64,000 bases of DNA from a bacterium (lineage in GTDB: Bacteria; Actinomycetota; Acidimicrobiia; Spongiisociales; ZC4RG35), in the NCBI GenBank assembly GCA_028823995.1, contig JAPPFD010000018.1, positions 1 through 64,000 of the forward strand, read 5' to 3'. Below are positions 1-64,000 of this stretch, in pieces. A program made the position numbers and the translations under genes. The first letter of the stretch is position 1; each line of letters begins with the position of its first letter. The notes under the pieces were generated by a model. That model saw only the letters and a program-made list of their open reading frames with translations, did no database searches and was not told where the DNA came from.

Positions 1-306
1 TGCTATGTTATTCTATGAAACCGCCTGCGACAAGCCAAATCGGGAAAACCCTATGTTTTCCCAGGTCAAAGGAGTATTATGGAACATTATGAAACTTCCT
101 GGATGTGGGGTAGGTGTTTTGATTCCGTCAACGCCCAAACTGAACTGTTAAAACCAGTGGGGGTTCAAGCCCGGCTGGCCACCGCCGCCCCACCCTCGTA
201 AACTGATAAGCGCTCGTTCCGTCGATGGCCTTTGGACGCCTCTTCCTCGAACATCGGTGACGACAAGTCAAGTATTCGAATGCGCACACGAACTGGGAAA
301 GTCGAC
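1..306. other. Leader region without a recognised gene
   Basis: No convincing gene is seen in this stretch, which precedes the first short-chain dehydrogenase. Reading frames here lack a ribosome site or a recognisable protein. It holds a perfect 8-base inverted repeat, GGGAAAAC at 42-49 and GTTTTCCC at 55-62, around a 5-base loop, and two copies of a TATGAAAC-like word near 14 and 89. The inverted repeat could be an operator or a weak hairpin; nothing more can be said from sequence alone. Confidence 0.4.
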
Positions 307-1158
307 ATGCAACACAAACCGCTAAACGGAAAAGTCGCAATCGTTACCGGCGCCGGCAGCCCGATCGGCATGGGCCGCGCCATGACGTTCGCCCTGGTGG
401 AGGCTGGGGCGCGCGTCGCCATGCTGGACATCAACGAAGAGTGGCTGGACCAGTCCGCAGGCGAGGTCCGGGCGGCCGCCGGGGACGACTGTGTCCTGGA
501 CCTGGTCTGCGACATCTCAGACCCCGAAAGCGTGGAGGACGCGGTCCGCAAGACGATAGACGGACTCGGCGGGCTCCATGTGCTGATCAACAACGCTGGA
601 ATGATGCACCTTGCAGACCTGGCAGGCGGCAATATCCCCAAGTTCTGGGAGATCACCCCCGAGACTTGGAGCAGGATAATCGCGGTCAATTCCAGTGGAT
701 CGTTCTTCATGGCCCGGGCGGCAGTGGGCCACATGCTCGACCAGGGATGGGGCCGGATAATCGGTGTCACGACCAGCGTCGACACCATGTACCGGCCGGG
801 CATGTGCCCCTACGGTCCTTCCAAGGCAAGCCACGAGGCGCTCGTCGCTCTCATGTCCCGTGAACTGGAGGGGACCGGAGTAACCGCCAACGTACTCGTT
901 CCCGGCGGCACGACCGACACCCACGTTATCCCCGCTGACATCGCGGTGGGGCGGGCGGTCCTCATGCGGCCGGAAGTGATGAACAAGCCTGCGGTGTGGC
1001 TGGCGTCCGAGGAGTCGGACGGGATCAACGGCATGCGCCTGATAGCCCATTACTGGGACGAAAGCCTGCCCATGGAACAGCGGCTCGACAAGGCCGCCGC
1101 GCCTGCCGCCTGGCCGCAACTTGGCAAGCAGTCAATAGTCCCGGGAGATCCCTTGTGA
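307..1158 (+). CDS. SDR family NAD(P)-dependent oxidoreductase
   Basis: A classical short-chain dehydrogenase/reductase of 283 residues, which would reduce a carbonyl or oxidise an alcohol with NAD(P) in the cytoplasm. The cofactor motif TGAGSPIGMGRA lies at residues 14-25, NNAG at 95-98, and the catalytic Ser157, Tyr169 and Lys173 (YGPSK) are in place. The open frame reaches back to a TTG at 232, but the ATG at 307 gives the usual SDR N-terminus, so I chose that; no strong ribosome site is seen. The glycine motif carries a two-residue insertion compared with the common TGxxxGIG. The substrate cannot be told. The cupin gene follows after a 178-base gap, so it may be separately transcribed. 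Confidence 0.85.
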   Translation: MQHKPLNGKVAIVTGAGSPIGMGRAMTFALVEAGARVAMLDINEEWLDQSAGEVRAAAGDDCVLDLVCDISDPESVEDAVRKTIDGLGGLHVLINNAGMMHLADLAGGNIPKFWEITPETWSRIIAVNSSGSFFMARAAVGHMLDQGWGRIIGVTTSVDTMYRPGMCPYGPSKASHEALVALMSRELEGTGVTANVLVPGGTTDTHVIPADIAVGRAVLMRPEVMNKPAVWLASEESDGINGMRLIAHYWDESLPMEQRLDKAAAPAAWPQLGKQSIVPGDPL

Positions 1159-1336
1159 AACGGTCGGTGCCGAATGCCGACGAAGCACTTTGACCCGCCG
1201 CCCTGTCGCCGCCGTCCGCATGTTCGGGGCCCATTCTCACCACCTGCGCAGCGAGTGCCCGTAGACTAACCATCAAACCGAACACGCGGTTTCCCCGTGT
1301 CGGCCGCCGCGCATACGCGAACGAGGAGGCAGAATT

Positions 1337-1756
1337 ATGGCAGCGACTACTGAGCCCAAAGTCCCGAGAGTGGTCCGCGGCACCGTCCCGATGGTGGTCA
1401 GCGGCACCCGGTCGCCAAGCGAAACGGCACAGACTCCCGGCCTGATCCGCCGTCCCGCAATCGACGCGTCAGCGGTAGGCGCCAGCAAGATCTGGTTCGG
1501 CACCGTCACCTCAGAGCCAAATCACACGGGCCCGCCCCACATGCACGGTGAGGCCGAGACTGCGGCGTACGTCATCTCCGGCCACGTCCGGGTTTACTAC
1601 GGCGAGGACTTCAAGGAATGGGTGGAGGCCGGACCAGGCGACTTTCTGTTCGTGCCTGCCCACATGTGGCACATCGAGGAAAACCCCTACGACATACCGT
1701 CGGAACAGTTCCTTGCCCGCGGACCGGACAACATCGTCATAAACATGGAGGAGTAG
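1337..1756 (+). CDS. Cupin domain protein
   Basis: A single-domain cupin of 139 residues. The metal-binding signature is visible as PPHMHGEAETAAYVISG in the middle (two His and a Glu) and the second cupin motif as PGDFLFVPAHMWH near residue 110, giving the last His ligand. Such proteins bind a divalent metal in a small beta barrel and act as dioxygenases, isomerases or sensors; this one has no feature that picks a substrate. The start ATG follows a good ribosome site (GAGGAGG). It lies 35 bases before the C45 peptidase on the same strand, so the two may be co-transcribed. Confidence 0.8.
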   Translation: MAATTEPKVPRVVRGTVPMVVSGTRSPSETAQTPGLIRRPAIDASAVGASKIWFGTVTSEPNHTGPPHMHGEAETAAYVISGHVRVYYGEDFKEWVEAGPGDFLFVPAHMWHIEENPYDIPSEQFLARGPDNIVINMEE

Positions 1757-1791
1757 GGCCTCCGCCCTGCCCTGGGAGGTAATCTGGGGAT

Positions 1792-2907
1792 ATGCGACGG
1801 CCGCCGATCAGGAAACTCGACCTGGCCGGGTCGCCCGAGTCCATGGGCGACGCCCATGGACGCGCCCACGCCGCCGAGATCCGACGCTACGCCCGCGACC
1901 GGGTGGGACTTGTGGCCGGGGGGTTGTGGAGTGGTGGGCCGCTGGAGCGGGGTGCGGTGCTGGAGTTGGCCCAGGCGTGCCTCCCCGCCCATGAGGCGTT
2001 CTCGCCCCGGTTGCACGCCGAGATGATGGCTATGGCGTCCGCGGCGGGCATCACCCCGGCCGAAGCGGTGGTGGTGGGAGGGTTCACCGACTTCGTGGAC
2101 ACCGTTCGGGCCGCAACCGGGGGGCCTCATCCCGCCACGGTGACGGAGGACGACTGCACCGCGTTCTTGGTGCCCGACGGACGGGCCGCAGGTGCGGGGA
2201 TGCTGGGCCAGACCTGGGACATGCACGACATCGCCACCGACCACGTGATCCTGGCCCGCCTGCGTCCCGACTACGGACCCGACGTCATGGTGTTCACCAC
2301 GGTGGGATGCGTGGGCCAGATCGGCATGAACTCGGCCGGGGTGTGCGTGGCCATCAACAATCTCACCGGCAACGACGGCCGCTTCGGGGTGACGTGGCCC
2401 AGCGTCGTCCGGGAGATGCTCACGCAAACAACCGCCGCCGAGGCGCTGGGGGTGCTGCTGCGAGCCGACCTGGCCGGGGCCCACAACTACCTGATACTCG
2501 ACGCAGCCGGACAGGGGTTCAACGTCGAAGCCATGCCCTCGGCCCGGCCGGTGCAAGTCCTCGGGACCGAGCCGCTGGTGCACACCAACCATGTGATCCA
2601 CCCGGCGGCCAAGCCGTACGAGGGAGAGAGGGCCCTCGATATGACGGCCAACTCCCGCCGGCGCCTCGAGGTGGCCGAGAACCTCCTCGCCAACGGTGAC
2701 GGGCCTGTGGATCCCGAACGGCTGATGGATCTCACCCGCGAGCCCACCGCCATCTGCCAGTGGCCCGCCGAGCCCTACCGGTCGGAGACGAGCGGCGCGG
2801 TGATCATGCGGCCCCGGACCGGCGATTTCTGGGCGTGCTGGGGCCAGCCCGCCGAGAACGACTACGACCGCTTCTCCCTGGCGCCCGCCTCGGCCCACCG
2901 CCCGTAG
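1792..2907 (+). CDS. C45 family autoproteolytic acyltransferase/hydrolase
   Basis: A 371-residue member of the C45 peptidase family, relatives of acyl-CoA:6-aminopenicillanic acid acyltransferase. These Ntn hydrolases mature by cleaving themselves before a cysteine that then becomes the nucleophile and hydrolyses or transfers an amide. The likely nucleophile is Cys122 in EDDCTAF, followed by the family-typical GQTWDMH and, further on, the GMNSAGVCVAINNL region and NYLILDA. Length fits the family. A ribosome-site-like GGGGA precedes the ATG. It follows the cupin gene closely on the same strand. The true substrate is unknown; penicillin chemistry should not be assumed. Confidence 0.85.
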   Translation: MRRPPIRKLDLAGSPESMGDAHGRAHAAEIRRYARDRVGLVAGGLWSGGPLERGAVLELAQACLPAHEAFSPRLHAEMMAMASAAGITPAEAVVVGGFTDFVDTVRAATGGPHPATVTEDDCTAFLVPDGRAAGAGMLGQTWDMHDIATDHVILARLRPDYGPDVMVFTTVGCVGQIGMNSAGVCVAINNLTGNDGRFGVTWPSVVREMLTQTTAAEALGVLLRADLAGAHNYLILDAAGQGFNVEAMPSARPVQVLGTEPLVHTNHVIHPAAKPYEGERALDMTANSRRRLEVAENLLANGDGPVDPERLMDLTREPTAICQWPAEPYRSETSGAVIMRPRTGDFWACWGQPAENDYDRFSLAPASAHRP

Positions 2908-2951
2908 GCCGCCACGCCGTTCAACGCCCACAGCATCTGTTTTCCACTTTT

Positions 2952-3017
2952 AATCAGGGTTATTCCCATGGAAAACTAGGGCGATTTCCCATGGAGACCA
3001 GGGTGATACCCCATTGA
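2952..3017. repeat. Three degenerate 22-base palindrome-bearing repeats
   Basis: Read on the minus strand, this holds three tandem units of about 22 bases, each starting ATGGG and carrying a GGG-N5-CCC palindrome (for example GGGGTATCACCCT), joined by TTCC-like spacers. The same unit occurs twice at 59165-59214, more than 56 kb away and in the same sense on the opposite strand. The spacing of one unit per two helical turns would suit protein binding sites; an interspersed repeat family is the alternative. Confidence 0.5.
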
Positions 3018-3080
3018 CGAGCCATGTTGGGTGCCGCATATTTAGGGCATGGCACATCCGACTCACGGGTCGTCCTCGTC

Positions 3081-3269
3081 ATGGTAAGGACAGTCCTCGG
3101 GATTGTTCTCCTCGCTTCGGCGCTGATGGTGCTTGTGACTCTTCCCCTGTTGGGTAACAAAGTGGGTGTTGGTACCTCTTTGCTGCTGTACGGTATTTTG
3201 GCTATGGGCGGTTTGTTACAAATGTGCCATGGAAGGCGAGCGAGGGCATTGCACAGGGATCACAGATAG
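3081..3269 (+). CDS. Possible small membrane protein
   Basis: A 62-codon frame starting MVRTVLGIVLLASALM with two hydrophobic stretches (about residues 4-22 and 30-48) and a short basic tail (HGRRARALHRDHR). No good ribosome site precedes the ATG and I do not recognise the protein. It may be a real small membrane protein or a chance frame in the gene-poor region. Confidence 0.25.
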   Translation: MVRTVLGIVLLASALMVLVTLPLLGNKVGVGTSLLLYGILAMGGLLQMCHGRRARALHRDHR

Positions 3270-3328
3270 ACGCAAAAGTTCCCACCTCCCCAACCTGGTG
3301 GATGCTGAGAGGGGGTTTATTGGGATGC

Positions 3329-3392
3329 CCAGGGGAGCGGGGGTGGCTTTACCGCTCCACCCAACTTGGCTTTAGAACCAACCTTCCCCTGG
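3329..3392 (+). ncRNA. Candidate structured RNA with three helices
   Basis: Three nested complementary pairs are visible: CCAGGGGA (3329-3336) with TCCCCTGG (3385-3392), GGGTGG (3341-3346) with CCACCC (3357-3362), and TTGG (3366-3369) with CCAA (3378-3381). Drawn together they make a closing helix with two hairpins, a three-way junction. It lies about 125 bases upstream of nif3. It matches no RNA family that I recognise and could be chance in GC-rich DNA. Confidence 0.2.
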
Positions 3393-3480
3393 AGAGTCCG
3401 CCGACTTGCACGTGGTTGACTGAGTTGGTTCATCATCCGACTGCCACTTCTTTGGTTGGGTTTCCCGGGTAGGTTCACAT

Positions 3481-3515
3481 CGATAGGGTGGTTGGTCGGG
3501 GTACCCTTCCTATCG
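3481..3515 (+). promoter_or_regulatory. Inverted repeat at the nif3 start
   Basis: CGATAGG at 3481-3487 is complementary to CCTATCG at 3509-3515, which ends one base before the nif3 ATG. In the transcript this could form a hairpin touching the ribosome-binding region; as DNA it could be an operator. The 21-base loop holds a GGGGTACCC palindrome. Confidence 0.3.
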
Positions 3516-3516
3516 G

Positions 3517-4632
3517 ATGTCTGAGCGCTCGGTCGTCGCCACACTGGAAGAGCTTTCCGCTTCCATACCCTGGGATCAGGCCGCCGATTGGGACGTGAGC
3601 GGCCTGACGCTGGGCGATCCCCATCAGACGGTCAGGGCGGCTGCGGTGTGCCACGAGGTCACGGCCGAGGTGGTCGAAGCCTTGGAAGAAGAGCCCGTGG
3701 ACCTTCTGATCACCTACCATCCGCTCCTCTTCCGTCCGGTCCGGAGTCTCCTGGCAGGACGCGGGCCGGAGGGCCTGGCATTCAGATTGATCAGGATGGG
3801 AGTGGCCCTGGCTGTCGCCCACACCGCCTTCGACGTCTGCCCGGGGGGCGCGGCGGACGCGCTGGCCGACGTCCTGGGTCTCGAGGATGTGAGCGGTTTC
3901 GGGGCCATGGAGACTGGGCCCCAGATCAAGGTGGTCACCTTCGTGCCTTCCGAGTCCACCGAGGAGGTTGCGGAAGCATTGGCCTCGGCCGGCGGCGGCC
4001 GGATCGGGCAGTACCGGGGATGCAGCTACCGGAGCGAAGGGGTGGGGGCCTTCCTGCCCGAAGCCGGCGCAGATCCGGCGGTCGGCGAGGTGGGGGAGGA
4101 GAACCGGGTGCCCGAGGTGCGCCTGGAGATGATCGCTCCCGCTTCCCGTAAGGACGCCCTGGCCACGGCCCTGGTGGCCGCCCATCCCTACGAGGAGGCG
4201 GCTTATGACTTCTATCCCGTCTCGGCCAACCTCCCGCTGATCGGTCGGATTGGGACTCCGCCGGCGCCGGTCTCGGGCTTGGCGTTCTTCGACCGGGTGG
4301 CCGAAGCGCTGGGCGTGGAGGCCATGCGCTGTCAGGGAGTGGACGAAAGGCCGGTCGGCAGGGTGGCGGTGGTGCCCGGCGGGGGGAGTTCCTTTATCGC
4401 CGAGGGGGCGTCTGCGGGCGCCTCCCTGATGGTCACCGGGGATGTCTCCCATCATCAGATGGCCCAGGCCTCTCACCTGGGAGTGGGTGTGATCGACCCC
4501 GGACACGCTCCCACCGAGGCGCCGGGAGTCGCCAGACTGGCGGAACTGGTGGGGACTGTGGTCCCCCGCACTATCGACCTGACCGGACTGCACTCCGGTC
4601 CGGAGATCAGGGTCAGGAGGGGACAAGGGTGA
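3517..4632 (+). CDS. Nif3-like dinuclear metal centre protein
   Basis: A 371-residue Nif3/YbgI-family protein (COG0327), often misnamed GTP cyclohydrolase I type 2. The family forms toroidal hexamers with two metal ions per subunit; the biological role is still unclear. The metal-ligand segments are visible as ITYHPLLFRP and VAHTAFDVCPGG in the N-terminal half and GDVSHHQM near the C-terminus. The length above 350 fits the long version, with the extra PII-like domain inserted between the two Nif3 halves (about residues 130-240). Its stop overlaps the GTG start of the zinc-ribbon gene. A nif3, zinc-ribbon, RNase H order is common in actinobacteria. Confidence 0.88.
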   Translation: MSERSVVATLEELSASIPWDQAADWDVSGLTLGDPHQTVRAAAVCHEVTAEVVEALEEEPVDLLITYHPLLFRPVRSLLAGRGPEGLAFRLIRMGVALAVAHTAFDVCPGGAADALADVLGLEDVSGFGAMETGPQIKVVTFVPSESTEEVAEALASAGGGRIGQYRGCSYRSEGVGAFLPEAGADPAVGEVGEENRVPEVRLEMIAPASRKDALATALVAAHPYEEAAYDFYPVSANLPLIGRIGTPPAPVSGLAFFDRVAEALGVEAMRCQGVDERPVGRVAVVPGGGSSFIAEGASAGASLMVTGDVSHHQMAQASHLGVGVIDPGHAPTEAPGVARLAELVGTVVPRTIDLTGLHSGPEIRVRRGQG

Positions 4633-5330
4633 ATCCCCTCTACGACCTGGTGGCTCTCCAGTCGGTCGACCTCGAGATCGATCGCCTGGAGCGGAGAAAG
4701 GCCACCATTCCCGAGTTGGAGGAGTTACGTCGTTTGCACGGCAAGCGCCTCGGGGTTGAGTCCGAACACTCCGAGATCTCCGGGCAGGCCCGGTCAATCG
4801 ACCTGGAGTTCAACCGCGCCAACGGTGAGTTGCAGGTCATGGAGACAAGGCTGGAGGTGGCGGAGAAGCGGCTGTTTGGGGGAGGGATGAGCGCCAAGGA
4901 GACCGAGAACCGCCGGATGGAGGTGGAGTCTCTACGGATGCGGATCGGCGACCAGGAGGCTGAGGCCCTGGATCTCATGGAGCGGCGGGAGGAACTCACC
5001 CTCCGGCTCTCCGACTTGGCGGCTGAACTGGAAGAGGCGGTGGCTTCGGAGAGGAGCCTGGGTGCGGTGGTCCGGAGGATCTGGGGTGAGATCGACGCCG
5101 AGTTGAGCAAGCGGCGGTCCGAGCGGGATCTGGTGGTTGCGCCGGTTCCCCCCAGGGTGTTGGCGATCTATGAGAGGCTGCGCAAGGACAAGGGGGGAGT
5201 GGCCGCCGGTCGTCTGGAGGGAGGGACCTGTGGGGGATGTCACCTGGCCCTCTCGGAGTCCGAACGCCAGGAGGCCGCCGAGAGCGACCCGGCCCGCTGT
5301 CCCCACTGTCGAAGGATCCTGGTTTTCTGA
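4629..5330 (+). CDS. C4-type zinc ribbon coiled-coil protein (CT398-like)
   Basis: A 233-residue protein with a long charged helical region (about residues 10-175, rich in Glu, Arg and Leu heptads) forming a coiled-coil hairpin, then a C-terminal zinc ribbon with CGGCH near residue 203 and CPHC near residue 226. This is the COG1579/CT398 family, thought to be a nucleic-acid-associated scaffold; no enzyme activity is established. The GTG start overlaps the nif3 stop by four bases (GTGA), so the genes are translationally coupled. The RNase HI gene begins six bases after the stop. Confidence 0.85.
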   Translation: MNPLYDLVALQSVDLEIDRLERRKATIPELEELRRLHGKRLGVESEHSEISGQARSIDLEFNRANGELQVMETRLEVAEKRLFGGGMSAKETENRRMEVESLRMRIGDQEAEALDLMERREELTLRLSDLAAELEEAVASERSLGAVVRRIWGEIDAELSKRRSERDLVVAPVPPRVLAIYERLRKDKGGVAAGRLEGGTCGGCHLALSESERQEAAESDPARCPHCRRILVF

Positions 5331-5335
5331 CCCGC

Positions 5336-5746
5336 GTGGACGATACTTACTTTCTGTACACCGACGGCGCAGCCCGCGGCAACCCCGGTCCGGGCGCCGT
5401 GGGAGCGGTTTTGTACCGGGGACGCCCCCGACCCGAGAACCTGGTGGCCGAGTTGAGCCTCGCCATCGGCCACACGACCAGCAATGTGGCAGAGTACAAA
5501 GCCGTAGTGGACGGGCTGAAGATGGCTGCCGATTTCCGGCCCGCCAAACTGGCCCTCCGCTCGGATTCCCAGTTGCTGGTCCGCCAACTGCTGGGACAGT
5601 ATCGAGTGCGTTCCCCGTTGCTCAGGCCGCTCCACCGAGAGGTGGTCCGACTCTTGGAGCAGATCCCGGAAGTGATGATCCAACATGTCCGCAGGGAGGA
5701 GAACCGCCGCGCCGACCAGCTGGCCAACCTGGCTCTTGACTCATGA
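5336..5746 (+). CDS. rnhA: Ribonuclease HI
   Basis: A 136-residue RNase H fold protein, which would cut RNA in RNA-DNA hybrids. The four acidic catalytic residues are present: Asp10 in YTDGAARGNPGPG, Glu53 in NVAEYKAV, Asp77 in LRSDSQLLV and Asp127 in RRADQLANLA. The open frame runs upstream into the zinc-ribbon gene, but the GTG at 5336 places the first strand correctly and falls six bases after the preceding stop. The compact form lacks the basic-protrusion loop of E. coli RNase HI, like other short actinobacterial and archaeal-type enzymes. Its end overlaps the next gene by four bases. Confidence 0.88.
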   Translation: MDDTYFLYTDGAARGNPGPGAVGAVLYRGRPRPENLVAELSLAIGHTTSNVAEYKAVVDGLKMAADFRPAKLALRSDSQLLVRQLLGQYRVRSPLLRPLHREVVRLLEQIPEVMIQHVRREENRRADQLANLALDS

Positions 5747-6252
5747 TCCTCTGGCATCTCGCCACGGCCCTCTTCGGGTTCCGGTGGGTGTTCCGCGATC
5801 CCGATGCGGACCTCAGGTGGCTGTTGGCCGGGGCGCTGGCGCCGGATGTGTTGGACCTTCCGATCGGCACCCTGGTCTATTCCTCTTCTGAAGTCTTCGC
5901 CCACAGCCTTCTCGGGGTGATGGTGGTGGGGACTGTGGTCCTTCTCGCCACCGATCGCCGCAGCCCGATGAGGCGCAACCTGATGGTGATGACGGCGGGT
6001 TGGCTAATCCACCTGCTGGCCGACGGGATCTGGCTGGAACCTGCGGTGCTGTGGTGGCCCTTCGCGGGATGGTCATTTCCCACCCAGGCGACTCCCTTCT
6101 GGCCGGCGGCCTGGGAGCGGGCCGGGTCCGACGTGTGGCGATGGGTGGCGGAGGGTCTCGGTCTTCTCTATCTGGTCTGGCTGTGGCGAAGCGCGGGCCT
6201 TGGATCCCAGGAAGCGCGCCGACGGTTTCTGCTCACAGGAAAGCTCCGATGA
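5743..6252 (+). CDS. Membrane-bound metal-dependent hydrolase-like protein
   Basis: A 169-residue hydrophobic protein of the YdjM/DUF457 type. The segment GALAPDVLDLPIG followed about 20 residues later by HSLLGV supplies the Asp and His residues that the family uses as putative metal ligands; three or four membrane helices follow (about residues 60-80, 88-108 and 145-160). The substrate of this family is unknown. Its ATG overlaps the RNase HI stop (ATGA) and its own stop overlaps the next start in the same way, so it belongs to the nif3 transcript. Confidence 0.7.
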   Translation: MILWHLATALFGFRWVFRDPDADLRWLLAGALAPDVLDLPIGTLVYSSSEVFAHSLLGVMVVGTVVLLATDRRSPMRRNLMVMTAGWLIHLLADGIWLEPAVLWWPFAGWSFPTQATPFWPAAWERAGSDVWRWVAEGLGLLYLVWLWRSAGLGSQEARRRFLLTGKLR

Positions 6253-6974
6253 TGGGCCTGCGTTTCCCGGAGCGATTGTTGAGGGTCTTGGTGGCGATCT
6301 CGTTGCTGTTAGGCATCACCATGGCCGGATGTGCGGACGACCCCACTTCCTCCGGCTCGGGCACTGCCGTCACGGCCTCATATCCCTCGGGCTACGCAGA
6401 GCCGGTTGAGACCGTCACCGCCCTCCTCGCCGCGCTGGCGGCCGACCGCTGGGAGGAGGCGGCCAGGCTCAGCGTGAAGGGCCAGATGGCCCTGATGGCC
6501 CTGGCGGAAGGGGCCGATCTGGAGACCGTCTCGGACTATCTGCGCTTCGGAGAGGTGGGGGTGGGAATCAACTTCTGGGCGGGATTCGTCCAGGTGTCCG
6601 ACCAGTTTCCGGTCGGCTCGGTGGAGAATCTGACGTTGATCACCGAGCAGCGCTATGAGGCGGGCGGGGTCTCCTTCGCCGACTTCGGGGTGGTCAGTTC
6701 ATCGTCGCCTGAGGGCCGGGTTTTCGAGATCACCACCGCCCAGGGGGATGACGAACTCTGGAGGGTGGACGTGATCGCCACATTCGTGGACGTTCTGGCC
6801 TTCCGCCTGTCGGAGACAGCGGAGATCACCAGGGCGACCCGCACCGAGGACGCGGCAGTGGTCTCGGCCGAGTTGTTGCGTCACGTACCGTCTCTGGAGG
6901 CAGTGCTCATCGATCCCGACCTGTCTCCCGAACTGCGACAGGGCGTCGACTCCGCACTGGCGGCCATCCAGTAG
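6249..6974 (+). CDS. Predicted lipoprotein of unknown function
   Basis: A 241-residue secreted protein with a type II signal peptide: basic start (GLRFPERLLR), hydrophobic core and a lipobox ending MAGC near residue 26, so it should be lipid-anchored outside the cytoplasmic membrane. The mature part has a Ser/Gly-rich stretch, then an alpha/beta domain with the look of an NTF2-like or lumazine-binding fold (TVTALLAALAADRWEEAARL). I recognise no enzyme motif. The start was placed at 6249 because the ATG overlaps the preceding stop and yields the signal peptide; the open frame itself extends further upstream. Confidence 0.65.
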   Translation: MMGLRFPERLLRVLVAISLLLGITMAGCADDPTSSGSGTAVTASYPSGYAEPVETVTALLAALAADRWEEAARLSVKGQMALMALAEGADLETVSDYLRFGEVGVGINFWAGFVQVSDQFPVGSVENLTLITEQRYEAGGVSFADFGVVSSSSPEGRVFEITTAQGDDELWRVDVIATFVDVLAFRLSETAEITRATRTEDAAVVSAELLRHVPSLEAVLIDPDLSPELRQGVDSALAAIQ

Positions 6975-6991
6975 AACTCGCGGCAAAGTCC

Positions 6992-7705
6992 CTACCAGAG
7001 GGGCCAGGGAAGGGCTGAGCGGTCGGCGGGAGGGTGAGGGTGTCGGGGGTCGGCCAAGAGGCCCTCGGTGCGCCGGAGGAGGGCGTCTGCTTCCAGAGGG
7101 GTGAGGAGTTCTGCCGCCCGATGGGCCAACTCTCCATCGAGGGACTCGCGCAGCCGGGCAATTGCCTCGACCAGGGGATCGGGAATCGGCTCTCCGGCGA
7201 AGGCCCACAGAACGGTGCGCAGCTTCTGATGGGCGTGGAAGGTGAGTCCGTGGTCGATGGCGAAGAGCCGTCCGGTATCCGACTCCACCAGCACATGGCC
7301 GAGTTTGCGGTCGGCGTTGTTGGCCACCAGGTCGAAGACCGCCACCGGCCACAACCGGGGATCTAGTTGGTCCTCGAACCACCCGCGATAGTCGAACTCG
7401 GTGTCGGGATCCAGGTAACGCTGCGCCGCGCCCGGTCCCAGCGGACCGGAGGCCTCGACCGTCTCGGGGATCAGATCGAGTCCCATCCAGGTGCTGACCT
7501 CGTAGGCCATGATCTCCCGGTTGGCCAACGAGTCGGGCTCGAAGTCCCAGAGGTGACGCACTCCCGCCGCCGGTTTGTAGACCCACAGGACGCCTTCGGG
7601 GTCCTCTCCGAGGAAGGTGGCGTTGGAGGCGGAGGCGAACCTCCCCACCAGTTCCGTGATGATCAACCGGTCGGTCCGGTGCTCAGTTGCGGGCGGGACA
7701 CTCAT
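6992..7705 (-). CDS. SCO1664 family protein (PI3/4-kinase-like fold)
   Basis: A 237-residue protein of the SCO1664 family, distantly related to phosphatidylinositol 3/4-kinases. The kinase-like landmarks are WVYKPAAG near residue 46, DLVANNADRKLGHVL (catalytic loop) and FAIDHGLTF (metal loop). Its real substrate is unknown. It is the last of three overlapping minus-strand genes (histidine phosphatase, DUF3090, SCO1664), a set conserved in actinobacteria and often near mycothiol ligase mshC. Its start overlaps the DUF3090 end by 23 bases. Confidence 0.85.
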   Translation of the reverse strand: MSVPPATEHRTDRLIITELVGRFASASNATFLGEDPEGVLWVYKPAAGVRHLWDFEPDSLANREIMAYEVSTWMGLDLIPETVEASGPLGPGAAQRYLDPDTEFDYRGWFEDQLDPRLWPVAVFDLVANNADRKLGHVLVESDTGRLFAIDHGLTFHAHQKLRTVLWAFAGEPIPDPLVEAIARLRESLDGELAHRAAELLTPLEADALLRRTEGLLADPRHPHPPADRSALPWPLW

Positions 7706-8165
7706 GACCCTCGGGGTTCCGCGGCAGTCGGCACCAGGGGCAGATCGGGCGTCCGGCCCTGACCAGCCTGCGGGCTACCAGCGCCATGGCCCGGAATTGC
7801 TCGGGTGAGACCATGAACATCAGACCCTGGTCGTCCCGGTCCGATTCGAAGGAGATGTTCATGAGTCCTGACGGTCGGATTCCCACGTTGATGGTTCCCA
7901 CCCGAAAGTCCTCGGTTCCGGCCGGGTCGTCGATCTCCAGGTCGGAGGAGAGTATGGATTCCACCGCCGAGGCGTCGACCTCCACGCCTGACCGCTGCAG
8001 GCTGCGCCATCCCTGGGAGGCCAGGGCCTCCACCTGTTGCTTCTCGGCCAGCAGGGAGTGCCGGTTGCCGTCGGCCACCACCTGGAAATAGAAGCGACGC
8101 TTCCCCGGCGGTCCGATGGCGCCCACCACGAACCATTCGGCAGGTCCGAGATTGTTCATTGCCAT
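7683..8165 (-). CDS. DUF3090 family protein
   Basis: A 160-residue protein of the actinobacterial DUF3090 family. The N-terminus NNLGPAEWFVVGAIGPPGKR and the C-terminal cysteine pairs (CPWCRLPRNPEGHECP), which look like a zinc site, are typical. The function is unknown; conserved gene order with a phosphatase and a kinase-like SCO1664 protein suggests a shared pathway. It overlaps the phosphatase gene by 10 bases and the SCO1664 gene by 23, so all three are co-translated. Confidence 0.85.
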   Translation of the reverse strand: MAMNNLGPAEWFVVGAIGPPGKRRFYFQVVADGNRHSLLAEKQQVEALASQGWRSLQRSGVEVDASAVESILSSDLEIDDPAGTEDFRVGTINVGIRPSGLMNISFESDRDDQGLMFMVSPEQFRAMALVARRLVRAGRPICPWCRLPRNPEGHECPARN

Positions 8166-8767
8166 GAGCTCGGATCCCCGTTGGTGTTAATGGCGGTGAC
8201 CGTCACCCCGCCTTTCTTGGAGATGTCCAGCACCGACACCGAGGTGGGAGAGACGGTGAGTCTGGACAGGAAGTCAAGCGGCTGTCCCAGGTAGAACCCC
8301 AACACCAGGCGAATGATATCTGAGTGGGTGACTACCGCTATGGCCCCGTCGGGATGGCGTCCGACCAGTTCTTCACAGGCTTGAACGCCTCTGAGTTGTG
8401 CTTCCGCCAGCGACTCCCCGCCCGGAAAACGCATGCGGGAAGGCTGGCGGATCACGGTCTTCCACTCGGGCAATTTGTAGAGTTTCGCCAGTTCCTGGCC
8501 GGTCCACTCCCCGTAGTCCACTTCCATCAGGCCCCCTTCGCCCACCGGCGAGTGGCCGTGAGGCTCGGCGATCTGGGCGGCGGTCTCCCTGGTGCGCTCG
8601 ATGGGTGAGCAGTAGACAGCCTGGATCTCCACCTCGCTGAGTCGCCGACCGAGTTCCCGGGCGGCGGCCAGTCCCTCCTCGGTGATGTGATGTCCCGGCT
8701 CCCGTCCGTAGAGGACCTTCCCGGTGGTGGACACCGGGGCATGACGTATAAGCAACATACGGGTCAC
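8156..8767 (-). CDS. Histidine phosphatase family protein (MSMEG_4193 type)
   Basis: A phosphoglycerate-mutase-like phosphatase of about 203 residues. The catalytic phospho-His lies in LLIRHAP near residue 9, YCSPIERTRETA carries the second Arg, and the second catalytic His is in VVTHSDIIRLV. The frame stays open for 740 bases upstream, but RHG enzymes begin just before the RHA motif, so GTG 8767 (or ATG 8758) is the start. It is the first gene of the DUF3090/SCO1664 trio and is divergent from the hydratase gene, with only 51 bases between the starts. The substrate is unknown. Confidence 0.85.
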   Translation of the reverse strand: MTRMLLIRHAPVSTTGKVLYGREPGHHITEEGLAAARELGRRLSEVEIQAVYCSPIERTRETAAQIAEPHGHSPVGEGGLMEVDYGEWTGQELAKLYKLPEWKTVIRQPSRMRFPGGESLAEAQLRGVQACEELVGRHPDGAIAVVTHSDIIRLVLGFYLGQPLDFLSRLTVSPTSVSVLDISKKGGVTVTAINTNGDPSSWQ

Positions 8768-8818
8768 CGCCCCAAGGCTACCGGAGCTATCGTATTGCGA
8801 ATTGTGAAGGACACAAGA

Positions 8819-9589
8819 GTGGCGGAGCAATGGGCGGAGACCCTGTTCGAGTCCTACCGGACCGGGGTGGCGATCGAGCCGCTCTCGGACGCCGATCCCT
8901 CCCTGGACGCCGCAGACGCCCACCGGATCCAGGGGATCTTCGCGTCCAAGCTCATCGACTGGATGGGCGGGAAGGTCATCGGCTACAAGCTGGGCTTGAC
9001 GTCCGAGCCCATGCAGAAGCTCCTGGGGGTGGATACCCCCGACTTCGGGCCGGTGATCTCCACCATGACCCACAACTCCGGAGAGCGGGTGGGATTGGGG
9101 AACGCCATCGCCCCCAAGGCCGAGGCGGAGATCACCCTGATGCTGGGGGAGACCCTGCGCGGTCCGGGGGTGACCGCCCTGGCCGCGGCCCGGGCGGTGG
9201 AGGGTGCGGTGGCCTCCATCGAGGTGGTGGACTCCCGCGTGGCGGACTGGCGCATCAAGTTGGTGGACACCATCGCCGACCTGGGGTCTTCGCGGGCGGC
9301 GGTGTTGAGCGATCGGGTGGTGCCGGTGGACTTCGACCTGCGGTGGTGCGGGGCGGCCATCTACCACAACGGCGACCTGGCCGGGACCGGAGCGGGAGCG
9401 GCCTGCATGGGGAGTCCCTTTAACGCCCTGGCCTGGCTGGCGAACGAACTGGCCCTCCACGGCGAGGAGTTGCCGGCGGGGTGTTTCGTGCTCACCGGCG
9501 CCCTTCACGCCGCATTTCCGGTCAAAGCGGGGGACTCAGTATGGGCCTCCTTCGATCGGCTGGGGTCGGTCTCGGTAAGCTTCGACTGA
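8819..9589 (+). CDS. 2-keto-4-pentenoate hydratase-like protein
   Basis: A 256-residue member of the fumarylacetoacetase/MhpD superfamily, whose members hydrate 2-keto-4-pentenoate or decarboxylate 4-oxalocrotonate with a divalent metal in aromatic-ring catabolism. The conserved GYKLGLTS, a metal-binding AEAEITLML and EVVDSR are present. I placed the start at GTG 8819 because GAAGGA lies seven bases before it; GTG 8804 is an in-frame alternative. No other meta-cleavage gene is nearby, so the pathway is unclear. HPr follows 25 bases after its stop, possibly by chance co-transcription. Confidence 0.82.
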   Translation: MAEQWAETLFESYRTGVAIEPLSDADPSLDAADAHRIQGIFASKLIDWMGGKVIGYKLGLTSEPMQKLLGVDTPDFGPVISTMTHNSGERVGLGNAIAPKAEAEITLMLGETLRGPGVTALAAARAVEGAVASIEVVDSRVADWRIKLVDTIADLGSSRAAVLSDRVVPVDFDLRWCGAAIYHNGDLAGTGAGAACMGSPFNALAWLANELALHGEELPAGCFVLTGALHAAFPVKAGDSVWASFDRLGSVSVSFD

Positions 9590-9614
9590 TCCGAGTCACT
9601 GGAGACCTTTTCTT

Positions 9615-9869
9615 ATGCAGGTAGAGATCACCATCACCAACCCGGCGGGACTCCATGCCCGCCCGGCCGCCGAGTTCGTTAAGCGCGCCAAGGCTTCCCC
9701 GTCCGAGATCAAGGTCACGTCCGGGGAGAAGACCGTGAACGCCAAGAGCATGCTGGGCATCCTCAAACTGGGCGCCACCGAGGGAACCACCATCTCGGTG
9801 GAGGTTGACGGCGACGATGCCGACCAGGTCATAGCCGACTTCAAAGCGTTGCTCTTGATTGAGGGCTGA
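9615..9869 (+). CDS. ptsH: Phosphocarrier protein HPr
   Basis: An 84-residue HPr, which carries phosphate from enzyme I to the sugar-specific IIA proteins of the PTS. The active His14 sits in AGLHARPA and the regulatory-site Ser45 in NAKSMLGIL. HPr kinase is not generally found in actinobacteria, so Ser45 need not be used. It stands apart from the PTS operon at 12.3-19.9 kb, which encodes enzyme I and a mannitol-type IIABC, so the window holds a complete phosphotransfer chain. Confidence 0.93.
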   Translation: MQVEITITNPAGLHARPAAEFVKRAKASPSEIKVTSGEKTVNAKSMLGILKLGATEGTTISVEVDGDDADQVIADFKALLLIEG

Positions 9870-10019
9870 GGGTTCGTCCATCGACAACCTCAACGATTCG
9901 CCACCTTGAACATGTCTGAAATGATTCGCAACCTGCGGGAGAGGTAGTCCGGCTGCCCACAGGGTTTATCTCACCTGTCCCCATCAAGTCCTTCCTGTCT
10001 CTGCACGGCCGGTATTCAT

Positions 10020-11138
10020 ATGAACCTGCCCGGCTCGGATAGGCCACGGGCGATGGACGGGCAAATGGGAGCGAAGAGGCGTCATCGCCAGGCAGTGGCG
10101 CTGATGGCTGTGGCAGTGATGTTCTTCTCCACCAACGCACTCTTCATCAAGCTGACCCTGGGAGACAATGACGCCTTCCTGTACAACGCCGGGATCTGGG
10201 TGGGGATGTCACTGGGCCTGGGAGCCGCCTCCTTGCTGTTCTACCGTCCGGCCTTTGCCGACCCCGCGGCACGAAGGGTGCTATTCCGGCGAGTGGCCGG
10301 TTTGAAGACCGATGGTGTGCGGAGATGGGACTTGATAGGACTGCTGTGGGTGGGGGTGGTCGGGAGGTTCGCGGTGGCGTTCTTCGCATGGGCCACCCAG
10401 TACGTGGAGGCCGCCACGGTCTCGGTGCTGCATTACGCATGGCCCGTCATCTTCATCCTGGGGCTGTCCAGATGGGACCGCTCCAAGCGGAGAAGGTACC
10501 GGAAGGTCACCGGTTTCTCGTGGACGGGCCTGGGTCTGGCGTTCGTCGGGATGGCCGCGGTGGTGATCGGGACTCTCGGCTTCGACCTCACGGAAGCGGA
10601 TCTGGTCGAGAGAGTGTTCGGGATGGTCCTGGCGGTCATATCGGCCCTTCTGTTGGCCTGCAATACGGCGGTGGGCTACCCCATGAGCGAGAGTATTTCC
10701 TCCGAGATCACCGAGAAGACCGACGCCCACCCGGACGAGCACCGGTTGGAGTTCGGCTGCCTGCTGTTCGTCGGATGCGCCTCGGGACTGCTGGCGGTTG
10801 TCCCGAACCTCCTGATCGGTTGGGCTGTCGGCGGGGACATCGCCCCGGCTACGTTCGGTTGGGCCGTGGCCGTCGGTCTCACTTTCGTTCCGGGAGGGGT
10901 CCTGGTCCGGAAGGCGGTCCTGATCACTCCCGACCTGGCTGTGAACGCCCTGATCTACGCATCTCCGGTGGTGGGCCTCCTGTGGTTGGGGTTGTTCACC
11001 GAGATCGTTGTTGCGCGCCTCGATCTGCTGGTGGCGGGGAGCCTCTTGGTGGCGGTGGCCAACGTGTTGCTGAACCGGCCGAGCGCGGGTGCCGACAGGG
11101 ACCGGCTCCGGTTTGATCGCGGGCAGCGGCGGACGTGA
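10020..11138 (+). CDS. DMT-superfamily (EamA-like) transporter, copy A1
   Basis: A 372-residue integral membrane protein with about ten predicted helices, of drug/metabolite transporter type. It is closely similar to the next gene: both share FFSTN near the N-terminus, GLKTDGVRRWDL, a WDR segment and an ITPDL...NALIYASPVVGLLWLGLFT block near the end. It is more distantly related to the four tandem copies at 25.9-30.3 kb. The ATG at 10020 has no clear ribosome site; the ATG at 10065 (MGAKRR) is possible. Substrate unknown; solutes such as amino acids or metabolites are usual for the superfamily. It overlaps copy A2 by four bases. Confidence 0.8.
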   Translation: MNLPGSDRPRAMDGQMGAKRRHRQAVALMAVAVMFFSTNALFIKLTLGDNDAFLYNAGIWVGMSLGLGAASLLFYRPAFADPAARRVLFRRVAGLKTDGVRRWDLIGLLWVGVVGRFAVAFFAWATQYVEAATVSVLHYAWPVIFILGLSRWDRSKRRRYRKVTGFSWTGLGLAFVGMAAVVIGTLGFDLTEADLVERVFGMVLAVISALLLACNTAVGYPMSESISSEITEKTDAHPDEHRLEFGCLLFVGCASGLLAVVPNLLIGWAVGGDIAPATFGWAVAVGLTFVPGGVLVRKAVLITPDLAVNALIYASPVVGLLWLGLFTEIVVARLDLLVAGSLLVAVANVLLNRPSAGADRDRLRFDRGQRRT

Positions 11139-12211
11139 GCGTGGAAATGAAGAGCCGTCATGGCCGGGCGGTGGCGTTGATGGTGGCCGGGGTCGGGTTC
11201 TTCTCCACCAACGGCCTCTTCGTGGAACTGACTTTCGACGACAACCACCCCTTCCTGTACAACACCGGGGTGTGGGTGGGGACGTCCCTGGGGCTGGGGG
11301 TTCTGCTGTTTGTGCTGCACCGTCCGATCTTTTCCGATCCCGTCAGTCGACGGGTGCTCTTCCGGCGGTCGGTGGGGTTGAAGACCGACGGCGTCCGCAG
11401 GTGGGACCTGGTGGCGCTGCTGTGGTTGTTGGTGGTGGGGCGCTTCGCGTTCGCGTTCTTCGGATGGGCGATCCATTACGTGGACACGGCCACGGTCGCG
11501 GTGCTGCACTACACGTGGCCTGTCCTCTTCGTCCTGGTCCTTGCCAGGTGGGACCGGACCATGGGGGGAAGGTACCGGAAGGTAGGCGCCTTCTCGTGGT
11601 TCGGGTTGGGTCTGGCGTTCATCGGAATGGCGGCGGTTGTGGTCGGGACGGTCGGCTTCGACGCCCGGGGGACCGTTCTGGCGGGAGGGGTGTTCGGGAT
11701 CGTCCTGACGTTCATATCCGCCCTTCTCCAGGCCGGAGTCGCAACTCTCGGGTTTCCCTTCGCCTATGGCGTTGCTTCGGAGATATCCCGGAAGACCGAT
11801 GCCCGCCTGGAGTGGGAGAACCTGGAGTTCGGCTGCCTGCTTTTCGTCTACTGCGCTTCGGGGCTGATAGCAATCCTTCCGAACGCCTTGATCGGGTTTG
11901 CCACGGGCGGGAGCATCACCCCGGATTCGTTCGGTTGGGCGGTGGCGGTGGGGGTCAGTTTCGTTCCCGGGGCGGCCCTGGCCCGGAAGGCCGTCCTGAT
12001 CACCCCGGACCTGGGCATCAATGCGCTCATCTACGCATCGCCGGTTGTGGGCCTGCTGTGGCTGGGGCTGTTCACCGACATCACGGTCGCCCGCCTCGAC
12101 CTCCTGGTTGTCGGAGCCGTCATCGTGGCGGTGGCGAACGTGTTGCTGAACAGGCCCTCGGGTCGCTCTTATCGAAGGCTCGGCAGGCGGAGCCCCGGCG
12201 CGCCCGGCTGA
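11135..12211 (+). CDS. DMT-superfamily (EamA-like) transporter, copy A2
   Basis: A 358-residue paralogue of the preceding gene, roughly 60-65 % identical by eye along its whole length, with about ten membrane helices. GTG start overlaps the A1 stop (GTGA), so the two are translated together and may form a heterodimer, as known for some small DMT pairs, though these are full-length ten-helix proteins that could act alone. Conserved blocks include GLKTDGVRRWDLVALL, VLHYTWPVLFVLVLARWDR and SFVPGAALARKAVLITPDL. Substrate unknown. Confidence 0.8.
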   Translation: MSVEMKSRHGRAVALMVAGVGFFSTNGLFVELTFDDNHPFLYNTGVWVGTSLGLGVLLFVLHRPIFSDPVSRRVLFRRSVGLKTDGVRRWDLVALLWLLVVGRFAFAFFGWAIHYVDTATVAVLHYTWPVLFVLVLARWDRTMGGRYRKVGAFSWFGLGLAFIGMAAVVVGTVGFDARGTVLAGGVFGIVLTFISALLQAGVATLGFPFAYGVASEISRKTDARLEWENLEFGCLLFVYCASGLIAILPNALIGFATGGSITPDSFGWAVAVGVSFVPGAALARKAVLITPDLGINALIYASPVVGLLWLGLFTDITVARLDLLVVGAVIVAVANVLLNRPSGRSYRRLGRRSPGAPG

Positions 12212-12265
12212 GGGACGGAGCCTCAGTCGGGAGGAGATCCATCCTGAGGGGGACTTGGAACGACC

Positions 12266-12559
12266 TCAGCCGTGATCTATGGCGAAGCGTCTCCAGCGAC
12301 TCGAGGGTGTCGACCACTCCACCTCAACCCCGGTCACCGCGGCATGGCGAGGCCCCACCCAGAGCCCTTCGGCCAGCTTTTCCAAACCCGGCCGGCTCCC
12401 CTCCGCCATCACCAGGACGGTGCCGTCCCGTTGGTTGGAGACCCGTCCCACCAACTCCAGGCTCCGGGCGAGTTGGTGCACCCACCAGCGAAATCCCACT
12501 CCTTGCACCCGTCCCCGGACCACCGCTCGCAGATGGGCCCGACCGGATGGCTCGGTCAC
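12266..12559 (-). CDS. acyP: Acylphosphatase
   Basis: A 97-residue acylphosphatase, which hydrolyses carboxyl-phosphate bonds in small molecules. The signature VRGRVQGVGFRWWV holds the catalytic Arg24, and GRVSNQRDGTV holds Asn42. The start is the GTG at 12559, whose GTGA overlaps the enzyme I stop; the upstream open frame is only read-through of ptsI. It is the last gene of the PTS operon. Why a PTS operon ends with acylphosphatase is unclear; it may simply ride along. Confidence 0.9.
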   Translation of the reverse strand: MTEPSGRAHLRAVVRGRVQGVGFRWWVHQLARSLELVGRVSNQRDGTVLVMAEGSRPGLEKLAEGLWVGPRHAAVTGVEVEWSTPSSRWRRFAIDHG

Positions 12560-14253
12560 ATCCCACCCAGGAGGTCTCTCGCCTCCTGGGCGTCGGCGGC
12601 TTCCAGGCACCGAGCGGCCACCCGGCGACACTCCTCCAGGCTCAGGGATCGCACCTTGTCCTTGATGGCGGGCACCGCAGGGATGGCCACCGAGAGTTCG
12701 GTGACGCCCAGCCCGATCAGCACGGGCACCGCCAGGGGATCTCCGGCCATCGCTCCGCAGACCCCGACCCAGGCGTCGTGGGCTTCCCCGGCCATGGCGG
12801 TCTCGGCGATCAGGCGCAGCACCCCGGGGTCGAAGGCATCGGCGAGGTCGGCCACCTCCCGGTTGGTGCGATCCACCGCCAGGGTGTACTGGGTCAGGTC
12901 GTTGGTGCCTATCGAGAAGAAGTCGATGTGAGGAGCCAGCCGGGAAGCCACCAGGGCCGCCGAGGGGACCTCGATCATGATCCCCACCTGGTAATCGGTC
13001 GAGAAGGAGAGCCCGTCGGCCGCCAGCGAACGCTCGGCTTCCTCCAGCGCCGCCCGGAAGGCCAGCAACTCGGCCCTGCCGGCCACCATGGGCGCCATGA
13101 TCGCCAGCCGTCCGGCGCTCCCGGCTCGCAGGAGCGCCCGCAACTGGGCCTGCATCATCTCCGGGCGGGCCAGGGTCAGCCTGATGCCCCGCAGCCCCAG
13201 GAAGGGGTTGAGCTCTTCGCCGATCTCTATCCCGGGAACCTGTTTGTCCCCCCCGACGTCGAGGGTCCGCACCACCACCAACTGGTCGCCGAAGGTCTGA
13301 AGGACTGTCCGGTAAGCCTCGTACTGCTCCTCTTCTGAGATGGGCCGGGTCCTGTCGAGGAACAGGAATTCGGTGCGGAACAGCCCCACTCCCTCGGCGC
13401 CCAACTCCACCGCCCGGACGGCGTCCTCCTCGGCGCCGATGTTGGCGGCTACTTCTATCCGCACCCCGTCCAGGGTGACGGCCGGTTCATGAGCCCGCTC
13501 GGCCGCACCTTCCCGGCTCCGACGCTGCTCTTCCTGAACGCCGCGGAGCCGGTCCACCACTTCGGGGGAGGGATCGATGTACACCGTCCCGGTCTCCCCG
13601 TCGAAAGCCAGCATCGTTCCGGGCTCCAGCGGCGGGAGGTCGACTCCCACCACGGCCGGCAGCCCCATGCCGCGGGCGAAGACCGCGATGTGGGAGGTGG
13701 GGCTTCCCTCCTCCGTGCACAGCCCGAGTGCCATCCCCGGGGGGATGGTGGCCGTCTCGGAGGGGAAGAAGTCGGACGCCACCAGCACCGAGGGCGTCGA
13801 GAGGTCATCCCATGTGTCCAGGGGAAGCCCCAACACGGCCCGCAGCAGTTGGGTGCCCACGTCCCGGACGTCGGCTGCCCGCGCCGCCAGGTACTCGTCC
13901 TCGAGGGCCTCCAGCATCCCCGCCGACTCCTCGGTCACCCGGACGGTCGCCGCTTCGGCGCAGAGCGACTCGCCCTCGATGAGCGAGCGTATCTCGCCTG
14001 TGAACTCGGGATCTTCCAGGAGAAGCAGGTGCGCTCCGATGACCTCGGCCTCCTCGGAGCCTTCCCCGTGCGTGCGCTGGAGTCCCTCGAGCCGTTCCCG
14101 CACGACGGTCTCGGCGCGGGTTAACGACTCCACCTCTTGGTCGGGACTCTCCACCCGGCGGGGGACGATGTCGGGGAGAGTGGAGGAGTGCAGGTGTACC
14201 GGGCCGATGGCGATACCCGGAGAAGCGCCGATTCCCTTTCGTTCTTGCATCAT
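12556..14253 (-). CDS. ptsI: PTS enzyme I (phosphoenolpyruvate-protein phosphotransferase)
   Basis: A 565-residue enzyme I, which takes phosphate from phosphoenolpyruvate and passes it to HPr. The N-terminal HPr-binding domain begins KGIGASPGIAIGPV; the phosphorylated His188 lies in SPTSHIAVFARG; the C-terminal TIM barrel shows FFSIGTNDLTQYTLAVDR and the active Cys in WVGVCGAMAGDP. Length and order are normal. The ATG overlaps the stop of the SAF-domain dehydrogenase gene. Its position inside a mannitol-type PTS operon suggests that general PTS capacity is tied to this sugar. Confidence 0.93.
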   Translation of the reverse strand: MMQERKGIGASPGIAIGPVHLHSSTLPDIVPRRVESPDQEVESLTRAETVVRERLEGLQRTHGEGSEEAEVIGAHLLLLEDPEFTGEIRSLIEGESLCAEAATVRVTEESAGMLEALEDEYLAARAADVRDVGTQLLRAVLGLPLDTWDDLSTPSVLVASDFFPSETATIPPGMALGLCTEEGSPTSHIAVFARGMGLPAVVGVDLPPLEPGTMLAFDGETGTVYIDPSPEVVDRLRGVQEEQRRSREGAAERAHEPAVTLDGVRIEVAANIGAEEDAVRAVELGAEGVGLFRTEFLFLDRTRPISEEEQYEAYRTVLQTFGDQLVVVRTLDVGGDKQVPGIEIGEELNPFLGLRGIRLTLARPEMMQAQLRALLRAGSAGRLAIMAPMVAGRAELLAFRAALEEAERSLAADGLSFSTDYQVGIMIEVPSAALVASRLAPHIDFFSIGTNDLTQYTLAVDRTNREVADLADAFDPGVLRLIAETAMAGEAHDAWVGVCGAMAGDPLAVPVLIGLGVTELSVAIPAVPAIKDKVRSLSLEECRRVAARCLEAADAQEARDLLGGM

Positions 14254-15539
14254 GTCCCGCTTTCGATCATCGAGTCCTGCAGTCGCCTGAGCGACACGAT
14301 GGGCGAGGACTCGTCCAATTCCACGTCTCGATAAGTGAGAGGCTCGCCGGTGCTGACCGGCGAAGTCACCACCGATTCCGGCGCCAATCCCACCGGAAGC
14401 AGTCCGCCTCGGGCGGCGACGTCGGCCCTCTCGATCATTCCATATACACGGTACCCGCCCAGATCGCCGATCGTCTCGCCCACCGCCAAGTTTCGCTTGG
14501 CGAAGGCCACGGTCTCGGCTGTGGGAGGATTGTCGGTGGCGAGGGTGGTCTCTCCGGCCAGCACCGCCCGGACCATGGAGATGGGCGTCTCGATGTTGGC
14601 CAAGTGGTAGGGACGGTAGAGGGCGTAGTAGGGACCGGGACCCATGGACAGGTATCCCAGGTCGCGGATGATCTTGGGATGGTCGGTGGTGAACACCACG
14701 AAGACCCCCGGAGCGATTCCCCGCCCGTAGTCAACCAGTCCGTGGCGGGACAGAATCCCGCCTAGGGAGGAAGGGATGTAGGTAGTGGCGATAGTGTCGA
14801 TGGTGACCTCCGGGCCGTGCATTCCCCTCACGTCAGGCACGAAGCCGATGCCGTTGGCCAGGGAGGTCATCTCCACCATGGTCTTGGTGCCGTCCACGAA
14901 AGACGCCAGCATCTTCGGGTTCATACGCCGCTGCTGCGCTAGTGCGGCGACCTTGTCGGGGGTGGCCGTCCGATCGAGCCGGTTGTTCTTTCCCTTTCCG
15001 GCGCTGACCACTTCCAGACCCAAAGCCGTGACGAAGTCATAGAGTTCCATGATTGCTCCGGGCTCGTCACCCCCCGAAAGGGTGTACACCACCCCGGCCT
15101 CCTCGGCCATCCGGCGCAGCGCGTAGCCCACCGTGGCGTCGGTCTCCACATTCATCTGCAGGACATGTTTCCCCGCGTCGATGGCGCCCCTAGCCACACG
15201 GGCGCCCACCTCGGGAATCCCGGTCGCCTCCACCGAGATGTCCACAGGATGGCACCATGCAATTGAGATGTTCGAGGTGGCTACCCGCCGGCTGTCTGAC
15301 AGGGCGGCGATCGCCTGGTCGGCATCGTCGGTCTCCACCACCTGGGAGGGAGGGGTCCCCGCCGAGACAAACGCCTCCCGGGCCCGCCCGGGGGCCGAGT
15401 CAACCACCACGCTCGGCTCCATCCCCGACATCCTCTCGAGCATCACTGCCAGGCCCTCTCCCATCTGTCCGGCGCCTACCATGCCCACCCGGATCCTGCG
15501 ACCCGTGCGCTCCAGGTCCTCCAGGTGGCGGTGCAGCAT
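14250..15539 (-). CDS. SAF-domain NAD(P)-dependent oxidoreductase (COG4091-like)
   Basis: A 429-residue protein with an N-terminal Rossmann domain (VGMVGAGQMGEGLAVML, residues 17-33), a homoserine-dehydrogenase-like middle part (KHVLQMNVETDATVG, YTLSGGDEPGAIMELYDF) and a C-terminal SAF-type region (about residues 345-415). COG4091 members are annotated as predicted homoserine dehydrogenases, but several sit in sugar-acid or polyol operons and likely oxidise another substrate. Here it is coupled on both sides, to the phosphatase-like gene and to ptsI, inside a PTS operon; this favours a role in polyol or sugar-phosphate breakdown. Substrate not known. Confidence 0.75.
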   Translation of the reverse strand: MLHRHLEDLERTGRRIRVGMVGAGQMGEGLAVMLERMSGMEPSVVVDSAPGRAREAFVSAGTPPSQVVETDDADQAIAALSDSRRVATSNISIAWCHPVDISVEATGIPEVGARVARGAIDAGKHVLQMNVETDATVGYALRRMAEEAGVVYTLSGGDEPGAIMELYDFVTALGLEVVSAGKGKNNRLDRTATPDKVAALAQQRRMNPKMLASFVDGTKTMVEMTSLANGIGFVPDVRGMHGPEVTIDTIATTYIPSSLGGILSRHGLVDYGRGIAPGVFVVFTTDHPKIIRDLGYLSMGPGPYYALYRPYHLANIETPISMVRAVLAGETTLATDNPPTAETVAFAKRNLAVGETIGDLGGYRVYGMIERADVAARGGLLPVGLAPESVVTSPVSTGEPLTYRDVELDESSPIVSLRRLQDSMIESGT

Positions 15540-16366
15540 TAGGAAAAGCCCTGCTGAAGAGTTTCCAGGAACCTGTGGTGGATCAACCCGTTGGTGGCCG
15601 CAACGAACGGTGTGCGGGCGCCGACGGGGTTACCGCTCTGATCGGTGACCATCCCGCCCGCTTCGGTCACCATCAGCACTCCGGCGCCCATGTCCCAGGG
15701 GGAGAGGTCCTCCTCCCAGTATCCGTCCAGTTTCCCGGAGGCCACCATGCACAGATCCATCGACGCGGCTCCCAACCGGCGAATGCCCTGGGCAGCAGCC
15801 AGCACCTGGCGGAATCGGGTCTGACAGATTTCGGTCCGCTCCCTCCGGTCGTAGGGGAACCCGGTCACGATCAGGGCGCCGCCAAGGTCCCGGGTCGCGC
15901 TCACCTTGATCGGGGATCCGTTCCGCCATGCTCCCCGCCCGGCGACGGCCGTGTATTCATCACCGGTGGTGACGTCAATCACCACCCCCACCGCAGGAGC
16001 GTCATCCACCCAAAGCGCCACCGACACACCCACCCAAGGGAACCCCCGGATGAAATTGGTGGTGCCATCAATAGGGTCCACCAACCAAACGCGGCCTCCA
16101 TCGGGCAGTTCGCCGCCGCTCTCCTCTCGTACCACAGGGTCATCGGGGTTGTGACGTGAAAGGACATCGAGAATCGCCCGCTCGGAGCGGAGGTCCACCT
16201 CCGTGACCGGATCGGAGTCACCTTTGAAGAAGATGTCCGTCGGCTGATCCAAAGCCGCTGTGACCAACTTCGCGCCCGCCCGGGCCGCCTCCAGGGCTGT
16301 CTCCAGATCGGCCTGGACAACGAGCCTGGGCAGGGCCTCTGTGACGCCCCCGGTGAAAGTGTTCAT
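15539..16366 (-). CDS. Inositol monophosphatase family protein
   Basis: A 275-residue Mg-dependent, Li-sensitive type phosphatase of the IMPase/FBPase superfamily. Visible metal sites are EESGGELP (motif A), LVDPIDGTTNFIRG (motif B) and WDMGAGVLMVTEAGG (motif C). Members hydrolyse inositol phosphate, fructose-1,6-bisphosphate or other sugar phosphates. Its place between mannitol-1-phosphate dehydrogenase and the SAF-domain dehydrogenase suggests a sugar- or polyol-phosphate substrate from the PTS, which would be an unusual dephosphorylation step; a housekeeping role is equally possible. Its stop overlaps the next start. Confidence 0.85.
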   Translation of the reverse strand: MNTFTGGVTEALPRLVVQADLETALEAARAGAKLVTAALDQPTDIFFKGDSDPVTEVDLRSERAILDVLSRHNPDDPVVREESGGELPDGGRVWLVDPIDGTTNFIRGFPWVGVSVALWVDDAPAVGVVIDVTTGDEYTAVAGRGAWRNGSPIKVSATRDLGGALIVTGFPYDRRERTEICQTRFRQVLAAAQGIRRLGAASMDLCMVASGKLDGYWEEDLSPWDMGAGVLMVTEAGGMVTDQSGNPVGARTPFVAATNGLIHHRFLETLQQGFS

Positions 16367-16439
16367 CTCCGTAGTTGATCCTAACTCCCACCAGGGGTGA
16401 GGAGAATCGCCGCCGCAGGCGGACAGTGGTTGGGGTCTC

Positions 16440-16739
16440 CTAGCGTTTGCGGGGGAGGTCGGCGGCTTTCAGGGTTGAGCCTTGGGCATCGAGGATGCCG
16501 ATCTTGGTGCCGATGGTGGCCGGGCTGGCTGCGAACAGATCGGCTCGGTTGATCACTAGGAACCGGTAGGTCATCAGGGGTCTCAGCCGCTTCACCACCT
16601 TCTTGATCTGCTTATGGTTCTCGGCGATTCCCAGCGTCCCCTTGGAGCAGACCAGGTCGGCCGTCCCGGAGGGGTCGGGTTCGGCGGCCAACTTCTCGAT
16701 CATCGCTTGTTTGAGTTCTTCGTGTGTCAAGCGGGACAT
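16440..16739 (-). CDS. Small conserved-looking protein of unknown function
   Basis: A 99-residue basic protein starting MSRLTHEELKQAMIEKL, with AGGTGAG as a good ribosome site just before the ATG. The N-terminal half is helical and the centre (KQIKKVVKRLRPLMTYRFLVI) is strongly basic. I do not recognise the family; a nucleic-acid-binding role is only a guess from charge. It sits in the PTS operon between mtlD (56 bases upstream) and the IMPase-like gene (73 bases downstream), the widest gaps in that operon. Confidence 0.6.
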   Translation of the reverse strand: MSRLTHEELKQAMIEKLAAEPDPSGTADLVCSKGTLGIAENHKQIKKVVKRLRPLMTYRFLVINRADLFAASPATIGTKIGILDAQGSTLKAADLPRKR

Positions 16740-16795
16740 ATCTCACCTGCCGGGGGTCGTCTCGTGCCTCTCCCGATCATATACGGCCCGACTGG

Positions 16796-17917
16796 CTACG
16801 CCGGCGATGCCAGGCGGTTCTCCAGCATCTCCAGCAAGCGCTTCTCCTCGGCGCCGAGTCCTACCACCGACCGCCACCCCGACCCCGAAAGGGCATCCCG
16901 CAACTCCTGCGAACCGGGTATTTCGGGGTCATTCAGCGAAAGCCCGGCCGCGATCGCCTCGCACAGGGCGTCGACCGGCAGGCCCCGGCGGATGGCTTCT
17001 CTCGCCGGTCCCACGAGACGCTCGGTCGGGCCGAGTTTTGTGAGCGGGTTCCTCGCCACCCTCCGGATGGGATCGACCAGGGTAGTGGTCTCGAAGCGTT
17101 CCAGGTTGTACCGCCCGTATCCGGCCAGTTCGTCGCGCCGCCACTCGGGCGACTGGGCGGAAAGCACCCCCGCCATCGTTTCGATGATCTCATCCAGGCG
17201 TTCCCGGATGGTTGGATCGGAGACCGCCTCCGCCACGGTCTCGTGACCCTTTTGCAGTCCGATGAAGGCTGCGGCGGCGTGCAGTCCGTTGACCAGCCAG
17301 AGCTTTCTCTTCCGGTGAAGAGCCAGGTTTTCGACAAGCGTGAACCCCGGCACTCCGGGGTCTTCACCCACCCACTCCTCCCGGGAGATCTTGAAATCGA
17401 ACCGGGCCTCCACCTCCACCGATAGGTCGTCCCCGCTGCCGCCGGGAACCATCCGGTCCACCAGTGTCTCGGGAAACCCCACCCCGGCGGTCGACTCTCC
17501 CAGGAGGCTCTCCACATGCTTCCGGAGCGCCCCGCTGTTGGGATCGGCGTTCTCGCAGGCGAGCACGTTGCGAATGCGGGAGTCACTTCTGGACAGGGCG
17601 GCGGCGACAACGGGCGCCACCCGATCCAGGATTGCCACTCCCACCGCGGTGCACACCACCTCCGCCTGGGATGCCTCCTCGGCGGCCCGATCGGCGTCGG
17701 CGCTGTTGACGCCCCGCACACCACGGATCAGCCGGGTCGACCGATTACCGTTTCCCACCTCGATGACCCGGTATTCGCCCTCTCGGTTCAAGAGGTCCAC
17801 CAGGGGGGCGGAGACGTCCAGAAATACCACCTCCCAACCCGCTCGTCCGAACAGCCATCCCAATAGCCCCCTCCCGATGTTCCCGGCGCCGAAGACGGCG
17901 ACCCGCCGTCTCGTCAT
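16796..17917 (-). CDS. mtlD: Mannitol-1-phosphate 5-dehydrogenase
   Basis: A 373-residue polyol-specific long-chain dehydrogenase that oxidises mannitol-1-phosphate to fructose-6-phosphate with NAD. The Rossmann motif VFGAGNIGRGLLG is at residues 8-20, ACENADPNS near 120, and the catalytic Lys/His region reads KLWLVNGLHAAAAFIGL, matching the family. ATG overlaps the IIA stop (ATGA). Together with the IIC, IIB and IIA genes just upstream it identifies the operon as mannitol-type, although a related polyol cannot be excluded. Confidence 0.88.
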   Translation of the reverse strand: MTRRRVAVFGAGNIGRGLLGWLFGRAGWEVVFLDVSAPLVDLLNREGEYRVIEVGNGNRSTRLIRGVRGVNSADADRAAEEASQAEVVCTAVGVAILDRVAPVVAAALSRSDSRIRNVLACENADPNSGALRKHVESLLGESTAGVGFPETLVDRMVPGGSGDDLSVEVEARFDFKISREEWVGEDPGVPGFTLVENLALHRKRKLWLVNGLHAAAAFIGLQKGHETVAEAVSDPTIRERLDEIIETMAGVLSAQSPEWRRDELAGYGRYNLERFETTTLVDPIRRVARNPLTKLGPTERLVGPAREAIRRGLPVDALCEAIAAGLSLNDPEIPGSQELRDALSGSGWRSVVGLGAEEKRLLEMLENRLASPA

Positions 17918-18360
17918 TCAGGCTCGGCGGCCAGGGTGTCCCGGACGAACTCCACGTCGGTGGTGACGGCCAGTCGACTGCATAAATCCTCGTCGTCCAG
18001 CACCTCGGCCAGATGCGACATCACCGCCAGATGCTCCTCGCCCACCGCGGCCAGCCCGAACACCAGATAAGCTACGTCGTCCTCGTCTCCCCAGGGGATC
18101 CCGGCGGGGTACTGGGCCAGCACCAGGGAGGTGCGTTTGATCAGACCACGGTCCTCGTAGGTGCAGTGGGGGAGGGCGATCCCGTTGCCGAGGAAGGTCG
18201 AGATCACTTCCTCGCGGGCCCGCATCGAGTCGCCGTACCCGGCTTCCACCGCTCCCAGATCGACCAACATCCCGGCCACCCGGTCGATGGCCTCGCTCTG
18301 GGTTTGGGCCTCCTCGCCCAGCGTGATGGCCTCGATGGATGTAACCGACTTCTCGGCCAT
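17914..18360 (-). CDS. mtlF: PTS mannitol-type IIA component
   Basis: A 148-residue IIA of the mannitol/fructose family, which takes phosphate from HPr. The active His65 lies in GNGIALPHCTYED. The rest (IPWGDEDDVAYLVFGLAA, HLAVMSHLAEVL) is typical. It starts six bases after the IIB stop and overlaps mtlD by four bases. Having IIA and IIB as separate small proteins resembles firmicute and actinobacterial mannitol systems rather than the fused MtlA of E. coli. Confidence 0.92.
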   Translation of the reverse strand: MAEKSVTSIEAITLGEEAQTQSEAIDRVAGMLVDLGAVEAGYGDSMRAREEVISTFLGNGIALPHCTYEDRGLIKRTSLVLAQYPAGIPWGDEDDVAYLVFGLAAVGEEHLAVMSHLAEVLDDEDLCSRLAVTTDVEFVRDTLAAEPE

Positions 18361-18366
18361 GTCCGT

Positions 18367-18690
18367 CTAGATCCCGACCACGTCCCCGCCGGCGGAGAGG
18401 GTATTCACCAACTGGGTCAGGGCGGGGTCGTTCAGAAAGGTCCGGAAGGGCACCACCGCTGCATGGGGGGCCACCTGCTTGACCCGGGCGGACAGTCCCT
18501 GGTGGGTCACCACCACATCGGCGGCTCCCGGTATGTCATGCACCGGGGAGTGGGTGACCTTGATGTTGAGCTTGGCCTTTTTGACCTTCTTCTTGAGAGC
18601 ATTGGTGACCATCAGACTGGAACCCATCCCGGCCTCACAGGCCAGGACGATCCACTGGACATCCGCTGCTGGTTTTACGACTGAACTCAT
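18367..18690 (-). CDS. PTS mannitol-type IIB component
   Basis: A 107-residue IIB, which receives phosphate on Cys18 (VLACEAGMGSS) and hands it to the sugar in the IIC channel. I start it at the ATG at 18690, preceded by GGAGG at the right distance; a longer frame to 18747 would begin inside the hairpin that separates it from IIC. The remaining sequence (DVVVTHQGLSARV, VVPFRTFLNDP) fits the family. Confidence 0.9.
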   Translation of the reverse strand: MSSVVKPAADVQWIVLACEAGMGSSLMVTNALKKKVKKAKLNIKVTHSPVHDIPGAADVVVTHQGLSARVKQVAPHAAVVPFRTFLNDPALTQLVNTLSAGGDVVGI

Positions 18691-18712
18691 GTTGCGATCC
18701 TCCGGATAAAAG

Positions 18713-18748
18713 AGTGGGGAGAGCCTCCCAGCGGAGGCTCTCCCCACT
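18713..18748 (-). terminator. Perfect 16-bp hairpin between IIC and IIB genes
   Basis: A perfect 16-base-pair stem (18713-18728 with 18733-18748) around a four-base loop lies in the 78-base gap between the IIC stop and the IIB start. On the transcribed minus strand it is followed by CTCTTTTAT, a short U run. It looks like an intrinsic terminator or a stabilising 3' hairpin that lets IIC be made in a different amount from the downstream genes. Since the downstream genes have no other obvious promoter, partial read-through is likely. Confidence 0.7.
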
Positions 18749-18768
18749 TTATACGAGGGGAAGTTGGT

Positions 18769-19860
18769 TTAGGTCGGGATACCGGGCATGGTGCCGATCA
18801 TCTCGTCCGTGCCCTCGGTTTCCTTAACCGGGGAGATCCGCAACAGCAGCGTACCTACCACGAATGCCGCCGCGACCGCGGCTGCCATTCCTAGATACAC
18901 ACCTAGGTGTTCGCCTTTTGGCGTCACCGCCAGATAGGCGAAGATCGAGCCAGGCGAAGGCGTTGCTGAAAGTCCCGCATCGAAAGCCACGAAGATGATG
19001 TCAGCGACGATACCGCCGGCCCACATCGAGAGAATCATGATGGGATGCATGAGAACATACGGGAAGTAGATCTCATGGATTCCACCGAAGAAGTGGATAA
19101 CGATGGCGCCCGGAGCCGAAAGCTTGGCCATTCCCTTACCGGCGAACCAGTAAGCAAGCAGCAAACCGAGGCCCGGACCGGGGTTGGTTTCCAGCAGGAA
19201 GTAGATCGACTTGCCTGTTTCGGCAGCGTCCGCTGCACCCAGTGGCGCCAGGATTCCGTGGTTGATGGCGTTGTTGAGGAACAACACCTTTCCGACTTCG
19301 ATTGGTATGTCTGCGACCGGTAAGAGTCCTGCATCGGTGATGCCCTCCACCAGGTTCCCGAGAGCATTGGCGATACCGCCCATGATCGGGCCCATGATGT
19401 AACGACCCACGATGGCAAGGCCGAAGCCCAGGATGCCGAGCGAGAAGTTGTTGTAGAGCATCTCGAAGCCGACGGCAACCTTGTCCTGGAAGGCCTGGTC
19501 GATTTTCATCATGATCCAAGCCGCCAGGGGACCGACCAACATGGCGCCCAAGAACTGAGGCGGGTCACCGGTGGCGCCGCTTTCCAGTGCGAAGTCGGCA
19601 CCCACGATGATCCCCATGGTGGCAATGGAGCCAATCACGCCTCCCCTGTGGCCGTACACCATCTTGCCGCCTGTGAATCCGATCAATACGGGCAGCAGGT
19701 AGACAATGATGGGGCCTACCAGTTCGAGCAGATCGTCGTTAGGAGTCCATCCGGTGGGAATGAAAAAGGCGGTGATCAATCCCCAGGCTATGAAAGCCCC
19801 GATGTTGGGAATGACCATACCCGCCAAGAACCCGCCAAACTTCTGTAGACGTGCGAGCAT
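18769..19860 (-). CDS. mtlA: PTS mannitol-type IIC (membrane) component
   Basis: A 363-residue membrane channel of the mannitol PTS. It starts MLARLQKFGGFLAGMVIPNI, as in MtlA, has about eight membrane or re-entrant segments, and carries the conserved GGIHEIYFPYVLM loop, with the Glu needed for sugar binding, near residue 265. There are no fused IIB or IIA domains; these are the next two genes. AAGGAGG precedes the ATG. It is the first gene of the operon and is followed by a strong hairpin. Confidence 0.93.
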   Translation of the reverse strand: MLARLQKFGGFLAGMVIPNIGAFIAWGLITAFFIPTGWTPNDDLLELVGPIIVYLLPVLIGFTGGKMVYGHRGGVIGSIATMGIIVGADFALESGATGDPPQFLGAMLVGPLAAWIMMKIDQAFQDKVAVGFEMLYNNFSLGILGFGLAIVGRYIMGPIMGGIANALGNLVEGITDAGLLPVADIPIEVGKVLFLNNAINHGILAPLGAADAAETGKSIYFLLETNPGPGLGLLLAYWFAGKGMAKLSAPGAIVIHFFGGIHEIYFPYVLMHPIMILSMWAGGIVADIIFVAFDAGLSATPSPGSIFAYLAVTPKGEHLGVYLGMAAAVAAAFVVGTLLLRISPVKETEGTDEMIGTMPGIPT

Positions 19861-19916
19861 CTGTCCTCCTTACTTGTAGTTTTATTGTGCCTTTACCTTA
19901 GAGGCTGAGACCGCTT

Positions 19917-19950
19917 CGCGCAACTGTTTCGCGAGTACTCTCTCGCAACT
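19917..19950. promoter_or_regulatory. Repeat-rich site upstream of the PTS operon
   Basis: Between the membrane-protein gene and mtlA lies an inverted repeat, GCGAG (19931-19935) and CTCGC (19942-19946), with the palindrome GAGTACTC overlapping it, and a repeated CGCAACT word (19919-19924 region and 19944-19950). The minus strand then has an AT-rich CACAATAAAA stretch before the ribosome site. This is a plausible promoter/operator for the operon; no PTS regulator gene is in the window. Confidence 0.35.
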
Positions 19951-19979
19951 CGATGGGGTCCGATCCCCAGGAACTCGAC

Positions 19980-20621
19980 TCAGGGGGAAGTGAGAATGCG
20001 GTATGCAGAAGCCATGATGGTCGCCAACAGGGAGAGTGCCGGAGCTCCCAGCACCCACAGGGCCAGTATGCCCGGAGCGCCCGCAACCTGGAAGAACAGA
20101 ACTATCGCTGGCGCGTAGAACAAGAGGGCCGCCAGCATCAGTCCCAGAAGCGGCATCCGGTTTCCCTTGCCCAACTCCGAACTCATGGCCAGCGATCCGA
20201 AGCCCTTGGCCTTCTTGTCCACAATCACGAAGGGGTACAGGCTGTAGATCATCAGAACCAAGATGGCGGGCACCACCAGGAACACGGTCCCCACCGCCAC
20301 CGTGAAGCAGAAGACCGCTGTGGTTCTCACGAACCCGTCCCGCACCCACCAGTCGTCGTCGCCGGGGACATAGTCCGGGGACACCGCGGCGAGAGCGGTG
20401 CGGGCCAATGGCCAGCCCGCATAGCCGGTCACAACGAAACCTCCGCACCAGATCAGCAGGTAGAACCAGAAGAAGAGCGGGTTGGTCTCTCTGAGGTTCT
20501 CGGCGGACTGCCACACCAGAAGCACCAGGCTCGGTACCGCCATCAGGACCAGCGAGCGGATTAGCAGGGGAACCGGAGATTGCAGAAAAGCGCCCACCCC
20601 ATGGCTGAAAGCCGTGCGCAT
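19980..20621 (-). CDS. Integral membrane protein of unknown function
   Basis: A 213-residue protein with about five hydrophobic segments (near residues 25-37, 51-70, 95-125, 155-180 and 183-207). The central DKKAKGFGSLAMSSELGKGN loop resembles the cytoplasmic repeats of DUF975-like membrane proteins, but I cannot assign a family with confidence. It reads in the same direction as the PTS operon with 119 bases between, and is divergent from the CxxC protein gene. Confidence 0.6.
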   Translation of the reverse strand: MRTAFSHGVGAFLQSPVPLLIRSLVLMAVPSLVLLVWQSAENLRETNPLFFWFYLLIWCGGFVVTGYAGWPLARTALAAVSPDYVPGDDDWWVRDGFVRTTAVFCFTVAVGTVFLVVPAILVLMIYSLYPFVIVDKKAKGFGSLAMSSELGKGNRMPLLGLMLAALLFYAPAIVLFFQVAGAPGILALWVLGAPALSLLATIMASAYRILTSP

Positions 20622-20698
20622 CGGGAAGGGGGAGACGTTGTTGCCCAGGAGGATCAGGCCTTTTGGAGGGGAGTCTTGAAGGCTACTCTAGGGGGACT

Positions 20699-20965
20699 GT
20701 GAGCGGAAAGCACCAGCCCGATATGGAGTCTGTCGTGGCGGCATTGCACCCTTTTTCGTCGGGCCTGGAAGCCGATGGCTACTCGTTGCAGGTGGGGCTG
20801 GCGGAAGGCGACAACCTGCGTGTGGAGATCGTGGCCGGACCCGAGGCATGCGAGGACTGCCTGATCCCCAGGGAGATGTTCACGGGCATGATCGCTTCCA
20901 CCCTGGACTCGAAGGGGTTGGTCTTCGAGCAAATAACCCTGGTCTACCCAAACGACCGGATTTGA
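20699..20965 (+). CDS. Small CxxC protein, NifU C-terminal-like
   Basis: An 88-residue protein with the sequence GPEACEDCLIPREMF, a CxxC pair followed by a family-typical C-terminal helix. It resembles short NifU-like or other actinobacterial CxxC proteins, but the identification is weak. Start is GTG 20699 after a G-rich stretch; ATG 20720s (MESVVAAL) is an alternative. It ends four bases before the aminotransferase start, so the two are an operon. An Fe-S or zinc site is inferred only from the cysteines and the neighbour. Confidence 0.6.
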   Translation: MSGKHQPDMESVVAALHPFSSGLEADGYSLQVGLAEGDNLRVEIVAGPEACEDCLIPREMFTGMIASTLDSKGLVFEQITLVYPNDRI

Positions 20966-20969
20966 TGCT

Positions 20970-22112
20970 ATGAGCGCGTCCTATTCGGGTCTAGAGCTCC
21001 CGGCGAGGGACTTGTTCAAACTCTCCGGCGGCGTGGCCTGGCTGAACAGCGCCTACCTGGGGGCCCGGGCCATCCCGGTCGCCGAGGCTGCGGCGGCGGC
21101 GGTCAACCGCCCGCTCTCCGAAGTGGAAGTCTCCGACTTCTTCACACCCGGCGATCGAATCAGAGAACTGTTCTCCACCCTGGTGGGCGGAGATGCGGAC
21201 GGCGTGGCGCTGGTTCCGTCCGCCAGCTACGGCGTGGCCACCGCCGTCTCGGCCCTGGGCACGGGCCCGGGCGACAAGGTGCTGATGCTGGACGAACAAT
21301 TCCCCGCCATGGTGTATCCCTATACGGAGAGGGGCGCCGAACCGGTGTACGTCAAGCGTCCTCTCGATGACGACTGGACCGCCGCGGTGTTGGACCGCCT
21401 GGACGAAAGCATCTCGGTGGTGTCGGCGCCGGCATGTCATTGGACCGACGGGACCCGGCTGGATCTGGCGGTGGTGGGCGCGGCCGCCCGAGAGGTTGGC
21501 GCCAGGTTGGTGCTGGACCTCTCCCAGAGTCTTGGCATGGCCCCCTTCGAGGCCGCGGCGATCCGGCCCGACTTCGTGGTTTGCGTCGGATACAAGTGGC
21601 TGCTGGGCGCTCCGGGCATGTCGTATCTGTGGGCGTCGCCGGAGAACCGGGACGGAAGGCCGCTCGACGCCAACTGGATGGCCAGGGCGGGGAGCGAGGA
21701 CTTCTCGCGGGTCAACGAGTACCGCTGGGAACTGGCCTCGGGGGCCCGGCGCTACGACGCCGGCCAGACCTGGAACCTATGGCTGTCGGAGGCGGCCTGC
21801 GCTGGTCTGGAGATCGTTGCAGGAGTGGGGGCAGACCGGCTTCAGGCTTACAGCGGGCTCCTCACCGACCACCTGGCGAAGGAAGCCGCCGCACTGGGGC
21901 TGGTCGCCCCGGGGCCGCAGTTTCGAAGCGCCCACCTGTTGGGCCTGCGACTGCCGGAGGGCGCCGATCCGCGTTCCCTGGTCGCAGAGTTGGCCGAGAG
22001 GAAGGTGCACGTCTCCGTGAGAGGCAACTCGGTGCGGGTCTCGGCCCACATGTGGAACACCCGGGACGACATCGACCGCCTGCTGGAAGGCTTGGCCGCC
22101 TGGGTGGGGTGA
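20970..22112 (+). CDS. Class V aminotransferase / cysteine desulfurase-like
   Basis: A 380-residue PLP-dependent enzyme of aminotransferase class V. The Schiff-base Lys209 lies in VCVGYKWLLG, Asp183 and Gln186 in LVLDLSQSLG contact the cofactor, and ACHWTDGTRLDL fits the substrate side. No desulfurase catalytic Cys loop is obvious, so it may be a transaminase, isopenicillin-N-epimerase-like or kynureninase-like enzyme rather than a sulfur donor. It follows the CxxC protein directly. The convergent nuclease-like gene lies 98 bases beyond. Confidence 0.8.
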   Translation: MSASYSGLELPARDLFKLSGGVAWLNSAYLGARAIPVAEAAAAAVNRPLSEVEVSDFFTPGDRIRELFSTLVGGDADGVALVPSASYGVATAVSALGTGPGDKVLMLDEQFPAMVYPYTERGAEPVYVKRPLDDDWTAAVLDRLDESISVVSAPACHWTDGTRLDLAVVGAAAREVGARLVLDLSQSLGMAPFEAAAIRPDFVVCVGYKWLLGAPGMSYLWASPENRDGRPLDANWMARAGSEDFSRVNEYRWELASGARRYDAGQTWNLWLSEAACAGLEIVAGVGADRLQAYSGLLTDHLAKEAAALGLVAPGPQFRSAHLLGLRLPEGADPRSLVAELAERKVHVSVRGNSVRVSAHMWNTRDDIDRLLEGLAAWVG

Positions 22113-22210
22113 ACGAAAAGCGCCAAGGGGGACGGGCTGAGGGGTCTTAATTGGCCCCGTGGCGTTGCCTCCCCAATCGCCAGTATTGCCACTGCTGGTA
22201 AGGACGGCTT

Positions 22211-23071
22211 TTAGAGTCCGTCTTTACTGAGCTGGATCAGATCCTGGAGCAGGTCAACGTAGTCGCTGTCCTTTAAGGTGTCTGCGTTGACATTGACTCG
22301 GTACATCCCTCTTTGGTATGGAAGTGTGTCTACGCCGGTTTCATCTATTTTGCTGTCCATGTCGTCGGAGCGCTGGATGCGAAAAAGCACGGTAACGTGC
22401 TTTTTTCCTGGCCTCATTCTCACGTAGTTATTCGCTACTCCGTCCTTGGCGAGGCCGATGTAGTGCTTGGTGTAGTTAAGGTCCATACCGCTGTCTTGCT
22501 GTTGGATCATTTGGTGAACCATGTCAACAATCCGCTTCATGACTGCCGGTGTTGACTTCTTGTTCCAATAGTTGCGGTCCGTCAGGACGGGTGTGTCATC
22601 TTCGTCCGTCCCTAGTGCTGCGTGGTCCAGCACTTTGGTGAACACCAGTGCCACACCCTGTTCCTTGACGTCCAGGGCTGTCATCTGGATGGCCACGATT
22701 GGAATGAAGCCGTTGAACAGGCTGATCACGTTGAAGAACCGGCTCGTGATCTCCTCGGCTACGATGACGGCTACGTGCTCGTATTGGGGAAATCGGCGAC
22801 GTTCGTTATCCCAGTATTCGAGTGTCCGGATGATGTGTGACGGATCTGTGGGACCTAGCTGCAACTCGACTTCGTATCTTGTGGAACTCTCGGCGTCGGT
22901 GAGCAACATGTCCAGTTCACCGGCGCGAGGTTGACGGCGGCGGACTTCTTTTACATCAAGATCGCCAAGCCCCAGAAGGGAGGGGTCCTCCTCAAGAACT
23001 TTCTGAACCCAATCTTCACTGAGATCAGGCCTCTTCCTGATTCCAATCTTTGGCAATTTGACATGTTTCAT
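22211..23071 (-). CDS. PD-(D/E)XK nuclease-like protein, probably acquired
   Basis: A 286-residue protein. The N-terminal half looks like a restriction-type nuclease fold: Asp54 in GELDMLL and the RYEVELQLG strand (Glu67, Glu69, Gln71), spaced like DUF91/NucS-type active sites. The C-terminal part (about residues 215-285) resembles DUF5655-type domains. Function is inferred, not known. The start is ATG 23071 after GAGGTG rather than ATG 23113. The gene is clearly less GC-rich (near 50 % by eye) than its neighbours, a sign of transfer. No methyltransferase or other defence gene is beside it, so it is not a usual restriction-modification pair. Confidence 0.6.
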   Translation of the reverse strand: MKHVKLPKIGIRKRPDLSEDWVQKVLEEDPSLLGLGDLDVKEVRRRQPRAGELDMLLTDAESSTRYEVELQLGPTDPSHIIRTLEYWDNERRRFPQYEHVAVIVAEEITSRFFNVISLFNGFIPIVAIQMTALDVKEQGVALVFTKVLDHAALGTDEDDTPVLTDRNYWNKKSTPAVMKRIVDMVHQMIQQQDSGMDLNYTKHYIGLAKDGVANNYVRMRPGKKHVTVLFRIQRSDDMDSKIDETGVDTLPYQRGMYRVNVNADTLKDSDYVDLLQDLIQLSKDGL

Positions 23072-23167
23072 CGTTACACCTCGTATCAGGATGGATGATA
23101 AGTTCGTCACCATCGGTTAGCAAACCTAAAACAATGAGGCCGGCTAACTGTTGTTGCGCCACCCCCG

Positions 23168-24271
23168 TCAGCGGCGGGCTCTGACCTTCCACTCCTTCAG
23201 GTCGCCTTCTTGTCCCACCACCAGCGCCTGGCTCCACATGTTGACCGTGGTGCAGGCGTGATTGGGCACGATGCGCACCATGTCACCCACCCGAAGCGTC
23301 TTCACGCCCGGTCCCCTCAGAAAGCCATGCTCCTCGTTGGCCTTGAAGAAGTCGAGGTCGGCGTAGCGGCCGTCCTTGGCGAGCACCCGTCCGAACCCGA
23401 CTCCCGAGGTGGGGCCATCCGAACTCATCGATTTGCTCCCGGCATCTATGATCGCCTCCCCGGGCCGTGGAGTGCTAACCACCCTGGCGGCCACGGTGAG
23501 CGCGCAGCCCGACAGGTCGGTGCTCCCCAGGGTCACCTGGTTGACGTCGTTGAAGACATAGGTTCCCGGCCGGGCTTCGGTTATGCCCGACACCGCAGGC
23601 GTGGAGGTGGAACCCGGCGTGGACCCGACCGACACCACCCTCACTTGAAAGCCGGCTTCGCGGAGCGCTTGGGCCACCCCCACCATGGTCCTTCCCACGG
23701 CTCGTCCCTCTGCTTCGAGGCTTGACCGGTCGCTGCCGAACCCGCTCAGGTGCCCTGCGTGGGTGATAATCCCTTCGAAATCCAGGCCGGCCAGGCCTGC
23801 CATCCGGCCCGCCAACTCCAATACCTGACCGGGCGCCACTCCTGCCCGTCCCAGTCCGGTGTCCACTTCAATCAGGTAGGGAACCGCCACTCCAGCAACC
23901 ACGGCGGCCCCGGACAGGGGCGTGGCTGCCTCCACGGAGTCGAGCGCCACCCGCACTGTGCCCCGCCGGTTGGCCTCAACCGCGAACGCAACCTTGGAGG
24001 GACCCACCGGCTGATGGGCCCAGGTGAGGTCGGTTAAGCCGTGGTCGAGGAGGCACTCCACCTCGGCGGGGGTGGCGCAGGTGAACCCAACACAGCCCGC
24101 CTGGTGCTGGAGGTGGGCGGCCTCCACCATCTTGGAGGTCTTCCAGTGGGGACGGAGCGCCACTCCAAGGTCCCGCATCCGCCGCGCCATGTCCGTGATG
24201 TTGTGTTCCAGCACCGCCCGGTCCACCACCAGGGCGGGGGTGGGAATGGAGGAGAGAGCCTTGTCGATCAT
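23168..24271 (-). CDS. D-threonine aldolase-like PLP enzyme
   Basis: A 367-residue fold-type III PLP enzyme of the alanine-racemase N-terminal/D-serine dehydratase-like family. The cofactor Lys44 is in RPHWKTSK, and the C-terminal metal-ligand pair His/Cys is in VPNHACTTVNMW, as in low-specificity D-threonine aldolases and D-serine dehydratases. It would split D-3-hydroxy amino acids to glycine and an aldehyde. Start ATG 24271 overlaps the acyl-CoA synthetase stop (ATGA); the longer frame is a shadow of that gene. Confidence 0.85.
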   Translation of the reverse strand: MIDKALSSIPTPALVVDRAVLEHNITDMARRMRDLGVALRPHWKTSKMVEAAHLQHQAGCVGFTCATPAEVECLLDHGLTDLTWAHQPVGPSKVAFAVEANRRGTVRVALDSVEAATPLSGAAVVAGVAVPYLIEVDTGLGRAGVAPGQVLELAGRMAGLAGLDFEGIITHAGHLSGFGSDRSSLEAEGRAVGRTMVGVAQALREAGFQVRVVSVGSTPGSTSTPAVSGITEARPGTYVFNDVNQVTLGSTDLSGCALTVAARVVSTPRPGEAIIDAGSKSMSSDGPTSGVGFGRVLAKDGRYADLDFFKANEEHGFLRGPGVKTLRVGDMVRIVPNHACTTVNMWSQALVVGQEGDLKEWKVRARR

Positions 24272-25788
24272 GAGTCGGCCCAGTCTCCTGCGTGCCTTTC
24301 TACCAGTAGATGTTTCTGCACCTTGCCGGTGTCCCCCCGGGGTAGGCGGTCGGTCAGCACCAGGCGCTTGGGTTTCATATGGGAGGCGAGGCGGTTTCCC
24401 ACCCATTGGGCCAACTCCTCCAGCGTGGGGGTGGCGCCCGAACTGGGAACCACCACCGCGGTCACCGCCTCCCCCCACAGGCGGTCGGGGAGGCCGATCA
24501 CCGCGGCCTCCGCAACCTCGGGGTGATGGGAGAGTGTGTTCTCGATCTGCGACGGGGAGATGTTGACGCCTCCGCTGATGATCAACTCCTTTATCCTGCC
24601 TGCCAGGTAAAGGTACCCCTGGCGATCCTGATGCGCCAGGTCCCCGGTGTGAAGCCAGCCTTCCCGGATTGCCCTGGCGGTGGCTTCCGGCTGGCGCCAG
24701 TAGCCGGACATCAGCTTCGGGGTGCGGATCAGGAGTTCTCCCACCTCCCCCGGCGGGGCCTCCCGGCCATCGGGTCCCCGGATCTTCATGTCCACTCCCA
24801 CGATGGGACGGCCGCAGGAGAGCCCGGACGGGTCCGTGCCTATTCCCTGGCGATGGTCCTCCGCTCCGAGACCGGCGCAGGCCGCCGCAGCTTCGGTTAG
24901 CCCGTACCCGTGGTAGAGGCTGCACGGGAGGGATTCCATCATCCTTTCCACCAGGTCGGACCCGGTGGGGGATGCGCCATAGAGCAAGAGCCGCATCGAG
25001 GCGAAGCTCTCGGGGTCGAAGCCGGGCGAATCCAGAATCCTCTGCAGTTGGGTGGCCACCATGATTGTTGTCGTCACCCCCTCGTCGGTTATGGTCGACA
25101 TCGCCCCTTCGGCGTCGAAGGAGGGGAGCACCACATGGGTCTGTCCGTCCACCAGCATGGTGATCACCCGCAACCCGGCGGATGCGTGATAGAGGGGCGT
25201 GGCGGAGAGGTACACATCCGAGGGCCTGAATTCCTGGGCGACGGCGGTGACGAAGGCGTTGAACGTCAGGGCGGCATGGGAGAGGCACACGCCCTTGGGG
25301 TCGCCGGTTGTTCCGCTGGTGTAAATGATCAGGGCGGTGTCCTCCGGCAGGGCCGTGGCCGGGGCCGGATCGACTGAGGCGAGGAGTCGGCGAAACCCCG
25401 GGCTGTCGTGTTCGAGCAGCGTCCCGTTGGAGTAGGTCTGCGACACTGTCTCCCCGTGGTCAGAATCAACGATCACCGCCCGGGGCTCGGCGTCGGTCAG
25501 TTGCCGGGCGACTTCGGCCGGGGCCAGTCGCGTGGAGACGGGGACCGCGGAGGCGCCCAGCCAGGCGGCGCCCAAGTAGGCGTCGAAGAACGCCAGGCCG
25601 GCGGACGCCATCACCCCCACCCGGTCGCCTCGGCCCACCCCCGTCCGGGCCAGGACGGCCGCCACCCTCCCCACCCGCCGGTGAAGCTCGGAGTAGTTGA
25701 GAGACGGACCGCCCACGATCCCTACCGCCCGTCGCTCGGGATATAGCCGAGCAGAGCGTTCCAGGAGGTCGGTGATCAGCGCAGGCAT
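24268..25788 (-). CDS. Acyl-CoA synthetase (AMP-binding)
   Basis: A 506-residue adenylate-forming ligase, which activates a carboxylic acid with ATP and joins it to CoA. The P-loop-like YTSGTTGDPKGV is near residue 175, YGLTEA near 300, GWLHTGDLA near 390 and the C-terminal catalytic Lys in RGDTGKVQKHLL. Start ATG 25788 is preferred to the TTG at 25806. It is coupled to the D-threonine-aldolase-like gene. The acid substrate cannot be read from sequence; fatty, aromatic and dicarboxylic acids are all possible. Confidence 0.88.
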   Translation of the reverse strand: MPALITDLLERSARLYPERRAVGIVGGPSLNYSELHRRVGRVAAVLARTGVGRGDRVGVMASAGLAFFDAYLGAAWLGASAVPVSTRLAPAEVARQLTDAEPRAVIVDSDHGETVSQTYSNGTLLEHDSPGFRRLLASVDPAPATALPEDTALIIYTSGTTGDPKGVCLSHAALTFNAFVTAVAQEFRPSDVYLSATPLYHASAGLRVITMLVDGQTHVVLPSFDAEGAMSTITDEGVTTTIMVATQLQRILDSPGFDPESFASMRLLLYGASPTGSDLVERMMESLPCSLYHGYGLTEAAAACAGLGAEDHRQGIGTDPSGLSCGRPIVGVDMKIRGPDGREAPPGEVGELLIRTPKLMSGYWRQPEATARAIREGWLHTGDLAHQDRQGYLYLAGRIKELIISGGVNISPSQIENTLSHHPEVAEAAVIGLPDRLWGEAVTAVVVPSSGATPTLEELAQWVGNRLASHMKPKRLVLTDRLPRGDTGKVQKHLLVERHAGDWADS

Positions 25789-25882
25789 GGTCTCAGAACG
25801 ATACAACCGGGGCCGGCGGGGGCGCTATGGACCAGTCGTTCGCCGGTGACGGCAATGGCGTCGCCAGGCGGTGTGGGACGCG

Positions 25883-26902
25883 TCAAGCAGATTCGGACTG
25901 CGATCCCAGGTTGGAGAGGAGCACGATCCCGGTGCCGATCAGCAGCGCCACGGGGTTGGCGATGGAGACTTCGGCGAAGAGCCATATCCAGAGCATCTGG
26001 AGCACCGGGGTGAAGAAGATGATCCGCTGGACGCTCAAACTGGAGGTCACGTACATCGAATACCGGTAGCTGAGCGCCCCGCCCGCGTTGAAGATCCCGA
26101 TAAGGGTCAGGAACCCCACGGTGGACCAGGACAGTTCGAAAGTCTTCTCGGTTGGTGGGAAGAACAGTGCGCTTCCCAGGAGGGTTAGCGGGAGGCCGAT
26201 GACCCGCGCTGCCACTGCCGAATAGGTGGAGTTCCAGGCCAGGTCGTTCGGGTCGTCGTCGGGCCAGCTCATCAGCCGGCCGACGGAAATAGTCCCCCAC
26301 AGACTCCAGACGCCGGTGGCCGTGCCGATCACCGCCACGGTTATCCCCTGCCAGTTGAGGGCGCCGACCTCCCCGGTCTCCGACCAGATCACCAGTGCGG
26401 CGCCCAGGAAGGAGAAGGCCATCAGCATCCAGTACTTTCCTGTGATGACGTGGGGGGATGCCCGGTCCCTGGAGGAGATTCTCCTGCCCAGTCTGGCGGC
26501 CGCCCAGACCATGCCGATGAAGGCCAGTTGGAAGATGATGGTCACCACCAGAGGGTCGATCAGGGTGGCGGCCCAGACCCAGAAGGCCAGATCGAGAGCG
26601 AATCCGATCGTCATCCAGAATGCCGGCGTTCGCGCCACCTCCCAGGGTGTCCGGATACGAACCGGCTCCCCGTCCTTGCCCCAGTACAGCAGCAGCCCGG
26701 CGGCTTTTCCCTTCCAGTCCCTGTTCTTTGCGGGGAGCACGAAGAGCAACGCGGCCAGACCCGCCCCTTGGAAGACGAACGACCAGGAGCGCCACACGAA
26801 GGGGTCGTCGCTGGTGTGGGTGAAGAGGTAGAGCACCGGTCCCACGGAGAGGCCGAAAGCCGCACTCCCGGCCCATAGGGTCCCCTTGGTGGTTGGGTTC
26901 AC
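25883..26902 (-). CDS. DMT-superfamily transporter, tandem copy B1
   Basis: A 339-residue membrane protein with about ten helices, the last of four tandem paralogues. All four share the start VNPTTKGTLWA at a GTG, the block WVWAATLIDPLV, SETGEV.LNW and SLSVQRI.FF. I use the common GTG at 26902, because the start falls at the same place in every copy and yields 339 residues in three of them; an ATG at 27019 would add 39 residues of Arg/Pro-rich sequence. Substrate unknown. By eye the four copies are 60-70 % identical, more to each other than to copies A1 and A2. Confidence 0.78.
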   Translation of the reverse strand: MNPTTKGTLWAGSAAFGLSVGPVLYLFTHTSDDPFVWRSWSFVFQGAGLAALLFVLPAKNRDWKGKAAGLLLYWGKDGEPVRIRTPWEVARTPAFWMTIGFALDLAFWVWAATLIDPLVVTIIFQLAFIGMVWAAARLGRRISSRDRASPHVITGKYWMLMAFSFLGAALVIWSETGEVGALNWQGITVAVIGTATGVWSLWGTISVGRLMSWPDDDPNDLAWNSTYSAVAARVIGLPLTLLGSALFFPPTEKTFELSWSTVGFLTLIGIFNAGGALSYRYSMYVTSSLSVQRIIFFTPVLQMLWIWLFAEVSIANPVALLIGTGIVLLSNLGSQSESA

Positions 26903-27044
26903 GGGTCGAGGGGTCCTGTCTCTGGTCTGGCTGGCGGGCGACGTAGTCCGGTTGGGCAACCGCCCACGGGCCTTCGGTGCTTCCGAGGTTAGCCTTCCGG
27001 CCCCTCCCGTGGGCTGCATGGTCGGGGTAAAGCAGGCGTCGGAT

Positions 27045-28073
27045 TCAGAGTGGATCCTTGGTTTGGGCCTGGGATCCCAGGTTGGCGAGGAGCACGATCC
27101 CGGTGCCGAGCAGTAGCGCTTGGGGGTTGGCGATCGAGACTTCGGCGAAAGCCCAGATCCAGAGCATCTGGAAGGCGGGGTTGAAGAACATGATCCGCTG
27201 GACGCTAAGACTGGAAGTTACGTACAGCGAGTACCGGTAGCCCAGCCCCCCGGCCGCATTGGAGACTCCGAGGAGGCTGAGGAGTCCCAACATGGCCCAG
27301 TTGATCTCGAAGCTGTTCTCAGTGGGCGGGAAGAAGACTGCGCTTCCCAGGAGAGCCAGGGGGAGGGCGAGAATCCGACCGGCCACCGCCGCAAAGGTGG
27401 CGTTCCACACCAGATCGTGAGAGTTGCCGCCCGGCCATCCCATCAGATGCCCGGTTGAGATGGATCCCCAGAAGGTCCCGACTGCGGTGGCGGCGCCTGC
27501 GAGAGAAAGGACGACACCGAACCAGTTGAGGGCGCCGACCTCCCCGGTCTCCGACCAGATGACCAGGGCGGCCCCGAAGAAGGAGAGGACCATCAGGGCC
27601 CAATACTTCCCGCTTATGACATGGGGCGAGTTGCGCCGACCAGCGGACATTTTCTTCCCCAGCCTGGCGGCCATCCACACCATCCCGATCACGAACAACT
27701 GGAAGATCGTGTTTACCACCAGGGGGTCGATGAGGGTTGCAGCCCAAACCCAGACGGCCAGGTCCAAGGGGAAGCAGACCACCATCCAGAACGCCGGGGT
27801 TCGCAGCACTTCCAGGGGATTTCGGACCCGAACCGGTTCGCCGGTGTCGCCCCAGTAGTACAGGAGTCTTTTGGCTTTCTGCCTCCAGTCCTTATCGGTG
27901 GCGGGAACCAGGAGGATCACCGGGGCCAACAAAAGCGTCTGGAAGACGAACGACCAGGACCGCCAGACGAACGGATCGTCGCTCACATGTGTGTAGAGGT
28001 ATAGAAGGGGCAACCAGGAGCCCAAGACCACCGAGCTGACGGCCCACAGCGTCCCCTGGGTGGTTGGCTTCAC
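27045..28073 (-). CDS. DMT-superfamily transporter, tandem copy B2
   Basis: A 342-residue paralogue with about ten membrane helices, starting VKPTTQGTLWAV at GTG 28073. Hallmark segments are WRSWSFVFQTLLL, WVWAATLIDPLVVNTIFQLF, ALVIWSETGEVGALNWFG and LYVTSSLSVQRIMFF. Only 34 bases separate its start from the end of copy B3, so those two are likely on one transcript. Among the copies it is closest by eye to B1 and B3. Substrate unknown. Confidence 0.8.
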   Translation of the reverse strand: MKPTTQGTLWAVSSVVLGSWLPLLYLYTHVSDDPFVWRSWSFVFQTLLLAPVILLVPATDKDWRQKAKRLLYYWGDTGEPVRVRNPLEVLRTPAFWMVVCFPLDLAVWVWAATLIDPLVVNTIFQLFVIGMVWMAARLGKKMSAGRRNSPHVISGKYWALMVLSFFGAALVIWSETGEVGALNWFGVVLSLAGAATAVGTFWGSISTGHLMGWPGGNSHDLVWNATFAAVAGRILALPLALLGSAVFFPPTENSFEINWAMLGLLSLLGVSNAAGGLGYRYSLYVTSSLSVQRIMFFNPAFQMLWIWAFAEVSIANPQALLLGTGIVLLANLGSQAQTKDPL

Positions 28074-28107
28074 CGGTCGGAGGGTCCTGTCGGGTTCACG
28101 GGGGAGG

Positions 28108-29127
28108 TCACAGTGTCTTGGCCTGGGTTCCCAGGTTGGAGAGGAGCACGAGCCCTGCTCCGATGAGGAGAGCAGAGGGGTTGGCGATGGATACGTCTAC
28201 GAAGATCCATATCCAGAGCATCTGGAGAATGGGAGAGAAGAACATGATCCGCTGGACGCTCAAGCTGGTGGTGACGTAGAAGGAGTACCTGTGGCTGGAC
28301 GCTCCAACCGCGTTGAACGCTCCTGTCAGGGCCAGGAGCCCCAGGGTGGACCAGAAGAGGTCGAAACTGTTTTCGGTCGGGGGGAAGAACAGTGCGCTCC
28401 CGCCCAGGGTGAGGGGGAGGGCCAGAAACCGTCCGACCACCCCTGAGAAAGAGGAGTGCCACACCAGGTCGTTGGGGTCGGTGCTCGGCCACGCGATGAG
28501 GCGGCCGAGGGAGATGGTTCCCCAGAAACTGCCGACCGCGGTGGCGGTTGCGGCGAAGGCCACCACTATGCCCAGCCAGTTGAGGGTTCCGACCTTGCCG
28601 GTCTCCGACCAGATGACGAGGGCGGCGCCCAGGAAGGAGAGGCCCGTCAGCGTCCAGTACTTCCCGCTCATGACGTGAGGGGAGGCCTGGCGCCCGGTTG
28701 ACATCTTCTTGCCGAGCCGGGCCGCCATCCAAACCAGGCCGATCAGGAACAACTGGAAGATGATGGTCACCACCAGCGGGTCGATGAGAGTCGCCGCCCA
28801 AACCCAGAATGTCAGGTCGAGAGCGAAGGAGATCACCATCCAGAACGCCGGAGTGCGCAGCAGTTCTATCGGATTCCGGACCCGGGCCGGCTCTCCGCTA
28901 TCCCCCCAGTAATAGAGCAGTCGTCGGAGTTTCTTCCTCCAGTTCCTCTTCGAGGCGGGGACCAGCAGGAGCACGGGGACCAACCCCGCCGCCTGGAAGG
29001 CGAACAGCCAGGAGCGCCACACGAATGGGTCGTCGCTGACATGGGTGAAGATGTAGAAAAGAGGTAGCCAGGAACTGGTGGCCGCCGCCCCCACTGCCCA
29101 CATTGTCCCCTTGGTGATCGGGTTCAC
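28108..29127 (-). CDS. DMT-superfamily transporter, tandem copy B3
   Basis: A 339-residue paralogue with about ten membrane helices, starting VNPITKGTMWAVG at GTG 29127; the frame stays open to 29286 but the added residues have no counterpart in the other copies. The motif LTFWVWAATLIDPLVV, a lysine-bearing LGKKMSTGRQASPHVMSGKY and SLSVQRIMFF are conserved. A 190-base spacer separates it from copy B4. Substrate unknown. Confidence 0.8.
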   Translation of the reverse strand: MNPITKGTMWAVGAAATSSWLPLFYIFTHVSDDPFVWRSWLFAFQAAGLVPVLLLVPASKRNWRKKLRRLLYYWGDSGEPARVRNPIELLRTPAFWMVISFALDLTFWVWAATLIDPLVVTIIFQLFLIGLVWMAARLGKKMSTGRQASPHVMSGKYWTLTGLSFLGAALVIWSETGKVGTLNWLGIVVAFAATATAVGSFWGTISLGRLIAWPSTDPNDLVWHSSFSGVVGRFLALPLTLGGSALFFPPTENSFDLFWSTLGLLALTGAFNAVGASSHRYSFYVTTSLSVQRIMFFSPILQMLWIWIFVDVSIANPSALLIGAGLVLLSNLGTQAKTL

Positions 29128-29317
29128 CGGTCGAACGGTCCTCTTCTCTGCTCTGGCCTGCTTGGGGTTGGTGACTGGATGACCCCGGTGGGCAGTCGCC
29201 GGCGAGGCTTCGTCCTTCATGAAGGTTAGCTCTCGGGTACCGCCCGGTAGGGGAACGGGACAGCGGGTTACGGACCCTTTCGCCATCAGGGCGGAGGGAT
29301 GATGACGCAGACGGGAT

Positions 29318-30337
29318 TCAAGCGGACTTGGTCTGGTGACCCAGGTTGGAGAGGAGCACGATGGCGGTGCCGATCAGGAGGACCTGGGGCTTGGCGATGG
29401 AGACGTCGGCAAAAATCCAGAGCCACAACATCTGAAGGGGCGGGGAGAAGAACATGATCCGCTGGACGCTCAACCTGGAGGTCACATACAGCGAGTAGCG
29501 GTGGCTGACCGCCCCGGCCATGTTGAACACTCCTATCAGGCTCAGAAAACCGAGGGTGGTCCAGGTGAGGTCGAAGCGGTCGTCGGTGGAGGGAAAGAAG
29601 AGGACGCTTCCCAGAAGCGTCAGGGGGAGGGCGAAGAACCGTCCCACCACGGCCGAGAGAGAAGCGGCCCAAACCAGGTTGTTCGGGTCGTCGTCGGGCC
29701 ATGTCATGAGACGCCCGGTGGAGACGGTCCCCCAGAAACTTCCGATTCCGAAGGCGGTGGCGGCGAGGGCCAAGGCTATGCCCAGCCAATTCAGAGTCCT
29801 GACTTCCCCGGTCTCCGACCAGACGACCAGGGCGGCGCCGAGGAAGGAAGACGCCATGAGGGCCCAGTGCTTTCCGGCTATGACATGCGGCGCGGTCCGG
29901 CGTCCGGCGGAGATCTTCCTGCCCAGCCTGGCTGCCATCCACACCATCCCGATCGGGAACAACTGAAAAACGAGGGTCGCCACCAGCGGGTCGATCAGGG
30001 TAGCTGCCCAAACCCAGAAGGTCAGATCCACGGCGAAGCCGATGACCATCCAGAAGGCGGGTGTTTTCAACACCTCCAGCGGGTTCCGGACCCGGACCGG
30101 CTCACCGCCGTCTCCCCAGTAGAACGGGAACCTACGGATCTTGGCTCTCCAGTCCTTGTCCTGGGCCGGCATCACGACCAAGGCCAGCCCCAACACCCCC
30201 GACTGGAAGAGGATGAGCCATGAGCGCCAGACGAAGGGATCGTTGCCGGTATGGGTATTCAGAAAGAACAGGGGCAACCAGGAGAGGGAGACAGCTGCTC
30301 CGACGGCCCATAGGGTGCCCTTGGCAGTTGGGTTCAC
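29318..30337 (-). CDS. DMT-superfamily transporter, tandem copy B4
   Basis: A 339-residue paralogue with about ten membrane helices and the first of the four in transcription order, starting VNPTAKGTLWAVG at GTG 30337. It carries the same hallmark blocks, with small changes such as LVATLVFQLF and SRLSVQRIMFF. The bases around the start (CGACCGGTGAACCC on the minus strand) are nearly the same in all copies. The gene lies divergent to the VOC protein gene. Substrate unknown. Confidence 0.8.
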   Translation of the reverse strand: MNPTAKGTLWAVGAAVSLSWLPLFFLNTHTGNDPFVWRSWLILFQSGVLGLALVVMPAQDKDWRAKIRRFPFYWGDGGEPVRVRNPLEVLKTPAFWMVIGFAVDLTFWVWAATLIDPLVATLVFQLFPIGMVWMAARLGRKISAGRRTAPHVIAGKHWALMASSFLGAALVVWSETGEVRTLNWLGIALALAATAFGIGSFWGTVSTGRLMTWPDDDPNNLVWAASLSAVVGRFFALPLTLLGSVLFFPSTDDRFDLTWTTLGFLSLIGVFNMAGAVSHRYSLYVTSRLSVQRIMFFSPPLQMLWLWIFADVSIAKPQVLLIGTAIVLLSNLGHQTKSA

Positions 30338-30549
30338 CGGTCGAGGGATCCTGTTCTCTGGTCCGGCATGCTCAAGGCCGGCGACACGTGCCCACGAAGA
30401 TCAAGTGCCGGTGAGGATCGGTCCATTCTCGGAGGCTAACCCCCGAGGCCGCGGCAGGGGAGTGTTCACTAGGATGCCAAGTGTGCTGATGGCGGAGGTC
30501 CCCACCCCGCCAGACAGGTGTTCAGCAGTTCCCATTTGGGAGGTAGGTG
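30338..30549. promoter_or_regulatory. Divergent intergenic region
   Basis: This 212-base gap lies between the outward-reading copy B4 transporter and the VOC protein gene and must hold both promoters. The side next to B4 keeps about 25 bases also found upstream of copies B1 and B3 (AGGATCCCTCGACC-like), suggesting that the leader was duplicated with the genes. I see no clear -10/-35 pair. Confidence 0.4.
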
Positions 30550-31053
30550 ATGAGTTTCAAGTCGGTTGACCACATCGGGATCACAGTTGCGGATCTGGAA
30601 GTCTCGGTTCCGTGGTGGAGCTACTTTCTCGAGTCTGATCCCTTCATGCAGGGAACCTGGGTGGCTGCGGAGATCGACGACTATGTGGGTGACATCGTGG
30701 GTTATCCGGATTGCGACATGTCGGGAGCGTTCTGGGCGCTACCCGGCGGCACCGTGCTGGAGATGCTCCAGTATCACAACCCACCGCCGGGAAAGGTTGA
30801 CATGGCGACCTACAACGCCGGGAACACCCACTTATGCCTGGAGACCCACGACATTCACCGCGACTACCAGCGGATGCGGGGACGAGCCGAGTTCCGCTCT
30901 CCCGAGCCGGTTCGCTGCGCCTGGGGAAGGTATGAAGGAGCCCTCACCTGTTACCTGCGGGACCCCGACGGCATCTCCATCGAGTTGATCGAGTTCGGGC
31001 AGGTGGGAAGGCCGTTCCAGGTCGAAAGCCCCTTCGTCGACCCTTACGGATAG
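30550..31053 (+). CDS. VOC family (glyoxalase/bleomycin resistance) protein
   Basis: A 167-residue vicinal-oxygen-chelate protein. The first beta-alpha-beta unit begins FKSVDHIGITVADLEVSVPWW with the metal His, the second carries NTHLCLETHDI, and the end DPDGISIELIEFG gives the last Glu ligand. Such proteins are metal-dependent lyases, isomerases or dioxygenases; this resembles the lactoylglutathione-lyase/epimerase type, but the substrate is unknown. ATG 30550 is preferred over the GTG one codon before because of spacing to GGGAGG. It converges on the P450 gene. Confidence 0.83.
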   Translation: MSFKSVDHIGITVADLEVSVPWWSYFLESDPFMQGTWVAAEIDDYVGDIVGYPDCDMSGAFWALPGGTVLEMLQYHNPPPGKVDMATYNAGNTHLCLETHDIHRDYQRMRGRAEFRSPEPVRCAWGRYEGALTCYLRDPDGISIELIEFGQVGRPFQVESPFVDPYG

Positions 31054-31182
31054 GGCGGCCGCAGCAACCTCGCGTCGGGTTGCGACTGGCGGGCTTACCA
31101 GTAGACGACCGCCGGAAAACTTTGTGAAGGCGGTGCCTCTTCTGGGCCCGGAGTTTCCCTTCCTTGGGGCGATCCGGCCGCT

Positions 31183-32409
31183 TTAGGCCGGGGTCAGCCT
31201 GACCTTCACTTCGGCGGGGGAGCGGAGGGAGTAGCCGGTCAGGGGGGGAGGACCGTTCACCCACTCGGCCCACCGGACCCGGTCCATGAAGCGGTTGATC
31301 ACCACCTCCATCTCCATCAGGGCCAGGAGCGACCCGGTGCAGTGGTGCTTTCCCGCACCGAACGGCAGGATGTCGGCGCGAGGTGTGAACTGGCGGAAGG
31401 CGCTGTCGGCGAATCTGTGCAGTTGGAACTCATCGGGAGACTCGAACCAGGTCTCGTCCCGGTTGGCCGACGCCAACAGCACCATGATCTTGTCGCCTGC
31501 GCCGATCCCCACTCCAGCCAAGTCCGTGTCAACTTTCGCCTTTCTCACCAGTGCGTGGGCCGGAGCCAGGAAACGGAGGATCTCCGCGCAGGCCAGAGTC
31601 ACCAAATCCCGGTCCTCTCTGATCTCCTCCCAGAGATTCCGGTCCGAGAACAGCACCCACATCAGGTTGGACAGACCCCGCGAAGTGGTCTCGACTCCGG
31701 CCGCCAGCAGCAGCGAGCAGGTGGAGGCGATCAGTTCCGTGGAGAGGGGTTCTCCGTCGATCTGTGCTTGGCACATTTCGGAGAGAAGGTCATGGGTCGG
31801 TCGGAGGCGCTTCTCGGCGATGATCGGCGCCAGGTACTCACCCAGCGCCTCCCGGGCTTCGACGCCCTGGCGGGTGATCTCCGGATCGTTTCTGATGTTG
31901 GTGACGCTGGCTTTGCCGATCGCGTCGTACCACCCGCGGAAACGCGCAACGTCGGGGATGCCCATCATGGTGGCAGTCACATCCATCGGAAGCGACGTGT
32001 TGAGGCCCTGGTGGAGTTCAGCCGGGCGGTCCCACGGTAATTCGTCAAGCAGTCGAGCGGTTATCTGCTCGGTCATCTCCCGCAACTCCCCGGCCAGTTT
32101 GCCGCGGTGGCGGATCCACCGGCTCAACAGGCCGGAGTGGCGCCGGTGCTCCCGCCCTTCCATATGCAGGATGACCCGGCCATGGATGGCGGAAGACCCC
32201 GGACCGCCCATCAGGGGAGCGAAACGGCTTTCGTCTTCCAGGACCTCCGCTACTTCCGAGCGCCGGGAAGCCACCCATCCCTCGATTCTGGGGCTCCAGA
32301 AAACCGGAGCATGGCGCCGGGCCCGAGCGTAGAACGGAAAAGGATCGGCCTCGTCCACGACCACCTTTGCGAACTCGGCTAGAAGGTCTGGTGAGGTGTT
32401 ATTTTTCAT
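31183..32409 (-). CDS. Cytochrome P450
   Basis: A 408-residue soluble bacterial P450 that would insert oxygen into a small organic substrate with electrons from a ferredoxin. The I-helix AGVETTS begins at residue 237, with Glu240 instead of the more common acid-Thr order, the K-helix ExxR is Glu276-Arg279, and the heme-binding loop FGAGKHHC ends at Cys357. Start ATG 32409 gives the normal length; the longer frame is not supported. No ferredoxin or reductase gene is adjacent. It is divergent from the TRAP operon, so it may act on a related substrate. Confidence 0.9.
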   Translation of the reverse strand: MKNNTSPDLLAEFAKVVVDEADPFPFYARARRHAPVFWSPRIEGWVASRRSEVAEVLEDESRFAPLMGGPGSSAIHGRVILHMEGREHRRHSGLLSRWIRHRGKLAGELREMTEQITARLLDELPWDRPAELHQGLNTSLPMDVTATMMGIPDVARFRGWYDAIGKASVTNIRNDPEITRQGVEAREALGEYLAPIIAEKRLRPTHDLLSEMCQAQIDGEPLSTELIASTCSLLLAAGVETTSRGLSNLMWVLFSDRNLWEEIREDRDLVTLACAEILRFLAPAHALVRKAKVDTDLAGVGIGAGDKIMVLLASANRDETWFESPDEFQLHRFADSAFRQFTPRADILPFGAGKHHCTGSLLALMEMEVVINRFMDRVRWAEWVNGPPPLTGYSLRSPAEVKVRLTPA

Positions 32410-32466
32410 TGATGGAAATGCGGGGTATCCGGGCGTCTGCGGCCGAGGGCCTGGTTGGTTCTGTAT

Positions 32467-32480
32467 TATGGTATACAAAG
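32467..32480. promoter_or_regulatory. GTATAC palindrome, possible GntR/FCD operator
   Basis: TGGTATACAA at 32469-32478 fits TNGTATACNA, the type of palindrome bound by several GntR regulators of the FCD class. It lies 70 bases before the TRAP binding-protein start and 58 bases from the P450 start, next to a TATTAT that could be a -10 element. The match is short, so chance is possible; an FCD regulator is encoded in the window at 59243-59923 but far away. Confidence 0.35.
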
Positions 32481-32548
32481 CATCCCCGCCGAACAGAGCC
32501 GGGGAAGCGATATCCCAAGACGAATCTATTCGCCAACGGAGGTAACCA

Positions 32549-34573
32549 GTGAGAAAATTCTTAGCAGTACTGGGAGTCCTGGCTCTCTTGGCCGCAGCCT
32601 GCGGAGACGGGGACGAGGAACCCACTGCCACCACTGAAGCAGCGGTGGTAACCACCACCGCCGCGCCGACTGAGACTCCCGAGGAACCCGCCGAGGAACC
32701 TGCCGAGGAACCCGAGGAGCCGGCTGAGCCTGACTATCCCGAGATCACCATCAACATCGGTCACTCGGGCGCTCCGGACGGTTATGCCGACGTGGCGGCC
32801 GTCAAGTTCAAGGAGTTGGTCGAAGAAGGCTCCGGCGGCCAGATCACGGTGGAAGTCTTCCCGTCGTCACAGATCGGTTCCGAGCGTGAATTGGTCGAGG
32901 GCGCCCAGTTGGGCTCGATCGATGCCGGCGTGGTGTTCGCCGGGATTCTGGAGAGTTTCGTTCCCGAGATGGGAGTTGTGAACCTGCCCTTCCTGTTCGA
33001 CGGTCAGGACCACGTGAACGCGGTGTTCGACGGTCCGGTGGGACGCGAGCTTCTCGGCTTGGCCGAGGGTGTGGGCATCAAGGCCCTGGCCATCGGCCAG
33101 TTCGGTCTGCGTTCGATGATGAACAGCCAGCGGCCGATCTATACCCCCTCGGATGCGGCGGGCCTGAAGTTCCGGGTTCCCGAATCCGACATCTATATCC
33201 GGACCTATGAGTTGGTGGGCGCCAATCCGGTGCCGCTGCCGGGTCCGGAGATCTTCACTTCGTTGCAGAACGGGGTGGTTGACGGGACCGGCGCGCCGAT
33301 CTTCGCGGCGGTCACCCAGAAGTACTACGAGACGCCGGTCAAGTACCTGTCGCTCACCGAGCACATCTACGCGGCGCTTCTCATGTTCATGTCGGGTGAG
33401 CTGTGGGACAGCCTGACCCCCAAGGCCCAGGACCTGATCGAGCAGTCGGCTTCCGCCGCTGCCGCGCATCAGCGGGCCGAAGCAGCCAAGTTGGACGCCG
33501 GCTACCTCGCCGAGTTGCAGGACCAGGGCTGGCAGGTCAACGACGTCGACAAGGGCCTGTTCCGCACCGCGGTGGCGGGCGTCTATGACGAGCGTCCCGA
33601 GTTGGCCGAGTGGGCCGATCGCATCCGTGCGGTGAGCCCGACCGGCGCCGTGGACGTCTCCCTCCTGCCAGAGATCACCATCAATATCGGGCATTCGGGT
33701 GCTCCGGACGGTTATGCCGACGTGGCGGCCGTCAAGTTCAAGGAGTTGGTCGAGGAGCGCTCGGGCGGCCGCATGACCGTGGAGGTCTTCCCGTCGTCGC
33801 AGATCGGTTCCGAGCGTGAACTGGTCGAGGGCGCCCAGTTGGGCTCGATCGATGCCGGTGTGGTGTTCGCCGGACTCCTGGAGAGCTTCGTTCCCGAGAT
33901 GGGAGTGGTGAACCTGCCCTTCCTGTTCGACGGTCAGGACCACGTTGACGCGGTGTTTGACGGTCCGGTGGGACGCGAACTCCTGGGCTTGGCCGAGGAA
34001 GTGGACATCAAGGCCCTGGCCATCGGCCAGTTCGGTCTGCGTTCGATGATGAACAGCCAGCGGCCGATCTATACCCCCTCGGATGCGGCGGGCCTGAAGT
34101 TCCGGGTTCCCGAATCCGACATCTATATCCGGACCTATGAGTTGGTGGGCGCCAATCCGGTGCCGCTGCCGGGTCCGGAGATCTTCACTTCGTTGCAGAA
34201 CGGGGTGGTTGACGGGACCGGCGCGCCGATCTTCGCGGCGGTCACCCAGAAGTACTACGAGACGCCGGTCAAGTACCTGTCGCTCACCGAGCACATCTAC
34301 GCGGCGCTTCTCATGTTCATGGGTGGCGAGTTGTGGGACGGCCTGGGTCCGGCCGCACAGCAGTTGGTGCAGCAGGCTGCCATCGAGGCCGCCGCGCATC
34401 AGCGGGCCGAAGCGGCCAAGCTGGACGCCGGTTACCTCGCAGAACTGCAGAACCAGGGCTGGGAGGTCAACGACGTAGACAAGGACGCTTTCCGCGCTGC
34501 GGTTGCGGGCGTCTATGACGAACGGCCCGAGTTGGCCGAGTGGGCGGACCGCATTCGTGCGGCTGCTCCGTGA
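32549..34573 (+). CDS. TRAP transporter binding lipoprotein with two tandem DctP domains
   Basis: A 674-residue secreted substrate-binding protein. The GTG start follows GGAGG. A signal peptide ends in a lipobox with Cys18 (LALLAAACG), then comes a Thr/Pro/Glu-rich linker to about residue 62. Two almost identical DctP domains follow, residues 65-374 and 375-674; each has the ITINIGHSGAPDGYADVAAV start, GSERELVEGAQLG and the GLKFRVPES segment with the Arg that binds the carboxylate. Normal DctP proteins have one domain of about 330 residues. The other TRAP subunits follow with overlap. The substrate should be an organic acid. Confidence 0.92.
   Translation: MRKFLAVLGVLALLAAACGDGDEEPTATTEAAVVTTTAAPTETPEEPAEEPAEEPEEPAEPDYPEITINIGHSGAPDGYADVAAVKFKELVEEGSGGQITVEVFPSSQIGSERELVEGAQLGSIDAGVVFAGILESFVPEMGVVNLPFLFDGQDHVNAVFDGPVGRELLGLAEGVGIKALAIGQFGLRSMMNSQRPIYTPSDAAGLKFRVPESDIYIRTYELVGANPVPLPGPEIFTSLQNGVVDGTGAPIFAAVTQKYYETPVKYLSLTEHIYAALLMFMSGELWDSLTPKAQDLIEQSASAAAAHQRAEAAKLDAGYLAELQDQGWQVNDVDKGLFRTAVAGVYDERPELAEWADRIRAVSPTGAVDVSLLPEITINIGHSGAPDGYADVAAVKFKELVEERSGGRMTVEVFPSSQIGSERELVEGAQLGSIDAGVVFAGLLESFVPEMGVVNLPFLFDGQDHVDAVFDGPVGRELLGLAEEVDIKALAIGQFGLRSMMNSQRPIYTPSDAAGLKFRVPESDIYIRTYELVGANPVPLPGPEIFTSLQNGVVDGTGAPIFAAVTQKYYETPVKYLSLTEHIYAALLMFMGGELWDGLGPAAQQLVQQAAIEAAAHQRAEAAKLDAGYLAELQNQGWEVNDVDKDAFRAAVAGVYDERPELAEWADRIRAAAP
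32741..33670 (+). repeat. DctP repeat unit A (930 bases)
   Basis: First copy of the in-frame duplication in the TRAP binding protein, offset from the second by exactly 930 bases (310 codons). The stretch 33076-33391 (316 bases) is identical, including silent positions, to 34006-34321, while flanking parts differ by scattered substitutions and the ends by more. This pattern suggests recent duplication or gene conversion of the centre. Confidence 0.9.
33671..34573 (+). repeat. DctP repeat unit B
   Basis: Second copy of the in-frame duplication, ending with the stop codon. Differences from unit A cluster near the junctions (for example GSGGQ against RSGGR, and the helices after the ELWD segment), so it is not a plain assembly echo of unit A. 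Confidence 0.9.
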
Positions 34574-35073
34574 GCTCGGTAGCCGGATTAATTAGCAAAG
34601 GCAGTCGGAGCACCATTTCGGTGCTCCGACTGCTCCTAGCCGTGCTGCTGGGCGGCCTGTCGCTTCTGATGTTCGTGCAGGTCGTGATGCGGTACGTTTT
34701 CAACTCTTCGATCGTGTGGTCCGAGGAGGTGCCCAGAATCATGCTCATCTGGTTGGTGTTCGTGGGTCTGGCCACCACCATGAAGGGAAAGCACCTGATC
34801 ATCGACGTGGTGCGGGAGCGTCGCTGGATAGCGGTGGTCTCCATCGTCTTCAAATGGGCCATGCTGATCTTCTTCGTTTACTACGGGACGGTTCTGGCCG
34901 CCAAGGTTTCGGGCCAGACCATGCCGATCACCAAGATCTCCCGCTCCTGGCAGTACGCGGCCGCTCCGGTGGGCGCCGCCCTGGCGCTGATCCTGGGAGT
35001 GGACGAGATCTTCGACTTGTTCCGGTCATCTGATTCCGAAGAGCCGTCCTCCGTGGCGGCTGCGGAGGCCTGA
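34570..35073 (+). CDS. TRAP transporter small permease (DctQ)
   Basis: A 167-residue DctQ subunit with four membrane helices (about residues 17-37, 50-70, 90-110 and 125-147). The conserved WSEEVPRIMLIWLVFVG after helix 1 is the family signature. The GTG start at 34570 overlaps the stop of the binding protein (GTGA), and the large permease begins three bases after its stop, so all three subunits are co-translated. Confidence 0.9.
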   Translation: MSSVAGLISKGSRSTISVLRLLLAVLLGGLSLLMFVQVVMRYVFNSSIVWSEEVPRIMLIWLVFVGLATTMKGKHLIIDVVRERRWIAVVSIVFKWAMLIFFVYYGTVLAAKVSGQTMPITKISRSWQYAAAPVGAALALILGVDEIFDLFRSSDSEEPSSVAAAEA

Positions 35074-35076
35074 GCC

Positions 35077-36366
35077 ATGCTGCTGCTGGCGGTGTTCGGG
35101 ACGTTGTTCCTGTTGCTGCTGCTGCGGGTGCCGATCTTTGCGGCGCTGGGCGGCGCCACCATCGTGGGCGTCCTGCTGCACCCTTCGGCCTCCCTCATCG
35201 ACGTGGTGCGCAACTCCATCAACGGGATCGACTCGTTGGTGCTGTTCGCGGCGCCCCTGTTCGTTCTGGCCGGCAATCTCATCCTGGCGGGAGGCGTTTC
35301 CCGGCGTTTGATCGGCTGGGTGGACCTTCTGTTCGGTTTCAGCCGGCTCCGCCTGGCATATGTGAACGTGTTCGGGTCGATGTTCTTCGGGGGGATCTCC
35401 GGTTCGGCCACCGCCGACTCCGCAGCCATCGGCTCGGTGCTGGTGCCGGAGATGAAAAAGGGTGGGTATCCCACTCCCTACGCGGCGGGGGTCACCGCCG
35501 CTTCGAGTTCAATAGGGATCATCGTCCCTCCCAGCGTGCCGATGATCCTGGCGGGGGCCGCCACCAGTGTCTCGATCACCAAGCTGTTCGTGGGAGGGTA
35601 TGGCCCCGGAATACTGATCGCGGTCTCCCTGGCCACGGTGGCCTGGATAAGGCGCCCGCGTTCGGGCGTGAAGGCCGATCCCGAGAGGTTCAGCATCAAG
35701 CGCATGGGCACAACCACCTACAAGGCGTTGCCCGCCCTGGTCTTCCCGGTGGTGATCATGGGAGGGATCCTGGCCGGAGTCTTCACGGCCACCGAAGCAG
35801 CGGCGGTGGCGGTGGTCTATTCGCTTCTGGTAGCCATCTTCATATACCGGGAGATGGGATGGAAGACCTTCTTCAAAATTCTCAAGGAATCGGCCGAGTT
35901 CGCCGCGGTGTTGTTCATCATCGTCGCCACGGCCCAGGCTTTCGGGCGGTTCCTGACCCTGGCCAAGGTGCCCCAGCAGCTCACCGAGTTCATGCTGGGA
36001 TTCTCGAGCACCCCGGCGGTGGTGATCCTGATGATGATCCTTCTCCTCCTGATCATCGGCACCTTCATGGAGACAGTCCCCATCGTGCTGGTGCTCTATC
36101 CCATCCTCGAGCCGATCGCCACCTCACCCGAGGTGGGGATGGATCCCATCCACTACGGTGTCACCTTCATGGGCGCCATCGCGGTCGGCCTCCTCACTCC
36201 CCCCTACGGAGTTCTCCTGTTCGTCAACTCCAAGATCGCCGGGATCCCCTCTGCCGACCTGATCAGGGCCGTGCTGCCCTTCATCGCGGTGCTCATCGTC
36301 GACGTGCTGATCATCGCCTTCTTCCCACCCCTCACTCTGGGGCCGGTGAATTTCTTCTTCGGCTAG
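35077..36366 (+). CDS. TRAP transporter large permease (DctM)
   Basis: A 429-residue DctM subunit with about twelve membrane helices, the sodium-driven channel of the TRAP system. GGISGSATADSAAIGSVL near residue 107 and SSSIGIIVPPSVPMIL near 150 are the family's conserved loops, and the end (FMGAIAVGLLTPPYGVLLFV) is typical. Length is normal. The catabolic genes begin 21 bases after its stop, so uptake and breakdown are likely transcribed together. Confidence 0.93.
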   Translation: MLLLAVFGTLFLLLLLRVPIFAALGGATIVGVLLHPSASLIDVVRNSINGIDSLVLFAAPLFVLAGNLILAGGVSRRLIGWVDLLFGFSRLRLAYVNVFGSMFFGGISGSATADSAAIGSVLVPEMKKGGYPTPYAAGVTAASSSIGIIVPPSVPMILAGAATSVSITKLFVGGYGPGILIAVSLATVAWIRRPRSGVKADPERFSIKRMGTTTYKALPALVFPVVIMGGILAGVFTATEAAAVAVVYSLLVAIFIYREMGWKTFFKILKESAEFAAVLFIIVATAQAFGRFLTLAKVPQQLTEFMLGFSSTPAVVILMMILLLLIIGTFMETVPIVLVLYPILEPIATSPEVGMDPIHYGVTFMGAIAVGLLTPPYGVLLFVNSKIAGIPSADLIRAVLPFIAVLIVDVLIIAFFPPLTLGPVNFFFG

Positions 36367-36387
36367 CTTTCCATGAAAGGTCCTTCC

Positions 36388-37782
36388 ATGTCCAGAGACG
36401 ACTTCCGCATCCTCTCCTTCGTGAACCACATCCCCGTCCACCCCAGGGTGGATGAGTTCCTGGCCGAGACGGCCCGCCGGGGAGTGGACGCGGTGTGCTC
36501 GCAGGGCACCGGGATGGACTTCGGCCCTTACATGCTGGGGAGCGGCACCCAGTTCACCAGCGAGAACTTCCGTGAGAACGTCCGACCCTACATGCGCTTC
36601 GCCAAGGAACAAGGCGTTCCGTTCGTGTTCTCGGTGGGGATCGCCGGGGGGCGTACCCAGTTGGACGAGTGCCTCGATCGGGTGGACGAGATCACCTCGG
36701 AGGAGGACCTGCCGCTCCGGATCGCAGTGATCGACGGAGAAGTCGACAGGGAGATGCTGGCCGAGCGGATCAGAAGCGGGGCGAAGGCCCCCCGGGCCGT
36801 GGAGTCGCCCCACCTCTCGGAGATGCTGACTCCCGAAGACGTCGAGGCGTCCGAACACATTGTGGCGCAGATGGGGCCCGAGCCGATCATGGCAGCCTTG
36901 GAGGCCGGGGTGGACGGAGTGATCACCGGGCGGGCCCTCGATGTGGGGATATACATGGCTCCTCCGCTGGCGGCCGGATTCCCTCGCGGGTCCACCACCC
37001 ACATGGCCAAGGTGCTGGAGTGCGCCGGCCTGGCGCTCCATCCCGGCGACCCGTCCGAGCCGATCTACGGAGTTCTGGAGCCCGACGCCATCACCGTCTA
37101 CCCGGTGTCGGACACCCAGGCCGCCACGGCCCGGTCCATCGCCAGCCACTCCATGTACGAGCGGGACAACCCCTTCATGGAGAAGAACCCGGGAGGATAT
37201 CTCGACCTGACCGACGCCACCTACACCGAGGTCCCCGGTTCGGGGGTGCGCTCGGAGGGGGCCATCTGGGTTGACACGCCCTACACGATCAAGCTGGAAG
37301 GCGCCCGCCGGGAAGGGTACCGCACCATTGCCGTGTTCGGAGTGCGGGAACCGGCTTTCATCGACTGCCTGGACTGGTTCCTGGACAACATCCGCTCCAC
37401 CATCTCCGGGTCACCGCGCTTCGGGCACCTGGATGAGGGAGAGCATTACCAGATCACCTTCGACCAGTACGGGCGAAACGGCGTGCTGGGTCCCAACGAG
37501 CCGCTCCGGGGACGGACGCCCCATGAGATCGGCCTTTTGGTGGATGTCATCGCCGAAACCCAGGAACTGGCCGAGAACCTGGCCTACTTTATCTGCATGG
37601 AACTGTGGATAAAGCCCTACCCGAACCGCCAGACGTCGGCGGGGAACCTGGCAACCCGGTTCGCTCCCCCCACCATCAATGTCGGCCCGGCGTTCTCGTT
37701 CAATGTATGGCATCTCCTGGAAGTGGAAGACCCCCTGGAACTCTTCCCCTACCAGGTGGTCGACTTCCCGAGGGGCCGTTGA
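36388..37782 (+). CDS. AtuA-like protein (DUF1446, acyclic terpene utilisation family)
   Basis: A 464-residue protein of the AtuA/DUF1446 family. AtuA is needed for growth on citronellol and geraniol in Pseudomonas, but its reaction is unclear and many relatives sit in unrelated catabolic clusters. Features seen are AVCSQGTGMDFGPYMLGSG near the start, GVDGVITGRALDVGIYMAP and NPGGYLDLTDA. Start ATG 36388 follows AAAGG; ATG 36373 is possible. It overlaps the DUF4387 gene by a base. Its tie to DUF4387 is a recurrent pairing. The role here is open. Confidence 0.83.
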   Translation: MSRDDFRILSFVNHIPVHPRVDEFLAETARRGVDAVCSQGTGMDFGPYMLGSGTQFTSENFRENVRPYMRFAKEQGVPFVFSVGIAGGRTQLDECLDRVDEITSEEDLPLRIAVIDGEVDREMLAERIRSGAKAPRAVESPHLSEMLTPEDVEASEHIVAQMGPEPIMAALEAGVDGVITGRALDVGIYMAPPLAAGFPRGSTTHMAKVLECAGLALHPGDPSEPIYGVLEPDAITVYPVSDTQAATARSIASHSMYERDNPFMEKNPGGYLDLTDATYTEVPGSGVRSEGAIWVDTPYTIKLEGARREGYRTIAVFGVREPAFIDCLDWFLDNIRSTISGSPRFGHLDEGEHYQITFDQYGRNGVLGPNEPLRGRTPHEIGLLVDVIAETQELAENLAYFICMELWIKPYPNRQTSAGNLATRFAPPTINVGPAFSFNVWHLLEVEDPLELFPYQVVDFPRGR

Positions 37783-38105
37783 TGCCTCGGCTTCGCGACT
37801 TCGCCAAGACCCTCCGGTCCAAGAACTGCGATCCCTTCAACACCACCTTCGATGTTTTCTTCGACTCCGAAGAGGCTTACCGGCAGGTGAAGGACTCGGG
37901 ACGGATCACCGCCGAGGTGCTGGCGCCGCTGTACGGGCTCACCAACGACCAGGTGCTGGGCATCTACTTCCTGGACAATGCCCTGGCCTTCAAGGTCACC
38001 ATGGTGAAGGACATCGCCTCCTCCGATCCGGCCTGCAAGGACGTGTTCGGCGCCCACCAGCACCTGATGCTCGCCGATCTCGAGATACCGGAGGAACAGA
38101 GATGA
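37782..38105 (+). CDS. DUF4387 family protein
   Basis: A 107-residue protein of the DUF4387 family, found with AtuA-like proteins either as a neighbour or fused to them. The N-terminus LRDFAKTLRSKNCDPFNTTFD, the YGLTNDQVLGIYFLDNALAFKVTM centre and DVFGAHQHL are characteristic. Its stop overlaps the start of the UGSC gene by four bases. No function is established; a subunit role with the AtuA-like protein is likely from the pairing. Confidence 0.85.
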   Translation: MPRLRDFAKTLRSKNCDPFNTTFDVFFDSEEAYRQVKDSGRITAEVLAPLYGLTNDQVLGIYFLDNALAFKVTMVKDIASSDPACKDVFGAHQHLMLADLEIPEEQR

Positions 38106-38641
38106 GACTGTTGGACCCCCGAGCCGAGGAATACCGCCGGTTGGACGGCGCCGATCCCCTCAAGCCCGTGGAAGCTGTGGAACTGAACGTGGGCATCCTC
38201 AACTCCCGCTGGGAGTCGATGACCCGCATCGCCGCACTGGTGGACGAGCGCCTCCGGCGCCTGTCGTTCATCAGGGACGTTCGGCACTGGAAGATCAAGC
38301 ACTCCGAGCCCACGCCCCAGGAGGTGATCGATCAGGTGGTGGGTTACAGCCATTTCGCGGTGCTGGGACTCGGCAACTGAGGGGCTTGCACAGCGTGGAG
38401 TTGCCACGACGGGACCGAGTTGAGAAAGCGGGGGCTGGGAACGGTGGTGCTGATCACCGAGGCCTTCGAGGAGTTGGCCAAAGCCACCCTGGCCAGCCGG
38501 GGAGTGCCCGATCTGCCCATGGTGATCTTCCCGCACCAGACCGAGGTGATGACCACCGAGGAGTTGCGGCCGTATGTGGAGTTGGCGGTTGATCATGAGA
38601 TCGTCCCCCTCATCGAAGCGGTCCGGCAACCCTTGGCCTGA
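38102..38641 (+). CDS. UGSC-family selenoprotein with in-frame UGA (Sec93)
   Basis: Two frames, 38102-38380 and the rest to 38641, lie in the same phase and are parted by a single TGA at 38378-38380. Reading that codon as selenocysteine gives a continuous 179-residue protein with the UGSC-family core, here LGLGN-Sec-GACTAWSCHDG, then ELRKRGLGTVVLITEAF. The family has Sec or Cys at this place with a Cys three residues later (Sec93, Cys96), a redox pair. A hairpin of bacterial SECIS type follows 13 bases downstream. The start overlaps the DUF4387 stop. The next gene encodes the usual partner of UGSC proteins. Catalytic role unknown; a stop-containing pseudogene is the alternative, but the sequence on both sides looks intact. 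Confidence 0.85.
38394..38408 (+). promoter_or_regulatory. Putative bacterial SECIS hairpin
   Basis: CGTGG (38394-38398) and CCACG (38404-38408) form a five-base-pair stem with loop AGTTG. The loop begins 18 bases after the TGA and has a G in its second position. This fits the bacterial SECIS pattern, a small stem-loop about 16-37 bases downstream whose apical loop has a G among the first two bases. The structure lies inside the coding frame, as in other bacterial selenoprotein genes. Confidence 0.65.
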
Positions 38642-38663
38642 GCGGCCGGAGGACTGCGTCTAG

Positions 38664-39695
38664 ATGGAGTTGTTGTCCCGGGAGCTTGACTGTCCGACCG
38701 ATCTGGGCCTGGACGCGATCCAGGACTGGTTCCACGAAGAGGACCTCTCCGACGGACTGCCGGTGATACCCCCCACGCCCGGGCGAGTGGCCGCCATGGT
38801 GGCCGGGAGTGGACGCGACCCGAGTGAAGAGATTGGGATCATCGACCCCAAGCGGGGGGTGGCCACCGTGGAGAAGCTGGCCATCAACGCGGTGATGGCC
38901 GGATGCCTTCCCTCCTACATGCCCGTGATCGTCGCCGCCGTCTCCGCCATGTGCGAACCCATCTTCAACCTGCACGCCATCCAATCCACCACCAACCCGG
39001 CCACGCCCCTGGTGGTGGTGAACGGGCCGATCCGCCGGGAGCTCTCCATGAACACCGACCGTAACCTGCTCGGTCCCGGCAACCGGGCCAACGCCACCAT
39101 CGGCCGGGCACTGCGGCTGGCCATGCGAAACCTGGGGGGCGCCTACATCGGGGTGGACCAGGCCACCCACGGAAGCCCGGCGAAGTACAGCCTGGTGGTC
39201 CCCGAGGACGAGGAGTCGAGTCCCTGGGAGCCGTTGCACGTCCAGTTGGGGTACCGGCCGGATGAGTCCACCGTCTCGGTGGCGGGCATCGAGTCGGTGA
39301 TCAACTCCACCGCGGTGTGGTGGACGCCCGACTCCCTGGCCAAGATGCTGGCCAAGACCCTCCGCTCCACCGCCACCAGCCAGTTCTTCTCCCGGGGGAC
39401 GCTCACCCTGTTGATGAGCCCCGCCCACGCCGGGGTGTTCGCCCGGGACGGGTGGAGCAAGAAGCGCCTGGCAGAGCACCTGTGGGAGATGGGGAAGGTC
39501 CCGCTGTCCGACTACCCGCCCGAGGGCAACATCCCGCAGGGAGATTGGACGGTGGATGAAGACCGCGTGCTGATTTGCGAGACGCCCGACGATCTGCGGA
39601 TCGTGGTCGGAGGCGGCACCGAGGGAAACGCCTCCCACTCGGTGTTCTTCTCGGGATTCTGCCTTTCCAAGGGCGTGACCAGGAGGATCGAGTGA
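38664..39695 (+). CDS. UGSC-associated protein of unknown function
   Basis: A 343-residue protein that often sits beside, or is fused to, UGSC-family proteins. Landmarks are WFHEEDLSDGLPVIPPTPGRVAAMV near the start, AINAVMAGCLPSYMPVI, NPATPLVVVNGPIRREL and GPGNRANATIGRA. No standard domain with a known reaction is seen. It begins 22 bases after the UGSC gene with GGAGGA as ribosome site, and its stop overlaps the acyl-CoA dehydrogenase start. A complex with the selenoprotein is an inference from association. Confidence 0.78.
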   Translation: MELLSRELDCPTDLGLDAIQDWFHEEDLSDGLPVIPPTPGRVAAMVAGSGRDPSEEIGIIDPKRGVATVEKLAINAVMAGCLPSYMPVIVAAVSAMCEPIFNLHAIQSTTNPATPLVVVNGPIRRELSMNTDRNLLGPGNRANATIGRALRLAMRNLGGAYIGVDQATHGSPAKYSLVVPEDEESSPWEPLHVQLGYRPDESTVSVAGIESVINSTAVWWTPDSLAKMLAKTLRSTATSQFFSRGTLTLLMSPAHAGVFARDGWSKKRLAEHLWEMGKVPLSDYPPEGNIPQGDWTVDEDRVLICETPDDLRIVVGGGTEGNASHSVFFSGFCLSKGVTRRIE

Positions 39696-40798
39696 CCGGG
39701 GACCTGCTGGATCATCTTCGCTCCGAGGTGGAGCCCCGGGTGGACGCCTGGGAGGAGGAAGGCCATGTTCCGCCCGAAGCGCTCTGGGAGGTGGGGCGCC
39801 GCTTCGGGCTGCTGGGGATGATGACTCCCGCCGACCGGGGCGGGCATCCGAGGCCGTGGGCGGAAATTGTGGCGGTGGCCGCCGCCCTGGGCCGTGTGTA
39901 CCGGCCTTTCGGGTTCCTGCTCACCAACGCACTGATCGCCGGGTACCTGGCGGAGGTCGCCAACGACCTGCAGTGGAACAGGCGCGGGCTTCCCATCGTG
40001 GAGGGTCGGGCCGCTTCGGTGTTGGCTCTGAACGAACCGGACTCCGGTAACGACCTGGCGGCCCTTGCCACCATTGCCGAAAAGAGTGACGGGGGTTTCC
40101 GGCTTACGGGGACCAAGACCTACATTCCCAACGCCGACCAGGTCGACTTCCTGCTGGTGGCCGCCCGGGAGGCCCCGGATGCCGATCCGTCGATCTACGC
40201 GGTTGATCCCGGTGCGCGGGGAACCCAGGTGCGGCGACTGGGCCCGACCATGGCGCTGCGAGGAGTGCATCTGTGCGAGATCGAGTTCGACGGGTGCCTC
40301 GTGGCCCCCGAGGACCGGATAGGGGACATGAGAGCCCTATGGCCGCATCTGGGAAGGAGTCGCTTGCTCACCGCCGGGCTGGCACTGGGGTGCGCCACCG
40401 AGGCCCTGGAGTTGGCTCTCGAATACACCGCCCGGACCCGCCGGTTCGGAAAGCCCCTCAACCGCCAGGGCGCGGTCCAGCAGAGCCTCGCCGGGATGGG
40501 AATAGCGGTGGAGACCGGCCGGATCTATCTGGATCACGCCGCGTCGCGGGTCGACGCCGGCGAACGGGCGTCGCTTCAGATCTCGGCGGCCAAGGTGTAT
40601 GCGACGGATCTGGCGATGAGCGTGACGACCTCGGCCACCCAACTCATGGGAGGGTGGGGATACCTTACCTCCGGCAAGGTGGAGAGGCTGATGAGAGAGG
40701 CGAAACTCAACCAGATCGTGGACGGGGCAAACGAGATCCACCGCACCCTGATCGCCAGGGAGTTGTCCGATCGATACTCAGAGAAGGGAGAGAAATGA
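39692..40798 (+). CDS. Acyl-CoA dehydrogenase family protein
   Basis: A 368-residue flavoprotein of the acyl-CoA dehydrogenase fold, which makes an alpha-beta double bond in a CoA ester. Flavin-binding segments are VLALNEPDSGNDLAAL and KTYIPNADQVDFLLVA, and the C-terminal helical bundle shows TRRFGKPLNRQGAVQQSLA and QLMGGWGYLTSGKVERLMREAK. The catalytic Glu position could not be set with confidence. The GTG at 39692 overlaps the preceding stop and follows AGGAGGA. The following SDR start overlaps its stop. Confidence 0.85.
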   Translation: MTGDLLDHLRSEVEPRVDAWEEEGHVPPEALWEVGRRFGLLGMMTPADRGGHPRPWAEIVAVAAALGRVYRPFGFLLTNALIAGYLAEVANDLQWNRRGLPIVEGRAASVLALNEPDSGNDLAALATIAEKSDGGFRLTGTKTYIPNADQVDFLLVAAREAPDADPSIYAVDPGARGTQVRRLGPTMALRGVHLCEIEFDGCLVAPEDRIGDMRALWPHLGRSRLLTAGLALGCATEALELALEYTARTRRFGKPLNRQGAVQQSLAGMGIAVETGRIYLDHAASRVDAGERASLQISAAKVYATDLAMSVTTSATQLMGGWGYLTSGKVERLMREAKLNQIVDGANEIHRTLIARELSDRYSEKGEK

Positions 40799-41559
40799 GC
40801 GATCAAGTTTCTTCTGTGGCCGTGATAACCGGCGGGGCCAGCGGCATCGGATGGAAGACCGCCGAGTTGCTGCTGGAACGCCGCCCGGATGTGGCCTGCG
40901 CGCTGGTTGACCTCAACGAGGCCCAGTCCGCAGAGTTGATCGAACGCTTCGGCGAGGAACGGGTCCGTTTCGTGCAGTGCGACGTAACCGATCCGGCGGC
41001 TGTGAACGCCGCTGCGGAGGAGATCGAGAGATGGAACAGCCCGATCAGGATGCTGGTCACCTGCGCGGGGATCCAGATCGTGGGGGATAGCTTCGAGTTG
41101 GCGGTCGAGCATTGGCAGAAGGTAACCGGGGTGCACCTGAATGGGACCTTCTACTGGTGTCAGGCGGCAGGGAGGGCCATGAGGGACGGGGGAGGGGGAT
41201 CGATCGTCACCGTGGGTTCGATAGCACAGGACTTCGGGTTTCCCGGCCGGGCCGCCTACACCACCTCGAAGGCAGGGATCGGGGGCCTCACCAGGGTGCT
41301 GGCGGTGGAGTGGGCCCCGGCGGGGATCAGGGTCAACCAGGTGATCCCAGGGATGGTGGAGACCCCGCTCTTCCAGCGGGCGGCCGCCCAGGGAATCGTG
41401 GACGCCGAGGCGGCCGCTTCCGAGCATGCCCTGGGACGGCTGGGGGCCACCGGGGAACTGGCCGAGGCCATCGTGTTTTTGCTGTCGGAACAAGCAAGTT
41501 TCATCACCGGGGAACTGGTGCATGTGGACGGGGGCTTCCGGGCCCAGCGTCTCGAGTAG
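40795..41559 (+). CDS. SDR family NAD(P)-dependent dehydrogenase
   Basis: A 254-residue classical short-chain dehydrogenase. VITGGASGIGWKTAE near residue 10 binds the cofactor, CAGIQ follows, and the catalytic set is Ser in VTVGSIAQD and the Tyr-Lys pair in AAYTTSKAG. The C-terminal FITGELVHVDGGF is typical of 3-hydroxyacyl or sugar dehydrogenases. ATG at 40795 overlaps the acyl-CoA dehydrogenase stop. In the pathway it would oxidise a 3-hydroxy intermediate to a keto acid before the cleavage enzyme, an inference from gene order. Confidence 0.88.
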   Translation: MSDQVSSVAVITGGASGIGWKTAELLLERRPDVACALVDLNEAQSAELIERFGEERVRFVQCDVTDPAAVNAAAEEIERWNSPIRMLVTCAGIQIVGDSFELAVEHWQKVTGVHLNGTFYWCQAAGRAMRDGGGGSIVTVGSIAQDFGFPGRAAYTTSKAGIGGLTRVLAVEWAPAGIRVNQVIPGMVETPLFQRAAAQGIVDAEAAASEHALGRLGATGELAEAIVFLLSEQASFITGELVHVDGGFRAQRLE

Positions 41560-41577
41560 AAGGAGCGCATTCAAAAC

Positions 41578-42582
41578 ATGGCAAAAGACAGAATCAACTG
41601 GGACAGAGTCAACGCATACATGGAGCGGAGCAAGACCCGCGCCGTGCTGAAGCCCTACGGGATGCCCGACATCACCAACCCCTTCACCTCCGCATACGCC
41701 GATGTGGACGTGTCGCCGCGCTGGCCCATCTCAGAGGAGGTGGCCATCTCGGTTGCGCTTACCGGTGGGTTCTTCATGACCCGCCACAACCCGGCGCAGC
41801 CCATCAGCGAACAGGAGATTATGGAAGCAGGGAGGGCTTGTATGCGGGCGGGTGCTACGGCCCTGCACATTCATGTTCGTAACGAGGCGGAGTGGTCCAT
41901 TCTGGATCTGGCCCGGTTCGTCACCATCATCGAACCGCTCCGCGACGAGTTCGAGGACCTGTATGTCTCTGCGGGCGAAGTAGCGATCGGTCCCGACGAC
42001 TGGAACGAAATGATCAAGATCTCCAACTCGGGCCTGATCACCGGGTCGCCGGTCAACACCACCGCCACCTTCTGCGGCGACACCCTGTTCGCAAAGCCCC
42101 CGGCGGTGGTGATCGAGAAGACCCGCGTCCTGATGGAGGCGGGAGTGAAGCCCGAGATCGCGGTCTACACCGACGCCGACGTGGACAACGCCCGCCGCTA
42201 CCTGATCGAATCGGGCCTTCTGGAAGAGCCCCTCTACTGGGTGGTCCTGCCGGCGCTTCCCGGTGGCAGCCCCATGCACAACCCCCGCCAGATGATCCAG
42301 GGCCTCACCCGCATCGTCGACTCCATCTTCGACATCAACCCCAACTCGATCATCTCGGTGTGCGCGGCCGGTCGTCCCTCGGTCTACCTGGTCACCCTGG
42401 CCATGCTGATGGGCCTACACGTCCGCCTGGGAATGGAGGACACCGTCTGGCGCTACCCGCACCGCGACGAGTTGATCGCCTCCAACCTCCAACAACTGGA
42501 GGCCGTGATTGCCATAGCCGAAAACCTCGGCCGCACTCCCATGTCCGGCGCCCGCTATCGCGACCTGCTGGGAGTGGCCTGA
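41578..42582 (+). CDS. Beta-keto acid cleavage enzyme (BKACE, DUF849)
   Basis: A 334-residue TIM-barrel enzyme of the BKACE family, whose founding member is 3-keto-5-aminohexanoate cleavage enzyme. They use zinc to convert a beta-keto acid plus acetyl-CoA into acetoacetate plus a new CoA ester. The zinc ligands His97 and His99 lie in ALHIHVRN, TGSPVNTTATF and GLHVRLGMEDTVW are conserved. It is the last gene of the plus-strand operon. The convergent thiolase gene could deal with acetoacetyl-CoA. The particular keto acid is unknown, as the family has varied substrates. Confidence 0.9.
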   Translation: MAKDRINWDRVNAYMERSKTRAVLKPYGMPDITNPFTSAYADVDVSPRWPISEEVAISVALTGGFFMTRHNPAQPISEQEIMEAGRACMRAGATALHIHVRNEAEWSILDLARFVTIIEPLRDEFEDLYVSAGEVAIGPDDWNEMIKISNSGLITGSPVNTTATFCGDTLFAKPPAVVIEKTRVLMEAGVKPEIAVYTDADVDNARRYLIESGLLEEPLYWVVLPALPGGSPMHNPRQMIQGLTRIVDSIFDINPNSIISVCAAGRPSVYLVTLAMLMGLHVRLGMEDTVWRYPHRDELIASNLQQLEAVIAIAENLGRTPMSGARYRDLLGVA

Positions 42583-42623
42583 GCAAGATGACTCGGGCCG
42601 GGTGACCCGGCGACCCTTTCGCT

Positions 42624-42645
42624 TCTTCCGCCTCGGGGCGGAAGA
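42624..42645. terminator. Hairpin between convergent BKACE and thiolase genes
   Basis: A perfect nine-base-pair stem, TCTTCCGCC with GGCGGAAGA, around the loop TCGG, sits in the 80-base gap between two genes that read towards each other. There is no strong U run after it on either strand, so it may be a weak bidirectional terminator or a transcript-end stabiliser. Confidence 0.5.
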
Positions 42646-42662
42646 GAACCTCAAAAAGAACG

Positions 42663-43838
42663 TTAGGGGCGTTCGAAGATGGCTGCCATGCCCTGGCCTC
42701 CGCCGATGCACATCGTTACGATGCCGCGCCGGCCGTCGATCCGCTCGAGGGCTCGCATGAGCTTGATGGCGAGTATCGTCCCAGTGGCTCCGACGGGATG
42801 ACCCAGCGCGATGGCGCCGCCGTCCACGTTGGTCTTCTCGGGGTCGAGACCCGCGTCACGGATCACCGCCACGGCCTGAGCGGCGAAAGCTTCGTTGAGT
42901 TCGATCAGGTCGATGTCGTCGAGGGTCAGGCCAGCCTTCTCAAGCACCTTGGGGACCGCGAGCGCCGGGGCGTAGCCCATGACCTCCGGGTCGATGCCGC
43001 TGACCGCCCAAGCCACCAGGCGCAGGAGGGGTTCGGCGCCCCGGGCTTCGGCTGTCTTCTGGCTCATCAGGACCACCGAGGCGGCGCCGTCGTTGATTCC
43101 CGATGAGTTCCCGGCGGTCACCGAGCCGCCCTTCTGGAACACCGGACGGAGCCGCGCAAGGCGCTCCACGGTGGTGTTCGGCCTGGGATGCTCGTCGACC
43201 AGGAACGGGGTGTCCTTGGGACGGTCCACTCCCACGATGTCTTCTTCGAAGAGGCCATCTTTGATTGCGATGGCGGCCCGGCGCTGGCTCTCGGCTGCGA
43301 ACTCATCCTGAGCTTGACGGCTCACGTTGTAGCGTTCGGCCACCTTCTCAGCAGTCGCGCCCATCGGATACCCTCCGAAGGGATCGCTCACCAATGACAG
43401 GGTGCCGTCGATGATCTTCCGAGGGCCCAGTTTCCAACCGTCGCGGGCCTGATAGTCCAGGAATGGCTGGCTGCTCATGTTCTCATCGCCCCCGGCGACC
43501 ACGATGTCGGCCGATCCCAGCATGACCTGCTGGGCGCCGGTGATGATCGCCTGGAGGCCTGACGAGCACAGGCGATTGACGTTCATGGCGGTGGTGTGTG
43601 AAGGAAGACCCGCCTCCAGTGCGCAACGCCGGGCGTTGTAGGCGTCGGGACCCACCTGGCCGATCTGTCCCATGACCACCTCGTCCACCTCTCCGGGCTC
43701 CACCCCGGCCCGGCTCAACGATTCCTTGATGGTGATGGCGCCAAGCTTGTAGGCATCGATGCCGCTCAGCGAGCCTCCGTATGTCCCTATGGCGGTCCGA
43801 GCTGCCCCCACCACGACCACAGGATTGATCTCCGACAT
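42663..43838 (-). CDS. Acetyl-CoA C-acetyltransferase (thiolase)
   Basis: A 391-residue thiolase that splits 3-ketoacyl-CoA such as acetoacetyl-CoA, or joins two acetyl-CoA. The acyl-carrying Cys91 is in VNRLCSSGLQ, the base His in GGAIALGHPVGATGT and the second Cys in MCIGGGQGMAAIFE. AGAGGAG precedes the ATG. It reads against the TRAP/BKACE operon but probably serves it, because BKACE releases acetoacetate; a general role in fatty-acid or polyester metabolism is also possible. Confidence 0.92.
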   Translation of the reverse strand: MSEINPVVVVGAARTAIGTYGGSLSGIDAYKLGAITIKESLSRAGVEPGEVDEVVMGQIGQVGPDAYNARRCALEAGLPSHTTAMNVNRLCSSGLQAIITGAQQVMLGSADIVVAGGDENMSSQPFLDYQARDGWKLGPRKIIDGTLSLVSDPFGGYPMGATAEKVAERYNVSRQAQDEFAAESQRRAAIAIKDGLFEEDIVGVDRPKDTPFLVDEHPRPNTTVERLARLRPVFQKGGSVTAGNSSGINDGAASVVLMSQKTAEARGAEPLLRLVAWAVSGIDPEVMGYAPALAVPKVLEKAGLTLDDIDLIELNEAFAAQAVAVIRDAGLDPEKTNVDGGAIALGHPVGATGTILAIKLMRALERIDGRRGIVTMCIGGGQGMAAIFERP

Positions 43839-43986
43839 TTCCGTCTCCTCTCAGACCGCGATTCAGATCCCGAGACTGGACCTCCGGGCCGACCCGCAAA
43901 CCCAAGACCGGAACAGCGCTGATACTACTTCAGATACGCGGGAACGGGGCGGGAGGCGTACGACTCGCCCAGGATGGTCGGGTCGT

Positions 43987-44634
43987 CTACTTGGTGCCGA
44001 AGATACGGTCGCCGGCGTCGCCGAACCCGGGGACTATGTACCCCGAAGGGTCCAGGCCTTCGTCCACCGCCGCGCAGTAGATCGGGACGTCGGGGTGGTA
44101 CGTGTGGAGGTAGTCCACCCCCTCGGGAGCGGCTATCAGGCATATGAAGACCAACTCTCTCGGGTTGGTGCCCTTGACCCGGGTGATCGCCGCTTCCGCC
44201 GAGTGACCGGTGGCCAGCATGGGGTCCACCACCAGCGCGGTGCGGTCGGACATGTTGCGGGGCGCTTTGAAGTAGTACTCCACCGTCATCTGGGTCTTCC
44301 GGTCCCGGTACAGCCCGATGTGGCCCATCCGCGCCGAGGGGATGGCGTCTATGATGCCGTCGGCGATGGCGGTGCCGGCTCGCAAGATGGAGATCACCAC
44401 CAGCTTCTTTCCGTCCAGGAGGGGCGCGGACATGGCCTTGAGGGGAGTGTTGATCCGCGTGAACGTCACGGGGTGGTGGCGAGTCACCTCGTAGGCCAGG
44501 AGACCCGAGATCTCTGAAGCGAGTCGGCGGAAGGCGCTGGAACTCGTCTCACGCTTTCTCATCAGGGTCAGCTTGTGCTGGACCAGGGGATGGTCGATCA
44601 CGTGGACCCGGGTACCGACGGTCTGGGAGGTCAT
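43987..44634 (-). CDS. upp: Uracil phosphoribosyltransferase
   Basis: A 215-residue enzyme that makes UMP from uracil and PRPP. The PRPP loop is VVDPMLATGHSAEAAI, and the C-terminal YIVPGFGDAGDRIFGTK binds uracil. Start ATG 44634 falls two bases after the DUF1688 stop; the longer frame is the shadow of that gene. In the URC uracil-catabolism pathway the first intermediate is a ribosylated uracil, so upp is expected beside the URC1 and URC4 genes as found here. Confidence 0.93.
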   Translation of the reverse strand: MTSQTVGTRVHVIDHPLVQHKLTLMRKRETSSSAFRRLASEISGLLAYEVTRHHPVTFTRINTPLKAMSAPLLDGKKLVVISILRAGTAIADGIIDAIPSARMGHIGLYRDRKTQMTVEYYFKAPRNMSDRTALVVDPMLATGHSAEAAITRVKGTNPRELVFICLIAAPEGVDYLHTYHPDVPIYCAAVDEGLDPSGYIVPGFGDAGDRIFGTK

Positions 44635-44636
44635 GC

Positions 44637-45800
44637 TCAGAAGATAGTCCCGTTGCTGAGCACTTTGAGCGGCGGGCTGGCGTCGGGCCGGGCCGCGGCG
44701 GCCAGTTGCCTTCCGGCCGTCCATGTTCCGCCCTCGAGAACCTGGGCCATCGAGAGTCCTGCGCCCAACTCCCCCCGGACCATCTCGGCCAGGCGGCTGA
44801 CCAGGGCGACGGTGAGGGCGCGCCACTCCACCACCAGGGACGAGGAAACCGGATGGCTGGTCGCCTGCCACCCGGGAGTCACGGGGGTCAGCACACCCCC
44901 GTCGATGAGCAGCCCCCCGTTCCGGTATTCCGCCAGGGGGGTCAAGCGGTCCACCTCGGTGACGGTGATTCCCGCGGTGCTCAGGGGTTCTATCAAGGAA
45001 TACGCCAGCCACTGGGTGAGCTTGTGAAAGGGCATGAGCCCCAGAGGGGGATAGGGCCAGACGTCCCCCAGGTATTGGCCGTCGCGCATCGGGGAGTCGG
45101 GCCACAGGGGCGACAACTGCTCCAGGAGAGTCCCCAACAGAGTCACCGCCGACAGGCGCCCATCCGAGGAGAGGCCGGAGAGCAGATCGTAGAGGCCTCC
45201 CACCCGCCGGCCCGGCCATCGGGAGGAGACCCTTCCCAGGGATCGCAGCAGCGCGGCCCGGTCTTCGGTCCCCACCAAGGGATTGTCCTCTCTCACCTGA
45301 AAGGCTTCGGCCAACGAAGCGGCGGCCAGGCCCGACAGCGCTTCGGAGTCCGCCCGAGGAAGACCGCGGTTGGAGAACACACCCCTCTCCCAGGCCCGGA
45401 AGCTGGCCACCGCCAGCCCTTCGGACCTGCTCAACTCCCCCTGGATCCGCGTATCGGCGTAACGCCACCGAGGCCCGCTCCCTGCGTCCAACAGGACCGA
45501 TACCACGATGAGTTCGACCTCGGACCTGGCTGCCTCATCCCGGTCGGTGGGGCGGGGGAGCGCCTCCCAGAGATCGATGTCGCCCACCTTGAAGTGAAGG
45601 CGGCGTCCATGCATGGGCACCGCCAGGTCCGGGTACCGGGCCCGGGTCAACTCGCCGACCATCCGGCCCAGGTCCGAGAGCCTGTCGAGGTCGATCTCCC
45701 ACCTTTCCAGCCGGCCCTGGGTGGCGAGAGCGAGCATCCTCTCGGATTGGCGCCTGATGGTGTCGGGATGGCGGAGCCGGGCCACCTCGGGGAGGGTCAA
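44637..45800 (-). CDS. DUF1688 / URC4-like uracil catabolism protein
   Basis: A 387-residue protein of the DUF1688 family, including yeast URC4. The family is required for the URC pathway that degrades uracil, but its reaction is not settled. Visible landmarks are RARYPDLAVPMHGRRLHFK near residue 50, SEGLAVASFRAWERGVFS and PLGLMPFHKLTQWLAYSL. The start is set at TTG 45800, overlapping the URC1 stop (TTGA), because homologues begin with a similar short N-terminus; an internal ATG at MLALATQ would cut conserved sequence. Confidence 0.85.
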   Translation of the reverse strand: MTLPEVARLRHPDTIRRQSERMLALATQGRLERWEIDLDRLSDLGRMVGELTRARYPDLAVPMHGRRLHFKVGDIDLWEALPRPTDRDEAARSEVELIVVSVLLDAGSGPRWRYADTRIQGELSRSEGLAVASFRAWERGVFSNRGLPRADSEALSGLAAASLAEAFQVREDNPLVGTEDRAALLRSLGRVSSRWPGRRVGGLYDLLSGLSSDGRLSAVTLLGTLLEQLSPLWPDSPMRDGQYLGDVWPYPPLGLMPFHKLTQWLAYSLIEPLSTAGITVTEVDRLTPLAEYRNGGLLIDGGVLTPVTPGWQATSHPVSSSLVVEWRALTVALVSRLAEMVRGELGAGLSMAQVLEGGTWTAGRQLAAAARPDASPPLKVLSNGTIF

Positions 45801-47038
45801 AGAAGAGGGCGTCCCTTGGTCTCGGCTAGCTCTCCGGAGCTGGGAACGGAGCCGTCGGTGAAGTAGCCGGCCGCCACCTTGGCGTCCAGTTCCACCCAGG
45901 CGTCGGCGGGCACCAACTCGGGCGGGAGGGAGAGCCGCTCGCCCACCTCTATGCCCGATCCGGTGATCGCTCCGTACTTGTCGTCGGACATTGACACCAG
46001 CTTGTCGATCCGCTTGATGCCCAGCCAGTGCAATGAGTCGGGCATCAGCAACTGGTGGCGGGCGTCCTGCACCCCCGCCACGCACTCGGTCCGCTCGAAG
46101 TAGGCGTCGGCGCGGTCCCCGCCTTCCTGTCGCTTGCGGGCGTTGTACACCAGGAATTTGGTGACTTCGCCCAGCGCCCGTCCCTCCTTCCGGTTGTAGA
46201 CGATGATCCCGGCTCCTCCCTGTGAAGCGGTCTGGATGCAGACCTCGATGCCGTGCACCAGATAGGGGCGGCAGGTGCAGATGTCCGATCCGAACACATC
46301 CGAACCGTTGCACTCGTCATGAACGCGGGCCGCCAGGGTCTTGCCGGGGTCTGCCAGGTTGGCCGGATCGCCGAATATGTATACGGTCTGTCCCCCGATG
46401 GGCGGCAGGAAGACCTCCAGGTCCGAACGGGTGACCAACTCGGGGAACATCCCTCCGGTCTCCTCGAAGAGAATCCGCCGCAGATCGCGTTCGGGGACGT
46501 CGAGCCTCTCCGCCACGCTGGGAAGGTGCCACACCGGTTCGATGGCCGCCTTGGTGACCCGGCACGAGCCGTCGGGCAGGCACAGGGACCCGTCGGGGAC
46601 GATGCGGCCCTCTGCTATGGCGTCCTCCAGTTCGGGTATGAAGATGTGAGCCGTGGTCACGGCAATGGTGGGCCTGATGTCGTAACCCTCGGCCAGCAAA
46701 CCCGAGAAGGACTCGGCGGTTATCGCTCCCCAAGGGTCCAGGGAGACGATCTTGTCCGGCTTTCGCCAGGCGGGATAGGGGCCGATCCGATGGGTGGGTG
46801 CGGTGTTGGTCAGGTCAGCCCGATAGTCGCGATCGAGCTTTCCCTGGGCGATGGAGACCGCCCGGTAGACGGCGTAGGAGCCGCCGTGGGTTCCGACCAC
46901 GTTGCGATGATCGGGGTTGCTCAGAGTAGCGATGACCGGACCCCGGACGGCTGCTGTGGCGGCTCCCCATCGGATGGGGGGAGGTTGGGGTCCGTGGCTG
47001 TCGATGTGAGAAGTTAGGCGGATATGCCGGGTCCTCAT
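45797..47038 (-). CDS. URC1-like GTP cyclohydrolase II homologue
   Basis: A 413-residue protein related to GTP cyclohydrolase II (RibA). The zinc ligands Cys243, Cys254 and Cys256 (DECNGSDVFGSDICTC) have the spacing of RibA. The N-terminal 200 residues have no counterpart in RibA, and it is in a cluster with DUF1688 and upp, so it is a URC1-type protein of uracil catabolism and not a riboflavin enzyme. Start ATG 47038 gives a sensible N-terminus (MRTRHIRLTSHIDSHG). Divergent from the uracil permease gene. Confidence 0.88.
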   Translation of the reverse strand: MRTRHIRLTSHIDSHGPQPPPIRWGAATAAVRGPVIATLSNPDHRNVVGTHGGSYAVYRAVSIAQGKLDRDYRADLTNTAPTHRIGPYPAWRKPDKIVSLDPWGAITAESFSGLLAEGYDIRPTIAVTTAHIFIPELEDAIAEGRIVPDGSLCLPDGSCRVTKAAIEPVWHLPSVAERLDVPERDLRRILFEETGGMFPELVTRSDLEVFLPPIGGQTVYIFGDPANLADPGKTLAARVHDECNGSDVFGSDICTCRPYLVHGIEVCIQTASQGGAGIIVYNRKEGRALGEVTKFLVYNARKRQEGGDRADAYFERTECVAGVQDARHQLLMPDSLHWLGIKRIDKLVSMSDDKYGAITGSGIEVGERLSLPPELVPADAWVELDAKVAAGYFTDGSVPSSGELAETKGRPLL

Positions 47039-47066
47039 CGAATGACAGTTTACTATGAATGGAAAA

Positions 47067-47091
47067 GCATGCCATGAGGAAGCGGGCATGC
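47067..47091. promoter_or_regulatory. Inverted repeat in the URC/uracil-permease divergent promoter
   Basis: GCATGCC (47067-47073) and GGCATGC (47085-47091) form a perfect seven-base inverted repeat with an 11-base spacer in the 139-base region between URC1 and the permease. It is placed where one repressor could control both directions. The regulator is not in the window, and no direct evidence ties the repeat to uracil. Confidence 0.4.
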
Positions 47092-47177
47092 CTATTCCAC
47101 CGCTCTGGCTTCTCCTGCTTAGAGAGTTAAGGGAGTCAGGGGCTAGATACGTATGGTTCCCCAGAGAGGAGGAAACT

Positions 47178-48371
47178 ATGGAACTCAATACCCAACGCAA
47201 AGTCGTATTGGGAGTTCAACACACGATTGCCATGTTCGGCGCCACCGTGCTGGTGCCGCTTCTGACCGGACTGGACGCATCGGTAGCCCTCTTGGCGGCG
47301 GGCATCGGAACCCTGATATTCCATGTTCTCACCAAGCTGATGGTCCCGGTGTTCCTGGGTTCGTCATTCGCCTTCATCCCACCGATAGTCGCCGCCCTCA
47401 ACGACGAGGGTTTCTCCATGTCGGCCACCGTGGGAGGTATCGCGGCCGCCGGCGTGGTCTATGCGATCGTCTCGGTGATCGTCCGGTTCATCGGATCGGA
47501 CAAGATCAAGAGGCTGGTCCCCCCGGTGGTTGCCGGGCCGGTGATCATAATCATCGGAATCACCCTGGCGCCGGTGGCGGTCGACATGTCCAACGCCAAC
47601 TGGTGGCTGGCCATTCTCACCCTGCTGGTGACCGTGGCTGCGGCCATCTTCATGAAGGGCCTCTGGAAGATGCTGCCTATCCTGTCGGGCGCAGTGATCG
47701 GTTACGTGGTGGGCGCCATCGCCGGAGAAGTGGACTTCGACGGGATCGCGGATGCAGACTGGTTCGGCCTGCCCGACTTCACCTTCGCCACCTTCGAGTG
47801 GGGCGCCATCGTCCTGATCGCACCGGTGGCGTTCGTCACCATGATCGAGCACGTCGGGGACGTCATCACCAACGGTCGAGTGGTCGGGAAGGACTTCTTC
47901 GAAGAGCCGGGCCTGGACCGCACCCTCATGGGTGACGGAGCGGCCACCTTCCTGGCCGGGTTGGTGGGCGGTCCCGCCAACACCACCTACTCGGAGAACA
48001 CCGGAGTCCTGGCGGTGACCAAGGTCTATGACCCTGCCGTCCTTCGCATCGGGGCGATCGTGGCCATCATCCTGGGGATCATCCCCAAGGTGGCGGCGGT
48101 CCTGCAGTCCATTCCCCTCTCCGTGCTGGGAGGCCTGTCCATCGTTCTGTTTGGCATGATCGCCGCAGTGGGCCTCCGCACCCTGGTGGAGAGCCAGGTG
48201 GAGATGCACAAGAGCCGCAACCTGATCGTGGTGGCGGTGATCCTGGTGCTGGGTCTGGGGACTTCGGGTCTCGAGAACCTCCAGATCGGCGGAGTGGCCA
48301 TCTCCGGACTGGCGTTGGCCGCGGTGGTGGGCGTGGTGCTCAACCTGATTCTCCCCGCCGACGACTCCTGA
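47178..48371 (+). CDS. uraA: Uracil permease (NCS2 family)
   Basis: A 397-residue uracil/xanthine-type transporter with about fourteen membrane segments. The start KVVLGVQHTIAMFGATVLVP and the NCS2 signature GGPANTTYSENTGVLAVTK are clear, and the Glu residues of the uracil site (TMIEHVGD) are present. AGAGGAGG precedes the ATG; the longer frame to 47055 lies in the promoter. It supplies uracil for the divergent URC1, DUF1688 and upp genes. A strong terminator follows. Confidence 0.92.
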   Translation: MELNTQRKVVLGVQHTIAMFGATVLVPLLTGLDASVALLAAGIGTLIFHVLTKLMVPVFLGSSFAFIPPIVAALNDEGFSMSATVGGIAAAGVVYAIVSVIVRFIGSDKIKRLVPPVVAGPVIIIIGITLAPVAVDMSNANWWLAILTLLVTVAAAIFMKGLWKMLPILSGAVIGYVVGAIAGEVDFDGIADADWFGLPDFTFATFEWGAIVLIAPVAFVTMIEHVGDVITNGRVVGKDFFEEPGLDRTLMGDGAATFLAGLVGGPANTTYSENTGVLAVTKVYDPAVLRIGAIVAIILGIIPKVAAVLQSIPLSVLGGLSIVLFGMIAAVGLRTLVESQVEMHKSRNLIVVAVILVLGLGTSGLENLQIGGVAISGLALAAVVGVVLNLILPADDS

Positions 48372-48397
48372 GGTAGACAAACACTGGGAGGGGAACC

Positions 48398-48430
48398 CTT
48401 CGCTCCCTGATGAGATGTCAGGGAGCGAAG
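48398..48430. terminator. Bidirectional intrinsic terminator
   Basis: A perfect 13-base-pair stem (48398-48410 with 48418-48430) around a seven-base loop, followed by GTCTTTAAA on the plus strand. It sits between the end of uraA and the end of the convergent zinc-ribbon gene, serving both. Confidence 0.8.
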
Positions 48431-48434
48431 GTCT

Positions 48435-48698
48435 TTAAAGGCCCGAGCCGCAGTAGCGGCACTTCACCGCCTCGGTCCGGACCAACTCGGCGCAATACGG
48501 ACACTTCTGGTACGCGCCGCTTTGAATCGCCTCTTTTTCAATTCTGGCTGCGTTGGACGGGATGACCAGGGACAGAATCAGCCCGAACGGGCCGAGCAGC
48601 GCTCCCAGCAGGAACCATCCGCACCCGCTGCGCCCCTTGTACGAGGCGACGAAGGCGCTGACCGCCCCGCACAGGATCCAGATGGTGACGATGTTCAT
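48435..48698 (-). CDS. Small membrane protein with a zinc ribbon
   Basis: An 87-residue protein: two hydrophobic segments (about residues 3-19 and 27-48) and a C-terminal zinc ribbon, CPYCAELVRTEAVKCRYC, with CxxC pairs 14 residues apart. Similar small membrane-plus-ribbon proteins are common and of unknown function. The GWFLLGALLGPFGLIL turn is typical of the superinfection-exclusion-like/PLDc_N type helices, but this is a weak match. It shares the terminator with uraA. Confidence 0.65.
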   Translation of the reverse strand: MNIVTIWILCGAVSAFVASYKGRSGCGWFLLGALLGPFGLILSLVIPSNAARIEKEAIQSGAYQKCPYCAELVRTEAVKCRYCGSGL

Positions 48699-48764
48699 AT
48701 GGCGACTCCATGGGACGCAGGCTGGTTACCTGATCACGATAAGGCAGGGGTGTGACAGCCCCGA

Positions 48765-51700
48765 TCAGTGCCAATCATGGGCGGCGGGCATCGAGACCGG
48801 GACGTCGACCGCTTCCAGGGCCGAGACGATCACCGACGTGGTGCCGTCCCATCGGGAGATCACGCCCCGCACCAGGATCACCTGGCTCCGGAGTTGCTTC
48901 TTGTATTGGGCGAAGACGTCCGGCCAGATGATCACCTGCACGTCCCCGGTCTCGTCCTCGATGGTCACGAACACCGTGCCGCCTATCCCGCGCGGGTGCT
49001 GTCGGGCGATGGGCCAGCCCGCCACCAGCACCTCTTCTGCTTCGGCGCGGTCCTCAACCTCGGCGGTGGTCAGCACCTCCTCGTCCAGCGTTCCCCGGAG
49101 GTACTCCATGAGGTGGCCACCCGGATGGATGCCCAGGACCTGGTAGTGGCTCGCCATCCTCTCGTAGTCGGTGAAGTCGGCCAGGTCGGGCTTTCTGTTC
49201 CCCCGGGACGTGTCCAGGACGGTCTGTCCGTTGCGGGAGGGACGGACCGACAGCCCCGCGTCCCAGATGGCGGTGCGGCGATTGGGGGAGAGGTCGTCCA
49301 GGGCGCCCGCCATCACCAGGGAGACCACGGCCTGGGGCGCAAGCCCGGTGCGCCGGATCAGGTCCCCGGCGCCGCCATAGGGACCGTTGCGCCGCCTCTC
49401 GGAGACGATCGTCTCGGCGGACCGGTCTCCCACGTCCTTGACGATTCCCAGGCCCAGCCGCACGGCGCCCTCTTCGGGTACGCACTTGACGCCGCTCCGG
49501 TTGACACAGGGGTTGAGGAACGGCACGCCGAATGTATTGGCGTCCTGCTTGAGGGTCTCCAGCGGGTAGAACCCCATGGGTTGGTTGTTGATGAGGGTCG
49601 TGAAGAACTCCAGGGGGTGGTAGCGCTTGAGCCAGGCCACCTGGTAGGCGGTGACCGCGAAGGCGTGGGAGTGGGATTCGGGGAACATGTAGTGGCCGTT
49701 GATCTTGGAGAAGATCTTCCGCGCAGTTCGTTCCGGGACGCCCCGCCTCCGGGCGCCTTGGAGGAAGTCTTTCCAGTGCATGGCTATCAGGTGCTGGTTG
49801 TTGGAACGAGCGAAGGACCTTCGTATCTCATCGGCCTGGGCGGCGGTCATCCCCGCCACGTCCATGATGAGTTGGACCACCTGTTCCTGCCAGACGATGA
49901 CCCCGTATCCCCGCTCGAGGGCGCCCCTCTCCAAGGGGTGGTCGTAGTCCCAGGAGGCGCCGTGGCGGTATCGCTCCAGGAACTGGGAGACCGCGCTTCC
50001 CTGCACGCCCACGCCCGGGCGGATCAGCGCCACCTGGTAAGCCAGGTCCAGGAGGTTCTCGGGCCGGAGGCGCCGTCCCATCTTCAACTGGGCAGGGGAC
50101 TGGAGCAGGAACACCCCCTTGGAGCGGCCTTGGGTGATCATCCCGTAGACCTCGGGATCCTCGGGATCGATCCTGGACAGGTCCGGCCGTTCGCCGGTCC
50201 GCTCTTCGATCAGATCCAGGGCTTCGTGAAGCTGGTCGAGCGCCGGCAGGGAGAGGAGGTCTATCTTGGCGAAGTTGGCGTCGGCGACGTTGTCCTTGTC
50301 CCAGTCCATGATGTAGCGCCCCTCGATGGCCCCTTCCCGGACGGGGACCATCTCCGGGATGGGGGTGCTGCTGAGGATCATCCCTCCGGGGTGCTGGCTG
50401 AGGCCTTTGGGCGCCCCCATCAGTTGGGGGGAGATCTCGATCAGGTTCTTCCACCCGTAGGCGTCCACCCGGTCGCGGAAGGCGGAAAGTTCCAGCATCT
50501 CCGCTCTCAGGTCCGCCGCATGGTGGGAGTGGATCTGTTTGGACAGGAGGTTCAACTCCCGGCTGGGCAGCCCGAAGGCCTTTCCCAGGTCCTGGATGAT
50601 GCCCTTGACGGTGTAGGTGGAGACGGCCCCGGTCAACACCGCGTATTCGGGGCCGAAGTGTCGGTGGATCCGCTCGATGAGCTTGTCCCGAAGGTGACGG
50701 GGAAAGTCGAGGTCGATGTCGGGAAGGAGGGTGGTGTCGTCTGAGATGAACCGGTCCAGGGTGAGGTTCCACCGGAGGGGGTCGACGTGGCTGATGCCGA
50801 TCAGATACCCCACCAGCAGGGCCACCGACGACCCTCGTCCTCTCCCGGGCGGCTGTTCTTCGAGGGGCGTCCCGGGGCGCGCCAGACCCTCTTCTTCCAT
50901 GATCTGCTGTGCGATGAGCACGATCTGGCGGTAGAGCAGCAGGAAGCCGGAAAGACCATGCATCTCGATCAGCCGGAACTCCTCTGCCAGGCGTTCCCGG
51001 ACCGGCGGGGAGAGAAATCCGTAGCGGCGGAGAGCGGCCTGGCGGCAGAGTTCTCGAAGGTAGCTGTCGGGCGTGTGCCCCTCCGGCACTTCCGGCTCGG
51101 GGAGGCGGTAGCCGAGGTCGGTGCTGAGATCGAAAGAGCATTGCTCGGCGATCTTCAGAGTGTTGGAGAGCGCCTCGGGGAGGTGACCGAACAGGCGCTC
51201 CATCTGCTCTGGAGACTTGAGAGTGAGGTGGTGGTTGGGCCTGATGTACCGGAGAGCCTGGTCCATGGTGATGTTGTGCTTGGCGGCCACCAGCGCGTTC
51301 TGGAGTCGGTAGCGCTCCGGTGCGTGGTAGTGGACGTCGTTGGTGGCCACCACCGGCGCGCCTTCGGTGTGAGCCAGGGACTCGAGTTCCCGGTTGCGCC
51401 GGGTGTCTCCCTCCAAGAAGTTCTGCTGTACCTCCACGTACACCCGGTCGGGGCCGAACCAGTCCCGGTACCCACCGAGAAGTTCCCGGGCCTCGGAGAG
51501 CCGGCCGGAGAGCGCCAGTCGGGAGAGGCGGCTGTCGCGCCCTCCGGCGAGGAGGACCAGTCCCTCCGAGTGCGCCGGCAGGTGCACGGGATCGAGGCGC
51601 GGGTTCTGGCGGTCCGCGCCGTTGGCCAGGGTGAACAAACGGGACAGGTTGGCGTATCCCTGGCGCGTCCCGGCCAGAAGGACGAGCCGGGTGTCGTCGG

Positions 51701-51911
51701 TGAGGGTCAACTCTCCGCCGGTGATGGGCCGGATGCCCAGGCTGTTGGCCAGGCGGGCGAACTCCAGGGCGCCGCACAGGTTGGTGTCGGTGAGGGCCAT
51801 GGCCGGATACTCGTACTCGGCGGCCCGGGCCAGCAGTTCGTGGACGTGTGACGCTCCTGTCCCGAAGGAATAGAAGCTCTTTGCGTGAAGCTCCACGTAG
51901 CCCGGAGCCAT
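48765..51911 (-). CDS. dnaE2: Error-prone DNA polymerase III alpha subunit (DnaE2/ImuC)
   Basis: A 1048-residue translesion polymerase. The N-terminal PHP domain starts YVELHAKSFYSFGTGASHVHEL, the polymerase core has GRGRGSSVALLVGYLIG and the catalytic LPDIDLDFP, and there are HhH (near LAPQAV) and OB (GTVFVTIEDETGDVQVI) domains at the end. Length around 1050 is normal for DnaE2 and shorter than replicative DnaE1. It starts 18 bases after the imuB stop with GGGAGG, so both are transcribed from the SOS promoter. Together with ImuB it forms the mutasome for induced mutagenesis. Confidence 0.92.
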   Translation of the reverse strand: MAPGYVELHAKSFYSFGTGASHVHELLARAAEYEYPAMALTDTNLCGALEFARLANSLGIRPITGGELTLTDDTRLVLLAGTRQGYANLSRLFTLANGADRQNPRLDPVHLPAHSEGLVLLAGGRDSRLSRLALSGRLSEARELLGGYRDWFGPDRVYVEVQQNFLEGDTRRNRELESLAHTEGAPVVATNDVHYHAPERYRLQNALVAAKHNITMDQALRYIRPNHHLTLKSPEQMERLFGHLPEALSNTLKIAEQCSFDLSTDLGYRLPEPEVPEGHTPDSYLRELCRQAALRRYGFLSPPVRERLAEEFRLIEMHGLSGFLLLYRQIVLIAQQIMEEEGLARPGTPLEEQPPGRGRGSSVALLVGYLIGISHVDPLRWNLTLDRFISDDTTLLPDIDLDFPRHLRDKLIERIHRHFGPEYAVLTGAVSTYTVKGIIQDLGKAFGLPSRELNLLSKQIHSHHAADLRAEMLELSAFRDRVDAYGWKNLIEISPQLMGAPKGLSQHPGGMILSSTPIPEMVPVREGAIEGRYIMDWDKDNVADANFAKIDLLSLPALDQLHEALDLIEERTGERPDLSRIDPEDPEVYGMITQGRSKGVFLLQSPAQLKMGRRLRPENLLDLAYQVALIRPGVGVQGSAVSQFLERYRHGASWDYDHPLERGALERGYGVIVWQEQVVQLIMDVAGMTAAQADEIRRSFARSNNQHLIAMHWKDFLQGARRRGVPERTARKIFSKINGHYMFPESHSHAFAVTAYQVAWLKRYHPLEFFTTLINNQPMGFYPLETLKQDANTFGVPFLNPCVNRSGVKCVPEEGAVRLGLGIVKDVGDRSAETIVSERRRNGPYGGAGDLIRRTGLAPQAVVSLVMAGALDDLSPNRRTAIWDAGLSVRPSRNGQTVLDTSRGNRKPDLADFTDYERMASHYQVLGIHPGGHLMEYLRGTLDEEVLTTAEVEDRAEAEEVLVAGWPIARQHPRGIGGTVFVTIEDETGDVQVIIWPDVFAQYKKQLRSQVILVRGVISRWDGTTSVIVSALEAVDVPVSMPAAHDWH

Positions 51912-51928
51912 ACTCCCACCCTCCCCGG

Positions 51929-53374
51929 CTAGCCGCTCTGTCTGTACCAGGATTCCCCCCGCTGGTCGTAGAAGAGGGTGACCTCTCGCCCGTTCTCTCC
52001 TCCCAGCCGGTAGTAGGTCCGGGTGATCGGTCGCGGCAGCCACCACAGGTCGAAGGTCCAGAGGTCGGCCACCCGACCCACGGTGCGCCACCGGTCACCC
52101 AGCAGCACGGCCGCCGGACGGCGACGGTCCCCTTCCCGGACGGAGACCCGGACGGGCGCCGCCACCGGTTTGATGGCGTAGTCGCCCGATCGGTCGACGG
52201 GCACCTGGACCGACCGCATCTCCGGCGCCGGATGCCAGGGTGCCACCTCCACCACCCGGTGCAGGATGTGGTCTCCTAGCGTCCGGGACCGGAGCTTTCT
52301 CTCGGTGTCTCGGATCCGGCGCCATCTGACCTGCTTCGGGTCCGCCCAGAGTCCAAGTTGTGTTCCCGACGCTCCGCTGAGGTCGGTGAGGGTCAGCCGG
52401 ATCTCCTTGATGGGGATGCGGGGAGGGTCCGTCTCCAGTTGGCGCCTGACGATCGGACAAGCCTTCTCCCATCCGGGGACGCCTCGCTTGAAACTGATCG
52501 CCTTCCTCCACGACGGAGCGCTCTCCGTCCGGCAGTCCAGGGTCACGCCGGCCGCCTGTCTCCCCAGCATCCGGCGCCGGGAGAAGGCCTTTTTGAGCAG
52601 GAGGTCCACCGTCACCAAGAAGAGTTCCAGTGAGGCCGAATGGTCGGGTAGGGAGGTGTGTTCGGTGATGGTCTCGGTGACTTGCAGGGGAACCAGGGGA
52701 CGCTCGTCTATGCCGTTGCAGAGCGACCAGGCGGCCGATCCCTCCAGGCCGAACTGGTCGGCCAGCAATCCCTGGGGGAGCGCGGCCACTTCTCCCATGG
52801 TGTGAAGACCCAGAAGGTGCAGGTTGGCTCTGATCTCCGCCGAGACGGGAAGCAGGTCGACCGGATGGGGAGCGAGGAACCTCCCGGCGTCGGGGGGCAC
52901 CCGGTTCACTCCCATCGCTTTCCCGGTCCGGGCCGCCACGAAGGCGGGGAATTTGGCGTTCCCCACTCCCACTGCGGGTTCCAGGTCGTGGGGAACGGCG
53001 CCCAGGAGCATGTAAACCAGGCGGTCCTCGCCGCCGTACAGGGCCGCCAGGCCATCGAGACGCGCATAGACCGTGCCGAGTTCCGGACCCTCCACGCGAT
53101 GGCCGACCTCCATCAGGAACCCGAGCACGTCGTCGAACACCTGCCGGTAATAGGGCTCGTCGGCTTCCAGGACGACACAGTTCGCATGGTTGGAGATGGC
53201 CTGCTCCAGTGTCATCCCGGCTCTCGCCAGGAAGGCCTGGGAGGTGTGGTCCACGACCAGGGGGACCGTCCCGGTCCGGTCGACGATCACCGCCGGCCGG
53301 CCTTCCAGACCCGCGTCGCGCCGCAACTCGGACTTGACTCTCAGATGAGAGATGAGCAGGCACGCAACCCGCAT
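51929..53374 (-). CDS. imuB: ImuB-like Y-family polymerase homologue
   Basis: A 481-residue Y-family-like protein, the adaptor of the DnaE2 mutasome. The usual first catalytic Asp is absent (it starts RVACLLISHLRV) and the second acidic pair is replaced in YARLDGLAALYGG, so it should be an inactive polymerase, as known for ImuB. A beta-clamp-binding motif QLGLW is near residue 364, in the C-terminal third. A strong ribosome site (AAAGGAGG) and an SOS box precede it. No imuA gene adjoins, unlike the usual cassette. Confidence 0.88.
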   Translation of the reverse strand: MRVACLLISHLRVKSELRRDAGLEGRPAVIVDRTGTVPLVVDHTSQAFLARAGMTLEQAISNHANCVVLEADEPYYRQVFDDVLGFLMEVGHRVEGPELGTVYARLDGLAALYGGEDRLVYMLLGAVPHDLEPAVGVGNAKFPAFVAARTGKAMGVNRVPPDAGRFLAPHPVDLLPVSAEIRANLHLLGLHTMGEVAALPQGLLADQFGLEGSAAWSLCNGIDERPLVPLQVTETITEHTSLPDHSASLELFLVTVDLLLKKAFSRRRMLGRQAAGVTLDCRTESAPSWRKAISFKRGVPGWEKACPIVRRQLETDPPRIPIKEIRLTLTDLSGASGTQLGLWADPKQVRWRRIRDTERKLRSRTLGDHILHRVVEVAPWHPAPEMRSVQVPVDRSGDYAIKPVAAPVRVSVREGDRRRPAAVLLGDRWRTVGRVADLWTFDLWWLPRPITRTYYRLGGENGREVTLFYDQRGESWYRQSG

Positions 53375-53423
53375 CGCACCTCCTTTTCCAGACCGGGTTC
53401 AGTTGGGAATCCGTATAGGGTAA

Positions 53424-53439
53424 TCGAACATATGTTCGA
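53424..53439. promoter_or_regulatory. LexA-type SOS box (TCGAACATATGTTCGA)
   Basis: A perfect 16-base palindrome that matches the actinobacterial SOS box TCGAAC-N4-GTTCGA. It lies 50 bases before the imuB start, with a TATACG-like -10 downstream (minus strand), so LexA should block imuB-dnaE2 until DNA damage. It is also about 81 bases upstream of the divergent FhuF-like gene, which could thus share the control. Confidence 0.92.
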
Positions 53440-53519
53440 TTACAAGTAAAAGAGGGGGAGATTAAAATCTGGTTTCTTCGGAATCCGGGACGACCGCAAC
53501 AGAACCGAAGGGAGTACGA

Positions 53520-54278
53520 GTGAGAGATCGAGGCTGCGACGTCGTCGAGAAGTTGCTGGCCACCGTCGACTATCTACGCATCACGGTCGGCACGGCGGAT
53601 GACAGCCGGAGATGGCTGGCATGCGACAGTCTGATCGCCGATCCTCAGCATCTGTTCTCGGTCGTGCGGCCGACCGCCGGGGAGTGGGGTAGCGACGACA
53701 TGGTGGCGATGTCGCTCTTCGTTCAGGGATACGCCTTCCGGATCGCCACCGCGGCTATCGGGTCATTCGTCCTGTCAGGCGATGTGCTCTCGGTCCGACC
53801 GCAGTCCACTGCCATCGGAATGGAGCAGCACCGTCTCAACGCTGTCCGGCTGGATAGCGCCGAGTTGGTAGCAGCCGAAGGTGACTTTGCCGTGCTGCAT
53901 CGCGTCTTGATCGATGAGCACCTGGCGCGGTTTGTTGAAGCTGTGCACCGGTCCATGCGCATAGGCGAGCCGTTGTTGTGGGCCAATGTCGGTTCATCGT
54001 GCGCTGCGAGCTTCGGCGCGTTCGTCGGGCCGTTCGCCTACGACGCTGCGCTAATCCGCGACCTGGTGGAGGGCTTTTTCGCCACAGCACGCGGCGAGTT
54101 GCGGCGGTCGGGTCGTGTGGTCCGGATCGGGCGAGGTCTGCGGTGGGAGTGGGAGCGCAACGCCTGCTGTCTCTATTACCAGACCGAGGTCAGCAACGGC
54201 GCCAAGTGTGACGACTGCTCGTTATGGACGCCGGCCGAGCGGTCCGCCCGCTATACCGAGATGCTTGAGGGCATCTGA
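53520..54278 (+). CDS. FhuF-like (2Fe-2S) ferric siderophore reductase
   Basis: A 252-residue protein. The C-terminus has the FhuF cluster-binding pattern, a CC pair (NACCLYYQTEV) followed by CDDC, which bind a [2Fe-2S] centre used to release iron from ferric siderophores. The remaining sequence fits the loosely conserved FhuF N-terminal domain. GTG start is preceded by GAAGGGAG. It is alone, without siderophore genes, and is divergent from imuB across the SOS box. The family call is good, the role as reductase is inferred from family. Confidence 0.8.
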   Translation: MRDRGCDVVEKLLATVDYLRITVGTADDSRRWLACDSLIADPQHLFSVVRPTAGEWGSDDMVAMSLFVQGYAFRIATAAIGSFVLSGDVLSVRPQSTAIGMEQHRLNAVRLDSAELVAAEGDFAVLHRVLIDEHLARFVEAVHRSMRIGEPLLWANVGSSCAASFGAFVGPFAYDAALIRDLVEGFFATARGELRRSGRVVRIGRGLRWEWERNACCLYYQTEVSNGAKCDDCSLWTPAERSARYTEMLEGI

Positions 54279-54431
54279 TCCCACGCGTGCACCCGTAGGC
54301 GATGGCGAGTCGTACCGTCCGCCAGTACGCCGCTCTAAGAGCACTCCTCCCAGTCAATGTAAAAACGTTGGATAAGTAGAATAAAAAATATAGAATAGTT
54401 TAATGTATATTTGCTGAATAATCAGAGGAAA
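54279..54431. promoter_or_regulatory. AT-rich spacer with promoter-like sequence
   Basis: The second half of this gap, about 54360-54420, is strikingly AT-rich (runs such as AATAAAAAATATAGAATAG) in a genome that is otherwise GC-rich. It contains several TATAAT-like words and precedes the ATPase gene, so it is a probable promoter and perhaps a border of transferred DNA. The first half shows nothing recognisable. Confidence 0.45.
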
Positions 54432-55703
54432 ATGGTACTGTTCGAACGCCACCTGCGTTCAAATCTCAACGAGGCCCTCGACGCTTTTCGGGTGGCCGTG
54501 CTGCATGGTGCCCGCCAATGTGGAAAGACGACACTGGCGCGACTCGTTACGGAAGAACGGAAGGGCGCCTACGCCACACTGGACGACGACGCCACCCGGG
54601 AGGCGGCTCTCAGCGACCCGATCACCTTCCTTGCCGAGCAACCCAAGCCGCTCACGGTGGATGAGGTGCAACTTGGTGGCGACCGGCTGATAAGGGCTGT
54701 GAAACAACTGGTGGACGTCGACCCCGCGCCGGGTCGTTTTCTCCTGACCGGTTCGACCAATTTCCTGACCGTTCCCACCATCAGCGAATCTCTGGCGGGG
54801 CGGGTGCGTATCCTGCGGCTGTGGCCGCTGTCGCAGGCCGAACTCGCCGGTCGGCCACCGGTGGCCATCGACCGGTGGTTCGAACAGCCGGCGAGGATCG
54901 GCCCGGGCGAGCATACGGAGCGCCGGGATTATCTGGAAAGGGTTTGTCGGGGCGGCTATCCCGAGGTCGTCGGTCTCGCCTCTCGTCTCCGCGATGACTG
55001 GTTCGACAGCTACCTGGAGACAGTTTTCCGCCGTGACTTGTTCGAACTCACTGACATACGCCGGAAGGCGGCCATTCCCCGACTGTTGAGATGGGCGGCC
55101 ACCGCCACCGCGACCGAACTCAACGTCACCTCAGTCGCCAGGGATCTCGGTATCGACCGCAGCACCGTTGTTTCCTATCTGGAGTGGCTCCAAACCGTCT
55201 TTCTCGTCCACGTTTTGCCGCAGTGGTCACGCAATTTCATGTCAAGAACCGTGCGACGTCCGAAACTGCACCTCACCGACACCGGGATCGCGGCCAGCCT
55301 CCTCGGTATCGGGCCGGCGATGCTCATACCGGCCACGGCAACAGCCACCGGCCCCCTGTTGGAGACCTTCGCCGTGAACGAGGTCGCCCGTCAACTCTCC
55401 CACTCGACCGACCGCGTAGGCATGTTCCATTACCGCGACTATCCGGGACGGGAGATCGATCTGGTGCTGGAGCGTCGCGACGGGGCGATAGTCGCCATTG
55501 AGATCAAAGCCACCAGTTCTCCCACCGGAGGCCAACTGAGCCACGTCCGTTGGCTTCGTGACAGGCTCGACAGCATCGCGCCGGGGACCTTCCGAGCCGG
55601 AATCCTCTTTCACACCGGCCCGCAGTCGTTAACCGTGGGCGACCGACTCCACCTCCGTCCCATCAGCATGCTCTGGTCCACCCGTACCGTCCCGCCTGGG
55701 TGA
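54432..55703 (+). CDS. AAA-type ATPase with DUF4143 domain
   Basis: A 423-residue protein with a Walker A motif HGARQCGKTT near residue 30, a Walker B-like PLTVDEVQ near 80, a sensor segment RFLLTGST, and a C-terminal DUF4143 domain with a nuclease-like strand (GREIDLVLER, VAIEIKAT) that resembles a PD-(D/E)XK core. The family is widespread and often mobile or linked to toxin-like or defence islands; no function is established. ATG 54432 follows AGAGGAA; the TTG at 54411 is less likely. Composition of the upstream spacer suggests recent arrival. Confidence 0.8.
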   Translation: MVLFERHLRSNLNEALDAFRVAVLHGARQCGKTTLARLVTEERKGAYATLDDDATREAALSDPITFLAEQPKPLTVDEVQLGGDRLIRAVKQLVDVDPAPGRFLLTGSTNFLTVPTISESLAGRVRILRLWPLSQAELAGRPPVAIDRWFEQPARIGPGEHTERRDYLERVCRGGYPEVVGLASRLRDDWFDSYLETVFRRDLFELTDIRRKAAIPRLLRWAATATATELNVTSVARDLGIDRSTVVSYLEWLQTVFLVHVLPQWSRNFMSRTVRRPKLHLTDTGIAASLLGIGPAMLIPATATATGPLLETFAVNEVARQLSHSTDRVGMFHYRDYPGREIDLVLERRDGAIVAIEIKATSSPTGGQLSHVRWLRDRLDSIAPGTFRAGILFHTGPQSLTVGDRLHLRPISMLWSTRTVPPG

Positions 55704-55749
55704 AGATGCCCCGGGTTCAATTCCCCAAAGCGTCGGAAATGGGGGAGAG

Positions 55750-58293
55750 CTACTCGTACGCGATGGCGTCCAGGATCTTGATGCGGCTCGCCGAGCGTGC
55801 GGGGAGGATGGCGGCTATGACTCCTGCTACTCCGGCCAGGGCCACGTAGATGAGCAGTTGAGTCACCGGCAGGCTGAAGACTTCCAGGCCGTCGTCGGCC
55901 AGGGCGAGTCGCACCGCCCAGCCCAGGACGCCGCCCAGGATCACGCCGAGCACCGCACCGAACACCGCCACTATCACGGCCTCCCAGCGGACCATGCGGC
56001 GCACCTGGCGGCGGACCATTCCCACCGCTCGTAACAGCCCGATTTCCCGGATGCGCTCGGTGATGGAGAGCGCCAGGGTGTTGGTGATCCCCAGGATGGC
56101 GATGACGATGGCCAGCGTCAGGAGTCCGTTGAAGATCGTCACCAACTGGTTGATCTGGTTCTCGAAGTCGGCGACGAAGTCACTCTTGCTCTGGACCTGC
56201 ACCAGTGGATAGTCGGCCGCCAGATCCTGGACCTGTCCCTGGGCCTCCTCGAGCGCCACCCCTTCTGCCACTGCCACGAATACCACGGCGGGTGCGGTCA
56301 CGTCGTAGTACTGCAGGTATCGCTCCTCGGAGATGAGGATCCCTCCGAATGCCTCCGAAGCCAGGGTTCCGGTGATCTCGAGCTCGGTGCTCTCTCCCGA
56401 GGGGAACTCCAGGTTGAGGGTGTCGCCCACGGTCCAGCCCCACTCTTCCATCTGATTGGTCTCCACGATCATTCCCTCCACCACCGCCTCGATGCCGGGT
56501 TCGGCGCCGGTGGCCCACACCTGCTCCACGGTGGCCGGATCGATGGCCGCGATGTTGGTTGTAACCTCCACCGACTCGTCGGCAGTGGTGATCCGTACGA
56601 AACCTATCCGTATAGGCGAGACGGCGGCCAGGTCGTCCAGTTGGGAGATCTCACCCACGAAGTCGTCGCTCACCCCGGTGTTGAAGTTGACAGAGGTGAT
56701 GGTCAGGTCGGCGGCGAAACTCTCCAGGAGAGACTGTTTCACCGAGTCCCGGATGGAACTGGACAGCACCGCCACGAAAGACACCAGGGCGATTCCGATC
56801 ATCAGCGCCGAAGCGGTGGCGGCGGTGCGGCGAGGCTGGCGGCGGGTGTTCTCCTTGGCCAGTAGACCCGGCACGCCGAACAGACGGGGGAGCGGCCAGC
56901 CCAGGAACGACCCGGCGGGGCGGGCCACCAAAGGGGCCAGGATGGCCACCCCCAGGAACAGGAGGAGAGCGCCGGCGCCCACCCAGGTGATCCCCAACCA
57001 GACCAGCCCGACCACCAGGCCGGCTATGCCCAGGCACGTGACCGAGATTCCGATTATCGCCCGCCTGCGAAGGGAGGCCCGTTTGGTGTGGCCGGCGCCA
57101 ACTCGCAGAGCGGCCACCGGGGGCACTGACGATGCCTGGATGGCGGGCAGCAGGGCGGAGGCAATGGTGATCACCACTCCCACCACCATCCCCAGGACGA
57201 TGGTGCGGGTCTCCACCACCAGATCGCCGCGGGGGAAGGAGAAGCCAAACAGGTCCAGCGCCTCCCTCATACCGTATGCGAGGAGGATCCCGGTGCCCAC
57301 TCCCAACGCGGAGGCCACCAACCCCACCAGGGCGGCCTCGGTGGTCACCATCCTGATCACCTGCCGGGAGGTGGCTCCGATGGCCCGGAGCAGCGCCAGT
57401 TCCCGGAGCCGCTGCGCCACGATGATGCGGAAGGTGTTCTGGATGATGAAGGCGCCCACCAGGATGGCCACCGCCGCGAACACCAGGAGGGCGGTGTTGA
57501 AGAACCCCAGGCCGGTCTCCAGTTCTTCGACCACCGACTGTTCCAGTTGTTCACCTGTGGCGGCGGTCAGGCCCTCGGGCAGCACGGCTTGGACTCTCTC
57601 CAACAACACCTCGGGGGTGACGCCCTCCTCTGCCCGGAGAACGATGGCGGTGAGATGTCCCTCCAGTCCCAGCAGGCGTTGGGTCTCACGGTGTTCGAAG
57701 AAGAGCAGGGAACTGGTCCCGAAGTCGGTCTGGCTCACCGATGAGGCCAGGCCTACCACCCGGAAGCGCCCCTTCCCGTTCTCGAAGGCGACGTCCACTT
57801 CCTGGCCGACCGAAATGCCGTGTCTAGAGGCGGTAGAGGTGTCCACCGCCACCTCCCCCGGGCCGGTGGGCGGTCGGCCATCGGCTTCCAGGATGGAGAA
57901 CCGGTTGACCGTGGGGTCGTCAACCCACGAGAAGGCGAACTTCGGGGGTCCTGTGACTCCCAGGAGATTGCCCTCTGCGTCGAGCAGTTGACCGAATCCG
58001 CTCACCGACGGCACCGCCGTCTCCACGCCGGGGACCGCAGCGACCTGGTCCAGCAGTTCCTCGTCGAAGGAGGGGAAGGTCTCCCCCTGCTGGCCGAACT
58101 CGAGCACTTCGGCCTCCACCTGCACATCCACACCGGCAAAGGCGTCTCCGAAGAGTTTGTCGAAGCCGTCCTGGATGGTGTCGGTGAACACGTAGCTCCC
58201 CACCACGAACGCCACGCCCAGCACGATCGAGAGAGCGGTGAGGGTGAGCCGCAGCTTGTGGGCCCACATCCCTTTTACAGCGGTTCGGAGCAT
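55750..58293 (-). CDS. ABC transporter permease (FtsX/MacB-like, two repeats)
   Basis: An 847-residue export permease. It has an N-terminal helix (about residues 15-37), a periplasmic-type MacB core domain, three helices with an FtsX domain (about 255-400), a further helix pair, a second extracytoplasmic domain and a final FtsX domain with three helices (about 715-835). Such two-repeat permeases work with a single ATPase subunit and export lipids, peptides or drugs. The start directly abuts the stop of the ATPase gene, so the pair is one transporter. Substrate unknown. Confidence 0.9.
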   Translation of the reverse strand: MLRTAVKGMWAHKLRLTLTALSIVLGVAFVVGSYVFTDTIQDGFDKLFGDAFAGVDVQVEAEVLEFGQQGETFPSFDEELLDQVAAVPGVETAVPSVSGFGQLLDAEGNLLGVTGPPKFAFSWVDDPTVNRFSILEADGRPPTGPGEVAVDTSTASRHGISVGQEVDVAFENGKGRFRVVGLASSVSQTDFGTSSLLFFEHRETQRLLGLEGHLTAIVLRAEEGVTPEVLLERVQAVLPEGLTAATGEQLEQSVVEELETGLGFFNTALLVFAAVAILVGAFIIQNTFRIIVAQRLRELALLRAIGATSRQVIRMVTTEAALVGLVASALGVGTGILLAYGMREALDLFGFSFPRGDLVVETRTIVLGMVVGVVITIASALLPAIQASSVPPVAALRVGAGHTKRASLRRRAIIGISVTCLGIAGLVVGLVWLGITWVGAGALLLFLGVAILAPLVARPAGSFLGWPLPRLFGVPGLLAKENTRRQPRRTAATASALMIGIALVSFVAVLSSSIRDSVKQSLLESFAADLTITSVNFNTGVSDDFVGEISQLDDLAAVSPIRIGFVRITTADESVEVTTNIAAIDPATVEQVWATGAEPGIEAVVEGMIVETNQMEEWGWTVGDTLNLEFPSGESTELEITGTLASEAFGGILISEERYLQYYDVTAPAVVFVAVAEGVALEEAQGQVQDLAADYPLVQVQSKSDFVADFENQINQLVTIFNGLLTLAIVIAILGITNTLALSITERIREIGLLRAVGMVRRQVRRMVRWEAVIVAVFGAVLGVILGGVLGWAVRLALADDGLEVFSLPVTQLLIYVALAGVAGVIAAILPARSASRIKILDAIAYE

Positions 58294-59049
58294 CTACTCG
58301 CCCAGGGACTTCAGGTGGTCGAAGATGGCGTCAGCGCTGGGGTCGGCGATCCGGCTGGTGATACGGCCGTCGTCCAGGAACACCACCTCGTCGGCGAAGG
58401 CAGCCACCAGCGGGTCGTGGGTGACCATCACCACGGTCTGGTCGATCTCGTCCACGGCGCTCCTGATGAACCCGAGGAGTTCGTCGGAGGCCCGCGAGTC
58501 GAGGTTGCCGGTCGGCTCATCGGCACAGACGATGATGGGACGCGACATCAAGGCCCGGGCCACCGCCACCCGCTGCTGCTGGCCGCCGGAGAGTTGGCTG
58601 GGACGATGGTTGAGGCGGTCGCCCAGTCCCAGTGTCTCCACTATCTGGCGGAACCACTCACGCTCTACGTCCTCCCGAGCGATGGAGAGAGGCAACAGGA
58701 TGTTTTCTTCGGCGTTGAGGGTGGGGATCAGGTTGAAGGTCTGGAAGACGAATCCCACCTTCTCTCTCCGCAGGAGGGTGAGCGCCCGGTCCTTGAGGGT
58801 GGAGAGAGCCGTGCCGTCGATGAACACTTCCCCTTCTTCGAGGGTGTCGAGGCCGGCCAGGGTGTGGAGCAGGGTGGACTTACCCGATCCGGAGGGTCCC
58901 ATGATGGCCGTGAAACGGCCCCGCTCGATGCTGAGGGAGACCCCCCTGAGGGCGCGGACCGCGGTCTCACCCTCCCCGTAGATCTTGACGCCGTCCACCA
59001 TCCGGACCGCCGGGTGATCGGATGGAGAGGTGGAGTTAGATGATGACAT
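58294..59049 (-). CDS. ABC transporter ATP-binding protein (LolD/MacB type)
   Basis: A 251-residue ATPase with Walker A GPSGSGKST, Q-loop FQTFNLIPTL, signature LSGGQQQRVAVARAL, Walker B IIVCADEPT and H-loop VTHD. It drives the neighbouring FtsX-type permease. ATG 59049 gives MSSSNSTSPSDHPAVRM; the ribosome site is weak. The 193-base region upstream carries the two 22-base repeats, which may include its control site. Confidence 0.92.
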   Translation of the reverse strand: MSSSNSTSPSDHPAVRMVDGVKIYGEGETAVRALRGVSLSIERGRFTAIMGPSGSGKSTLLHTLAGLDTLEEGEVFIDGTALSTLKDRALTLLRREKVGFVFQTFNLIPTLNAEENILLPLSIAREDVEREWFRQIVETLGLGDRLNHRPSQLSGGQQQRVAVARALMSRPIIVCADEPTGNLDSRASDELLGFIRSAVDEIDQTVVMVTHDPLVAAFADEVVFLDDGRITSRIADPSADAIFDHLKSLGE

Positions 59050-59164
59050 GTTCAGGATTCTTGCCGGATCCGGTCGGTTTCGGTAATCGGCCACGACCCT
59101 TATCTGGCCGTTCAAGCGTGGCTGCGTTGCTCATGCCCTAACCATGGGGCCGCCCCGGTGCCCT

Positions 59165-59214
59165 GTCAATGGGGTATAACCCTGGTTTCCATGGGGTATC
59201 ACCCTGATTGACCC
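59165..59214. repeat. Two 22-base palindrome-bearing repeats
   Basis: Two tandem units, each beginning ATGGGGTAT and ending near CCTG.TT, and each containing the palindrome GGGT-ATN-ACCC. They lie between the GntR gene and the ABC transporter genes, 3' of the first and 5' of the second. The same unit is found in three degenerate copies at 2952-3017. A binding site for the GntR protein or an interspersed repeat are both possible. Confidence 0.6.
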
Positions 59215-59242
59215 CCGAAGGAGGGTCGGAAGGGGCGGGCAC

Positions 59243-59923
59243 CTATCCGGTGATAGGGTCCCTCCGGTGATGGGAAAGGACCTCGACCAGGTGGTCGCCC
59301 ACCGACATGACGTGGTGGGTGATCAACTCATAGAGCTTTTGCTTGTCGCCCGAGAAGAAGGCCGACATGATCGACTCGTGTTCCTGATAACCCCGGATCG
59401 CCCAATCCGGCGCCTCTTTCACGAAGTCGTCGGGAACGAAAGCGGTCACCCGCTTGAGGGCGGTGATGATCGGGTTGGAGTGCGACATGCGGTTGAGTTG
59501 ACGGTGGAACCTTCCGTTCAGTTGGGCGCTGAGAGCCAAGTCTCCTTCCCGGACCGCCTCTCCCATCTCCTCGTGGATGCTCTGCAGACGCTTTCGTTCC
59601 TCGGGGGCGCCCCGTGTTATGGCTCGCACCGCCGCCAGGGCATGGAGGTGGGCGTTTACTTCGAAGGCGTCGAGGATGTCCTCGTGAGTGATGTCGGCCA
59701 CCACCGCGTCGCGGTTGTTGGGACGGGTGGCCAGACCGTCCATCACCAGCATGTTGATGGCGTCCCTGACCGGCATCCGGCTGGTGCCGAACCGGTCGCA
59801 GAGATCCTGTTGCGTCAGGGGGTCACCAGGGGACAGGTGGCCGAAAAGGATCTGTCGGCGCACCTCTTGGGATATCTGAAGGCCGAGGGGAGTTCTTCTC
59901 AGTACGGTCTGTCCGGATGCCAT
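59243..59923 (-). CDS. GntR family transcriptional regulator (FCD class)
   Basis: A 226-residue regulator. The N-terminal winged helix-turn-helix (about residues 10-75; LTQQDLCDRFGTSRMPVRDAINML) is followed by an all-helical FCD ligand domain with the metal-type His in FHRQLNRM. FCD members bind organic acids and usually control catabolic or transport genes. No catabolic operon adjoins; it lies upstream of the ABC transporter pair and the 22-base repeats on the same strand. The effector is unknown. Confidence 0.88.
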   Translation of the reverse strand: MASGQTVLRRTPLGLQISQEVRRQILFGHLSPGDPLTQQDLCDRFGTSRMPVRDAINMLVMDGLATRPNNRDAVVADITHEDILDAFEVNAHLHALAAVRAITRGAPEERKRLQSIHEEMGEAVREGDLALSAQLNGRFHRQLNRMSHSNPIITALKRVTAFVPDDFVKEAPDWAIRGYQEHESIMSAFFSGDKQKLYELITHHVMSVGDHLVEVLSHHRRDPITG

Positions 59924-60006
59924 AAAACGCGCTCTGAGATTATACCGACCGGGTCGCCACCCTGAGAGAGAAGACCCGCTCGTGTCGACCGGTGGCGCCG
60001 GTTGAA

Positions 60007-60882
60007 TTACACCTCGGGCGGCGGCTCGTAGCGCGCGGAGACCGCCACGCCATCGACCACGCTGATCACCCAGATCGAGCCCTTCCGGCAGTGGTAGATG
60101 GAGTCCTGCAGTTCCATCCCGCCTTCGGCCAGCCGGAAGATGGTCGAGGGGATCACGTCTCCGTGGCTGGAGAGGGCCGCGTTCCCCCGGGAGAGCTCAT
60201 CCAACAGCTCCAGGGTCTTTCCCCCGCCTTCCCCTTCGGTCAGCGCCGGATGCCCTTCTACCGGGATGCCGAGGATCTCCGAGAGGGGTTCGAGGGTCTG
60301 CATGCACCGGACGTAGGGGCTCGAAACCAATCTCTCGATACCCTCTCCGGCCAATCGCTCGGCCAGGGCATGGGACTGACGCCAGCCCTTCGGGGTGAGG
60401 GGCCGGATGTGGTCGGGGTCGGTCCAGCGCTGGCGGCTTCCCGCCGCGGCGTGGCGCACGAAGAACAGGGTCCGGGTGGCGCTCAGGGTCGGATAGTCAG
60501 CGTCTTCCACAAGCCTTCGATCAAAAGCATAGGTGAGAAGACGGGTGTCCGAAGCCGGGATCCAGCGGATCTCGTCCACTTCACTGCCGGGTCGGAACCC
60601 GGTGTCCGACCGGGGAGTCATGGCGTAGTAGTCGACCTGTTTCCATCCGCCCATAGCGGGATATTCATGCCGGCCGACCGGGGCGATCACACCGCACCGG
60701 TAGCCGGTCTCCTCCCACACCTCCCGGACAGCCGCTGCCCGGGAAGTCTCTCCCGGATCGTTCTTCCCCTTGGGAAGCGACCAGTCGTCATAGCGGGGAC
60801 GGTGAACCACCAGCACCTCGGGCTGGCCGGTGGAGGAGAAGCGGAACACCAGGCCGCCGCCCGCCATGATGACTTCGTTCAT
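60007..60882 (-). CDS. NUDIX hydrolase fused to a histidine phosphatase (MutT1-like)
   Basis: A 291-residue two-domain protein. The N-terminal NUDIX box spans GKNDPGE to REVWEETG (about residues 39-61). The C-terminal domain is a phosphoglycerate-mutase-like phosphatase with FFVRHAA near residue 141 and ALSSHGDVIP. This is the architecture of mycobacterial MutT1, which cleans up oxidised nucleotides such as 8-oxo-dGTP and diadenosine polyphosphates. Start ATG 60882 overlaps the LOG gene stop. Confidence 0.9.
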   Translation of the reverse strand: MNEVIMAGGGLVFRFSSTGQPEVLVVHRPRYDDWSLPKGKNDPGETSRAAAVREVWEETGYRCGVIAPVGRHEYPAMGGWKQVDYYAMTPRSDTGFRPGSEVDEIRWIPASDTRLLTYAFDRRLVEDADYPTLSATRTLFFVRHAAAGSRQRWTDPDHIRPLTPKGWRQSHALAERLAGEGIERLVSSPYVRCMQTLEPLSEILGIPVEGHPALTEGEGGGKTLELLDELSRGNAALSSHGDVIPSTIFRLAEGGMELQDSIYHCRKGSIWVISVVDGVAVSARYEPPPEV

Positions 60883-61430
60883 CGAGGGTGTGGGAGCCCG
60901 AGGCGCTCCAGCACGACGCGGGCTGCCTCCGCGGCGGTGGGAACGCAGGTCATCGCCTCGGGATCGACGCCGAACTCGGCCACCATCAGGTCGGCCAGTC
61001 TCCGGAAGTTCTCCCCGACCGCCACGTGGGGCTTGCGTTGGTCCGGAGGGGCCAGCAGGGCTTCTCTCCAAGCCTCGCTGAACTCCACGATGGTGCCGAT
61101 GCTGCCGGGGAGGGTGACGGTGGCCGAGGCCATTCCCAGCAGGTATCGGTCCCGTTCGTAGATGTCGTGGGCGGGGATCTCGGTGCGCACGAACCGGTTG
61201 GGTCCCGCCCGGTGCGGGAACACGTTGGGCGCGGTTATCCCGATCACCTCGCCGCCCCCGGACGCGGCGCCTTCCGAGACCGCCTCCATAGTCCCGCCGT
61301 AGCCGCCGGTAGCCACCCTGGCGCCCGCCTCGGCCAGGATCCGCCCCAGGTGGCGAGCCGCCCGCCAGTCGGCCTGTTCGGGGGTGATGGCCGAGGAGCC
61401 GAAGACCGAGATGACCGGTGATTCGTCCAT
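60879..61430 (-). CDS. LOG family / TIGR00725-type protein
   Basis: A 183-residue Rossmann-like protein of the lysine-decarboxylase-like (LOG) family. Motifs are TGGYGGTMEAV and LPGSIGTIVE; the latter differs from the canonical PGGxGTxxE by a Gly to Ser change. Some members free cytokinin bases from their nucleotides, others have no known role, and the changed motif makes the activity uncertain. Start is ATG 61430, one base into the E1 stop (GTG 61433 is an alternative). It is coupled to the NUDIX-phosphatase gene. Confidence 0.82.
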   Translation of the reverse strand: MDESPVISVFGSSAITPEQADWRAARHLGRILAEAGARVATGGYGGTMEAVSEGAASGGGEVIGITAPNVFPHRAGPNRFVRTEIPAHDIYERDRYLLGMASATVTLPGSIGTIVEFSEAWREALLAPPDQRKPHVAVGENFRRLADLMVAEFGVDPEAMTCVPTAAEAARVVLERLGLPHPR

Positions 61431-63508
61431 CACTCGGCCAGAGAGCGCATGATGCCGGCGGTCACGTCCTCAGTTCCCAGGACCCCGTAGGACTCGTATG
61501 CGTAAGGAGGCAGGGGAGCGTCGAATCCGGTGACCCGCACCACCGGAGCGGCCAGGTCGTAGATGGCCTCCTCGGCGACCGTGGCGGAGATCTCGGCCGC
61601 CATGCCGGCGGTGTGAGGCGGTTCCTGCACCACCACCAGCCGTCCGGTGCGGGAGACCGAGGAGAGCACTGCTTCGGTGTCCCACGGATAGAGGGTGCGG
61701 AGGTCGATCACTTCCACCGAGACCTCCGACTCCAACTCCTCGGCGGCCCTGAGCGCCACGGGGACCATCCCCCCGTAGGTGACGACAGTCACGTCGCGGC
61801 CCGCCCTCCGGGTGGCTGCCCGGCCGATGGGGATGGTGTAGTAGCCGCTGGGCACCGACTCTCGGCCTGCCCGGTACAGGACCTTGGGCTCGGCGAATAT
61901 CACGGGGTCGGGCGAGTCGATGGCCGCGGCCAGGAGGCCCTTGGCGTCGGTGGGGGTGGAGGGGCAGATGACAACCAGCCCCGGGAGGTGGCAGAACAGG
62001 GCCTCGGGGCTTTCGTTGTGGAATTCATGGGCGTTGATGCCCGCTCCGTTGGGAAAGCGCACCACGATCGGCAGGTCGAGACCTCCCTGGGTGCGGTAGC
62101 GCATCCGGGAGAGGTGGGTGGCGATCTGCTCGAAGCAGTTGTACACGAAGCCGTCGAACTGGATCTCCACGATCGGCCGGGCCCCGGCGATGGCCATCCC
62201 GATGGCGGTGCCCACGATTCCCGTCTCGCACAGCGGTGTGTCTATCACCCGCTCGGCGCCGTACTTGACCTGCAGGTCCTCGGTGATCCGGAACACCCCG
62301 CCCGCTCGCCCGACGTCCTCTCCCAGAATGATCGCCTCCGGATGGCGTTCCATCGCCTCCCCCAGGGCGGCGTTGAGCGCCTGGGCCATGTTCCAGCTCT
62401 CCGAGGGCTCGGGGTCGGGAGGGGTTTCCTCGCCGATCCTCCACAGCTGGGTTGTTAGGTCGACGGGTCCTGTGTCCCGGGCGTCCTGTGAGGACCGGAA
62501 CTGTTCGGCAAGTGATTCAGGGATGCGCTCGTACACCTGGGTGATCGTCTTCGACCGCGGGGGAGGCGGTCTTCCCTCAATGTCCGCCATCGCCTCGTCG
62601 ATGGCCGCTTCGATTTCCACCACGGCGTCTTTCTCGATCTGATCGTCCCAGATGCCGCGGTTCTCCAGGTGGGCACGCATGCGGATCAGGGGATCCAGGG
62701 TCCTCCAGGAGCGCTCCTCCTCCGCGGACCGGTAGCGGCCGGGGTCGTCGGCCGTGGCGTGGGGACCGAAGCGATAACACACCGCTTCGATCAAGGTGGG
62801 GCCCCCGCCATCCCTGGCCTTTCGGGCGGCTTCCGCCACCGCGCTGTGGACTGCGAGCGCGTCCATCCCGTCCACCCGGATCCCCTCGAATCCGTAGGCT
62901 ACGGCCTTCTGTGAGAGGGTCTCCGATCCGGTCTGGGAGGAGACCGGCATGGAGATGGCGTACTGGTTGTTGGAACAGACGAAGACCACCGGCAGATTCC
63001 AGACACTGGCGAAGTTCATGCCGGAATGGAAGTCGGAGGCGGAGGTTGCCCCATCCCCGAAGAAGGCGACGGTCACGCCCGTGTCGCCGCTTAGGACTCC
63101 GTAGTAGGCACGGCCCACCGCATGGGGGAGTTGGGTGGAGATGGGAATGGTGTAGAGACCGATCCGGTGGCTGCGGGCATCCCAGTTCGCATAGCCGTGG
63201 CCCCGGTACAACTCCAGGAGCGCTTTGAGGGGGAGCCCCCGACCGAGCACCGCCGAGTGCTCCCGGTAGGAGGGAAAGATCCAGTCCTCGGGGGCGAGCG
63301 CCAGCGCCGATCCGACTGAAACCGCTTCCTGGCCTTCCATGGGAGCGAAGGTGCCCATCCGCCCCTGACGCTGGAGGGCCATCATCCTCCGGTCCAGGGT
63401 CCGCCCCGCCGCCATTTCCGAATAGATGCGCGTCAGCAACTCGGGCGAGTAGCGCTGGGCGACCTCAGGCAGGGCGACAGCTCCGTCGGGTTGAAGAACC
63501 TGGTACAT
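61430..63508 (-). CDS. Fused alpha/beta 2-oxoacid dehydrogenase E1
   Basis: A 692-residue thiamine diphosphate enzyme that decarboxylates pyruvate or branched-chain 2-oxo acids. The alpha half (about residues 1-330) holds the TPP motif from FFGDGATSASD to FVCSNN; the beta half (about residues 370-690) starts MAQALNAALGEAM and has ILGEDVGRAGGVF and NGAGINAHEFHNESPEA. Usually these are separate chains; here one polypeptide joins them through a Pro/Glu-rich linker. ATG 63508 is chosen as the normal E1-alpha start. No E2 or E3 gene adjoins within the window. Confidence 0.9.
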   Translation of the reverse strand: MYQVLQPDGAVALPEVAQRYSPELLTRIYSEMAAGRTLDRRMMALQRQGRMGTFAPMEGQEAVSVGSALALAPEDWIFPSYREHSAVLGRGLPLKALLELYRGHGYANWDARSHRIGLYTIPISTQLPHAVGRAYYGVLSGDTGVTVAFFGDGATSASDFHSGMNFASVWNLPVVFVCSNNQYAISMPVSSQTGSETLSQKAVAYGFEGIRVDGMDALAVHSAVAEAARKARDGGGPTLIEAVCYRFGPHATADDPGRYRSAEEERSWRTLDPLIRMRAHLENRGIWDDQIEKDAVVEIEAAIDEAMADIEGRPPPPRSKTITQVYERIPESLAEQFRSSQDARDTGPVDLTTQLWRIGEETPPDPEPSESWNMAQALNAALGEAMERHPEAIILGEDVGRAGGVFRITEDLQVKYGAERVIDTPLCETGIVGTAIGMAIAGARPIVEIQFDGFVYNCFEQIATHLSRMRYRTQGGLDLPIVVRFPNGAGINAHEFHNESPEALFCHLPGLVVICPSTPTDAKGLLAAAIDSPDPVIFAEPKVLYRAGRESVPSGYYTIPIGRAATRRAGRDVTVVTYGGMVPVALRAAEELESEVSVEVIDLRTLYPWDTEAVLSSVSRTGRLVVVQEPPHTAGMAAEISATVAEEAIYDLAAPVVRVTGFDAPLPPYAYESYGVLGTEDVTAGIMRSLAE

Positions 63509-63631
63509 AGTGTCGGCTATGACCCATTTTACGGAGTCGGGGTTACAAAGGATTCGCGGGGGAAACACGGGGAGGTGGAACCGGGGGTCCAGCAGATTAA
63601 CACCCCTCTCATGGTGCTATTGTGGGCTGGC

Positions 63632-64000
63632 GTGTCCGGACTGTTGTCGTTTCATGCTCACCCAGACGACGAGGTGATGTCCACCGGCGGAGCCTTGATC
63701 AGGTACGCCAAGGCCGGGGAGCAGGTGGTGGTGGTGACCGCCACCGACGGCGCCGAGGGGGAGGTGCACAACTACTCCAATCCCGAGGAGATCGCTCCCC
63801 GGCTGGCGGAGGTTAGAGCCGAGGAGTTGGCGGAATCCCTCGCCATCATGGGGGTTAAGCACCATGCCTTCTTGGGTTACCGCGACTCGGGCATGATGGG
63901 ATGGGAGGGCAACTCCCACCCCGACAGTTTCTGGCAGGCCGATTTCATGGAGGCCGTCGGCCGGATGGTGCGGTTGATCCGCCGTTACCAGCCGGAGGTG
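63632..64000 (+). CDS. PIG-L family deacetylase (5' part, cut by window end)
   Basis: The first 123 residues of a zinc-dependent deacetylase. The metal motif AHPDDEVMSTGGAL begins at residue 9, and the LGYRDSGMMG segment is like that of MshB and Mca, which act on GlcNAc-inositol and on mycothiol conjugates in actinobacteria. GTG 63632 gives the usual short start; ATG 63611 is possible. The end of the gene is outside the window. A mycothiol role is inferred from family, not shown. Confidence 0.82.
   Translation, partial: MSGLLSFHAHPDDEVMSTGGALIRYAKAGEQVVVVTATDGAEGEVHNYSNPEEIAPRLAEVRAEELAESLAIMGVKHHAFLGYRDSGMMGWEGNSHPDSFWQADFMEAVGRMVRLIRRYQPEV

Follow-up and report, generated by a model that had tools for sequence, protein, structure and literature searches.

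Introduction

The described proteins closest to the one studied here are two families of defence candidates, PDC-S18 and PDC-S11, and the NucS/EndoMS nucleases (PF01939). PDC-S18, a single-gene phage defence candidate in PADLOC, is a protein of about 300 amino acids with a NucS-like nuclease in its front part and a DUF5655-like domain at its back. PDC-S11 has a C-terminal DUF4268 domain and, according to a passage of PMC10855318, was present in 10 P. aeruginosa strains, 90% of which were phage-resistant, a correlation that concerns a related family only. NucS has an additional N-terminal domain, a D-E-K catalytic site and a core distribution; in TkoEndoMS the catalytic residues are given as D165, E179 and K181 in a passage of PMC7343888. 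Among the titles, abstract beginnings and passages covered by our literature search, no experiment was found on PDC-S11, PDC-S18 or the family described below, and the search returned no paper with DUF5655. The window analysed here (the whole stretch of 64,000 nucleotides) encodes a protein that lies outside the full definitions of PDC-S11, PDC-S18 and NucS, and it was thus placed as a variant of the single-gene PD-(D/E)XK defence candidates.

The gene and its composition

The gene and the elements around it are as follows.

22211..23071, minus strand: gene of a two-domain nuclease-like protein of 286 amino acids (ORF and translation; purifying selection against a congener copy)
23077..23082, minus strand: ribosome-binding site GAGGTG, kept in congener G005
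23095..23123, minus strand: promoter-like site TTGCTA-17-TATCAT, both hexamers identical in congener G005
22114..23162, no strand assigned: variable inter-gene segment between conserved, converging genes (congener comparison)

The ORF runs from ATG to TAA and has 286 codons plus the stop. Translation from another in-frame ATG, at 23113, would lengthen the protein by 14 residues; the start at 23071 was preferred, since the upstream ATG falls inside the spacer of the promoter-like site and GAGGTG precedes the ATG at 23071. The promoter-like arrangement was found once upstream of the gene, against a mean of 0.4 in shuffled sequences.

A first-pass annotation, made from the sequence, had described the gene as clearly different from both neighbours in base composition, and this was borne out: its GC content is 0.523, compared with 0.688 for the adjacent ORF at 20970-22112 (plus strand), which we take from its sequence to be aminotransferase-like, and 0.666 for the long minus-strand frame from 23168, the 3' part of which is presumably a D-threonine-aldolase-like gene. 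It is the most AT-rich gene-sized stretch in the window, whose overall GC is 0.647. When GC was computed in 861-bp windows at steps of 50, the mean was 0.647 with a standard deviation of 0.028, which places the gene about 4.5 standard deviations low, and all such windows with GC of 0.54 or less overlap it. Its GC3 is 0.64, while 36 of the 45 other long ORFs, a set that surely includes some wrong frames, have a GC3 of at least 0.70. Part of the difference is to be ascribed to protein composition, since the second-position GC is also low (0.33).

Predicted structure and active site

The predicted protein features, in genomic coordinates, are the following.

22646..23020, minus strand: NucS/EndoMS-type PD-(D/E)XK nuclease domain, residues 18-142 (AlphaFold2 model and structure matches)
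22859..22912, minus strand: predicted catalytic motif D54 ... E69-x-Q71, with Gln replacing the NucS Lys (invariant in 22 of 22 rows; hhalign pairings)
22214..22582, minus strand: C-terminal DUF5655/DUF1801-like domain, residues 164-286, fast-evolving, the proposed recognition part (structure matches, pairwise identity)

Single-protein scans of Pfam, NCBIfam, PHROGs and PADLOC gave no confident family, and a profile search of PDB sequences returned a single match that is not credible (E 0.2). AlphaFold2, supplied with an alignment of 12 sequences including the window protein, produced a model with a mean pLDDT of 84.8 and a pTM of 0.51, the latter making the mutual placing of the two domains uncertain. 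Residues 18-142 of the model superimposed on NucS/EndoMS 2vld_A with Z 14.9 (rmsd 1.9, 108 residues), and the domain matched 5gke_A with Z 14.6 (rmsd 2.6, 114 residues); the best match outside the NucS/EndoMS group was 1y88, with Z 10.0. The NucS-type fold of the modelled domain is thus well supported, in agreement with the PD-(D/E)XK-like core that the first-pass annotation had proposed.

The same annotation had assigned a DUF5655-like tail, and this also holds, albeit on a weak sequence match: DUF5655 (PF18899) was detected in the window protein at E 0.21 and 12.1 bits, below the curated cut-off of 24, and at E up to 1 it was found in 9 of the 12 aligned members, the window protein among them, with a best value of 4.9e-5. 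Structurally, residues 164-286 resemble the YdhG-like protein 9t2w_A (Z 9.4) and the DUF1801 protein 2oc6_A (Z 9.2), and residues 180-286 resemble the DUF419/YjbR proteins 2a1v (Z 8.5) and 2fki (Z 7.8). The tail of the model also gave a weak match to the C-terminal DNA-binding domain of T4 MotA (5jlt_B, Z 6.0), a score in a range that may reflect a mere common arrangement; since this match is weak, a role of the tail in recognising DNA is speculative.

In a 22-row alignment, which includes the window protein and seven rows from IMG/VR, residues E19, D54, E69, Q71, D76, H79, R82 and D88 are invariant in all rows, and the window protein therefore retains every family-invariant residue. By hhalign, D54, E69 and Q71 pair with the D, E and K of the PDC-S18 E-x-K motif, and E69-x-Q71 pairs with the E-x-Q of PDC-S11. 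The hhalign alignment to the NucS of the host covers residues 19-65 only, so that the D is paired and E-x-K is not reached; the equation of Q71 with the NucS Lys accordingly draws on the modelled fold and on our reading of the sequences, and is to be taken as a probable pairing. Gln instead of Lys could mean weak or absent cleavage. It is to be noted that some restriction enzymes, among them BglII, are active with an E-x-Q motif; a literature search on this point returned no paper.

Comparison with known families

The window protein has the same two-part layout and approximate size as PDC-S18, and hhalign aligned the two with a probability of 95.8 over residues 6-233. Against the PDC-S18 model itself, however, the match had an E-value of 0.0013 over 87 of 307 positions, and there was no full-length match. 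Proteins that match PDC-S18, strongly in L056 and L057 and less so in L059 and L061, are all of two domains and carry E-x-K, in contrast to the E-x-Q of the window family. The L059 gene lies, by our own reading, directly after an HsdS-like gene. At E up to 1, PDLC04944 was matched by 3 of the 12 members, with a best value of 2.1e-6.

The core E-x-Q-L-G-x-x-D-x-S-H is shared with PDC-S11 (30% identity over 121 columns, hhalign probability 96.2), the E-x-Q-L-G portion being based on the two PDC-S11 proteins examined. The two families differ at the C-terminus, where PDC-S11 (L002) has DUF4268 and the window protein its DUF5655-like domain; even at E up to 1, none of the 12 members showed a match to DUF4268.

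The host genome itself encodes two PDC-S11 proteins, one of them shown with DUF4268. Their genes (L038:7419-8366, minus strand, on contig C27, and L039:8335-9267, plus strand, on contig C22) code for proteins that are 81% identical, and each is directly followed by an ORF of about 170 amino acids with an EVKASG motif, restriction-nuclease-like by eye, so that the pair is possibly a two-gene unit; the ORF in L038 had no Pfam match. The PDC-S11 gene of L039 sits in an island (L039:3821-14516) with two C5-methyltransferase-like genes and an Hsp90-type ATPase gene, recognised by eye, and a Phage_integrase (Pfam).

NucS/EndoMS and the window protein have the same catalytic-domain fold. They differ in that the N-terminal domain of NucS is missing here, with only about 18 residues preceding the nuclease domain, in the D-E-Q site that stands where NucS has D-E-K, and in the scattered occurrence of the window family. 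The host also encodes a NucS above the Pfam cut-off, with E-x-K; in its assembly NucS appears twice with identical scores (G000:C1:118557-118913 and G000:C4:3254-3610), maybe a duplicated piece of contig. Lastly, Gp54 of Bacillus phage G was matched by Foldseek nearly over its full length (295 alignment columns, E 6e-15). Its identity to the window protein is 15%, and because the whole-chain TM-score is 0.38 and the rmsd 16.8, the domains of Gp54 are probably set differently.

Unequal evolution of the two domains

The two parts of the protein were found to evolve at very different rates. Over the 231 pairs of the 22 rows, the mean identity was 62.2% in the nuclease half (residues 19-150) and 32.8% in the tail (residues 164-286), and the nuclease half was the more conserved in every one of the 231 pairs. 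Comparison with the copy in congener G005 gave a dN/dS of 0.18 for the whole gene, indicating purifying selection; the value was 0.08 over codons 1-150 and 0.37 in the tail. The simplest reading of this split is a catalytic part that stays conserved and a recognition part that changes, the alternative being that the tail is under weaker constraint. The intact ORF and the dN/dS of 0.18, together with the retention of the family-invariant residues, led us to reject the earlier suggestion that the gene might be a mobile remnant.

Insertion site within the genus

Both flanking genes are present in all five other genomes of the genus, where they converge on the site; what lies between them varies. 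In G005 the site holds a copy of the nuclease gene with 70% protein identity. In G001 it is nearly empty, with 110 bp between the flanks, and in G002 about 470 bp separate them and contain no ORF longer than 82 amino acids. The site in G003 (L032) holds a DUF433 and DUF5615 pair (Pfam 46.4 and 25.6 bits, both above the cut-off), which we take to be of toxin-antitoxin type. In G004 (L035) the flanks are on separate contigs, and a DUF433-like ORF, recognised from its likeness to that of G003, adjoins the right flank; near the contig end, a DUF5615-like start lies beside this ORF and soon diverges.

Between the window and G005, dS was 1.2 for the nuclease gene, compared with 0.36 and 0.27 for the flanking genes. 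This difference makes simple vertical descent at the site doubtful and suggests that the two congener copies are older, or more exchanged, than their surroundings; an allele replacement or separate acquisition is likely. Despite the high dS, the two genomes agree at 65 of the 72 positions just before the ATG.

Distribution and phylogeny

The gene does not belong to the core of its relatives: it was found in two of the six genomes of the genus and in three of 60 relatives at E 0.001 or better, its own genome being counted in both cases and the genomes being drafts. Two extra weak matches in its own genome are the PDC-S11 genes. Among 396 genomes drawn from the phylum, five (its own included) gave a match at 1e-10, which in one case extended over no more than 60 residues.

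In a wider search, 12 contig loci with 43-70% identity were collected across Actinomycetota, Chloroflexota, Bacillota and Pseudomonadota. One of them (L004) is the congener G005, and two (L006 and L007) are nearly identical, for which reason L007 was left out of the alignment and later steps. The GC of the gene was below that of its locus in 12 of 12 contig loci, by 0.4 to 16 points, in a comparison made without the L017 row. Fourteen plasmid records matched, and in two the match spanned 80% or more of the query; nine Bradyrhizobium plasmid records are distant (27-34% identity). As for viruses, an alignment-based scan matched seven IMG/VR contigs, of which L055 is distant, whereas a single-protein scan of viral contigs gave no confirmed match, and tblastn against 50,697 phage records at E 0.1 returned none.

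A tree was built without the short plasmid copy L041, L046, and the partial L047 and L048. The window copy groups with that of the congener (98/96), and these two are weakly joined by an Acidimicrobiia row and by the row of G038, from the same order. A separate group of 11 rows (98/97) mixes copies from Bacillota, Pseudomonadota and IMG/VR, and L055 forms a very long branch whose placement and closeness are unsure. The grouping of the window copy with its near relatives and the mixed group of 11 point to some shared descent atop wide transfer. Overall, horizontal mobility of the gene is well supported.

Neighbouring genes of the homologues

When the 286 ORFs of 21 loci were grouped, the only widely common group was the nuclease gene itself, found in 20 loci; in the twenty-first (L041) the centre ORF had been miscalled. 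The next groups spanned three loci, with two of the three identified as UvrD-type helicases, and then two loci. No conserved partner of at least 60 amino acids was therefore found among the 21 loci. ORFs were called from 60 amino acids by a longest-ORF rule, by which wrong frames are possible in GC-rich DNA.

In two Bacillota, McrBC-like genes come immediately after the nuclease gene. One is Eubacterium uniforme (L013), where the stop of the nuclease gene overlaps the start of an AAA_5 gene; next come an McrBC-family gene (PF10117), an AbiLi/HEC-01A-like ATPase and RloB, while GajA- and GajB-like genes lie upstream of the nuclease gene. The other is Robertmurraya (L009), in which the genes that follow are a related AAA_5 gene and one for DUF2357-PDDEXK_7; we read this order as McrBC-like. 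A NERD-UvrD helicase is found on the other side of the L009 copy. A Priestia plasmid (L040) has type I restriction genes about 6.7 kb off and an HD-CE/ATPase gene nearby. In the virus-classed L051, a PglZ-like gene, just below its cut-off (24.6 against 25 bits), is situated two genes before the nuclease gene and a YhcG-type gene after it. In the phage-classed L053 the nuclease gene is flanked by an HNH gene and a ParB-methylase gene and precedes the terminase, and in the phage-classed L052 it is near terminase; portal, polymerase and other phage families are present among the 42 neighbour ORFs of the seven IMG/VR contigs. The grouping thus gave no single conserved methylase; among the neighbours that were named, L049 and L053 each have a methylase near the nuclease gene.

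At 1e-8, 24 PADLOC models, most of them for UvrD-type helicases, had matches among 68 neighbour ORFs of 11 loci on chromosomes or plasmids, and no model was matched at this level by more than two of the 68; this set comprises ORFs of at least 100 amino acids and leaves out L004 (the congener site), L041 and L013, some of whose eight neighbours were scanned separately. Several metabolic families are among the matches listed (25 of 45 families); both results are given by model or family. A general association with defence islands is thus weak, defence neighbours being the exception and metabolic genes occurring among the neighbours; apart from the two copies that adjoin McrBC-like genes, most have no clear defence neighbour. 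The first-pass suggestion of a solitary defence nuclease accordingly stands in its first word; the defence part is plausible, with a few homologues among defence genes and most not.

Proposed function and alternatives

On our present estimate there is about an even chance that the gene encodes a solitary, complete, horizontally spread restriction-type nuclease directed against foreign DNA, with a D-E-Q site and a fast-changing recognition tail. The calculations gave the fold, the conserved motif, purifying selection, a scattered distribution and no conserved partner; we infer catalysis, DNA as the substrate, a choice of target and an anti-phage effect. In such a mechanism, the NucS-fold domain would cut DNA at its D-E-Q site, while the DUF5655/DUF1801-like tail would probably read the target. 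The target would be a feature of the invader, i.e., a modification, a structure or a sequence that the host lacks, for which reason no partner methyltransferase would be needed. A single gene would thereby provide a restriction-type defence against mobile elements, phages included, and phage-borne copies would serve in competition between phages. Since no conserved methyltransferase partner emerged from the grouped neighbours and two loci have McrBC-type company, a modification- or structure-dependent target appears favoured. A more specific form of the proposal, which we advance tentatively, is an undescribed one-gene restriction-type defence in which the D-E-Q NucS-fold nuclease has a fast-evolving DUF5655/MotA-C-like tail that senses modified or otherwise foreign DNA, spread across phyla by plasmids and phages and placed in McrBC-like clusters in some Bacillota.

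The copies on phage-classed contigs, with terminase, HNH and methylase genes nearby, the phage families among contig neighbours, the match to phage G Gp54 and the fact that no neighbour is common to more than 3 of the 21 loci could also be explained if the nuclease primarily served the phage or mobile element that carries it, by degrading host DNA, processing the genome or invading a site in the manner of homing, the chromosomal copies being cargo or leftovers. This is rather unlikely, considering that the close homologues found lie mostly on chromosomes or plasmids, that viral matches amounted to seven IMG/VR loci and none among the phage records, that no intron or split target gene was seen at the site in the congeners, and that two copies are embedded in McrBC-like clusters. 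Loss of activity would be another possibility, namely a DNA-binding protein with an inactive nuclease fold, e.g., a regulator or silencer, in keeping with the Gln that replaces the E-x-K Lys in all rows and with the weak MotA-like resemblance of the tail. Nonetheless, the D, E and Q do not vary in the family, nor do D76 and H79, E-x-Q-L-G is common to the two PDC-S11 proteins examined, and E-x-Q enzymes of the BglII kind cut, which makes such a protein quite improbable.

A role in DNA repair, as an accessory nuclease related to NucS/EndoMS and cutting at mismatches or damage, would suit the best structural match, but the missing N-terminal domain, the replaced catalytic Lys, the NucS with E-x-K already encoded by the host, and a patchy distribution unlike that of a repair housekeeper render it very doubtful. 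We give hardly any weight to a solitary toxin of toxin-antitoxin type with its antitoxin elsewhere; the DUF433/DUF5615 pair at the same site in G003 speaks for it, and the lack of a conserved partner among the 21 loci against it. If the restriction-type reading is true, PDC-S11 and PDC-S18 would be joined into one nuclease superfamily with exchangeable recognition tails, and a small set of one-gene homologues would be at hand for phage testing, including the Robertmurraya, Burkholderia, Eubacterium and Priestia plasmid copies. As it stands, the gene is one more plausible defence candidate.

Other features of the window

Elsewhere in the window, four tandem minus-strand ORFs of about 340-390 amino acids occupy 25883-30337, the first three being clearly related membrane proteins by eye. 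Positions 16796-19860 hold a mannitol-type PTS cluster with a mannitol-1-phosphate dehydrogenase-like gene, likewise named by eye.
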